A DNA stretch of 34,091 bases from Candidatus Sumerlaeia bacterium (GTDB taxonomy: Bacteria > Sumerlaeota > Sumerlaeia > JADFCW01). Position numbers and translations under genes: made by a program. Positions 1 through 34,091 of the stretch are shown here, piece after piece. Positions within the stretch are counted from its first letter, which is position 1. Each line of letters opens with the position of its first letter. The stretch covers positions 1 through 34,091 of the forward strand of contig JAOAGV010000045.1 of NCBI GenBank assembly GCA_026415575.1, given 5' to 3'. The notes beneath the pieces are model-generated. The model did not search any database. It was not told the DNA's origin and was given only the letters and a program-made list of their open reading frames with translations.

Positions 1-1
1 G

Positions 2-1042
2 CTCTGCATTGTTCGCAGCACGGGGCGGGCGGCTGGCAGCGGCAACACCAAGATCGCTGAGGTGTATCTGACCTTGCCGGCTTCGCTCGACCCGCTACAA
101 GGCGCGCCGGCTGCCATCATGAGCTACGCCAACACGGCCTTTGGAGGCAACCTGAAGGTCCACTGGGGTGAAGTCTGGTCGCGGTCAAACATCCAAATGC
201 CCAATAAATCGCAAATGGGTGACAACCAGACCCAAGACCCCTACAAGAAGTATCGCACGGAAGGACAAATCGAATTCCCGTCCAACTGGCAGGCGACCAA
301 GTGGGGCAAACCCACTGCAGCGGGAACTTATGGCACCATCGTCAATCCCAAAATCACAACCCTGAACATGCCCTGCGATGCCGTGGCCTATGGCGGTATT
401 GGAGCGGATTATGGCCAAATGATGTATCAAAAGGCCACGCTCAAGTGGCCTCGTTATGATTACGAACTGATCAAGAGCATTGCCAAAAGCAAAGGGCGGT
501 ATTTCGTGGTGGACGCCAACGGCAATCTTTACCGCGACGGCGTTGTGGCCGCTTCCCATCGCGTCACTCCTGAAGCGCTGAATGTATCGGGTGTCGCACC
601 CAACCGCAGCAATTGGAGCGATATTAAGTATGATGTAGTCATGGTGGATACAATCGCCGGAGTCAAACCGACGCCGTCCACTCCCCTGCCGACCATTAAG
701 GTCAGCGGCAGCGGGATTAATTGGAAAGGGCTGTATTACATTTGCGCCAACCTCGATATGAGCGGTCTGGGCACCGGCAGCATCCCGCCGATTCCGATGG
801 TGCGCGAAGACGGTTTGCGCAACACCACAGACGGGAAAGTCTTCATGGATGGCCTTCTGGTGCTCGAAGGCTCTTTTGCGGGAACCGGTAATGGTATCCT
901 CTACGGAGCATGCTATATCGAGCGCGGGTATTCGGGAACCGGCACGATTGACGTGTGGTATAATTATGGGTTGCGCAATGGGTTCCCTTATTCGCCGATT
1001 ATGTCGAAGGTGTCGGCGGTCCGTTGGAAGTTCCGACAGTAA
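2..1042 (+). CDS. PilX-like pilus assembly protein, 3' part (partial)
   Basis: The reading frame is open to the left edge of the window, so the N-terminus, where a prepilin-type membrane helix would lie, is missing. The visible 347 residues begin with a stretch containing STGRAAG, then IAEVYLTLPA, which resembles the region after the N-terminal helix in PilX-type proteins. The rest is rich in Gly, Asn, Tyr and Trp (for example WGEVWS, DPYKKYRTEG, GTGNGILYGACYIERG), consistent with a beta-rich exported protein. A GTG at 62 could act as a start but the frame continues upstream without a stop, so I treat the gene as truncated by the window. It is followed 80 bp later by a strong terminator. PilX-like is a tentative family call; an unrelated secreted protein is possible. 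Confidence 0.6.
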   Translation, partial: LCIVRSTGRAAGSGNTKIAEVYLTLPASLDPLQGAPAAIMSYANTAFGGNLKVHWGEVWSRSNIQMPNKSQMGDNQTQDPYKKYRTEGQIEFPSNWQATKWGKPTAAGTYGTIVNPKITTLNMPCDAVAYGGIGADYGQMMYQKATLKWPRYDYELIKSIAKSKGRYFVVDANGNLYRDGVVAASHRVTPEALNVSGVAPNRSNWSDIKYDVVMVDTIAGVKPTPSTPLPTIKVSGSGINWKGLYYICANLDMSGLGTGSIPPIPMVREDGLRNTTDGKVFMDGLLVLEGSFAGTGNGILYGACYIERGYSGTGTIDVWYNYGLRNGFPYSPIMSKVSAVRWKFRQ

Positions 1043-1122
1043 TGGTCCTACTGCGACGCCATACCCGATAGGCAACAGATAGAAACCCCGTCAAATTGAT
1101 TCACCAAGAGACAAAGGATCAC

Positions 1123-1160
1123 GCAGATGTCGGACCGTCGCCGGTCCGACATCTGCTTTT
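1123..1160 (+). terminator. Rho-independent terminator after the PilX-like gene
   Basis: A perfect 15-bp inverted repeat (arms 1123-1137 and 1142-1156, beginning GCAGATGTC) closes on a 4-nt TCGC loop and is followed directly by TTTT at 1157-1160. It lies 80 bp after the stop of the upstream gene, as expected for an intrinsic terminator. The T-run is short, but the stem is long and GC-rich. Confidence 0.85.
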
Positions 1161-1303
1161 AGCCCGCCCGGAGATTTGCCAAAAAACCGAGGCCCCTGTC
1201 AACCGCGCGCCTTTGGGTCTTGACTGCACTATCGAGCTGCGGCGAAGTTGTTTTTGCGAAAACCAAACCGCGCGGTGCCAGAATCGGCAGCTAACCCATC
1301 GGT

Positions 1304-3607
1304 ATGAAACAACTCAACGCAGTCCTGACCGCATTGGTGGTCTTCGGCTGGATGGCCGCAGCCGGAGTTTTCTTTCTATCCGTCAATCCAGGGGTTTTGG
1401 CATCCCCCGATGCTTTCCTTGCCATTCCGCGCTCGATTCAATTCTCTCTAACGGTGCATTCGTTTCACAGCTGGCCGCTGGAGATTGTGGGGGCGCTGGC
1501 ATTTTCCATTTGGGCGGTTGCAGTGTTTTTCGGAACGGGCCTTTGGATGGCAAAGGCTCTGGGGGCGCGCAACAGCCAAGGCGCATCGCCATGTGTCCTT
1601 ATGTCAGCATTAGAAAAGTTGGCCGTTGCAACGGCGCTCGGCATGGGGGCATGGGGCCTTGCCGTGCTGGCCATCGGGGCGGCGGGACTGCTGCGACCGG
1701 TGGTGTTGGCCGCAGCTCTAATCGTGGCTTCGCTTCTTTCGCTGCCTGTGTTGGGAGATTGGTTTCACGATTTGCGCCAAAAGCCGTTGCGCCGGCCCCG
1801 CGGATGGGCGGAATGGGTGGCGGCGGTTCTTTCCGCGTCGGCATTGGTGTTGGGGCTGCTTTACGCACTGACGCCGGCCATTCAGTCCGACGGGTTGCGC
1901 TATCATATGGCGGCGCCGCAGGTTTGGCTGCGCGAAGGCCGCATCGTGTATCTGCCCTTTAACGCGTTCACCAACTTTCCGTTTCTGATCGAAATGCTCT
2001 TCACTCTGGCGTTGGGCTTGGCCGGCGACATGGCAGCCAAGATGATGCACTTCGCATGTTTCGTTCTCTGCGGGTTGTTTGCAGCCCTGCTGGCCGCGCG
2101 GCTTCTGGAGGGAATGAGAGAGGGCGAAAACCATTGCGGGACGGAAGCAATGCACGCCGGTCTCGGCCGCGCTCTGCCGCTTTTGGGTGGATTGGTTTTC
2201 TGGACCACGCCGACGGCATTGATCACAGGCGCGTGGGAGTTTATTGATCTTGGCACCGCGCTGTTTTTTCTGGCAATGCTCTACGCTCTGGCGCGCTGGC
2301 ACCGCACGGCCGAGTGCGCCGGGAAAAGGTTCTGGCGATTGGTCGCCGCCTGTCTCCTCGGATTCCTTCTCGGCACCAAATACACCATGCTGGCCATGCT
2401 GGCGGCGGTTCCCGTCGCTCTTTTAATCGAGCTGCCCTCATTTTACTTCAGTCCGCAATCCACAACCCGCAATCTACAACGGGACTTTCGGTTTTGGTTT
2501 CGCAGCTGCATTTTCATCGGGTGCGTCGCTCTGGCATTGGCTTCGCCGTGGATGATTAAAAACGTCCTATTTACCGGCAATCCTGTCTATCCATTGGCGT
2601 GGGGAGTTTTCGGTGGCGGCGAGTGGAGCAGGGAAAACGCGCAGTTCTACATGGACAAGTCCAGCCTCAAAGGATTTCATCCGCGCCATGACCGGCATTT
2701 CGGCGAAACCCTGCGCCATGTTGTTCTTACACCGTTCGAGGCGACGGTGTTCTGGCGGCTGATTCCCGGCAAGCATCCCGGCTACGAAGACCATTTCCTC
2801 GGGCCGCTCTACTTGCTCTGGTTACCGCTTCTGCTTCGTGTGTTGATGGACATGAAACACCGCACGCCGCGCACGGGCCCGCTGCGTCTTACGGTGTTTT
2901 TTACCTTTGCCTATTGCGCGCTCTGGTATGCGACCTATCAGAGCAACCGCCTGCTGATTCCGGCCTTGGGGGCGTTTTCGGTGCTCATGGTGTATGCCAT
3001 TGCGCTGGTGGCACAGACATCGCCGGCGGTGGCGCGGGGCGCGACGGTCGTCCTTCTGGCCGGCTGCATGTATAATTGGGAGTGGTCGGCGCGGTTTATT
3101 TTTCATAAGACCACGCAAAAGCCGTCGCCTGCGGCGTGGTGGCTGGGCCGGCAGTCGCGCCACGACTATGTCCGACAGGCCTTTCCGCCCTATGCGGTGT
3201 TCCAGATGATGCCGGACCACGTGAAAGAGGGCGAGAGCGTGCTGTTTGTCGGTGAATACCGCGGCTGCCACTGTCCGGTGGCGTGGCGCGCCGCCGACTG
3301 GTTCGATACGCCGCTGATTCTGCACTACATTCGTCAGACGCGCGATAACGATGAGTTGCTGGACCGCCTGCTGGCGGAGAAGACGCGCTGGGTGTTTTAC
3401 AACGACGCCGAGTTGATCAAGTATGAGGCGGATTACTTCCTGCCGCGCTTTTCGGCGGCGGAGCGGGCGAGGTTTTTCGATCTATGGAAACCGGGACAAG
3501 CCGACCCGGATGGTTTTCGGATGATCACGGCACATCCGCGGCTTCGGCCTGCCGTGTCGCTGTCGGGCATGCATCTGTTCGAGATTCTCCCGCGCCCGCA
3601 GATGTGA
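1304..3607 (+). CDS. Polytopic membrane protein, probable GT-C-type glycosyltransferase
   Basis: The predicted 767-residue protein has about a dozen hydrophobic segments spread over residues 1-600 and a more polar C-terminal part of about 160 residues. After a helix near 172-190 comes TPAIQSDGLRYHMAAPQVW; the acidic residue in this first large loop (D196) followed by RYH resembles the catalytic loop of ArnT/PMT-like GT-C enzymes, which transfer sugars from polyprenyl-phosphate donors outside the cytoplasmic membrane. The ATG at 1304 has no visible Shine-Dalgarno sequence, but the hydrophobic N-terminus fits this start. The gene stands alone between a terminator and a flavodoxin-like gene. The GT-C fold is an inference from topology and the loop motif; the substrate is unknown. 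Confidence 0.6.
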   Translation: MKQLNAVLTALVVFGWMAAAGVFFLSVNPGVLASPDAFLAIPRSIQFSLTVHSFHSWPLEIVGALAFSIWAVAVFFGTGLWMAKALGARNSQGASPCVLMSALEKLAVATALGMGAWGLAVLAIGAAGLLRPVVLAAALIVASLLSLPVLGDWFHDLRQKPLRRPRGWAEWVAAVLSASALVLGLLYALTPAIQSDGLRYHMAAPQVWLREGRIVYLPFNAFTNFPFLIEMLFTLALGLAGDMAAKMMHFACFVLCGLFAALLAARLLEGMREGENHCGTEAMHAGLGRALPLLGGLVFWTTPTALITGAWEFIDLGTALFFLAMLYALARWHRTAECAGKRFWRLVAACLLGFLLGTKYTMLAMLAAVPVALLIELPSFYFSPQSTTRNLQRDFRFWFRSCIFIGCVALALASPWMIKNVLFTGNPVYPLAWGVFGGGEWSRENAQFYMDKSSLKGFHPRHDRHFGETLRHVVLTPFEATVFWRLIPGKHPGYEDHFLGPLYLLWLPLLLRVLMDMKHRTPRTGPLRLTVFFTFAYCALWYATYQSNRLLIPALGAFSVLMVYAIALVAQTSPAVARGATVVLLAGCMYNWEWSARFIFHKTTQKPSPAAWWLGRQSRHDYVRQAFPPYAVFQMMPDHVKEGESVLFVGEYRGCHCPVAWRAADWFDTPLILHYIRQTRDNDELLDRLLAEKTRWVFYNDAELIKYEADYFLPRFSAAERARFFDLWKPGQADPDGFRMITAHPRLRPAVSLSGMHLFEILPRPQM

Positions 3608-3852
3608 TTCTGCTCTCCGCACATTTTCCATACCGGCTTTTCTCTTTTCGCGTGAGAGATGCCCGTTGACCGCGGCAGCGGTGAAGCTCCACGCAGGGGA
3701 CGAAAGCGAAAATCTCACGTCGCAAAACGTGGGTATGTTGTGGTCAAAGGCCATGTTAGGTATAGATTCTCGTTGCGGCGGGAAGGTGCGCTATTCTAAG
3801 TTTCGGCGTGTTGCCTGTATAGGAGCCCAACCCGCATGAAGGAGGGACAATC

Positions 3853-4329
3853 ATGGCCAAGATTCTGGTGGCATACTATTCACGGACCGGCAGCACGGCC
3901 AAAATGGCGGAGCTGGTGGCCGAGGGCGCACGCTCGACCGGCGCCGAGGTGACTCTCAAACCTCTCTCGGAAGTTTCCGCTGCCGACCTCAAGCAATACG
4001 ACGGACTGATCTTCGGTTCGCCGACTTATTATGGAGGCATGGCCGCCGAAATGAAACAATTGCTCGATGAAAGCGTTGAGTTTCATGGACAGCTGGAAGG
4101 CAAAATCGGCGGGGCCTTTACGTCGTCGGGCAACATCGGCGGCGGCAATGAAACCACGCTCCTCGACATCCTTCACGCCTTTCTGATTCACGGCATGATC
4201 GTTCAAGGGACGGCGCACGGCGATCACTATGGCCCGGTGGCCATCGGCGGGCCCGACCGGCGCAGCAGCCCGCAGTGCGAGGCGTTGGGCAAGCGCGTCG
4301 GCGAACTGGCGAAAAAACTGTTCGGATAG
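3853..4329 (+). CDS. Flavodoxin/WrbA-like NAD(P)H-dependent oxidoreductase
   Basis: A 158-residue protein with the flavodoxin fold signature. The FMN phosphate-binding loop is YYSRTGSTAKMAE at residues 8-20, SPTYYGGM near residues 56-63 matches the second FMN loop of the WrbA group, and TSSGNIGGGNETT near 96-108 is the third. The length is near that of single-domain flavodoxins and somewhat shorter than typical WrbA (about 190-200). It probably carries FMN and moves electrons in the cytoplasm or reduces quinones. The start is secure: AAGGAGGG at 3839-3846 sits 6 nt before the ATG. The gene stop is 25 bp before the next ATG, so the two may be co-transcribed. Whether it is an electron carrier or a quinone reductase cannot be told from sequence alone. 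Confidence 0.85.
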   Translation: MAKILVAYYSRTGSTAKMAELVAEGARSTGAEVTLKPLSEVSAADLKQYDGLIFGSPTYYGGMAAEMKQLLDESVEFHGQLEGKIGGAFTSSGNIGGGNETTLLDILHAFLIHGMIVQGTAHGDHYGPVAIGGPDRRSSPQCEALGKRVGELAKKLFG

Positions 4330-4354
4330 CAGGCCCGCGCAACGGAAGTCCAAG

Positions 4355-4876
4355 ATGAAACGGCTTGCGCTCATTCTGGTGCTTGTTGCCGCAGGGTGTC
4401 AGACCGCCACAATGCCGGGAAGCGTGTATCGGCAGACCGGCCGGATTGCCGACCTGCTGGCCGAGCCGACGTTCGATGTTGGCGGCGACCCCAACGAAAG
4501 CGTGTTTTACAGCTTCCGCGTGCCGCACTACGACGCCGACGGCCACGGTCTCTATGACATTCCTTTTGTTGCCAGCCAACAGATGTTTTTCGCGCCGGTA
4601 TGGCTGTGCACGGCAGGCTATCGGCTGGTCGGCGGCGATTCCTATTTCGGCGGACCGCGGCCCGGTATGGGCGGACCGGCCGGCCGCGGCGGGCAGTCCA
4701 TGGACTGGCTGCGCGGGCTTGGCGCTTATGGCTTTGCCATTCCGGGCGTGGGATTCTACTGGATGGCTACGGGCACGGTCACGGTTTTGGATGCAGGATT
4801 TCACGATGTTCCGGTCATCGTGATCGGTCGGCCGCTCCGCTGGGTGGGCGAACAGTTGGCCCGCGCCGGTTTGTGA
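4355..4876 (+). CDS. Small predicted lipoprotein of unknown function
   Basis: The predicted 173-residue protein starts MKRLALILVLVAAGCQ: a short charged N-region, a hydrophobic core and a lipobox-like AAGC with Cys15 as the likely lipidated residue. GGAAG lies 6 nt before this ATG, so I prefer it to an upstream in-frame start inside the flavodoxin-like gene. The mature part contains VPHYDADGHGLYDIPF, then Gly/Pro-rich GGPRPGMGGPAGRGG, and ends in a mildly hydrophobic region. I recognise no domain. The stop codon is only 5 bp from the converging stop of dinB, so the two transcripts must meet here. Confidence 0.65.
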   Translation: MKRLALILVLVAAGCQTATMPGSVYRQTGRIADLLAEPTFDVGGDPNESVFYSFRVPHYDADGHGLYDIPFVASQQMFFAPVWLCTAGYRLVGGDSYFGGPRPGMGGPAGRGGQSMDWLRGLGAYGFAIPGVGFYWMATGTVTVLDAGFHDVPVIVIGRPLRWVGEQLARAGL

Positions 4877-4881
4877 GCCGC

Positions 4882-6078
4882 TTAGCCGGAGGGCATCTCC
4901 TTTTTCGCCGCGCCACCGTCGCCATGGAAGGAGCGGGCGCGGAGAATGGCATCAAATCCGTAGCGGCCTTTGATGCGGTCAATGGCGGCGGCCAGTGCGG
5001 CGCGCGCCTCTTCCGTTTCGCCGGCCCACAAGTCCATCTGCCATTGGGCATCGGTCAGACCGGATGCTGAGATGCCGAGCAGGCGAAGCCATGCGCGGCG
5101 GGTCCATGCGCGGTCGAGCAGACAACGCGCGGCAGCGTAAATCTCGCGGTCGTCGCAGGTGGGCTCGGCCAGCGTCATGCGGCGTGTGACGGTTTGGAAA
5201 TCGCCATAACGGAGTTTGAGCGTGACGCACCGGGCGCGCAGGCGATGGCGGCGCAGGCGCCGGGCGACCCGCTCGGCCAGATAGGACAGCGTGCGTTCCA
5301 GTGTCGGGCGATGGCCGGTGTCCTGCTCGAATGTGGTTTCATGGCCGATGGACCGGGCTTCATAGGCGAGTTGAACGGGCGAGTCGTCCATTCCTTGGCA
5401 CCGATAATATAAATCGCTGCCGCCGGGGCCAAACAGCGTCTGCAGAGTGGATTCGCCAAGAGCAACAATATCGCCGATGGTAGCAATGCCGTAGCGGGAC
5501 AGCTGCGCTTCGAGCTTGGGGCCGATGCCGGGAAGTTGGCGCATCGGAAGTGAAGCGAGGAAGGCGGCCTCGGTGCCGTGGGGCACGACGCAGAAGCCGG
5601 ACGGTTTGGCGGTGTCACAGGCGACCTTGGCAACCAGTTTGTTGGCGGCCAGTCCGGCTGAGGCGGGCAGACCGATCTCGCTGCGGATGCGGTGGAGAAT
5701 GCGCCCGACCGCCTCGGGCGGCGGGCCGTGAAGCCGCTCGGTGCCCGTGAGGTCGAGATAGGCCTCGTCAATGGAGGCCATTTCGACCAGCGGCGTGTAG
5801 GATTGAAGCAGCGCGCGAACGCGGCGCGAGTAGTCGGCATAGGCTTGAGGATGGCCGCGCAGAAAGAGTGCGTCGGGACAGAGCTGTTTCGCGCGTCGGA
5901 GCGGCATGGCCGAACGCACGCCGAACCGGCGCGTTTCATAGGAACAGGCGGCCACCACGCCCCGGCCGTCGGGATCGCCGCCGACAATAATCGGTTTGCC
6001 CGCAAGCGACGGGTCGAGCCGGCGCTCAACCTCCACAAAGAACGCGTCCATATCTATATGGGCAATCCAGCGAAGCAT
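4882..6078 (-). CDS. dinB: DNA polymerase IV (Y-family)
   Basis: A translesion polymerase of 398 residues, typical for Pol IV. The first metal site is in HIDMDAFF (D9 and D11 from the ATG) and the second in ASIDEAYLD (D104, E105). The steric-gate region FFVEVE, the CSYETRRFGVRSAM finger motif, the helix-hairpin-helix LPGIGPK and the little-finger domain after residue 240 (ETTFEQDTGHRPTLERTLSYLAERVARRLR) are all present. An in-frame TTG lies 6 nt upstream, but the ATG at 6078 aligns better with the family N-terminus. The extreme C-terminus lacks an obvious QLxLF-type clamp-binding tail. It is 27 bp downstream of lysK and is the last gene of the minus-strand run. Confidence 0.96.
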   Translation of the reverse strand: MLRWIAHIDMDAFFVEVERRLDPSLAGKPIIVGGDPDGRGVVAACSYETRRFGVRSAMPLRRAKQLCPDALFLRGHPQAYADYSRRVRALLQSYTPLVEMASIDEAYLDLTGTERLHGPPPEAVGRILHRIRSEIGLPASAGLAANKLVAKVACDTAKPSGFCVVPHGTEAAFLASLPMRQLPGIGPKLEAQLSRYGIATIGDIVALGESTLQTLFGPGGSDLYYRCQGMDDSPVQLAYEARSIGHETTFEQDTGHRPTLERTLSYLAERVARRLRRHRLRARCVTLKLRYGDFQTVTRRMTLAEPTCDDREIYAAARCLLDRAWTRRAWLRLLGISASGLTDAQWQMDLWAGETEEARAALAAAIDRIKGRYGFDAILRARSFHGDGGAAKKEMPSG

Positions 6079-6105
6079 GGGCAAGGACGGCCAATAGAAA
6101 ACCCG

Positions 6106-7155
6106 TCATAGTTTTCGGAAGGCGGTTTCGAGCACTGCGATTGCGCGCTGGTATTCGTCCAAGTCAATATGCTCGCTCGGCGTATGGTCGAGGGCCGAAT
6201 CGCCCGGTCCATAGGCAAGCATGGGGCACTGCCAGACGGGCGCAACAACATTCATGTCGGACGTGCCGGTTTTGCGGACAAAGCGGGGATGGCCGCCGCA
6301 TTGCCGGATTGCCGCCACCATTGTCCGGACCAAATGTGAATTCTTGTCGCAGACCGCCGCGGGCAGTTTCTCGGCGACTGCAATTTCGGCATCGCCCGCC
6401 TCGGCGCGGATGATCCGTTCCAATTCCTCGGGATTCATCGAGGGCGGAAGCCGCATGTCCACCGTCATGGCGACGGTTTCCTCGAATTCCCCTGCGACGG
6501 TGTTGAACGAGCGGATGTTGGCGCGCAAGGCGTCGAAGGCCGATCCGGTCTCGGCCTCGCTGTCGCCGTGGGCATGCAACCGCACGAAAAAGAAAGCGGC
6601 GCGGGTGGCGGCGGACAGTTCCTCGGCGGCCCCGTGAACGCGCGGGGCCCGGTGCGTATAGGTGAAGTGCAGATTGCCCTTGTAGGCGATGGTAATGCGG
6701 TCCCAGCGGCTGGGTTCGCCGATGATGGCAAAATCGGGCTTTAGGCAATGGACGAAAAAACTGGCGCCGGGAGAGCCGGCGGCTTCTTCGCCCGCCGCCC
6801 CGACAATGACAATTCGCTTGCCCGGTTGGCGTGGTAATCGCGCGGCTGCGCAGGCTGCTGCGGCCAGAGGCCCTTTGGCGTCCACGCTGCCGCGGCCGTA
6901 GAGGATGTTGTTTTCGCGACGGACAGGGATTTCGCCCGCGACGGTATCTATATGGCCGAGGAAGCAAATGGTCGGCGCGCCGTTACCCACTTCGCCGACC
7001 ACGTTTCCCGCCTGATCCATGTGCGCCTTCCAGCCCCAGTGCCGAAAGGTGTCGAGAAGGAATTCTGCGGCGGGCCGCTCGTTGCCCGAAGGCGAATAGC
7101 GCGCCACAAGGTCGTGCAACAACTGGTTTTCCTGTTCCGTGCGATGGGCGGTCAT
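6106..7155 (-). CDS. lysK: [LysW]-lysine/ornithine hydrolase-like M20 peptidase
   Basis: A 349-residue M20-family zinc amidohydrolase of the LysK type, which in the LysW pathway releases lysine (or ornithine) from the carrier protein LysW. The metal and catalytic residues are visible: GHIDTV (H68, D70), [14 protein letters not shown] (D92), the GEE pair (E123, E124), IIGEPS (E147) and a C-terminal HTPSEHI. The LysK-typical AYKGNL and the opening [12 protein letters not shown] are also present. The frame extends upstream, but the match begins at ATG 7155. No lysW, lysX, lysY or lysZ is nearby, so the lysine or arginine role rests on family membership; a related M20 deacylase role is possible. 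The gene sits 70 bp after a TPR gene. Confidence 0.85.
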
Positions 7156-7225
7156 GGGCGGTCTCTTTGAGCAGGGTGGCAAGGACTGGCGCGAAGGGTG
7201 CGGCCGCAGCAATAAAATCCCGCAC

Positions 7226-8422
7226 TCACGGGAGGCGATAGAAGCGGACGCCGTAAATAAACACATTTCGGTCGCCCGTGGCATCCATGGCGTCCGACAG
7301 GTTTTCGATCCGGAACGTGTGGCGTCCGGCCTCGACGTTCGGCAGCCGAATATCATATCCCACCACATCGCGGCTGTCCATATACACGGTCTGAACGTGC
7401 CGGCCGTCGAGCACGAACTCGATCCATCCATACAGGCCCTGACACGGTGTGCTGCGGGCCAGAATGCTGCAAAGAACGTTGCCCGGCTCGGCTAGTGTGA
7501 AGGATTGCTCATAGACGGAGCCCACGCCGAACAGCGACACCACCGGTTCGTAGGGGTCCAGAGAGTTGACAAACTGCGCCAGCGCCCGATTCCGCATGGT
7601 GTTGCGATCGGTCACGGGCCAAGCCGGGTCCTGTTTAAGGGTTTCGCAGACGGCAATCCAGCGGCTGTAGGCGTTTTCAGAGAAAGGGTGGTTGGCCAGT
7701 TCGGCGCGATAGTCGGCAATGGCCGCTTCGTGCAGACCCTGTTCCTCGTTGAAGCGGCCGAGCCAGTAATGGCTCTCAGGGATCCGGGGGTCGCGGATAA
7801 GGCTCTGGCGCAGCCGGGCGATTGCCGAGGCCGTCTGGCCCAGTTTGGCTTCGAGCAATCCGAGGTCGCGCATAATGCGGGGGTCTTCCATGACGTGCAG
7901 CGTGTGGGCCTTGATAAACTGCTGCTTCATGGGCGGATACATGTCCATGGCGCTTCGGGCTTCGTGATAGGCGCCGGCGAAGTTGCCGACCTCGAAATAG
8001 GCGTCAATGATCTCGCGGATTAGCCGCGGCGGCGGCAGATAGCCCTGCAATTCGATCTTACGGAAGAAGTGGGCTTGGGCCGTGAGAAAAGCATCGAGGC
8101 TTTCGGCCAGTCGGCCCTGGTCTTTGCGAATGCGCCCGATGCGTTCATACATGAATTCGGGCCGCTCGAAATAAATATCGCGGGGAATTTCGCGCGCCGC
8201 ACGCTCGATGACCGCCACGGCCTCGTCATAGTTGCCTTCGGCCGCAGCCGCCGCGGACAGCTCGCGGTAATTATACAGACTACGGGCCGCCAGACTGCGG
8301 ACAAACACGGGCAGAACAAGTACACCGGCATAGAACAAAAGAAGCAGCGCAGCCGTCGGCAACAAGGCAAACCGCACCTTCTGTGCTACTGCAACCCAGT
8401 CTATGGCGCCTTTGGACTGCAT
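7226..8422 (-). CDS. Membrane-anchored TPR protein with C-terminal beta domain
   Basis: A 398-residue protein with one N-terminal membrane helix (about residues 18-40, LLPTAALLLLFYAGVLVLPV) and a helical TPR-like array at about 45-270; repeat-like units include SHYWLGRFNEEQGLHEAAIADYRAEL (shown here as SHYWLGRFNEEQ followed by GLHEAAIADYRAEL). After residue 290 the sequence turns beta-rich, ending in VGYDIRLPNVEAGRHTFRIE and FIYGVRFYRLP, which recalls a small carbohydrate-binding or jelly-roll domain. I do not recognise a named family. It lies 39 bp after the SLBB exporter gene in the same direction, which suggests a role in polysaccharide assembly or export. The ATG at 8422 is preceded by GAGG. 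Confidence 0.75.
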   Translation of the reverse strand: MQSKGAIDWVAVAQKVRFALLPTAALLLLFYAGVLVLPVFVRSLAARSLYNYRELSAAAAAEGNYDEAVAVIERAAREIPRDIYFERPEFMYERIGRIRKDQGRLAESLDAFLTAQAHFFRKIELQGYLPPPRLIREIIDAYFEVGNFAGAYHEARSAMDMYPPMKQQFIKAHTLHVMEDPRIMRDLGLLEAKLGQTASAIARLRQSLIRDPRIPESHYWLGRFNEEQGLHEAAIADYRAELANHPFSENAYSRWIAVCETLKQDPAWPVTDRNTMRNRALAQFVNSLDPYEPVVSLFGVGSVYEQSFTLAEPGNVLCSILARSTPCQGLYGWIEFVLDGRHVQTVYMDSRDVVGYDIRLPNVEAGRHTFRIENLSDAMDATGDRNVFIYGVRFYRLP

Positions 8423-8461
8423 AGACCCTCGTATTCTCCGGTTTGGGCCTGCCCCGTGCGG

Positions 8462-11239
8462 CTAGGGGATCGTAAAAGCCGGTTGTTTGGGCAGTGGCGC
8501 TGCCGGGACGCCGGGACGCGCGGGCGGGAAACCGGGTGTCATCATGCGCGGCGACAACGTGCCGGTGGTCGGCAAAGCCGTCGTCGGCGCCAGAACATAC
8601 TGCACAACCAAACCGCCCGTGGAAGGCGCGGCACCTGTGCGCGGCAGGATTTCGGGCAGACTGACCGGCGGCGGGGTGACCTTCGGTTGCGGAACCTGCA
8701 CCAGATAGGTTGGGATGGTGCCGGCAACTTCGGGGGCGCGCACGAGAACCGTTCCCGGCTCGATCTCGCCCGAATACGGCGGAACCACAATCACACTGCC
8801 GGAAAGAGGCCGCGGCCCAAACCACCCCCAGCCGCGCCGGGTGGTCGTCCCGTCGGGATTCAGAATCAGCGTGCTGCTGCGCAGGGCGTCGCGACGGTAC
8901 CCGCCGCAGCGCTTGATGTAATAGTCCACCGTTCGCCCCTCTTCGTATTGCAATGTGGCGGGTACATGGACAGCACCCCTGACCTCGACGGTCATCGGAT
9001 TCATGGGGATATGCAGTTCATCCCCGTTGCGCAGGATCAGATCGGCCGTGCTGCCGGGTTTTGCCAGCGCCTGCTTTAGGTCCACGGCGACACGAACGCG
9101 CATGGGCGGTGTGGTCTCGGCGTCGAGAAGGCGCGTGAAGACGGCGCCGGGCAGCCAAGCGGTATCCTTCAGTTTGGCGCGACGGCCCACGAGACTGGAC
9201 AGGCGTTCGTCTGCGCCGGCCAAGACATAGTCGCCGGGGAATTGCACTTGGCCCCGTATGCTGACGGTACGCGGTTTCTCCCAGCCGGGAACGGTACGAA
9301 TAAAGATTTGGTCGTCTTTCATCAACCGGAAGCCGGTTGCGCGGGGCGCTGTGGCATAATCTTCGCGGATTGGCTGGGTGAAGATCTTGGCCGGTTCCTG
9401 CAGGGTCACGCTGGCCGGCGAGGTGCGGATAATCTCGGCCTCGTATTTGTAGGCCTCATCGAGCAAACCCTTGGCCAGCACGATGGCATCGTCGAGTGTG
9501 GCATTGGTGGCAAGTTTGTAGCGGCCAGGTGCGCGCACCGCGCCGTTGATGGTGAAATAAGCATCGGGGTAGAAATCCTTGTATTCATATACAACCAACC
9601 GGTCGAGGCTTTGGAGCGGAATATTTGCCGTTGGGTCGCCGTCCAGAAGACGCCCCAAATGGACGGGGATGACCTGAATGGAAAGATCGTTGGGGTTGGT
9701 TCGGAACAAATCTGCGCGCTCCAGATACGTCGCCTTGCGCCAGTCCGGGTCGTCGAACCCCGCCTCGGCAATGCGCAGCAAGGCGGACAGGAGCATGCCT
9801 TCGGCGAGGGTATATTCTCCCGGTTTTTTGACATGACCTTCGAGGGTCACTTTCTTGTCGCGGCCGATAATGTCATAATAGGAGTAGATGATGACCTTGT
9901 CCTGGCGCTGGAGCCGGAAATTCTGCGGATGATCCGGCTTGGCCGAGTAGACCATTTTGCCGGTGGCCGGGTCCCATTTATACAGCTGGGTCAGCGAGAA
10001 ACTGGTCAGCTCTTTGGTTTTGTCGGGCCGTGTGCGAATGAGGTCGGCTTTGGCCAGATAGGCTTCGCCGCGCAGCCCTTCGCCTTTTTCGATCAGGTCG
10101 GCCAGAGTCATCTTGTCGCGATACTCATAAATGCCTTGGCGATAGACACCGCCGCCTTCGAGTGTGACGATGTATTCGTCCTCGACGGATTGCAGGATTT
10201 GCACCACATCGCCGTCCATGAGCGGGAAGGTGGTTCCGGCGTCGTTAAGCGTAGTGTAGTCCACATCGAGGGCACGGGTGCTTTCGTTGATGGCGCGGCG
10301 GATGATCTGCACCCGGCGCAGATAGGCGCCGGGAAGCGGCCCGCCAGCGTAGTAAATAAGGTCGCGCAGCGATTCCTTGTCGGTCATTTCATAGATGCCC
10401 GGGCGCTTGACATAGCCGCGAATGGCGCAGCTTTTGCGCTTGATGTCCACAAAGACGGTTTCGCCGTATTTCAGGCGGGTTTTCACCGGCCGCGTCTCTC
10501 CGCGAATCAGAAAATCATACAAGTCGTAGATTTCCGACGTCCCGTCGGCCCGGCTCACGCGTACGTTGCGCAGCGAGCCGGTTGGCAAGATTCCGCCCGC
10601 ATTGGTCAGCACATTAATCAGCGATGCGGCGGTGGACTGGATGGGATATGTTCCCGGTTTGAAAACTTCGCCTGTCACATAGACCAACAGCGGGCGGACA
10701 CGCATCGCGCGGACTTCGACCCATGCTTTCGACTCGCTGGGTTTTTCCCAATTGAAAAGCGTGGCGTGCGTTTCCGACAGCTTGCGTGTCACGTCGTCCT
10801 TGACCTGCAGAAGCGTGCGTCCGTTGACAAACACACGCTGTTCCTCATCTTCCAGATCAATAAAGCCGTCCTCGCTGACGCGGACAGGCCAGCGCTTCTT
10901 GTATTCGCCCCAAGTTTCGATCAAAAGCTCGTCGCGCGGCCCCACAAGGTATTCTTCATCCACCGGCCCTTCGGTGATGGCGATCTGGCCTTGGAAGACA
11001 TCATAGCCGTAGGGCTTGAGAACATCGGTTGTCACATGAAGTTCCGGGAGCATGACGGCAAGGGATTCCTCGACTTTGGGCGACGGAGGAGCGGCCGTGG
11101 GCGTGGGAGCGGGCGGTCCCGGAGCGGAGGGCGGTGGTGCTGCAGGGGGTTGCGTTACGGGCGGTTGCTGAGCGGCTGTTGGAGCAATCCAACATCCCAC
11201 CAGAGCGAGTATCAGACAAGCGTGCAGAGCTTTTTTCAT
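8462..11239 (-). CDS. Polysaccharide export protein with seven SLBB domains
   Basis: A 925-residue Wza-like outer-envelope export protein. The N-terminus has a signal sequence with a possible lipobox LVGC (Cys16), as in Wza, or alternatively a cleavage site after TAA near residue 23. A Pro/Ala-rich linker spans 25-55. The polysaccharide export (Poly_export) domain covers about 94-180 (DEEYLVGPRDELLIETWGEY). Seven SLBB-type repeats follow near 184, 270, 355, 462, 559, 657 and 749, recognised by the V.G.V..PG.Y...........L...AGG pattern. The C-terminus after 845 is Pro-rich and low complexity. Wza has far fewer SLBB units, so this is a much longer stack. A 157-bp gap separates it from rmlA and a TPR gene follows. 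It probably forms the periplasmic/outer-membrane channel for the product of this locus. Confidence 0.92.
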   Translation of the reverse strand: MKKALHACLILALVGCWIAPTAAQQPPVTQPPAAPPPSAPGPPAPTPTAAPPSPKVEESLAVMLPELHVTTDVLKPYGYDVFQGQIAITEGPVDEEYLVGPRDELLIETWGEYKKRWPVRVSEDGFIDLEDEEQRVFVNGRTLLQVKDDVTRKLSETHATLFNWEKPSESKAWVEVRAMRVRPLLVYVTGEVFKPGTYPIQSTAASLINVLTNAGGILPTGSLRNVRVSRADGTSEIYDLYDFLIRGETRPVKTRLKYGETVFVDIKRKSCAIRGYVKRPGIYEMTDKESLRDLIYYAGGPLPGAYLRRVQIIRRAINESTRALDVDYTTLNDAGTTFPLMDGDVVQILQSVEDEYIVTLEGGGVYRQGIYEYRDKMTLADLIEKGEGLRGEAYLAKADLIRTRPDKTKELTSFSLTQLYKWDPATGKMVYSAKPDHPQNFRLQRQDKVIIYSYYDIIGRDKKVTLEGHVKKPGEYTLAEGMLLSALLRIAEAGFDDPDWRKATYLERADLFRTNPNDLSIQVIPVHLGRLLDGDPTANIPLQSLDRLVVYEYKDFYPDAYFTINGAVRAPGRYKLATNATLDDAIVLAKGLLDEAYKYEAEIIRTSPASVTLQEPAKIFTQPIREDYATAPRATGFRLMKDDQIFIRTVPGWEKPRTVSIRGQVQFPGDYVLAGADERLSSLVGRRAKLKDTAWLPGAVFTRLLDAETTPPMRVRVAVDLKQALAKPGSTADLILRNGDELHIPMNPMTVEVRGAVHVPATLQYEEGRTVDYYIKRCGGYRRDALRSSTLILNPDGTTTRRGWGWFGPRPLSGSVIVVPPYSGEIEPGTVLVRAPEVAGTIPTYLVQVPQPKVTPPPVSLPEILPRTGAAPSTGGLVVQYVLAPTTALPTTGTLSPRMMTPGFPPARPGVPAAPLPKQPAFTIP

Positions 11240-11396
11240 TCCACTTCTCTCACAAGATAAACTTTCAAATAGATGTCTTCGAGGTTGTGGTCAATGTTTC
11301 GCGTGTAAGAATATCGAACAAACCAACATCATTTGGATAAGATGCGGCGGCCGATCGCCGTTTGTCAAGCCAAAGTCGCACTTTCGTCGAGTCTGT

Positions 11397-12464
11397 TCAG
11401 ATTTCCACGACGGAATCGTCGCCGACCATAAGGCGAAAAGCGGCCGGTCGCCGATGCCCTTTCGCCACCACCACCCCGCGCCCGATCAGGCTGTCCTCCA
11501 ACCGGTCTACTTCGCGCACTTCGCTATTGTCCAAGATGACGCTGTGCTCAACTACCGAGCGGAGGATTCGGACGCCGCGGCCGATGCTCGTATAAGGGCC
11601 GATGAAGGAGTTCTCGATGACCGCACCGGAGCCAACCACGACCGGCCCGCGAATGGTGGAAGCGGTCACGCGCGCACCGGCCTCGATTGCCACACGGCCG
11701 CTGATGCGGCTTTCCTTGTCCACCTCGCCGGCAATGTCGTGCTGAATCCATTCGTCGAGCACCACGGTGTTGGCCGAAAGCAGGTCGTCCTTCTTGCCAG
11801 TGTCGAGCCACCAATGGTTGAGAATCTGGCTGTCCACATGCTCGCCCCACTCGACCAGTTTCTGGATGGCGTCGGTGATTTCGAGTTCGCCGCGCCGCGA
11901 CGGCTTGATTGCTTCGACGGCCTTGTGGATGGCCGGCGAAAACACATAGACGCCGACCAGCGCAAGGTCGGACGGGGGATTGGGGGGTTTTTCGACGAGG
12001 CGGAGGATTTTTCCCGTCGGGCTAATCTCGGCAATGCCGAAGTCGGACGGATTGTTAACCTGTTTGAGCAGGATGGCGGCCTTGGCGTTCGAGGCGTGAA
12101 ACCGCTGAATCAGACCGGTTACGCCGCCGCCGATGAGATTGTCGCCGAGATAGAGGACAAAGTCCTCGTCGCCCAAATACTCGCGCGCGATCTTAACACA
12201 ATGGGCAAGACCCGCCGGCTCCATCTGCAGGATGTAGTGAATGGCAAGGCCCCAGCGGGAGCCGTCGCCGCACGTGCGTTTGACTTCCTCGCCGGTTTCG
12301 GGACTGATGATCATGCCGACGTCGTGAATGCCGGCGCGGGCGATGTTTTCCAACACATAAAACAGAATCGGCTTGTTGGCCACGGGCACCAACTGCTTGG
12401 CCCCTGTGTGGGTGATGGGCCGAAGCCGGGTTCCTTTTCCGCCGCTGAGAACGAGCGCTTTCAT
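11397..12464 (-). CDS. rmlA: Glucose-1-phosphate thymidylyltransferase, long form
   Basis: This enzyme makes dTDP-glucose from dTTP and glucose-1-phosphate, the first step of dTDP-deoxysugar synthesis. The 355-residue protein starts MKALVLSGGKGTRLRPITHTG, with the nucleotidyltransferase signature GGKGTRLRP at 8-16 followed by KQLVPVANKP. LYLGDNL and IVEKP-like LRLVEKPPNPPSD are also present. From about residue 235 it has a hexapeptide-repeat left-handed beta-helix (IRGPVVVGSGAVIENSFIGP), marking the long RmlA/StrD form rather than the short homotetrameric RfbA. ATG 12464 is chosen over an upstream in-frame start because the family begins exactly here. A 175-bp gap with repeats separates it from rmlB. 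Confidence 0.94.
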   Translation of the reverse strand: MKALVLSGGKGTRLRPITHTGAKQLVPVANKPILFYVLENIARAGIHDVGMIISPETGEEVKRTCGDGSRWGLAIHYILQMEPAGLAHCVKIAREYLGDEDFVLYLGDNLIGGGVTGLIQRFHASNAKAAILLKQVNNPSDFGIAEISPTGKILRLVEKPPNPPSDLALVGVYVFSPAIHKAVEAIKPSRRGELEITDAIQKLVEWGEHVDSQILNHWWLDTGKKDDLLSANTVVLDEWIQHDIAGEVDKESRISGRVAIEAGARVTASTIRGPVVVGSGAVIENSFIGPYTSIGRGVRILRSVVEHSVILDNSEVREVDRLEDSLIGRGVVVAKGHRRPAAFRLMVGDDSVVEI

Positions 12465-12510
12465 GAGGCTGGCCTCATTGGAACAATGATGGATTGAAGG
12501 AGCGAGACGA

Positions 12511-12618
12511 ATGGACGGGGCGGACGACATGGATTATGTGGACAAGATGGTCGGAGGGCAAAAAGCCCTTTCTCTTCACCCTATCCGCCCCGCCCAGCTT
12601 GTCCATTTTGTCCATGCT
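12511..12618. repeat. Imperfect inverted repeat of TTGTCCAT-like 9-bp units
   Basis: In the rmlB-rmlA gap, 12598-12615 reads as two 9-bp units (CTTGTCCAT, TTTGTCCAT). The opposite strand of 12526-12550 carries two matching units (CTTGTCCAC, ATAATCCAT). The two 25-bp arms, 12526-12550 and 12594-12618, agree at 18 of 25 positions when one is reversed. A second pair, ACGGGGCGGA at 12515-12524 and TCCGCCCCGC at 12584-12593, also complements at 9 of 10. A small AGGGC/GCCCT hairpin sits between them at 12555-12569. No coding function is likely. A repeat of the same core appears at 26908-26963. Confidence 0.55.
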
Positions 12619-12639
12619 GCCCGCTCCGTTCTTGCCTGC

Positions 12640-13653
12640 TTATCTCCCCCCATACCATTCATCATAATACTTCTGATATTCGCCGGTCATCACCGCTTCC
12701 CACCACACGCGGTGCTCGACATACCACCGAATGGTCGCTTCGAGGGCCGCGCCAAAATCGTGGCGCGGTGCCCATCCCAGTTCGGTGCGGGCCTTGCTGG
12801 AGTTCAGCGCATACCGCCGGTCGTGTCCCGGCCGGTCTTTGACATGCTGGATGAGCGAGCGGGGTTTGTGCAGAACCTCGAGGATTCGCTCGACAATTTC
12901 GAGATTCATGCGTTCGTTGGACGCGCCGAAATTGTAGATCTCACCCGGCCGGCCCTTTTGCAGGGCCAAGTCAATCCCTTCGCAGTGATCCACGACATAG
13001 ATCCAGTCGCGCACATAGCGGCCGTCGCCATAGACGGGCAGCGGTTTGTCGTTCAAGGCGTTGATAATCATCAGGGGGATGAGCTTTTCCGGAAACTGAC
13101 AGGGGCCGTAATTGTTCGTGCAGCGCGTGATAACCGCCGGCACGCCATAGGTGACAGAATAGGCGCGGACCATAAGGTCGGCGGCGGCCTTGCTGGCGGC
13201 ATAGGGGCTGTTGGGGGCCAAGGGGGCGTGTTCGTCGCTCGGCGGGTCGTCGGCGGTCAGAGCACCATAGACCTCGTCGGTCGAAACCTGCACATAGCGC
13301 GGGATTTGCAGCGCCCGCACGACGTCGAGAAGTGTCAGCGTTCCGCCGACGTTGGTTTCGACAAAGGGCGAGGCGTCGAGAATGCTTCGGTCCACGTGGG
13401 TGTGGGCGGCAAAATTGACAATGGCTTCGATGTGCTCTTCCTTGCAGAGGTTCTCCACCAAAGCGCGATCGCAGATCGAGCCGCGCACAAAGCGGTAGTC
13501 CGGACGGCCGGCGATGTCCTCCACATTGGCCAAATTGCCGCTGTAGGTCAGGGCGTCGAGGTTCACCACGCGGTCGCCGGGGTGATGGGTCAGACGATAG
13601 CGCACATAATGGCTGCCGATAAAGCCGCAGCCGCCGGTGACAAGCAAGTTCAT
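12640..13653 (-). CDS. rmlB: dTDP-glucose 4,6-dehydratase
   Basis: This enzyme converts dTDP-glucose to dTDP-4-keto-6-deoxyglucose using tightly bound NAD+. The 337-residue extended SDR has the Rossmann motif TGGCGFIGSHYVR (GxxGxxG at 7-13), the dehydratase pair D126-E127 in VSTDEVYG, and Y151-x3-K155 in SPYAASKAAADL. TRCTNNYGPCQFPEKLIPLMI, split here as TRCTNNYGPCQF and PEKLIPLMI, and RDWIYVVDHCEGI are typical RmlB. It lies 6 bp after the first cupin gene and probably forms an operon with it. No reason to doubt the start at ATG 13653. Confidence 0.97.
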   Translation of the reverse strand: MNLLVTGGCGFIGSHYVRYRLTHHPGDRVVNLDALTYSGNLANVEDIAGRPDYRFVRGSICDRALVENLCKEEHIEAIVNFAAHTHVDRSILDASPFVETNVGGTLTLLDVVRALQIPRYVQVSTDEVYGALTADDPPSDEHAPLAPNSPYAASKAAADLMVRAYSVTYGVPAVITRCTNNYGPCQFPEKLIPLMIINALNDKPLPVYGDGRYVRDWIYVVDHCEGIDLALQKGRPGEIYNFGASNERMNLEIVERILEVLHKPRSLIQHVKDRPGHDRRYALNSSKARTELGWAPRHDFGAALEATIRWYVEHRVWWEAVMTGEYQKYYDEWYGGR

Positions 13654-13659
13654 TGGCGC

Positions 13660-14118
13660 TCAGCCGTCCTTTCGCCCCCACGAATAGGGAATATGGCTCT
13701 GGTGCGGATCGAGACGATACTCGTCGGGGGCGTCGTAGCGATACACTTCCGTCGGGATATTCATTACAAGCGTCTCGCCGGGCGAAATGCCTTTGAACCC
13801 GTGGTATACGCCGCGGGGAATGCGCAGCAGAATGGGATTGCGCTCGCCCATAAAGAACTCGTTGATTTCGCCGCGCGTGGGAGAACCTTCGCGATCATCG
13901 TAGAGCACAACCTTGGCCATGCCGTGAAGCACCACAAAATGATCGTCCTGCAGTTTGTGGTAGTGCCACGCCTTGACCACCCCCGAATAGACTGCGGTGA
14001 CATAGACTTGGCCGAACTTTTCGAACATTTCCGCGTCGTCCGAGCGCAGACATTCCATCAACCAGCCCCGCTCGTCGGGAATGACCCGGAGTGGTTTGAC
14101 TTTGACTCCGTCAATCAT
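13660..14118 (-). CDS. RmlC-like cupin with HxH motif (dTDP-sugar epimerase/isomerase family)
   Basis: A 152-residue cupin with the RmlC-like opening DERGWLMECLRSDD and the later SPTRGE and IPRGVYHGFKGISPGE. It carries VKAWHYHKLQDDH, an H-x-H-K motif that recalls the two active-site histidines of QdtA/FdtA-type 3,4-ketoisomerases rather than RLRGLHFQ of canonical RmlC. By my eye alignment the RmlC catalytic Lys position is Asp here. The protein is also shorter than RmlC (about 180). It should act on the RmlB product, but 3,5-epimerase and 3,4-ketoisomerase activity are both possible. GGAG lies 8 nt before ATG 14118. Its stop is 6 bp before rmlB. Confidence 0.8.
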   Translation of the reverse strand: MIDGVKVKPLRVIPDERGWLMECLRSDDAEMFEKFGQVYVTAVYSGVVKAWHYHKLQDDHFVVLHGMAKVVLYDDREGSPTRGEINEFFMGERNPILLRIPRGVYHGFKGISPGETLVMNIPTEVYRYDAPDEYRLDPHQSHIPYSWGRKDG

Positions 14119-14145
14119 AACTTTTGCTCCGCGCGCGGGGATTCG

Positions 14146-15174
14146 CTAGAACACCTTGTAGTTCATCACCGCAAGGCGGCGTTCCATATCGCGCAACAGT
14201 TCCAGCCACGCCAAATTGTAGTAAATCGGATTGTTGTAGTCCACGCCCTCTTCGAGCGCATCCCACATTTCTTCGATGGCGGCGGCCATGCTGGTGTCAA
14301 ATTTGATGCCGAAGGTCTTTTCAAACAGCGAACCGTCCACTCGGTAGCTTCGGACCGGGCCGATTTCCTGAATTTGCAAATCCACCCGAACGCCTTTCTT
14401 GCTTTCGAGTGTGTGGCGCACCTGATAGGCAATCTGAATGACGGGGTAGTTGTCGTTGAGGACATTGAAAATGCGGCCGCGAACCAAATCTTCGGGCGCT
14501 TCGAGCACGGCAAGGTAGGCCCGCACGGCATCGTCAATATTCAACAGCGGCCGCCACATCCTCCCTTTGTTGTGAAGGATGAGTTGGCGGTTCTTAAATG
14601 CATCGCGGGTGAACACGTTCACCACGAGGTCATAGCGCATTCGCGGGGATTGACCAAAAACCGTTCCTTTGCGCAGCATGACGGGACAAAAATCGGCGTC
14701 CACCAGTTGGAGTAATCCGCGCTCGGCCATATATTTGGAATGCGAGTAGGGCGCCTTGGGGTCCACCGGATAATCTTCGGTGCGCAGCGTGTCGTCGGGC
14801 GTGAGGCTGTAGTAAATCGAACACGAAGAGGCGTAGATATAGCGGCGGATTTTCATTTTTTTACACAGCCGCGCCAGATGGATCGCCGAGTCGGTGTTCA
14901 TGACCTTGTTGGCTTCCGGGTTGTATTCGGCGGTGGGATCGTTCGACAGGCCGGCGAGGTTGATCACAGCGTCAATACCTTCGAGGGATTTCTCTTGAAT
15001 ATCAATGAGGGCGCCGACTTCGAGTTCGATTTGGTCCCGCACAGCGGCGAGGCCTTCGTCGCCGAAGTAGAGTTTGTCGAAGACTTTCACATCATATCCG
15101 GCTTTGAGGAGCGCAGGCACGAGCTTGCACCCGATATAGCCCGCCCCGCCGGCTACGAGAATCTTTTTGGCCAT
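14146..15174 (-). CDS. NAD-dependent nucleotide-sugar epimerase/dehydratase (extended SDR)
   Basis: A 342-residue extended short-chain dehydrogenase. The NAD-binding motif is VAGGAGYIGCKLV (GxxGxxG, 9-15). INLAGLSNDPTAEYNP at 71-86 follows, then YASSCSIYYS and the active-site pair Y143-x3-K147 in APYSHSKYMAE. This subgroup, with AGLSNDP, is common in O-antigen and exopolysaccharide loci and acts on nucleotide sugars, but its exact reaction cannot be read here. ATG 15174 is preceded by GAAGGAAGG about 8 nt upstream; the frame extends further, but the NAD motif fits this start. It sits between the two cupin genes, suggesting that the three act on the same keto-sugar. Confidence 0.85.
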   Translation of the reverse strand: MAKKILVAGGAGYIGCKLVPALLKAGYDVKVFDKLYFGDEGLAAVRDQIELEVGALIDIQEKSLEGIDAVINLAGLSNDPTAEYNPEANKVMNTDSAIHLARLCKKMKIRRYIYASSCSIYYSLTPDDTLRTEDYPVDPKAPYSHSKYMAERGLLQLVDADFCPVMLRKGTVFGQSPRMRYDLVVNVFTRDAFKNRQLILHNKGRMWRPLLNIDDAVRAYLAVLEAPEDLVRGRIFNVLNDNYPVIQIAYQVRHTLESKKGVRVDLQIQEIGPVRSYRVDGSLFEKTFGIKFDTSMAAAIEEMWDALEEGVDYNNPIYYNLAWLELLRDMERRLAVMNYKVF

Positions 15175-15237
15175 CCTTGTCCTTCCTTCTCCGGAAAAAT
15201 GATTACAGGCCCGGCCTCTCATGAACCGCGGGCCGTC

Positions 15238-15717
15238 TTACTTGCCTTTGATTTCCCACGGGTCGCCGCCCAACAGCGCATTGAAGTGGTTGGGCGGAAC
15301 CCGATATTCGTCAGGTTTTTCGCGGTTGTATTCGTGGCTGGCTGTCGAAATCATGATGGTATCCGGTTCCAGACTCATCCAGCCGTGATAGACTCCCGGC
15401 GGGACGACCAACACCTTGGGCGAACGCTCCGACAGAACAACCTGATCGCATTTTTGGAACGACGGACTGTCCTTGCGGTCGTCCACCAACACAAATTTTG
15501 CCGCGCCTTTGACGATGCAGAACCAATCGTGCAAATGGTCGTGCTTGTGAAAAGCGCGGATAATCTTTTCGATGCGGTCGCCGACGCAATAGACCTGGCG
15601 GATTTCCGCACCCGCCCCCGACACAAACGGATCGGACTTGTGGATCATCTCGAACAAATACCCCCGGTCGTCCTCATGGACCGTCAAGGGCACCACATAC
15701 ACACCTTCGATGTTCAT
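15238..15717 (-). CDS. RmlC-like cupin, second copy (dTDP-sugar epimerase/isomerase family)
   Basis: A 159-residue cupin related to the one at 13660-14118. It shares the opening IEGVYVVPLTVHEDDRGYLF, the SPS element after DDRKD, PPGVYHGWMSLEPDT and the tail motif REKPDEYRVPPNH (the other copy has DAPDEYRLDPHQ). The active-site region is IIRAFHKHDHLHDW, with an H-x-H-D motif in place of RGLHFQ. The RmlC Lys position again appears to be Asp. It starts with an ATGA overlap on the rmlD stop, giving translational coupling. An alternative ATG at 15726 (MAAMN) has AGGAG 5 nt upstream, so the true start may be three codons earlier. Reaction: 3,5-epimerase or ketoisomerase, undecided. Confidence 0.8.
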   Translation of the reverse strand: MNIEGVYVVPLTVHEDDRGYLFEMIHKSDPFVSGAGAEIRQVYCVGDRIEKIIRAFHKHDHLHDWFCIVKGAAKFVLVDDRKDSPSFQKCDQVVLSERSPKVLVVPPGVYHGWMSLEPDTIMISTASHEYNREKPDEYRVPPNHFNALLGGDPWEIKGK

Positions 15718-16580
15718 TGCAGCCATCCTTTCTCCTGAAGATACTGTTTCAGCGCCTCTTTCCAATGCGGCAAAGGCGCAATGCCCAGCGGTTTCATCCG
15801 CTCCGAACTTAACACCGAATAAGCCGGTCGAAGGGCCGGCGAGGGAAAAGCGTCGGACGTGCATTCCGCAATCGGATAATCCATATTCAACAGGGCAAGT
15901 GTTTCCGCGGCAAACTGGTGCCAGGAACATTCACCGGCATTGGACACATGGATGGTCCCGGTTATGTTTTTCTCCAGAAGTTCCAGCACTTTTTCCACCA
16001 GATGATACGTGTAGGTCGGCGCCATGACTTGATCGGTTACCACTTTGAGGGGCTGGCCGGCACGGGCCCGATTGACAATCATCTCCGGAAACGTCCATCC
16101 CTTTTTGCTGGTCACCACACCGAACAAGCTGCTGGTGCGGACAATCAGATGGTTGGGGTTCATCGCCCGCACCAAATGCTCGCCCGCCACTTTTGATGCT
16201 CCGTAGATATTGAGCGGGCCGACAGGGTCGCTTTCCACATAGGGCGTTCTTCGAGTTCTGTCCTGCCCGAACACGTAGTCCGAGGCGAAGAAGACGACTT
16301 TGAGACCCAGCCGGGCGGCGGCTTTCGCCACATTATACGCGCCGGTGGCATTGACTGCGTAGGCCAGCGCCGGCTGTTCCTCGCATTGATTGACGTTGTG
16401 GAATGCGGCCAGATTGACCACGGCATTCAAGTCCGGCCGGCTGCGCAGCGCTTTCTCCACTGCCTCATACTGTGTGATGTCAAAATCTTCGATGTCCCAC
16501 AGTACGAGATTGTCGGGCGGGCAATGTTTGAGAAATTCCTGCCCGACCTGCCCTGCTGCGCCGATAATGGCTATTTTCAT
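15714..16580 (-). CDS. rmlD: dTDP-4-dehydrorhamnose reductase (RmlD family)
   Basis: The last enzyme of dTDP-L-rhamnose synthesis, reducing the C4 ketone with NAD(P)H. The 288-residue protein has the N-terminal IIGAAGQVGQEF (GxxGxxG), VVNLAAFHNVNQCEEQP, the FASDYVFG motif (S100-D101-Y102) and Y126-x3-K130 in LNIYGASKVAGEHL. Its length matches RmlD (about 290). ATG 16580 has GAGGGGG about 6 nt upstream. Its TGA overlaps the ATG of the downstream cupin by 4 bp. Because the neighbouring cupins are not canonical RmlC, the substrate may be a different 4-keto-6-deoxy sugar from dTDP-4-keto-L-rhamnose; the family name is used here on that understanding. Confidence 0.88.
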   Translation of the reverse strand: MKIAIIGAAGQVGQEFLKHCPPDNLVLWDIEDFDITQYEAVEKALRSRPDLNAVVNLAAFHNVNQCEEQPALAYAVNATGAYNVAKAAARLGLKVVFFASDYVFGQDRTRRTPYVESDPVGPLNIYGASKVAGEHLVRAMNPNHLIVRTSSLFGVVTSKKGWTFPEMIVNRARAGQPLKVVTDQVMAPTYTYHLVEKVLELLEKNITGTIHVSNAGECSWHQFAAETLALLNMDYPIAECTSDAFPSPALRPAYSVLSSERMKPLGIAPLPHWKEALKQYLQEKGWLQ

Positions 16581-16621
16581 CGTTGCCCCCTCAACGAGAA
16601 GATGGGTGGATGGTGTGCTCT

Positions 16622-17749
16622 TCAGAATGATTCGCGGTAGTTGCGCGTGCCTTTGAGAAACTCCTCGAAACAATAGGCATGATCGGCCGCAACTTTGTCC
16701 CACGAGTAGTAGTCTTGAACCCGCTTGCGAGCGGCTTGGCGCAGGTGTTGCAACTCGCCGTAGTGTTCGAGGACGTATTGAATCTTTTCGCGGATGGACT
16801 CGATGTTTTTCTCGAACAGAATGCCGGTGCCGCCGAGCACTTCGGCATTGAACGGTACACCGTGTGCCACGATGAGATTGCCGCAGCCCATGGCTTTGAG
16901 AAGCGACGGATTGGTTCCCCCGACCTCATGGCCGTGCAAATACGCGAAGCAATGAAGATGGAGTTCCTCGATGTGGCCGGGGGTATAAACGGGGCCAAGG
17001 AAACGGATGCGCGGGTCCTTGGTTTTGCGCAATTCTTCCACATAGGCACTGCGGTAGTTGGCTCCGCCGGCAATGAGAAGCTGTTTATCGGTTTTGACCT
17101 GTTCAAAGGCTTTGACGATCAGGTCAATGTTGTTTTCCGGTTCGATACGGCAGGCCATAAAGAAGTATTCGCCCGGGCGGACGCCGTATTCGTTCAGGAT
17201 TTCCGGCTTTGTGGATTCCAGCACATAGGCCCCGTTGGTCAGAAAAATGCTGTTCATCCCATAGTGATCGAGATAGTATTTTTTAATTTCCTTGGAGTCG
17301 GAAACCAATTCGTCGGCAATCCGCCGCGCCAGCCAGTAGGAGAAACGCAACCAAGTCTTGCCAATCACCCCCCACTTTCTGCGGGCAAAATCCAGACCGT
17401 CGGTGTTGATAATCAAATTCCGGCGCAGCAGCCAGTGGGGAAGATAGACCACCGTGCTGCGGCATCCCAAAATATAGTAAATGTCGTATGGCCGCCGAAA
17501 CAGTGCATACAGACTGCTGAAAAACTCGTGAAACAGCGTCTCGGTGACCTTGGTGTGCAGCGTCGGCAGATACACCAACTGCACGCCCTTGTACCGCGAC
17601 GGGGTATCCGGGTCGCTGTATTTTTTCTGACAGAAGACCGTGACCTCATGGCCCATGGCTACCAACCGGGGACACAGCTCCGACGCGAACGTATCGAAAC
17701 CGCCCCATTTGGCCGGTAGTCCGCGCACTCCAAACACAGCAATTCGCAC
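16622..17749 (-). CDS. GT4 glycosyltransferase, DUF1972 type (possible rhamnosyltransferase)
   Basis: A 375-residue GT-B fold transferase. The N-terminal donor-independent domain opens FGVRGLPAKWGGFDTFASEL, which is the hallmark of the DUF1972 group that includes streptococcal Cps2T/WchF and RgpA-type rhamnosyltransferases. The C-terminal domain has EVGGTNPSLLKAMGCGN, the E-x7-E-like nucleotide-sugar site of GT4. It likely acts at the inner face of the membrane on a lipid-linked acceptor. The start is GTG at 17749, with GGAGG 6 nt upstream, which is a strong ribosome-binding site. Gap to rmlD is 41 bp. A rhamnosyltransferase role is inferred from the rml genes next door. Confidence 0.88.
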   Translation of the reverse strand: MRIAVFGVRGLPAKWGGFDTFASELCPRLVAMGHEVTVFCQKKYSDPDTPSRYKGVQLVYLPTLHTKVTETLFHEFFSSLYALFRRPYDIYYILGCRSTVVYLPHWLLRRNLIINTDGLDFARRKWGVIGKTWLRFSYWLARRIADELVSDSKEIKKYYLDHYGMNSIFLTNGAYVLESTKPEILNEYGVRPGEYFFMACRIEPENNIDLIVKAFEQVKTDKQLLIAGGANYRSAYVEELRKTKDPRIRFLGPVYTPGHIEELHLHCFAYLHGHEVGGTNPSLLKAMGCGNLIVAHGVPFNAEVLGGTGILFEKNIESIREKIQYVLEHYGELQHLRQAARKRVQDYYSWDKVAADHAYCFEEFLKGTRNYRESF

Positions 17750-17782
17750 TGGTGCCCTCCTTGGCGCGCAACCGAATTTCGG

Positions 17783-18640
17783 TTACCGCGTCTCCGCCAG
17801 TTTCAAATTGGAAACCATCTGTTCCAGCACGCTGGCATCAAAGAAAATCTGCCCCGTCTTCTGACGGTACATCAAATAGGCCTGCCGGGCATTGATATAC
17901 AGCTCGTTCCGGTTGGTTTCCGGGTCGCCCTGGTTTTCCTTCAACCGTTCCTGCGCCATGAAGGCTTTGTAGTAATACGCATTGGCACTGTACGGATGTT
18001 TCTGCAAAATGTGGTCGCACAGGGCTTCGAGCTCATCCCATTTGCGCAGGGTGAGTTTCAGAAGCCCGAGCCGCTCGACCGCCTCGATGTCGTCGGGTTT
18101 GATGCGCGAGACAATTTGCAGATACGGCTCGGCGCGCTCCGGGCGGTTCTGCCGCAGATAGATCGAAGCCAGCTGTTTGTAACAGCCGACGGAGTTGAAG
18201 AACCGCTCGCCGCGATGGGCCAGTTCGGCGGCCTTGTCGAGCAATTCGGCGCGCCGCTGCAAAAGCTGCTCGCGCGTTCCCTTGGCCAGGTCGGCGATCG
18301 CCAAAGCCTGCCCCAGATACTCGTTGGACAGAAGCCAGCAGGCCAGTCCGTTAACCGGGTCGGCATCCAAAGCACGCGTGAGCCGTTTTTCGATTTGCTC
18401 GAAAAGCCCTGCGCGTACCGTGCGCAGTCGCGCGGCCTCTGCGGGATTGCCCGCCGCCGTTTCCAATCGAGCGTCCACCTGCTTGCGCTGCGCAATCAAC
18501 ACTTCGGCCTGTTTGACATGATAAATTCCGGCGATGCGGGAGTAAAGAAGCACTGCAGCGGCCAGGATGAGGACCGCGATTGCAGCGGCGACAATCCGCG
18601 ACGCCGTTGCGCCGAGGGGAATGTCATAAGTTCGATTCAC
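17783..18640 (-). CDS. Membrane-anchored TPR-like protein of the EPS locus
   Basis: A 285-residue protein with one N-terminal membrane helix (about 12-34, ATASRIVAAAIAVLILAAAV) and a long helical region. TPR-like units occur near 150-230 (PERAEPYLQIVSRIKPDDIEA, i.e. two helices ending in KPDD; then KWDELEALCDHILQKHPYSA). I recognise no enzyme motif. The start is GTG at 18640 with GGAGGG about 8 nt upstream, inside the end of the Wzz-like gene, a 17-bp overlap that implies coupled translation. In similar loci, TPR proteins act as scaffolds between inner-membrane synthesis and outer-membrane export; that role is inferred here. It may partner with the second TPR protein at 7226-8422. Confidence 0.75.
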   Translation of the reverse strand: MNRTYDIPLGATASRIVAAAIAVLILAAAVLLYSRIAGIYHVKQAEVLIAQRKQVDARLETAAGNPAEAARLRTVRAGLFEQIEKRLTRALDADPVNGLACWLLSNEYLGQALAIADLAKGTREQLLQRRAELLDKAAELAHRGERFFNSVGCYKQLASIYLRQNRPERAEPYLQIVSRIKPDDIEAVERLGLLKLTLRKWDELEALCDHILQKHPYSANAYYYKAFMAQERLKENQGDPETNRNELYINARQAYLMYRQKTGQIFFDASVLEQMVSNLKLAETR

Positions 18641-19745
18641 CCGCGCTTCCCTCCGCAAGGCTCGATGGGGCAGGGTGTGCAGCACTCCGCGGTTTTCGCC
18701 GCGACCCGCGCGGCAGAAGCAAAACCACACCCGGCAGATAATGATTCATGGCGCGAATGTGCGCTGCGAATTCTTCATACCCCGGCGCTCCTGCGACCGA
18801 CATTTTCCAAATGCCGTGTCGAACAAACGCCAGCGTTACACCCAGCACGAAACCGAAAAGCGCGGCGCCGACGGCCGCGGCGGCGGTCGGCGGCCACGAC
18901 TTGCGCAGCGGCGGCTCGGCCGGCTGGATAATGTCAATCAGGTTTTGCTGCGCACGCTCGCTGAGCCGCAAAAGATCGGCCGACGTCTTCAGCTTGATGA
19001 ACGTCTCTTCCTGCAACTTCACCTCGCGCTGCAATTGCTCCAGTTGCGTTTGCAGCTCGGCCGAGATGACCGTTTTGTTCCGGCGGCGAAACTCTTCGAG
19101 GTTTTTGTCCGCACGGGCCAAGGCCATGGCCGCCTCGCTCGTGCGCGAGTCCGCGTCTTTGATCAACTCGCTTGTGCCCTCGGAGCGTCGAGCGACCAGA
19201 AACGCCTGAAGCTCGTTGACGAGGCAGTTGGCAATTTCGGCGGCGACCATCGGATCGGGCAGGGTGCACTCGACCGACAGCATGCCGGTCTGCTTGTTCT
19301 GCCGGATTTTCAAGACCGACCGGCGCAGCGCCAAGAGCGCCTTCTTTCGTAACTCGGCCTCATCCGCCGCTTTCAACTCCAGCATCTCGGCCAGCGTCTT
19401 GCCGTTGCTCCATCTGCGGTCCACCAGCTTCTGCATCAGGGGGTCGCTTTGGAGCAGTTCCATATAGTAGCTGGACAAGAACAGGGTCGAGAACACGTCG
19501 GCCATTTCGTCGGGGCTGCGTCCAAAGTTCAGGCCGAGCAACCGGGACAGCGACCGCGTCTCGGCGTAGCGGTTGGCGATGACTGTGGCCCGCGCCGTGT
19601 AAAGGGGCCGCAGCATCTTGCAGCAGCCATACGCCACGCCACCGAACAGCAGACCAAGAAAGACAATGAGCCAGCGATGGCTCAAGAGGACATTGATCCA
19701 TTCGAGCAGTCGCAATTCATCCGGGGCAACTTCGGGTTTCTGCAT
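18624..19745 (-). CDS. Wzz/GumC-like polysaccharide co-polymerase
   Basis: A 373-residue chain-length determinant. An N-terminal helix (about 24-42, RWLIVFLGLLFGGVAYG) is followed by the Wzz opening after LRPLYTARATVIAN. A long, charged coiled-coil region spans about 190-265 (ADKNLEEFRRRNKTVISAEL). The Pro-rich motif IIQPAEPPLRKSWPP at 272-286 lies just before the second helix (287-308, TAAAAVGAALFGFVLGVTL), exactly the PCP arrangement. No C-terminal BY-kinase domain is fused: the tail after 310 is about 60 residues and lacks a Walker A. It should set chain length together with the Wzy-like protein encoded 10 bp upstream. ATG 19745 is chosen because it begins the hydrophilic lead to helix 1. 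Confidence 0.87.
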   Translation of the reverse strand: MQKPEVAPDELRLLEWINVLLSHRWLIVFLGLLFGGVAYGCCKMLRPLYTARATVIANRYAETRSLSRLLGLNFGRSPDEMADVFSTLFLSSYYMELLQSDPLMQKLVDRRWSNGKTLAEMLELKAADEAELRKKALLALRRSVLKIRQNKQTGMLSVECTLPDPMVAAEIANCLVNELQAFLVARRSEGTSELIKDADSRTSEAAMALARADKNLEEFRRRNKTVISAELQTQLEQLQREVKLQEETFIKLKTSADLLRLSERAQQNLIDIIQPAEPPLRKSWPPTAAAAVGAALFGFVLGVTLAFVRHGIWKMSVAGAPGYEEFAAHIRAMNHYLPGVVLLLPRGSRRKPRSAAHPAPSSLAEGSAGESNL

Positions 19746-19755
19746 GAATCGAGCC

Positions 19756-21246
19756 CTATCGCTTGCGTTTCGTTTGCGTGTCCGTGCGAGCCGTTTTCCC
19801 GGCTTGAGTTTCGCGGGCCAATCCCATATCATGACGCGGGCCCGCCGGCACATTCTCCTCGCAGGCATATCGGCTGCCTATGCCCAAGAGCAGCCAGAAC
19901 ACCAAACTGCTTCCGGCCAGCCGGAGCGGGAAACTGAAAAGAGAATCCACGAGCAGGTAGGCGACTCCTGCGCCAATGCCGGCCAGAATGAGTCGTTCAT
20001 CGGCCAGTTCGGGATGGCGAAAATCATTGCGCAACCGGCCATAGAACACAATCAGGAGAAAGAAAAAGGCCGCCAGACCCAGCAGGCCGGTTTCCGCAGC
20101 CATTTGCAAATACTCGTTGTGCGTTTGGTCGGCGCGGATTCCTCCCACATCCTCGAGGATGAAATTGAACACCTTGTTTTTCGGGTCACTCTGCAGGGCG
20201 TCGGCGTATTCCCAAAACCTCACCCCATATTGACCGTAGCCGATTCCGATCACGGGATGATCCACAATCATGCGCGTGGCCACCAGATAGAAATACAACC
20301 GGCCTTGAATGGGGCGTGCGTCCGACAGCCGTTGGCTGAAACTATACCGGTGGGGCAGAACTGGATTCGGAATGACAAACAGGCCGATCACGCAAGCGGC
20401 CAACGCGACACCGGCGGCACTTCGGCGCGTCAAGCGAAACGCCGGCCGCTGTCTCCACAACGCCAAGGCCATTCCTCCGCCGACCAGTAGCGTTGCCAGA
20501 TAAGCGCTTCGGGAACCGGCCACGAAAATTCCCAACACAAGGATAAGGGCCAAAACGCCCAATGTCACCCGTTGCCTTCGGCTGGAACTGCGGACAATCA
20601 GGCCCGGGCACAACAGCAAGGCCGGACCGATGAACGCCGTCAGATAGTTGGGATGTCCTTGAAGCCCCAGCACGCGGAAGCGTCCTTCGGCAATGTCCTG
20701 CGAATAGCCGATTTCGCCGACCCGAATTTCCAAACCCAAATACTGCAATATTGCATAAAAAGCCGATATGCCGGCGATACCGATATAGGAAACCAGCAGG
20801 CGGCGGCATTGCGCGCGGGTCAGCTTAAGATGGGCAAGCAGAGCCGCCAGCAACACACAGCACCAGACAAAAACCGACTCTTTCAGAACCAGCACAGTGC
20901 TCAGTGCGGCAAGACCGCTCAGTGTAACAAACATCCCGTAGGCCGCCGCTGCAGCCAGCACAGGATTGCGCGGCACACGAATCATTCCCGCCGCCCCGCC
21001 GGCAAGGACATACAAAAGTCCGATAGTCAAGACCGCCGTCTGGAAGTACAGACGCTGTCCCACCGACGGCTGCTCAAACAGGCAATAGATCGAGGGCGAC
21101 AGGCCGGGAAAGAGAATCCGCGACGCGACAATGGCAAACAGCCCGATCGGTAATGTCCAGATCAGGGCATGGAGGGCAAGAATACCAAAGCGATTCACAA
21201 AGCGTTCCACGAATCCTCCGGCGGGCAGGGCCACTGTGGATTGCAT
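19756..21246 (-). CDS. O-antigen ligase / Wzy-like membrane protein
   Basis: A 496-residue polytopic protein with about a dozen hydrophobic helices, of the Wzy_C/O-antigen ligase (RfaL/WaaL) family. These proteins polymerise repeat units or ligate polysaccharide to its acceptor in the periplasm. Family marks include LGLQGHPNYLTAF near 196-204, VAGSRSAYLATLL near 242-254, and the large periplasmic loop ending ADQTHNEYLQMAAETGLLG at 373-391, where H376 is the typical conserved residue. The ATG at 21246 is used; a TTG in frame at 21345 would add 33 residues. It is first in the minus-strand run, with a 10-bp gap to the Wzz-like gene. Polymerase and ligase cannot be told apart by sequence. Confidence 0.87.
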   Translation of the reverse strand: MQSTVALPAGGFVERFVNRFGILALHALIWTLPIGLFAIVASRILFPGLSPSIYCLFEQPSVGQRLYFQTAVLTIGLLYVLAGGAAGMIRVPRNPVLAAAAAYGMFVTLSGLAALSTVLVLKESVFVWCCVLLAALLAHLKLTRAQCRRLLVSYIGIAGISAFYAILQYLGLEIRVGEIGYSQDIAEGRFRVLGLQGHPNYLTAFIGPALLLCPGLIVRSSSRRQRVTLGVLALILVLGIFVAGSRSAYLATLLVGGGMALALWRQRPAFRLTRRSAAGVALAACVIGLFVIPNPVLPHRYSFSQRLSDARPIQGRLYFYLVATRMIVDHPVIGIGYGQYGVRFWEYADALQSDPKNKVFNFILEDVGGIRADQTHNEYLQMAAETGLLGLAAFFFLLIVFYGRLRNDFRHPELADERLILAGIGAGVAYLLVDSLFSFPLRLAGSSLVFWLLLGIGSRYACEENVPAGPRHDMGLARETQAGKTARTDTQTKRKR

Positions 21247-21916
21247 CCCGTTATCCCGCTGAAACAACCAGACAAGGAAGGCGAAACAAACATCAACCGG
21301 ACTTCGTGTCCCTGCTCGAAGCCGGTATGAAATGGAGATAGCCAAGGGCTTTTCTCTTTGTCAAGTCCCTTTGGAGGCATGGGCAGGTTATCCAGATTTG
21401 AAATTGGGTCGGCGTGGAATTCAACCCTCATAGAGACGGGGCCTCGCAATGATGGGCCAAACATTAGCAAACGGATTGTCTGTCAACCATTATGCTCAGG
21501 GTAGTACGACGTTCGGCGCGCTCGGTGGGTAGTTCCACCCGATGTTGGTGTGCTAGGAAAAACTACATACCAAACAAAGCTCAAGGAAGATACGTTTAGG
21601 CCGACGGTCGGCGAAACGACCGAGGGCTGCTTCGAGCGGCTTGAAGATGACTGACGGGCGCGGTTGGGCGTCCGTTTGGAAAAGAAATGTAATGTATTGA
21701 TAATACATAACATAGAACCGAAAACGCACGGATTCCTGCTTTTCCTCCCCGCGTCGCAATCACTCACTGGCCCGCGAATTTTGTTGCATCCGCACCTTTT
21801 CCCAGAGGAGTATATGTTCTGGATCTTTTGCCGTGCGTCGCGCGGCGTCTCTGGCTTCAATTTTGCTTATCCTCCGTTCAGCGCTATGTGCACGAAGCCG
21901 GAAGGAGGAAGGTGCC
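21247..21916. other. Intergenic region between the EPS locus and the secreted-protein gene
   Basis: A 670-bp stretch without a convincing gene. It separates the divergent EPS run (minus) and the secreted-protein gene (plus). On the minus strand TTGACA hexamers at 21359-21364 and 21481-21486 could be -35 boxes for the EPS run, but neither has a clear -10. On the plus strand a candidate promoter lies at 21676-21704. A small hairpin, CGGTCG-GCGAAA-CGACCG, is at 21605-21622. The open frames here on both strands (for example 21483-21860 minus) show no domain and I do not call them genes. If the promoter is right, the downstream gene has an untranslated leader of about 200 nt. Confidence 0.55.
21676..21704 (+). 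promoter_or_regulatory. Candidate sigma-70-type promoter for the secreted-protein gene
   Basis: TTGGAA at 21676-21681 and GATAAT at 21699-21704 are separated by exactly 17 bp. The -35 matches TTGACA at 4 of 6 positions and the -10 matches TATAAT at 5 of 6. The surrounding sequence is AT-rich, unlike most of the window. Transcription would start near 21711, about 205 nt before the ATG at 21917. This is pattern recognition only. Confidence 0.45.
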
Positions 21917-23542
21917 ATGATCAAAGATAAAAAAATTCAAATCATCGCAACGACTGTTTTGCTGTCGGCGATTATGTTTTCGGCATGGGCCGACTCCCGC
22001 GGGTCGAGCTCGAGCCGGGGGAGTTCCACTGGAGGCAGCATCAGGTCGGGAGGGTCATCCGGTGCGACATTGTCGCGGCCGTCATCGCCCGCACCGTCGG
22101 TTTCGATGCCTTCGGCGCCCAGTTTGTCCTTTGCGCAACCGCGGATTGGTTCATCAGGTTCCGTGGGTTCGTTTTCGCCTTCTCGCAGTTCACCGGCTGT
22201 ATCGGCTCCGTCATTGCCGCAAAGCAGTGTTCCTTCGGTTTCTGGCAGCCGCAGCAGCAGGGGCTCGTTCTCGGGTTCCACGGTTCTGCCTTCGATTCCG
22301 CGCCCGACGCAAATCTCGCCGTCCCGTCCGTCGCCGGGTTTGACATTGTCGCCCGGTCTCAGCGGCCCCATGGCTGCCTCGGCACCGGATCGCGGGACTC
22401 TCTCCAGCCGCGGAAGTTCGTCAAGGCCTTCGCTGCCGGAAGCGCCGGCTGTTCGGCCGCCGTCGGGTCCGAGTGTTTCCAGCCGCAGCGGCAGTATCAG
22501 TGCGCGACCCGAACCCGGCAGGTTTTCCGCCCCGCCTTCAATCTCGCTGCCAAGACCCGATTCGGGAACACGCAGCGGTCCACCTTCTGCAAGCGATCCG
22601 GGCTTGTTGTCGCGACGTGGCACGGGGCCGTCGGCGCCCAGTATTCCGGGAGCCAGACCGGACACGCCTCGGGTGGAGCCCGGACGGTCGCCGGACATTG
22701 GCAACGTGACGCCCGGCATTTCCGGTCGCAGCTATCGTCCGCCTGCGGCCGGCGGCACGGGCACGTCGCCGCGCGTACCCGACATTTCCAACCGTGGCAC
22801 AATCTCGCGTCCGTCACCGACGATTCCGGATGTGGGCACGGGCCGTTCGGGTGATGTGATTCGACAGGCCCGGCCCGATCTGCCGCGCGTCGCCGGCACG
22901 TTGTCGAACCGCGGGAGTTTAGACCCGCACCTGCCGCGTTCGATGACACCGAACGTGCCGGACGTGGACAGCGTGCGGCGGGCCGCGGGCGACCCCGACC
23001 ATCATCGCCGCCATCTTCCGCCGCTGCCGCCTCCTCCGCCATTTCCGGGCTTTTTGGGCGACGACTACCGCGATCACTGGCGGCGGCACTATCATGACTA
23101 CGCTGATATCTGGTTCGGGGGCCATGTCGGTTGGAGGACGTTCATTCACACCTGTGTTGCGGCCCCATGGTTCTGGCCGGCCTATCCAAGACTCTATGTT
23201 CATCCGTGGGTATACGGCTTCTACGACCCGATTGTGTATGTCCGCTACGGCTGGACGGCACCGGTCTGGTGCGGCTACGTGTATGAACCATGGTGGGATT
23301 GGTGCGACGCCCCGTTTGTGTATTATTACTTCCGCTATCCGGCGCGGTTCAGCTTCCACATCACGCTGACGGATACATACAGCGACTATGGCGACTACAG
23401 CGTGAGCTACAGCGACTATGTGGATCCGAGCGATGTCACACTGGTGGCCGACGACCGGCCGCTGGGTTTGTGGGTTCCGGGGCATTATGACCAGACCCTC
23501 GACGGCGAGTGGGTGTGGATGCCGGGATACTATGCGTATTAA
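21917..23542 (+). CDS. Secreted Ser/Pro/Gly-rich protein with aromatic C-terminus and WxPGxY motifs
   Basis: The predicted 541-residue protein has a signal peptide (MIKDKKIQIIATTVLLSAIM, with AWA at 23-25 as the likely cleavage site). Residues 26 to about 350 are low complexity, rich in Ser, Pro, Gly and Arg, with recurring SRGS, SRPS and PSAPS words, and probably disordered. A Pro-rich hinge (LPPLPPPPPFPGF) leads to a C-terminal 150 residues very rich in Tyr, Trp, Asp and His. It ends with LWVPGHYDQ and WVWMPGYYAY, the WxPGxY/YxWxxGxY motif seen in YXWGXW-repeat secreted proteins. GGAGGAAGG precedes the ATG. I infer an exported surface or matrix protein; its function is unknown. Confidence 0.75.
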   Translation: MIKDKKIQIIATTVLLSAIMFSAWADSRGSSSSRGSSTGGSIRSGGSSGATLSRPSSPAPSVSMPSAPSLSFAQPRIGSSGSVGSFSPSRSSPAVSAPSLPQSSVPSVSGSRSSRGSFSGSTVLPSIPRPTQISPSRPSPGLTLSPGLSGPMAASAPDRGTLSSRGSSSRPSLPEAPAVRPPSGPSVSSRSGSISARPEPGRFSAPPSISLPRPDSGTRSGPPSASDPGLLSRRGTGPSAPSIPGARPDTPRVEPGRSPDIGNVTPGISGRSYRPPAAGGTGTSPRVPDISNRGTISRPSPTIPDVGTGRSGDVIRQARPDLPRVAGTLSNRGSLDPHLPRSMTPNVPDVDSVRRAAGDPDHHRRHLPPLPPPPPFPGFLGDDYRDHWRRHYHDYADIWFGGHVGWRTFIHTCVAAPWFWPAYPRLYVHPWVYGFYDPIVYVRYGWTAPVWCGYVYEPWWDWCDAPFVYYYFRYPARFSFHITLTDTYSDYGDYSVSYSDYVDPSDVTLVADDRPLGLWVPGHYDQTLDGEWVWMPGYYAY

Positions 23543-23593
23543 GGAGCAGGCTGAAACGGTTCGAGCGTAACATGGGCGTTTTGCCCGCGAGCA

Positions 23594-23609
23594 ATGGCCG
23601 CAGGGCCAT
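23594..23609. repeat. Small hairpin downstream of the secreted-protein gene
   Basis: ATGGCC-GCAG-GGCCAT forms a 6-bp perfect stem with a 4-nt loop, 51 bp after the stop codon and just upstream of the terminator. It may be an mRNA-end structure or simply chance in GC-rich DNA. Confidence 0.4.
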
Positions 23610-23629
23610 GGCCGGTTTGAGTTGACGCA

Positions 23630-23662
23630 AAGGCGGCGAACGGACTTCGCCGCCTTTTTCTT
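23630..23662 (+). terminator. Rho-independent terminator after the secreted-protein gene
   Basis: An 11-bp perfect stem (arms 23630-23640 AAGGCGGCGAA and 23646-23656) closes on a 5-nt CGGAC loop and runs into TTTTT plus TCTT. It lies 88 bp after the stop of the secreted-protein gene and 62 bp before the next start, so transcription of the kinase pair must start downstream or read through. Confidence 0.85.
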
Positions 23663-23723
23663 GACGCGCCGGCCCCCCGGCCTTACGCTTTTTTTCTCGA
23701 TCCTGTACGAAAAGGAAAACTTC

Positions 23724-23957
23724 ATGTTGGCAAAGCGGCAACACAACGGACAGCGGGGACAAACCCGCCAAGAAGCCCTTCTCATTCTGCTGGTCTGCGC
23801 CATCGCGCTTACAGCGGCCCTGTCGGTTTTTGTTCCGGCCATCCGGCGGCTGTGGGTGGCGCTGGGCCGCAGCGTGCTGGGCTATGAGGGTTCGAGCACG
23901 GCCCGCGATCTGCCCGCCGCGAGTTCAACGGGTGAAAACGTTCAGGGGCAAAAATGA
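23724..23957 (+). CDS. Small single-pass membrane protein, possibly Flp/TadE-like
   Basis: A predicted 77-residue protein with a short basic N-terminus (MLAKRQHNGQRGQTRQEALL) followed by one hydrophobic helix (about 23-42, ALLILLVCAIALTAALSVFV) and a short polar tail. The GQTRQEALLILL sequence looks like the junction of Flp/TadE-type pseudopilins, but the cleavage and glutamate positions are not convincing enough to name it. AAGGA lies 8 nt upstream of the ATG. Its TGA overlaps the kinase ATG by 4 bp (ATGA), so the two are translationally coupled. This suggests that it works with the kinase, for example as a membrane partner or substrate. Unknown function. Confidence 0.6.
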   Translation: MLAKRQHNGQRGQTRQEALLILLVCAIALTAALSVFVPAIRRLWVALGRSVLGYEGSSTARDLPAASSTGENVQGQK

Positions 23958-25567
23958 CCGGCCAGGTCGTTGACGGCAAATTTGAAATCCTCGACGAAAT
24001 CGGCCACGGCGGGATGGGCATTGTCTATCGGGCGCGCCAAATCTCACTGGATCGGATTGTCGCCCTGAAAATGCTCTCCGCCTCGCTGGTGGACGACCCG
24101 GAATTCCGCAACCGGTTCTGTCAGGAAGCCAAGATTATTGCCCGCCTGAGTCATCCCAACATTCTCCATGTCTATGACATTCTCGACCACGGCACGGATT
24201 TTTGGATTGTCATGGAGTATCTCGAAGGGCAGTCGCTTCGCGATGTTTTGCGCGAGGCCGGACGCCTGCCCATTGCCAAAGCTGTTCACATTGCCGCACA
24301 AGTGGCCAACGGTCTGGCCTACGCGCACAGCAAGGGCATCATCCATCGCGACATCAAACCCGACAACATCATGATGCTTCCCGACGATCAGGTGAAGATC
24401 ATGGATTTCGGGATCGCCCACTTGCGCGGCTCGTCCATTCACACGCAAACCGGCGTGGCCATGGGCACCCCGCAGTTCATGTCGCCCGAACAGGCCGCCG
24501 GCAAACCCGTGGATGCGCGCAGCGATCTCTACTCGCTGACCGTCGTCCTCTACCGCATGCTCACGGGCGAGTTGCCGTTCACGGCCGACAGCCCGGTCGC
24601 TGTGGCACTCAAGCACGTGCAGGAGCCGCCGCCGCGGCCGAGCCGGATCAATCCGGCGATTTCTCCGGGCCTCGATGCGCTGGTTCTAAAGGGCTTGGCC
24701 AAAAAACCCGAAGAGCGGTTCCAGAGCGCCGAGGAGATGCGCGAAGCGTTGCTGCATCCGGATTATCGCCACGAGGCCGCTGCCGCCCCTTCCGCGCCCC
24801 CCGAAGAAACCTATGTGGCCACACCCGCCCAGCCGATGGCCTTTTCGCCGCCGCCGGCACCGGCCCAATCCATCCATACGGCCTCAACGCCTGTGCTCGT
24901 TCCCGTCCGCCGTGTAAGGTTCCGCCCGCTTTTGGCGGCGGCGGCTGCCGTCGGGTTATTGGCCGTCGTCTGGGTGCTTCACGTGCTCTATGGAAATCAT
25001 CCGCAGCCTGACACGACTCTGCCCGGCAATCCGGCCGCGGTTTTGCCGGATGCCAAGAGCGAGGGCGATCCCAAGCTCCCCCGACGCAAGGCAGGTGAGC
25101 GGGCCAGTGCGCTCGAACTCCTTCTGAATAGTCTGAACGAACCGAAACCGCGCAATCCGGCGGAAGCGGAGAAACGGTTCAAAGAGGCGCTCCGTCTGAA
25201 ACGCGATTGGGAAAATTCACCGCAGCTGCTTCGCAATCCCAATCTCTTGCTCTGTCTCGAACCGTTTGTGGACTGCATCAATTTCGACAGCAGCCATACG
25301 CTCCATAGCGTGGAGTTCATCCGGTTTCTGGCCGCAGCGACCGAGCAGCAGACGGTCGGCTCGGCCTTTCGCGCCCAGTTGAAAGAAACGGCTCTCAGCC
25401 AAATTGCAAAAGTTCGCCGATTGCCCGATTCAGGCGAATACCGCGCGGAACTGGACAAGATCGAAGCGCGGTTGCTGCTGGAGCCGCCGGCCACCACATC
25501 CCCGCTGTCGGCCGTGCGGCCCGGCATGCCGGCCGACGCGCGCAGTGACGATCCCGACATGCCATAG
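23954..25567 (+). CDS. Transmembrane serine/threonine protein kinase (PknB-like)
   Basis: A 537-residue Hanks-type kinase. The N-terminal catalytic domain spans about 1-265: glycine loop IGHGGMGIVY (16-25), Lys39 in VALKM, Glu58, catalytic loop HRDIKPDN (131-138, D133), DFG (151-153) and the activation segment GTPQFMSPEQ (171-180). A Pro/Ala-rich linker (272-318) leads to a single membrane helix (325-347). The C-terminal 190 residues, probably extracytoplasmic, are helical and charged; they lack PASTA or other named sensor domains. All catalytic residues are present, so it should be active. Translation is coupled to the upstream small membrane protein. holB follows after 63 bp, but a functional link is doubtful. 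Confidence 0.95.
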   Translation: MTGQVVDGKFEILDEIGHGGMGIVYRARQISLDRIVALKMLSASLVDDPEFRNRFCQEAKIIARLSHPNILHVYDILDHGTDFWIVMEYLEGQSLRDVLREAGRLPIAKAVHIAAQVANGLAYAHSKGIIHRDIKPDNIMMLPDDQVKIMDFGIAHLRGSSIHTQTGVAMGTPQFMSPEQAAGKPVDARSDLYSLTVVLYRMLTGELPFTADSPVAVALKHVQEPPPRPSRINPAISPGLDALVLKGLAKKPEERFQSAEEMREALLHPDYRHEAAAAPSAPPEETYVATPAQPMAFSPPPAPAQSIHTASTPVLVPVRRVRFRPLLAAAAAVGLLAVVWVLHVLYGNHPQPDTTLPGNPAAVLPDAKSEGDPKLPRRKAGERASALELLLNSLNEPKPRNPAEAEKRFKEALRLKRDWENSPQLLRNPNLLLCLEPFVDCINFDSSHTLHSVEFIRFLAAATEQQTVGSAFRAQLKETALSQIAKVRRLPDSGEYRAELDKIEARLLLEPPATTSPLSAVRPGMPADARSDDPDMP

Positions 25568-25630
25568 CAGCCTGTCGGAGACCGCTTGTGGTTCCGAGTT
25601 TGCACAAGATGTTGTCCATAAAGATTGGGT

Positions 25631-26707
25631 ATGGGAAAAGAGCGCAGAAAATCGGCGACAAACAGCCCCATCCTCGAACCGCGCGAGCACGTCTTCGAGA
25701 CCATTCTCGGCCATGACCACGTGAAGCGGCTGCTGCGCACAATGATCGCCGGCAACCGCCTTCCCAAGGCCCTGCTGTTTCATGGCCGGCCGGGTGTCGG
25801 CAAAAAGAGTCTCGCCTTCGCTTTGGCCAAGCTGGTCAATTGCTTTCCCGAAGGCGAGCGGGCCGATTGCACCCTGCCGCCGTGCCGCAAGATTGCCCGC
25901 GGCGTTTTTCTCGATTTGATTGAAATCGCCCCCAGCGGTCCGGGCGGGCAAATCCGCGTGGAGTCGGCCCATGAGGCCGAAGCACGTCTGGCCACATCGC
26001 CATCGGAAGGCCGACGGAAAATTCTCCTCATTTCCGATGCCCACCGTATGAACGTCGCCACGGCCAACACGCTTCTCAAGACCATCGAAGAACCGCCGCG
26101 CCATGCGTTGATCCTTCTCGTCACCGACCGGCCGGGAATGATTGTCCCCACCATTCGCTCGCGCTGCTCGCCGATCCGCTGCGGTGTCATTGAAAGCGAA
26201 TTGCTGGCCGACTGGCTTGTCGCCCGCGTGGGCGAACTGGACGGCGACCGCCAGCGCGCCCGCTTTGTGGCCATGCTCGCCGAGGGACGTCCCGGCCAGG
26301 CTCTGGCGCTGATCGCTGCCGGCCTGCTCAACCATCGAACGCAAACACTCGAATCCCTAGTTGCATTTCACCGCGAAGGCTATCGCATGTTCATGCGGAC
26401 AGCCTGGCAGCTGGCCGAAGGCCAGGGCAGCCTCGCTGGTGCGTTGTCGCTTCTGTTCGCATGGTATCGCGACCTTCTGGTCTCACAGATTGCACCAGAG
26501 GCCGCGGAGTTGCTGCTCAACAAAGATCAGGCGGAAACCTTGCGGCGTCTCGGCGCCTCGATCCCGCTGCCCGGATTGGTCCGTGCGCTCGAACAAATCG
26601 CCCGCCGCTTTGATCTTGCCGACCGCATCGCCATGCCACAATTGGTGCTCGAAAGCCTTCTGGTGGACGTGGGCATGGCAGCAAGAAGCCAGAGCTCCCG
26701 CGCTTGA
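25631..26707 (+). CDS. holB: DNA polymerase III clamp-loader subunit delta prime
   Basis: A 358-residue AAA+ protein of the DnaX/HolB group, part of the complex that loads the sliding clamp. FETILGHDHVKRLL is the usual opening; Walker A is GRPGVGKKS (52-60). The Walker B region is ILLISDAHRM, with DAH where ATPases have DE(A)D, and SRC (177-179) is the arginine-finger motif shared by delta prime and DnaX. Zinc-module cysteines are reduced to C71, C80 and C85. TANTLLKTIEEPP is typical of both. Together this fits delta prime rather than DnaX, although Walker A is well preserved for a subunit often inactive as an ATPase. ATG 25631 is used; a TTG is 6 nt upstream. Confidence 0.88.
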   Translation: MGKERRKSATNSPILEPREHVFETILGHDHVKRLLRTMIAGNRLPKALLFHGRPGVGKKSLAFALAKLVNCFPEGERADCTLPPCRKIARGVFLDLIEIAPSGPGGQIRVESAHEAEARLATSPSEGRRKILLISDAHRMNVATANTLLKTIEEPPRHALILLVTDRPGMIVPTIRSRCSPIRCGVIESELLADWLVARVGELDGDRQRARFVAMLAEGRPGQALALIAAGLLNHRTQTLESLVAFHREGYRMFMRTAWQLAEGQGSLAGALSLLFAWYRDLLVSQIAPEAAELLLNKDQAETLRRLGASIPLPGLVRALEQIARRFDLADRIAMPQLVLESLLVDVGMAARSQSSRA

Positions 26708-26729
26708 GCGCGTAAGCGAATCTCCGCGG

Positions 26730-26749
26730 GGGCATGCGCCCATGTTTTT
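26730..26749 (+). terminator. Weak candidate terminator after holB
   Basis: GGGC-ATGC-GCCC is a 4-bp stem with a 4-nt loop, followed after ATG by TTTTT. It lies 23 bp after the holB stop. The stem is short, so the call is weak. Confidence 0.3.
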
Positions 26750-26907
26750 GGGATTGGGCAATTCGGGATATGTGCAAGAAACGTTTGGGCGTCAGATTTA
26801 AAAGCCCTGAAAAGCCTCTGATCTTTGACCATTTCGGACTTGGTAAATCACAGCGGCGGCCCTTTCAGAACCGGAAAACACTGCCCGCGGACTGAAATTC
26901 CAATTCC

Positions 26908-26963
26908 CCTGTCCATCTCGCCCTGTGCGCATTGTCTTGTCCATACGCCCCTGTCCGCACTGC
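26908..26963. repeat. Degenerate 14-bp tandem repeat, four units
   Basis: Four adjacent 14-bp units start at 26908, 26922, 26936 and 26950. Each begins CYTGT; the units are CCTGTCCATCTCGC, CCTGTGCGCATTGT, CTTGTCCATACGCC and CCTGTCCGCACTGC. The shared core TTGTCCAT or CTGTCC matches the 9-bp units near 12598-12615. Confidence 0.55.
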
Positions 26964-27037
26964 TTTGGTTGCGGCCAAAGGCCACGTTAGAACAAAAAAA
27001 GCAAGCGGCCTGTTTTTTCAGTTTAAACTCAAAGGTT

Positions 27038-28732
27038 TTATGGGTGCGCGCTCTGCAGCGCCGAAAGTACTATGAGCTGAATCGCGGGCTGGTCAATGGC
27101 GACGGCTTCGTTGAGGCGTTCGATCAGCGAGCGTCCGAACAGGTTGAGAAAAGGGAAGAAAACGGTAAGGGCGCGTTCCTGCATCAGGCCGTCGGGCCAG
27201 AGCGCCGTGCGGGCAGTTTCGACGGCACGACGCAGGTCCTGGTCGCGCGCGGCGGCGGCATGACGCTGGCGCTCGGCCAGTTTGTCCACGCCAAGGGCGA
27301 CGGAATCGCGCAGCCGTTCGAGCGCGCGGGCGACGGCGGGGTCGGAGCGGTCCACGCCCGCGGCGGCGAATTCGACCGCCTCGCTCATCTGTTTGCGAAT
27401 GTCGCGAAGTGCTTGCTCGACATCCCACGGTTCGACGGCACCTTGCGCGAGGGCGTCGAATGCAGCGGGCGACTCTCCGAGCGTCAGTGCGAGGGCTTCG
27501 AGGGCGATGTGCAACCGGCCGAGCGCCCGCTCGACGCGCGGCTCGATCAGGCACAGCTGCGGCCGCGGCAGGATCACCGGCATGGGAACGTCAAAGAAGC
27601 TATAGACCTCGCGCAGCTGGGCGAAATAGGCGATCTCGCCCGGTCCCGCGACCGTGGCCAGAGTCGGCAACAGGGCATCCTGCACGATGGGCCGCGTAGC
27701 TACATTGAGGCCAAAACAAGCGGGGTCGCATTCGAGTTCGGCGCGCAACCGGGCAGGTTCGATACGCTCGCGGGTGCCGCAGGGCGCAATGATCTCGAAA
27801 GCCCCATCGCGGAAAAGAATTTTGTGCCGCAGCCCATTGCGCAGAACAAAAGCGTTCACGTGTTCGGGCCGGCGATGGAGCGAGGGCGCAAGGCCGCGCG
27901 AAGCCAGCTGTTCGCCGGCGGCGACGATGCGGCGGCTCGATTCGCCCGGCTCGGCCAGTTCGCGCGCCAGAAGACGCGCTGCACCCCGGCGAACCCACGC
28001 CATGCGGGGGGAGACAAACACGGGCGTGCGGTCGCCCAAAAGCCACGCGAGCGTTCGGACAAAAAGCGTTTCGAGCGTGTCGCTACTCGTGATTAGGGCG
28101 CAAGTTTGTTCGCGCAGTTCCGCGGTGAAAGCGGTTTGCCGCGTGTGGCCAAAAACATCGGCCACGTCGGTGGCCAGATGGGGTTCAACGGGAATGTCGT
28201 GAACCGGCATCCCCGATCGGTGACCCGAGGCGTGATATTCGTAGCGCTGCCAGCGGCCATCGGTGTCCGGCCAGCGGAACGAGCGCACTTCGTCGAAGTC
28301 GGCATCCTCCGAAGCCACCCAGAAGACCGGCACAACGGGGACGCGGCGCTCGCGTTCGAGACGCTCGGCCCAGCGTACGGCGGCAAGGGCTTTGTAAAGG
28401 GTAAAAAGCGGGCCGCCAAGCAAGCCGGCCTGCTGACCTGTGGCAATGACGCGGGCCGCGGGGTCGGCCAGACGGTCAATGCGTTGGGAGGCGTGCGACG
28501 AAACACCCCACGCTGCATGGGCGGCGCGCAGCTGATCGAGGGCCGACGGGTCGAGCGGATATGCCGGCCGGGTTTGGCGCAGCGCTTCGGCGGAATCCCA
28601 ATCGCCCGGCAAATGGAGAAAAAAGTCGCCGAGGCGTTCATCGCGGGCAAGGTAAGCGGTCCATATTCGCTCGCTCATTGTGTCGCGAAATCCCGTCTGC
28701 CTTTGGTAGGGCCGCGCAACCGGCACGCTCAT
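27038..28732 (-). CDS. bshC: Putative cysteine ligase BshC (bacillithiol synthesis)
   Basis: A 564-residue protein, close to the BshC family length of about 540. BshC adds cysteine to glucosaminyl-malate in the last step of bacillithiol synthesis. The family signature VIATGQQAGLLGGPLFTLYK (95-114) is clear, as are PVVPVFWVASEDADFDEV (132-149), a ligase-like nucleotide motif region, and the coiled-coil C-terminal third. The start is ATG 28732, which overlaps the TGA of the MFS gene by ATGA; an upstream in-frame start would extend far into that gene. bshA and bshB are not in the window, so the thiol pathway is implied rather than shown. Confidence 0.93.
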   Translation of the reverse strand: MSVPVARPYQRQTGFRDTMSERIWTAYLARDERLGDFFLHLPGDWDSAEALRQTRPAYPLDPSALDQLRAAHAAWGVSSHASQRIDRLADPAARVIATGQQAGLLGGPLFTLYKALAAVRWAERLERERRVPVVPVFWVASEDADFDEVRSFRWPDTDGRWQRYEYHASGHRSGMPVHDIPVEPHLATDVADVFGHTRQTAFTAELREQTCALITSSDTLETLFVRTLAWLLGDRTPVFVSPRMAWVRRGAARLLARELAEPGESSRRIVAAGEQLASRGLAPSLHRRPEHVNAFVLRNGLRHKILFRDGAFEIIAPCGTRERIEPARLRAELECDPACFGLNVATRPIVQDALLPTLATVAGPGEIAYFAQLREVYSFFDVPMPVILPRPQLCLIEPRVERALGRLHIALEALALTLGESPAAFDALAQGAVEPWDVEQALRDIRKQMSEAVEFAAAGVDRSDPAVARALERLRDSVALGVDKLAERQRHAAAARDQDLRRAVETARTALWPDGLMQERALTVFFPFLNLFGRSLIERLNEAVAIDQPAIQLIVLSALQSAHP

Positions 28733-29982
28733 CCTTGCGGCGGCGCGAGCGGCTGCCGGCCGCTCATAAACCGGCGAACGCCTCCGATCATCACCAGCGC
28801 AAAGATCAAATAAATGACTGAGACGGTGCTGATCATGACGCTCATGCTGAACCACTTCGTGCAATAGCCGATGAGGTAGGCCGCCAGCCCGCCACCGAAC
28901 CAGCTGATCGAGTTGATGACGCCGACGGCCGTGGCGCGGCGTTCGGCGGGCACCACATCGTGCAGTGAGGCCCAGATGTTCGAGTCGTAGATGCCCTTGC
29001 AGAACCCGAACACAGCGAGAGCCAGCAGCGTTACCTTTATCTGGTCAGACCAGCCGACCATGAAGATAAACGGCATGCCGCAGCACAAGCCTAGAGCTTG
29101 CGTCATCGGCCGGCCACCGAGGAAGCGCCGCACCAGACGGTCGGCCAGCCAACCGCCAAACAGGACGCCGAGAATCGAAAACGTCTGCAAATAGGCCGAG
29201 GCATAGACCGACGCCCGCGAGACGCTGATGGTGAACTTGTCGTGAAGAAATGTCGGCGTCCAAGCCAGAAAGATCGAGGCAACCGAGTTGGCGCCGATGA
29301 ATACGAGCGCGAGGACGATGACCATGGGGAAGTTGAACCGCCGGGCCGGCTGGGCCGCCGCGGCCTCCTGTTGCGCGGCCGCCAGTTGTTCCGCACTGGG
29401 CTCTTCGAGAAACACCCAAAGGAGCAAGGCGACCACAATACCCAGCCCGCCAAACAAAAAGAACGACGACCGCCAGCCCAAATGCTCGCCCATAATCCCC
29501 GCGATTGCGCCGCCGGCAATCGTGCCGACATAGACGCTGGACTGGTGGATGCCCATGGCTTTCGAGCGCGTGGTCTTGCCGTGATAGGCGCTGATCATGG
29601 CCATGGCCGCGGGGAAATAGAAAGCCTCGCCGAGTCCTTCGATGGCACGCAAGGCCACCAGATGCCAGTATTTTGTGGCAAAGCCAAAGGCCAGCGTAAT
29701 TACCGACCAAAACAGGAAGCCGCCAAGAATGACGGTCTTGCGCCGCATGAGGTCGCCTATGATGCCGGCCAGCCAGCCCGATCCGGCATAGACCCACATG
29801 AAGGCTGAGCCAATGAGGGCCAGCTGTTGTTTGGTCAGACCCAGCCCTTTGTCCGGCTGTTCGAGAAGCGGGAAAACGGAGAAGATGCCCTGACGGTCGG
29901 CGTAATTGAAAAAGCATACAAACCAGAGCATTCCCACTACAGCCCATTTATACCAAACGGTGGAGGCATAATCGCGGGGCAT
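28729..29982 (-). CDS. MFS transporter, anion:cation symporter type
   Basis: A 417-residue protein with about 12 membrane helices. It shows the MFS loop motif GDLMRRKTVILGGF after helix 2 and LADRLVRRFLGGRP in the second half. The first helix has NYADRQGIFSVFP, a mark of the ACS/phthalate-permease branch (ExuT, GudP and similar hexuronate or organic-anion porters). The substrate cannot be read from sequence; sugar acids or organic anions are typical. AGGA lies 8 nt before ATG 29982. The stop TGA is overlapped by the bshC start, so the two genes are translationally coupled. Confidence 0.85.
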   Translation of the reverse strand: MPRDYASTVWYKWAVVGMLWFVCFFNYADRQGIFSVFPLLEQPDKGLGLTKQQLALIGSAFMWVYAGSGWLAGIIGDLMRRKTVILGGFLFWSVITLAFGFATKYWHLVALRAIEGLGEAFYFPAAMAMISAYHGKTTRSKAMGIHQSSVYVGTIAGGAIAGIMGEHLGWRSSFFLFGGLGIVVALLLWVFLEEPSAEQLAAAQQEAAAAQPARRFNFPMVIVLALVFIGANSVASIFLAWTPTFLHDKFTISVSRASVYASAYLQTFSILGVLFGGWLADRLVRRFLGGRPMTQALGLCCGMPFIFMVGWSDQIKVTLLALAVFGFCKGIYDSNIWASLHDVVPAERRATAVGVINSISWFGGGLAAYLIGYCTKWFSMSVMISTVSVIYLIFALVMIGGVRRFMSGRQPLAPPQG

Positions 29983-30117
29983 CTTTCGATTCCTACCCTA
30001 TTGGGTCTGAGAATTCCGGACAGAATCAAAACGCCCGATGCAAACCCGCCCGGATCCTTTTCGCAACGATTTCTTTCGCGGAAAATGGGAGCGATTGCAG
30101 TTTTCCGTGGAGTTCAG

Positions 30118-30146
30118 TTGACAGAGAAATGGCCGTGTTATACATT
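30118..30146 (+). promoter_or_regulatory. Candidate sigma-70-type promoter for the PilB/GspE gene
   Basis: TTGACA at 30118-30123 is a perfect -35. TACATT at 30141-30146 with a 17-bp spacer matches TATAAT at 4 of 6; the overlapping TATACA at 30139-30144 would have a 15-bp spacer. It lies in the gap between divergent genes (MFS minus, PilB/GspE plus), about 130 bp before the start. Pattern only. Confidence 0.45.
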
Positions 30147-30268
30147 CTTTTGTGTGTCTGGCCAACGGACACGTTTTTGGTTGACGCCGCAGGAAGGTTG
30201 GAGGCACAATTTCCCTTTGATAGGACGCGTACAGCAAAGGGAATTGCGTTTCCTTTGTGAAGGATGGC

Positions 30269-32149
30269 ATGACCATGGCACCGGATAAACCCACCACGCC
30301 AATCCCCATGGACCCTCGCCGGGTGGTCCCGCGCGGCGAGGAGGCGAATCCATTGAAAAAGGGCAATGAGGTCGCGCCCCCCTTGGAAAAGGCCCAAAAG
30401 GCTGTCGCACGCATCGGCGGCGACGGCCGCGGCCTTCCCGACAACTCGGCCCTGATCGGCCGCGTTCTCGAACAAGCCGGCTTGGTCTCGTCGTCCATGC
30501 TCCGCGACATTCAGGAGTCGCTTCAGAACGAGGCCGGTATGACCTTGCGCAAGGCCGTGGTCAACACCGGCTTGGTCCGCGAGGAAGAGATTCTCGACGC
30601 CATCGCCCAAGAAATGGGCATGGAGAAGGTGTCGCTCCACGAGATCAAAGTCACGCCCGAACTTCTCGCCGCCATTGATCCCAAGGTCGCCCGCAACTAT
30701 CGCGTTTTTCCCGTCCGCGTCACACCGGACACGATCTACGTGGCTCTGGCCGACCCGCTCAACATTCAGACGACCGACGACCTCGAACGGATTTTGCAGA
30801 AAAAAGTGGTGGGCCTCATTGCGCCGGAAGATGAAATCATCCATGCCCTGCGCCGCTACTATGAGGCCGACGAGGTCAATCAGCTTTACGAGGATTTTAC
30901 GACGGAAGTTACCAAGGAAGAGGCAAAAGACTACTATTCGAACATCAATCTCGACGAGGTGCAGGAGATCAACCAAGCACCGGTCGTAAAGTTTGTGGAT
31001 TTGATTTTCAAACAAGCCATCCATGACCGCGCGAGCGACATTCACATCGAGCCGGCCAAGAACAGTCTCGTCGTGCGGTTCCGCATTGACGGCGTTCTGC
31101 AGGAGATCCCATCGCCGCCCAAGAAATGGCAGAAGGCCATCATCTCGCGGCTCAAAGTGCTTTCCGGCATGGACCTGGCCGAAAAACGCCTGCCGCAGGA
31201 CGGCCGCATCAAGCTGAACCTGCAGGGCGGAAAGAAACTCATTGACGTCCGTGTCTCGGCCCTGCCGGCCATCTACGGCGAAAGCATCGTCATGCGTCTG
31301 CTCGACCAGAGCAGCGTGCTTCTCGGTCTGTCCGACGTCGGGTTCCTTCCGGACAACATCCGGCTGTTCGAGCAGCTCATCCGCGCCCCCAACGGCGTCA
31401 TCCTGATGACGGGCCCAACCGGTTCGGGCAAAACCACGACGCTGTATTCGGCGCTTTCGACACTGAACACCCCCGACCGAAAAATCATCACCATCGAAAA
31501 CCCCGTCGAATATATGCTCGAAGGCATCTGTCAAGTGCAGGTGGACGAGAGCATTGATTTGACGTTCGCGGCATGTTTGCGATCGGCGCTGCGCCAAGCC
31601 CCGGAAATCCTGATGGTCGGCGAAATCCGCGACATGGAGACCGCCGAGATCGGCATCCGCGCCGCCCTGACCGGCCACTTGGTCTTCAGCACGCTCCACA
31701 CCAACGACGCGCCGGGCGCTACGACCCGTTTGATTGACATCGGCGTCAAGCCGTTTCTCGTGTCTTCGTCCATTCAAGCGGTGATTGCCCAGCGGCTCGT
31801 GCGGCGCATCTGCCACCAGTGTGCGGAAAGCTATCGGCCGCGCGAAGAAGAAATCCGCGAACTGGGCTATGACCCCGCCAAGTATCGCGACTACGAGTTC
31901 CGCCGCGGCAAAGGATGCGACCGCTGCGGCTTCAGCGGCTATCGCGGCCGAACGGCCATTCACGAAATCTTTGTTCCCGACTCGACCGCCCGCCAGATGA
32001 TCATCCGGTCGGAGTCCGCCGCCCGCATCAAACGCTATGCGGTCAGCAAAGGCATGCGCACTCTGCGAATGGACGGCTGGGAAAAAGTCCTCCTCGGCCA
32101 AACCACTACGACCGAAGTCATGCGCATCACGCAAAGCGACGTGAGCTGA
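30269..32149 (+). CDS. pilB: Type IV pilus / type II secretion assembly ATPase (PilB/GspE)
   Basis: A 626-residue hexameric motor ATPase that drives pilus extension or secretion. Domains: a disordered N-terminus, a MshEN-type N-domain (about 62-200, LIGRVLEQAGLVSS...), then the ATPase core with SDIHIEPA (256-263), Walker A GPTGSGKTT (382-390), Walker B ILMVGEIRD, the His box GHLVFSTLHTNDA and a tetracysteine zinc site (C515, C518, C550, C553: RICHQC and GCDRCG). The usual RQDPD motif reads RQAPE. Starts at GTG 30257, ATG 30269 and ATG 30275 are possible; AAGGA at 30260-30264 favours one of the ATGs. No PilC or PilT is adjacent, so pilus versus type II secretion is undecided. Confidence 0.93.
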   Translation: MTMAPDKPTTPIPMDPRRVVPRGEEANPLKKGNEVAPPLEKAQKAVARIGGDGRGLPDNSALIGRVLEQAGLVSSSMLRDIQESLQNEAGMTLRKAVVNTGLVREEEILDAIAQEMGMEKVSLHEIKVTPELLAAIDPKVARNYRVFPVRVTPDTIYVALADPLNIQTTDDLERILQKKVVGLIAPEDEIIHALRRYYEADEVNQLYEDFTTEVTKEEAKDYYSNINLDEVQEINQAPVVKFVDLIFKQAIHDRASDIHIEPAKNSLVVRFRIDGVLQEIPSPPKKWQKAIISRLKVLSGMDLAEKRLPQDGRIKLNLQGGKKLIDVRVSALPAIYGESIVMRLLDQSSVLLGLSDVGFLPDNIRLFEQLIRAPNGVILMTGPTGSGKTTTLYSALSTLNTPDRKIITIENPVEYMLEGICQVQVDESIDLTFAACLRSALRQAPEILMVGEIRDMETAEIGIRAALTGHLVFSTLHTNDAPGATTRLIDIGVKPFLVSSSIQAVIAQRLVRRICHQCAESYRPREEEIRELGYDPAKYRDYEFRRGKGCDRCGFSGYRGRTAIHEIFVPDSTARQMIIRSESAARIKRYAVSKGMRTLRMDGWEKVLLGQTTTTEVMRITQSDVS

Positions 32150-32643
32150 AGCACCCGCCGGCCGACAACTGAACCCGTCAAACAGCCGCAGACACTGCGC
32201 GATTGGCTCTTTCGCGAGCGAAAGCAAGACCCGCCGCGTGACGCCGGAAAAATCCCCCGCACAGTGCCAAGGCCTTTGGACTGCGGCAGCCATGCTGCCG
32301 CTTTGCTGGAGGCGTCCCTCGTCAGACAGAGCGTCGGCGCTGGGGGAGAACTCTCGCTTGGCAGGGTTTAACTTGGCGCAAAACAAAGCGGCAGCATGGC
32401 TGCCGCACTCCAAAGCGCACGCAGATTTTTGCATAATGACAAGGGCGCTGCCTCAAGCCTTATCCTTTTCGCCCTTCCTGCCCCAAAAGCCACAGCATGA
32501 TCAAATGACCGTCTCGCGGTTTCGGGGGATGGCGTTGGTTGCCGGCCTGCATTCCGAATCCGGTTGACAAAAAGCGCAGCGGGATTGGAAAAGCTGGCCC
32601 GTTGTATGACGAAAACGTCCAATTCGCAGGGGGAGCCAAAGTC
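32150..32643. other. Intergenic region with REP-like inverted repeats
   Basis: A 494-bp stretch without a gene. It holds the small hairpin CTTTCG-CGAG-CGAAAG at 32209-32224, the large BIME-like element at 32274-32415, a TTTTT run at 32426-32430 after the right arm, and a perfect TTGACA at 32564-32569 (no matching -10 seen) upstream of the flavoprotein gene. Confidence 0.6.
32274..32415. repeat. REP/BIME-like element: two palindromic arms in inverted orientation
   Basis: The left arm (32274-32305) and right arm (32384-32415) are 32-bp sequences, inverted relative to each other, that agree at 31 of 32 positions. Each contains the palindrome GCGGCAGCCATGCTGCCGC or its complement, an 8-bp stem with a 3-nt loop, flanked by CTTTGG/CTTTG. 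The arms are 78 bp apart. This is the layout of paired REP sequences (BIMEs), which are usually moved by RAYT transposases; no such transposase gene is in the window. It may also act as a transcript-end structure for the PilB/GspE gene, whose stop is 124 bp upstream. Confidence 0.85.
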
Positions 32644-34091
32644 ATGGGCAGGCGGAAAAAAACAGGGCTGGGAGAGACGCCCCGCCCTTCGGTGTATTGC
32701 TATAACACGGTGATTGTCGGCAGCGGCGCCGCCGCATTGAACTGCGCAGAACATCTCTATCGCGGCTTTCAGGAACGCGGCGTCGAGAAGCCCGAACGCC
32801 TGATCGCCATCGTGACCGAGGGGATCGGCAAGGGTACGTCGCACAATTCCGGGTCGGACAAGCAGACCTACTATCGCGTCGGCGTGCAGGACGGTGTGGC
32901 CGACTCGCCTCTGGATTTTGCGCACTCGCTGACAGCGGGCGGCTGCTGCCATGGCGATCTGGCGCTTCTGGAGGGCGAAAATTCGCAACGGGAGTTTTAC
33001 CATTTGGTGGAAAACGGCGTTCCGTTTCCGCACAACGAGCGGGGCGGGTTTGTAGGCTACAAGACCGACCACGACCCGCGCCAGCGCGCCACGTCGGCCG
33101 GCCCGTGGACGTCGCGCTTCATGGTGAGGAAATCTTTGGCGCAATTGCAACGCTACGGCGTCCGCTTTTTTAACGAGTATTATATGACGGACCTTCTGAC
33201 CGTAGGCACGGGCGATGAACGGCGGGCGGTCGGGATTCTGGCTGTGGACGCCGCACGGCTGGATCAACCTGACCGCGGTCTGGCCATCTTCTTTGCCCTC
33301 AACGTGGTGGTGGCCACGGGCGGACCGGGCGATATGTATGAGGTGACGGTGTATCCGCCCGGACAAATGGGCAGTCATGGCGCGCTGTTCGAGGCCGGCG
33401 CCATTGCCTGCAATCTCACGGAATCGCAGTTCGGCTTGGCCTCGATCGAACCGCGCTGGAACTTGTCGGGCACGTATCAGCAAGTCATTCCGCGCTATTA
33501 CAGCACGGAAGCCGACGGAAGCGACCCTCAGGATTTTCTGAATGCGTATTTCCCCGACATGGCCACCATGGCCAGCAACATCTTTCTCAAGGGCTATCAG
33601 TGGCCGTTTGATCCGCAGCGGGCCAGCGGTTCTTCACTGATAGACCTTGCCGTGTTTAATGAATCGGTGTTTCGCGGCCGGCGGGTTTTCATGGACTTCC
33701 GCGAAAACCCGCGTCCTTCGCCCGGCTGGAAACCGTTTGCCATCGCCGACCTTGCCGACGAGGCCCGCGTGTATCTGGAACGCTCGGGTGCCCTGCAGGA
33801 AACACCGATTGAGCGGCTGCGCAAGATGAACCAGCCCAGCATTGAGCTGTATCGAGAGAAGAACAAGGACCTTGCGCGCGAGCCGCTCGAAATTGCCGTC
33901 TGCGCCCAGCACAACAACGGTGGCTTCGCCGTGAATCTCTGGTGGGAGTCCAACATTTCCGGTCTGTTTGTCATCGGCGAGTTGGCGGGCACGCACGGGG
34001 TCAAGCGGCCGGGCGGGTCGGCCCTCAACAGCGGGCAGGTCGGTGGCTTGCGGGCGGCACAAGTCATTGTGCATCGGGGCAATGCGAAGGC
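32644..34091 (+). CDS. Fumarate reductase/succinate dehydrogenase-like FAD flavoprotein, 5' part (partial)
   Basis: The frame runs off the right end of the window after 482 codons. The FAD-binding Rossmann motif IVGSGAAALNCAEHL lies at residues 24-38. Near the visible end are AQHNNGGFAVN and GLFVIGELAGTHGVKRPGGSALNSG, which correspond to the HxTMGG and GLYAAGE-A-HGANRxGGNSL regions of the SdhA/FrdA/NadB fold, but divergent. ATG 32644 has GGGGGAG 8 nt upstream, so the start is secure. The protein is a flavin-linked oxidoreductase; the substrate is not identified. No iron-sulfur or membrane-anchor subunit is visible, as the downstream part is outside the window. Confidence 0.85.
   Translation, partial: MGRRKKTGLGETPRPSVYCYNTVIVGSGAAALNCAEHLYRGFQERGVEKPERLIAIVTEGIGKGTSHNSGSDKQTYYRVGVQDGVADSPLDFAHSLTAGGCCHGDLALLEGENSQREFYHLVENGVPFPHNERGGFVGYKTDHDPRQRATSAGPWTSRFMVRKSLAQLQRYGVRFFNEYYMTDLLTVGTGDERRAVGILAVDAARLDQPDRGLAIFFALNVVVATGGPGDMYEVTVYPPGQMGSHGALFEAGAIACNLTESQFGLASIEPRWNLSGTYQQVIPRYYSTEADGSDPQDFLNAYFPDMATMASNIFLKGYQWPFDPQRASGSSLIDLAVFNESVFRGRRVFMDFRENPRPSPGWKPFAIADLADEARVYLERSGALQETPIERLRKMNQPSIELYREKNKDLAREPLEIAVCAQHNNGGFAVNLWWESNISGLFVIGELAGTHGVKRPGGSALNSGQVGGLRAAQVIVHRGNAK

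Follow-up and report, generated by a model that had tools for sequence, protein, structure and literature searches.

A REPIN carrying TTTGGA(G/C)T tags in a Sumerlaeia genome, and a RAYT clade found beside similarly tagged palindromes in relatives

The window, by which we mean the whole stretch of 34,091 nt analysed here, is contig C195 of a Candidatus Sumerlaeia bacterium genome (G000; 4.67 Mb in 255 contigs, 92.6% complete). Two inverted palindromes lie in it between a putative pilB gene and a putative flavoprotein gene (Table 1). The arms of this pair are 32 nt long, 97% complementary and 78 nt apart. As given in a preliminary description of the sequence, they match at 31 of 32 positions and each contains its own hairpin; the limits 32274-32415 proved correct for the pair, and homology with many other copies extends on both sides, from about 32213 to about 32529. 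Five matches to the hairpin core with up to three mismatches were found in the window compared with 0.19 expected in shuffled sequences (largest value 2), four of them arising from the two palindromes read on both strands and one, with three mismatches, lying elsewhere. Folding of the 142-nt pair as single-stranded DNA gave -48.9 kcal/mol against -27.4 kcal/mol (sd 2.7) for shuffles, a z value of -8.0. A probably spurious minus-strand ORF (30026-32434) translates the REPs in frame; in-frame REP peptides are of the ALECGSHAAA- or SGSKLPHSK-type and also form the N-terminal part of some RAYT frames (L268, L291).

Table 1. Features of the locus (window coordinates) and copies of a second REPIN subtype (locus coordinates)
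Feature	Position	Strand	Remarks
Upstream gene, 630-aa ORF, putative pilB	30257..32149	+	name from the preliminary description
Composite left arm	32213..32273	+	common to other full copies; boundary approximate
Left REP arm	32274..32305	+	tag CTTTGGACT, hairpin, TTTG; 31/32 against right arm
Left hairpin GCGGCAGC-CAT-GCTGCCGC	32283..32301	+	core search, 0 mismatches
REP-pair spacer, 78 nt	32306..32383	+	conserved among copies
Right REP arm, inverted	32384..32415	-	tag TTTGGAGT, facing outward
Right hairpin, core GCGGCAGC-CAT-GCTGCCGC	32388..32406	-	core search, 0 mismatches
Composite right arm	32416..32511	+	common to other full copies
Degraded right outer palindrome TCTCGCGGTTTCGGGGGA	32512..32529	+	3 differences from TCTCCCGANNTCGGGAGA
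Downstream gene, putative flavoprotein	32539..34089	+	name from the preliminary description; start and 3' end provisional
Second-subtype REPIN copies	L125:6029, L126:6142, L127:729 and 4613, L129:6114, L140:10138, L141:13880, L138:6082		

When the whole of G000 was searched with the core, allowing three mismatches, 234 and 227 matches were obtained compared with 2 and 2 for the control; the core is a palindrome, hence one site can be counted on both strands. An oriented pattern that includes the tag (TTTGGANTGCGGCAGC-loop-GCTGCCGC) gave 157 sites (83 + 74) and none in the control. The same pattern was found at 109 + 101 sites (control 0) in the only congener searched (G001), and was present in nine of 39 genomes of the class, G000 included, and in none of 22 more distant genomes. 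A blastn search with the element returned at least 132 matches (40 of 178 candidates scored) in which the spacer was conserved. Among 31 aligned copies, selected for similarity to the window copy, mean pairwise identity was 0.93 in the REPs and 0.79 in the spacer, falling to 0.40-0.47 in the near flanks; the hairpin stems were conserved at 0.94-0.98. At one end of each REP lies a conserved unpaired tag, TTTGGA(G/C)T, in place of the GTAG/GTGG or CGTC foot. Identity between the two arms of one element (0.899) did not exceed that between arms of different elements (0.904), and 4821 of 5000 permutations gave a value at least as high. The near-perfect identity of the arms had been read as a sign of recent spread or selection, and the permutation test gives no support to the first of these inferences for the window copy: arm likeness is a property of the family and no sign of recency. 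Constraint on the hairpin found support in the stem conservation and in the compensation described next.

REPs of the same kind were sought in other phyla with a pattern in which the tag was fixed and two stem positions were left free. Of 68 Hydrogenedentota genomes 21 carried this pattern, as did 11 of 288 Verrucomicrobiota genomes, with no match in either control; being strict, the patterns used overlook the CTTGGA and TATGGA forms. Among the matches listed, the free positions were paired in 267 of 290 cells in Hydrogenedentota (shuffled mean 121) and in 75 of 78 in Verrucomicrobiota (shuffled mean 42). Compensation was also evident when only distinct forms among those matches were counted, with 61 of 74 paired against 28 when shuffled in the former phylum and 43 of 46 against 21 in the latter. 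These comparisons support a constraint on the hairpin.

Placement relative to genes was determined with a simple purpose-written gene caller on 354 kb of G000 including the window (243 genes). Although 81% of this DNA was called coding, 55 of 60 sampled REPs were intergenic (p = 3e-34 with REPs taken as independent; p = 1.5e-18 for 28 of 30 clusters). Clusters lay between tandem genes in 12 cases, divergent genes in ten and convergent genes in six, with two in genes and one at an edge; the corresponding figures for all gaps longer than 80 bp were 72, 34 and 26 for tandem, divergent and convergent gaps. REP clusters are thus not concentrated at 3' ends, which makes a terminator role unlikely, and a Rho-independent terminator was rejected because GCTGCCGCTTTG contains only three T and convergent gaps are not preferred. 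A structured RNA family was likewise discarded, since an Rfam search of six loci gave no match to the element at the gathering score.

The pairing of the REPs differed between the two congeners. In 20 stretches of G000 containing 58 REPs, all 22 inverted pairs had their tags facing outward with start positions 112-114 nt apart, and none faced inward; the other REPs comprised tandem neighbours (4 and 2) and eight singles. In G001, 69 loci, all chosen by exact REP match, contained 144 REPs forming 45 tag-inward pairs, 43 of them at spacings of 48-74, and nine tag-outward pairs, the others being tandem (8 and 5) or single (21). Start spacings of the inward pairs clustered near 56, 64 and 74. The two arrangements fit a published rule of thumb, according to which spacers are conserved in head-head dimers and vary in tail-tail dimers (PMC3733652).

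These data bear on whether the element is a functional intergenic RNA or DNA element, such as a terminator, mRNA stabiliser or gyrase/IHF-type site, maintained by selection without recent mobility. The strength of the hairpins, the 0.94-0.98 identity of their stems, the conserved spacer and the stem compensation in related REPs all accord with such a role, but the distribution of clusters (divergent 10, tandem 12, convergent 6) lacks a terminator-like bias to 3' ends, the six loci had no Rfam match at the gathering score, and the congener pairs the same REP mostly in the opposite sense and at other spacings, so that we regard this explanation as unlikely. No host function for the window copy was found in this analysis. 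The palindromes are short, present in high copy and mostly intergenic, as in REPs; they alternate in orientation with spacer motifs between them and form mosaics, as in BIMEs; and the inverted REPs with their spacer form a long hairpin dispersed as a unit, as in REPINs. The REP/BIME identity proposed in the preliminary description is thus borne out by hundreds of copies, by 55 of 60 intergenic positions and by the single layout of all 22 inverted pairs, and the genome-wide search it had suggested returned many copies rather than one, mostly intergenic and with no preference for 3' ends.

The REP pair often lies within a larger mosaic of approximately 340 bp, and the region 32213-32529 of the window recurs in many copies. 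Eighteen full copies end in the palindrome TCTCCCGAAATCGGGAGA and its complement; the span between outer palindromes was 314-350 bp in the nine of these in which both were recognised. No left outer palindrome, TCTCCCGAAATCGGGAGA elsewhere, could be recognised in the window copy. A profile of full copies searched against 41 G000 loci gave 56 non-overlapping copies covering at least 100 model positions, of which two at locus ends were dropped. With palindrome-edge ranges chosen after inspection of the profile matches, 44 of the remaining 54 copies were bounded by palindrome edges, running from outer to outer palindrome (16), REP to REP (13), outer palindrome to REP (9) or REP to outer palindrome (6), and ten had other boundaries. 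Most copies therefore have their breakpoints at palindromes, as expected of a mosaic built from palindrome-bounded modules. A second REPIN subtype with a related yet different spacer was observed in G000, several of its copies lying in an GTGGCCAAAGGCCAC flanking context (Table 1).

The 16 copies that span from one outer palindrome to the other, and the mutual inversion of those palindromes, might suggest a classical DDE-type MITE of approximately 340 bp in which the outer palindromes are terminal inverted repeats and the REP pair is merely internal. Against this, no significant target duplication was seen for the 16 full and 13 REPIN-only copies, whose ends were placed approximately: values as high as that of the full copies were reached by 201, 89, 38 and 300 of 300 shuffles for k = 4, 5, 6 and 8, the k = 6 value being five shared words compared with 2.2 in shuffles. 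In addition, 13 copies run from REP to REP only and 15 end at one REP, a second carrier context is known, and matches to the element in G001 outside two genes are mostly confined to the REP (among the matches listed). A DDE-type MITE is accordingly very unlikely. A clean empty site was not found in G001, where pilB is followed by another gene with no element between them and the flavoprotein gene is on a separate contig that ends just short of the boundary.

A candidate partner was found in relatives. In the Hydrogenedentota genome G063 a Y1 gene sits between clusters of TTTGGA-tagged REPs, and tblastn with this gene against the sampled loci identified relatives at 50-57% identity, several of them also beside such REPs, and one broken relative in two pieces (44 and 63% identity). 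Profile A1, built from five RAYTs, was then used on 80 genomes (39 Sumerlaeota and 41 Hydrogenedentota, 21 with and 20 without the REP) and detected 17 strong genes (E < 1e-60) in Sumerlaeota and Hydrogenedentota. One of these contains an in-frame TGA and two are truncated at contig ends; a gene broken into two pieces was found in G088, and partial genes elsewhere. The 17 strong genes form one group with 100/99 support in a tree of 54 RAYTs, for which midpoint rooting alone was used. Of three members tested with the NCBIfam model for REP-associated tyrosine transposases, two scored above the cut-off of 80 bits (100 and 88) and the third just under it (77.8); a clade profile also matched E. coli TnpAREP (4er8, E = 3.4e-10). 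PF01797 could not settle the partner question because three clade genes scored only 16-26 bits (cut-off 23).

The tagged palindrome is physically linked to this clade. A relaxed tag, [TC][TA]TGGANTGC, written after inspection of the clade loci, occurred within 300 bp of 14 of the 17 genes (on both sides of 11) compared with none of 57 other Y1 loci (p = 1.5e-12, a value that, like all linkage and motif p values given here, is made too small by related rows); two of the three clade loci without it have nearly no flank on one side. The strict tag TTTGGA[GC]TGC was found within the same distance of ten of the 17 genes and none of the 57 loci. When the three loci first met through their REPs (L295, L297, L299) were left out, the counts were 11 of 14 for the relaxed tag (p = 1.4e-10) and seven of 14 for the strict tag (p = 2.6e-6), both subject to the same inflation. 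A scan of 30 other Y1 loci, comprising 29 from relatives and one from G000 itself and including clade member L119, gave 11 with a palindrome common to both flanks, in six of which TAG immediately precedes the stem. The exact GGCAGC stem was absent beside the Y1 genes at all of 29 loci; that pattern was too strict, as the 29 include a clade gene (L119) whose stem is different.

NHYH was present in 16 of 17 clade RAYTs, and the tryptophan of all 17 is followed by F, H or Y. With the sister group added this held for 21 of 21, whereas 27 of the 33 others have Q (p = 1e-9, too small for the reason given); one of the six exceptions is the RAYT on contig C168 of G000 (WH). Most of the other RAYTs compared have Q after this W, as does E. 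coli TnpAREP, whose residue at this place, Q95, is among those described in the GTAG-contacting region (PMC8266576, PMC6006769).

The clade RAYT was not found with profile A1 in G000 or G001, whose assemblies are 92.6% and 94% complete, and because of this incompleteness its absence is not final. At least six REP sites, among the matches listed, are no more than 60 bp from a contig start; REPs can therefore interrupt the assembly, and a RAYT flanked by them could have gone missing. The sole A1 match in G000 at E <= 0.01 is C168:25073 (E = 1.4e-10), and those in G001 are a gene on C392 (3e-29) and a broken one at C236. By the NCBIfam model both C168 (81.9 bits) and C392 (84.5 bits) are RAYTs; in the tree C392 falls in the sister group of the clade and C168 elsewhere. 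The C168 gene (24680-25456, L325) is a different RAYT frame of 259 aa flanked by GAGCACCGGCGAGCCGCCGGCGGT palindromes, none of which occurred in 315 kb of sampled G000 stretches. PF01797 detected a single gene in G000 (C178:102352), a Y1 transposase of 154 aa (C178:102262-102897, L062) between CTAG-footed CCCAGGGCAACGCCCTGGG hairpins; these hairpins are dispersed, with about 25 copies among the matches listed, and an array of degenerate repeats lies upstream of the gene. It was rejected as the partner on account of those flanking hairpins. The window REP was absent from the examined flanks of C168, C178 and C392, the latter two genes lying near contig ends and C178 having approximately 300 bp on one side.

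The preliminary description had expected a RAYT in this genome, and one is present by the NCBIfam model (C168) together with a Y1 transposase (C178); the search it had proposed for such a gene flanked by the same palindrome found none in this genome, where C168 and C178 lack the window palindrome in their examined flanks and the partner clade was not detected. A RAYT flanked by this REP family was seen in relatives only, and neither G000 nor G001 yielded a cognate RAYT flanked by the same REP. The REPs of G000 could now be moved, like those of G001, by another RAYT, for example the sister-group gene on C392, which groups with the clade at joint support 95/95, shares NHYH and W-F with it and is flanked by palindromes with GGAGTTC or GTAGTTC tags, including a GGAGT core like that of the window tag. 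Since no sister-group member was found in G000 and the window REP is absent from the examined flanks of C392, C168 and C178 (C392 and C178 near contig ends), we consider it improbable that another RAYT now moves these REPs.

As the clade RAYT was not found and the other RAYTs of G000 and G001 have other palindromes, the REPs look orphaned, and orphan status is probable for those of this genome. It is common for the REPs to occur where the clade RAYT is not found. Of 21 REP-positive Hydrogenedentota, 16 had no match below E = 1e-30; the clade RAYT was found at that threshold in the other five (in one as a broken gene only) and in four of 20 REP-negative genomes. Among nine REP-positive Sumerlaeota it was found in two only, G004 and G014. 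REP and clade RAYT were thus not shown to track each other across the Sumerlaeota or the 41 Hydrogenedentota genomes. E. coli genomes that lack a RAYT and retain REPINs have been described (PMC8049555). Two clade RAYTs, one broken (G088, C648) and one truncated (G107, C52), still adjoin TTTGGA REPs, which suggests repeated decay of the enzyme.

Taken together, the window element is best explained, with a probability of about 0.8, as a REPIN with TTTGGA(G/C)T tags that belongs to a dispersed family and whose cognate enzyme is one RAYT clade. It is very probable that a transposase, still present beside like hairpins in some relatives, once copied the REPs of the window. Against this explanation stand the failure to find the clade RAYT in G000 and G001, the REP-richest genomes among those searched, and the lack of co-occurrence of REP and clade RAYT across genomes. 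We infer from sequence both the copying by a partner RAYT and the movement of REPINs itself. The RAYT would have bound the folded single strand with the tag as guide, cut beside the tag and pasted the REPIN elsewhere without target duplication; pairs may later have become embedded in larger palindrome-ended units and been copied along with them. With the enzyme now presumably absent or unassembled in this genome, the copies would be orphans in slow decay, perhaps retained by weak selection on their hairpins.

The element is therefore of an ordinary kind (REPIN/BIME) with an unusual class of tag, and its partner RAYT clade has been identified in relatives. A more tentative proposal, to which we give somewhat less than even odds, is that TTTGGA(G/C)T palindromes and RAYTs with NHYH and W-[F,Y,H] form a separate tag class in at least two poorly cultured phyla, with REPs in a third, in which the residue after W changed with the tag and the enzyme was repeatedly lost while high-copy REPs persisted. 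If so, the joint change of residue and tag would provide a code, linking transposase and REP guide, that can be read. A RAYT clade with its own tag is a natural second system in which to test how TnpAREP recognises its guide. G000 and G001, with the same REP in opposite pairing and the partner enzyme found in neither, allow REP persistence and rearrangement after enzyme loss to be tested. Published automatic searches for REPs rely on a GTAG-type foot (PMC6006769), and systems with other tags can therefore be missed.

Among known systems, the REPINs and RAYTs of Pseudomonas fluorescens SBW25 (Bertels and Rainey 2011, PMC3116915) likewise have inverted REP doublets as their unit, at a fixed spacing of 71 or 110 bp (112-114 here), are intergenic, form a long hairpin and are linked to a RAYT with the same REP, here in relatives. 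Unlike those of SBW25, the REPs described here carry a TTTGGA(G/C)T tag, no cognate RAYT was found in their genome, the spacer is conserved and the pair often sits inside larger units that end in palindromes. Members of the GTAG and CGTC superfamilies (Di Nocera et al. 2013, PMC3733652) resemble the present REPs in being small stem-loops that end on one side in an unpaired tag. Spacers there are conserved in head-head dimers, the arrangement of G000, and variable in tail-tail dimers, the arrangement of G001, and certain dimers sit within long palindromes, but the tag here is neither GTAG nor CGTC, and the main text of that paper contains no word starting TTTGGA or GGAG. A literature search with REP and peptide strings returned only papers that were unrelated by title and opening of the abstract, and the supplementary tables of PMC6006769 may list the tag. 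Feet other than GTAG are already known in principle, since that paper describes RAYT-like genes with non-GTAG palindromes: subclass 2.6, mostly in Bacteroidetes, with weaker atypical structures and YIH[QN]NP with WQ, and class 3 TnpAY1, with a CnGA foot. By the published description neither fits the combination of tag and motifs in this clade. TnpAREP subclass 2.8 of the same paper is tabulated there with NHYH and W followed by Y or H, as against F, H or Y here; it is described as cyanobacterial in that sample and flanked by GT[AG]G REPs, unlike the present clade, which occurs in Sumerlaeota and Hydrogenedentota with REPs of the TTTGGAST type.
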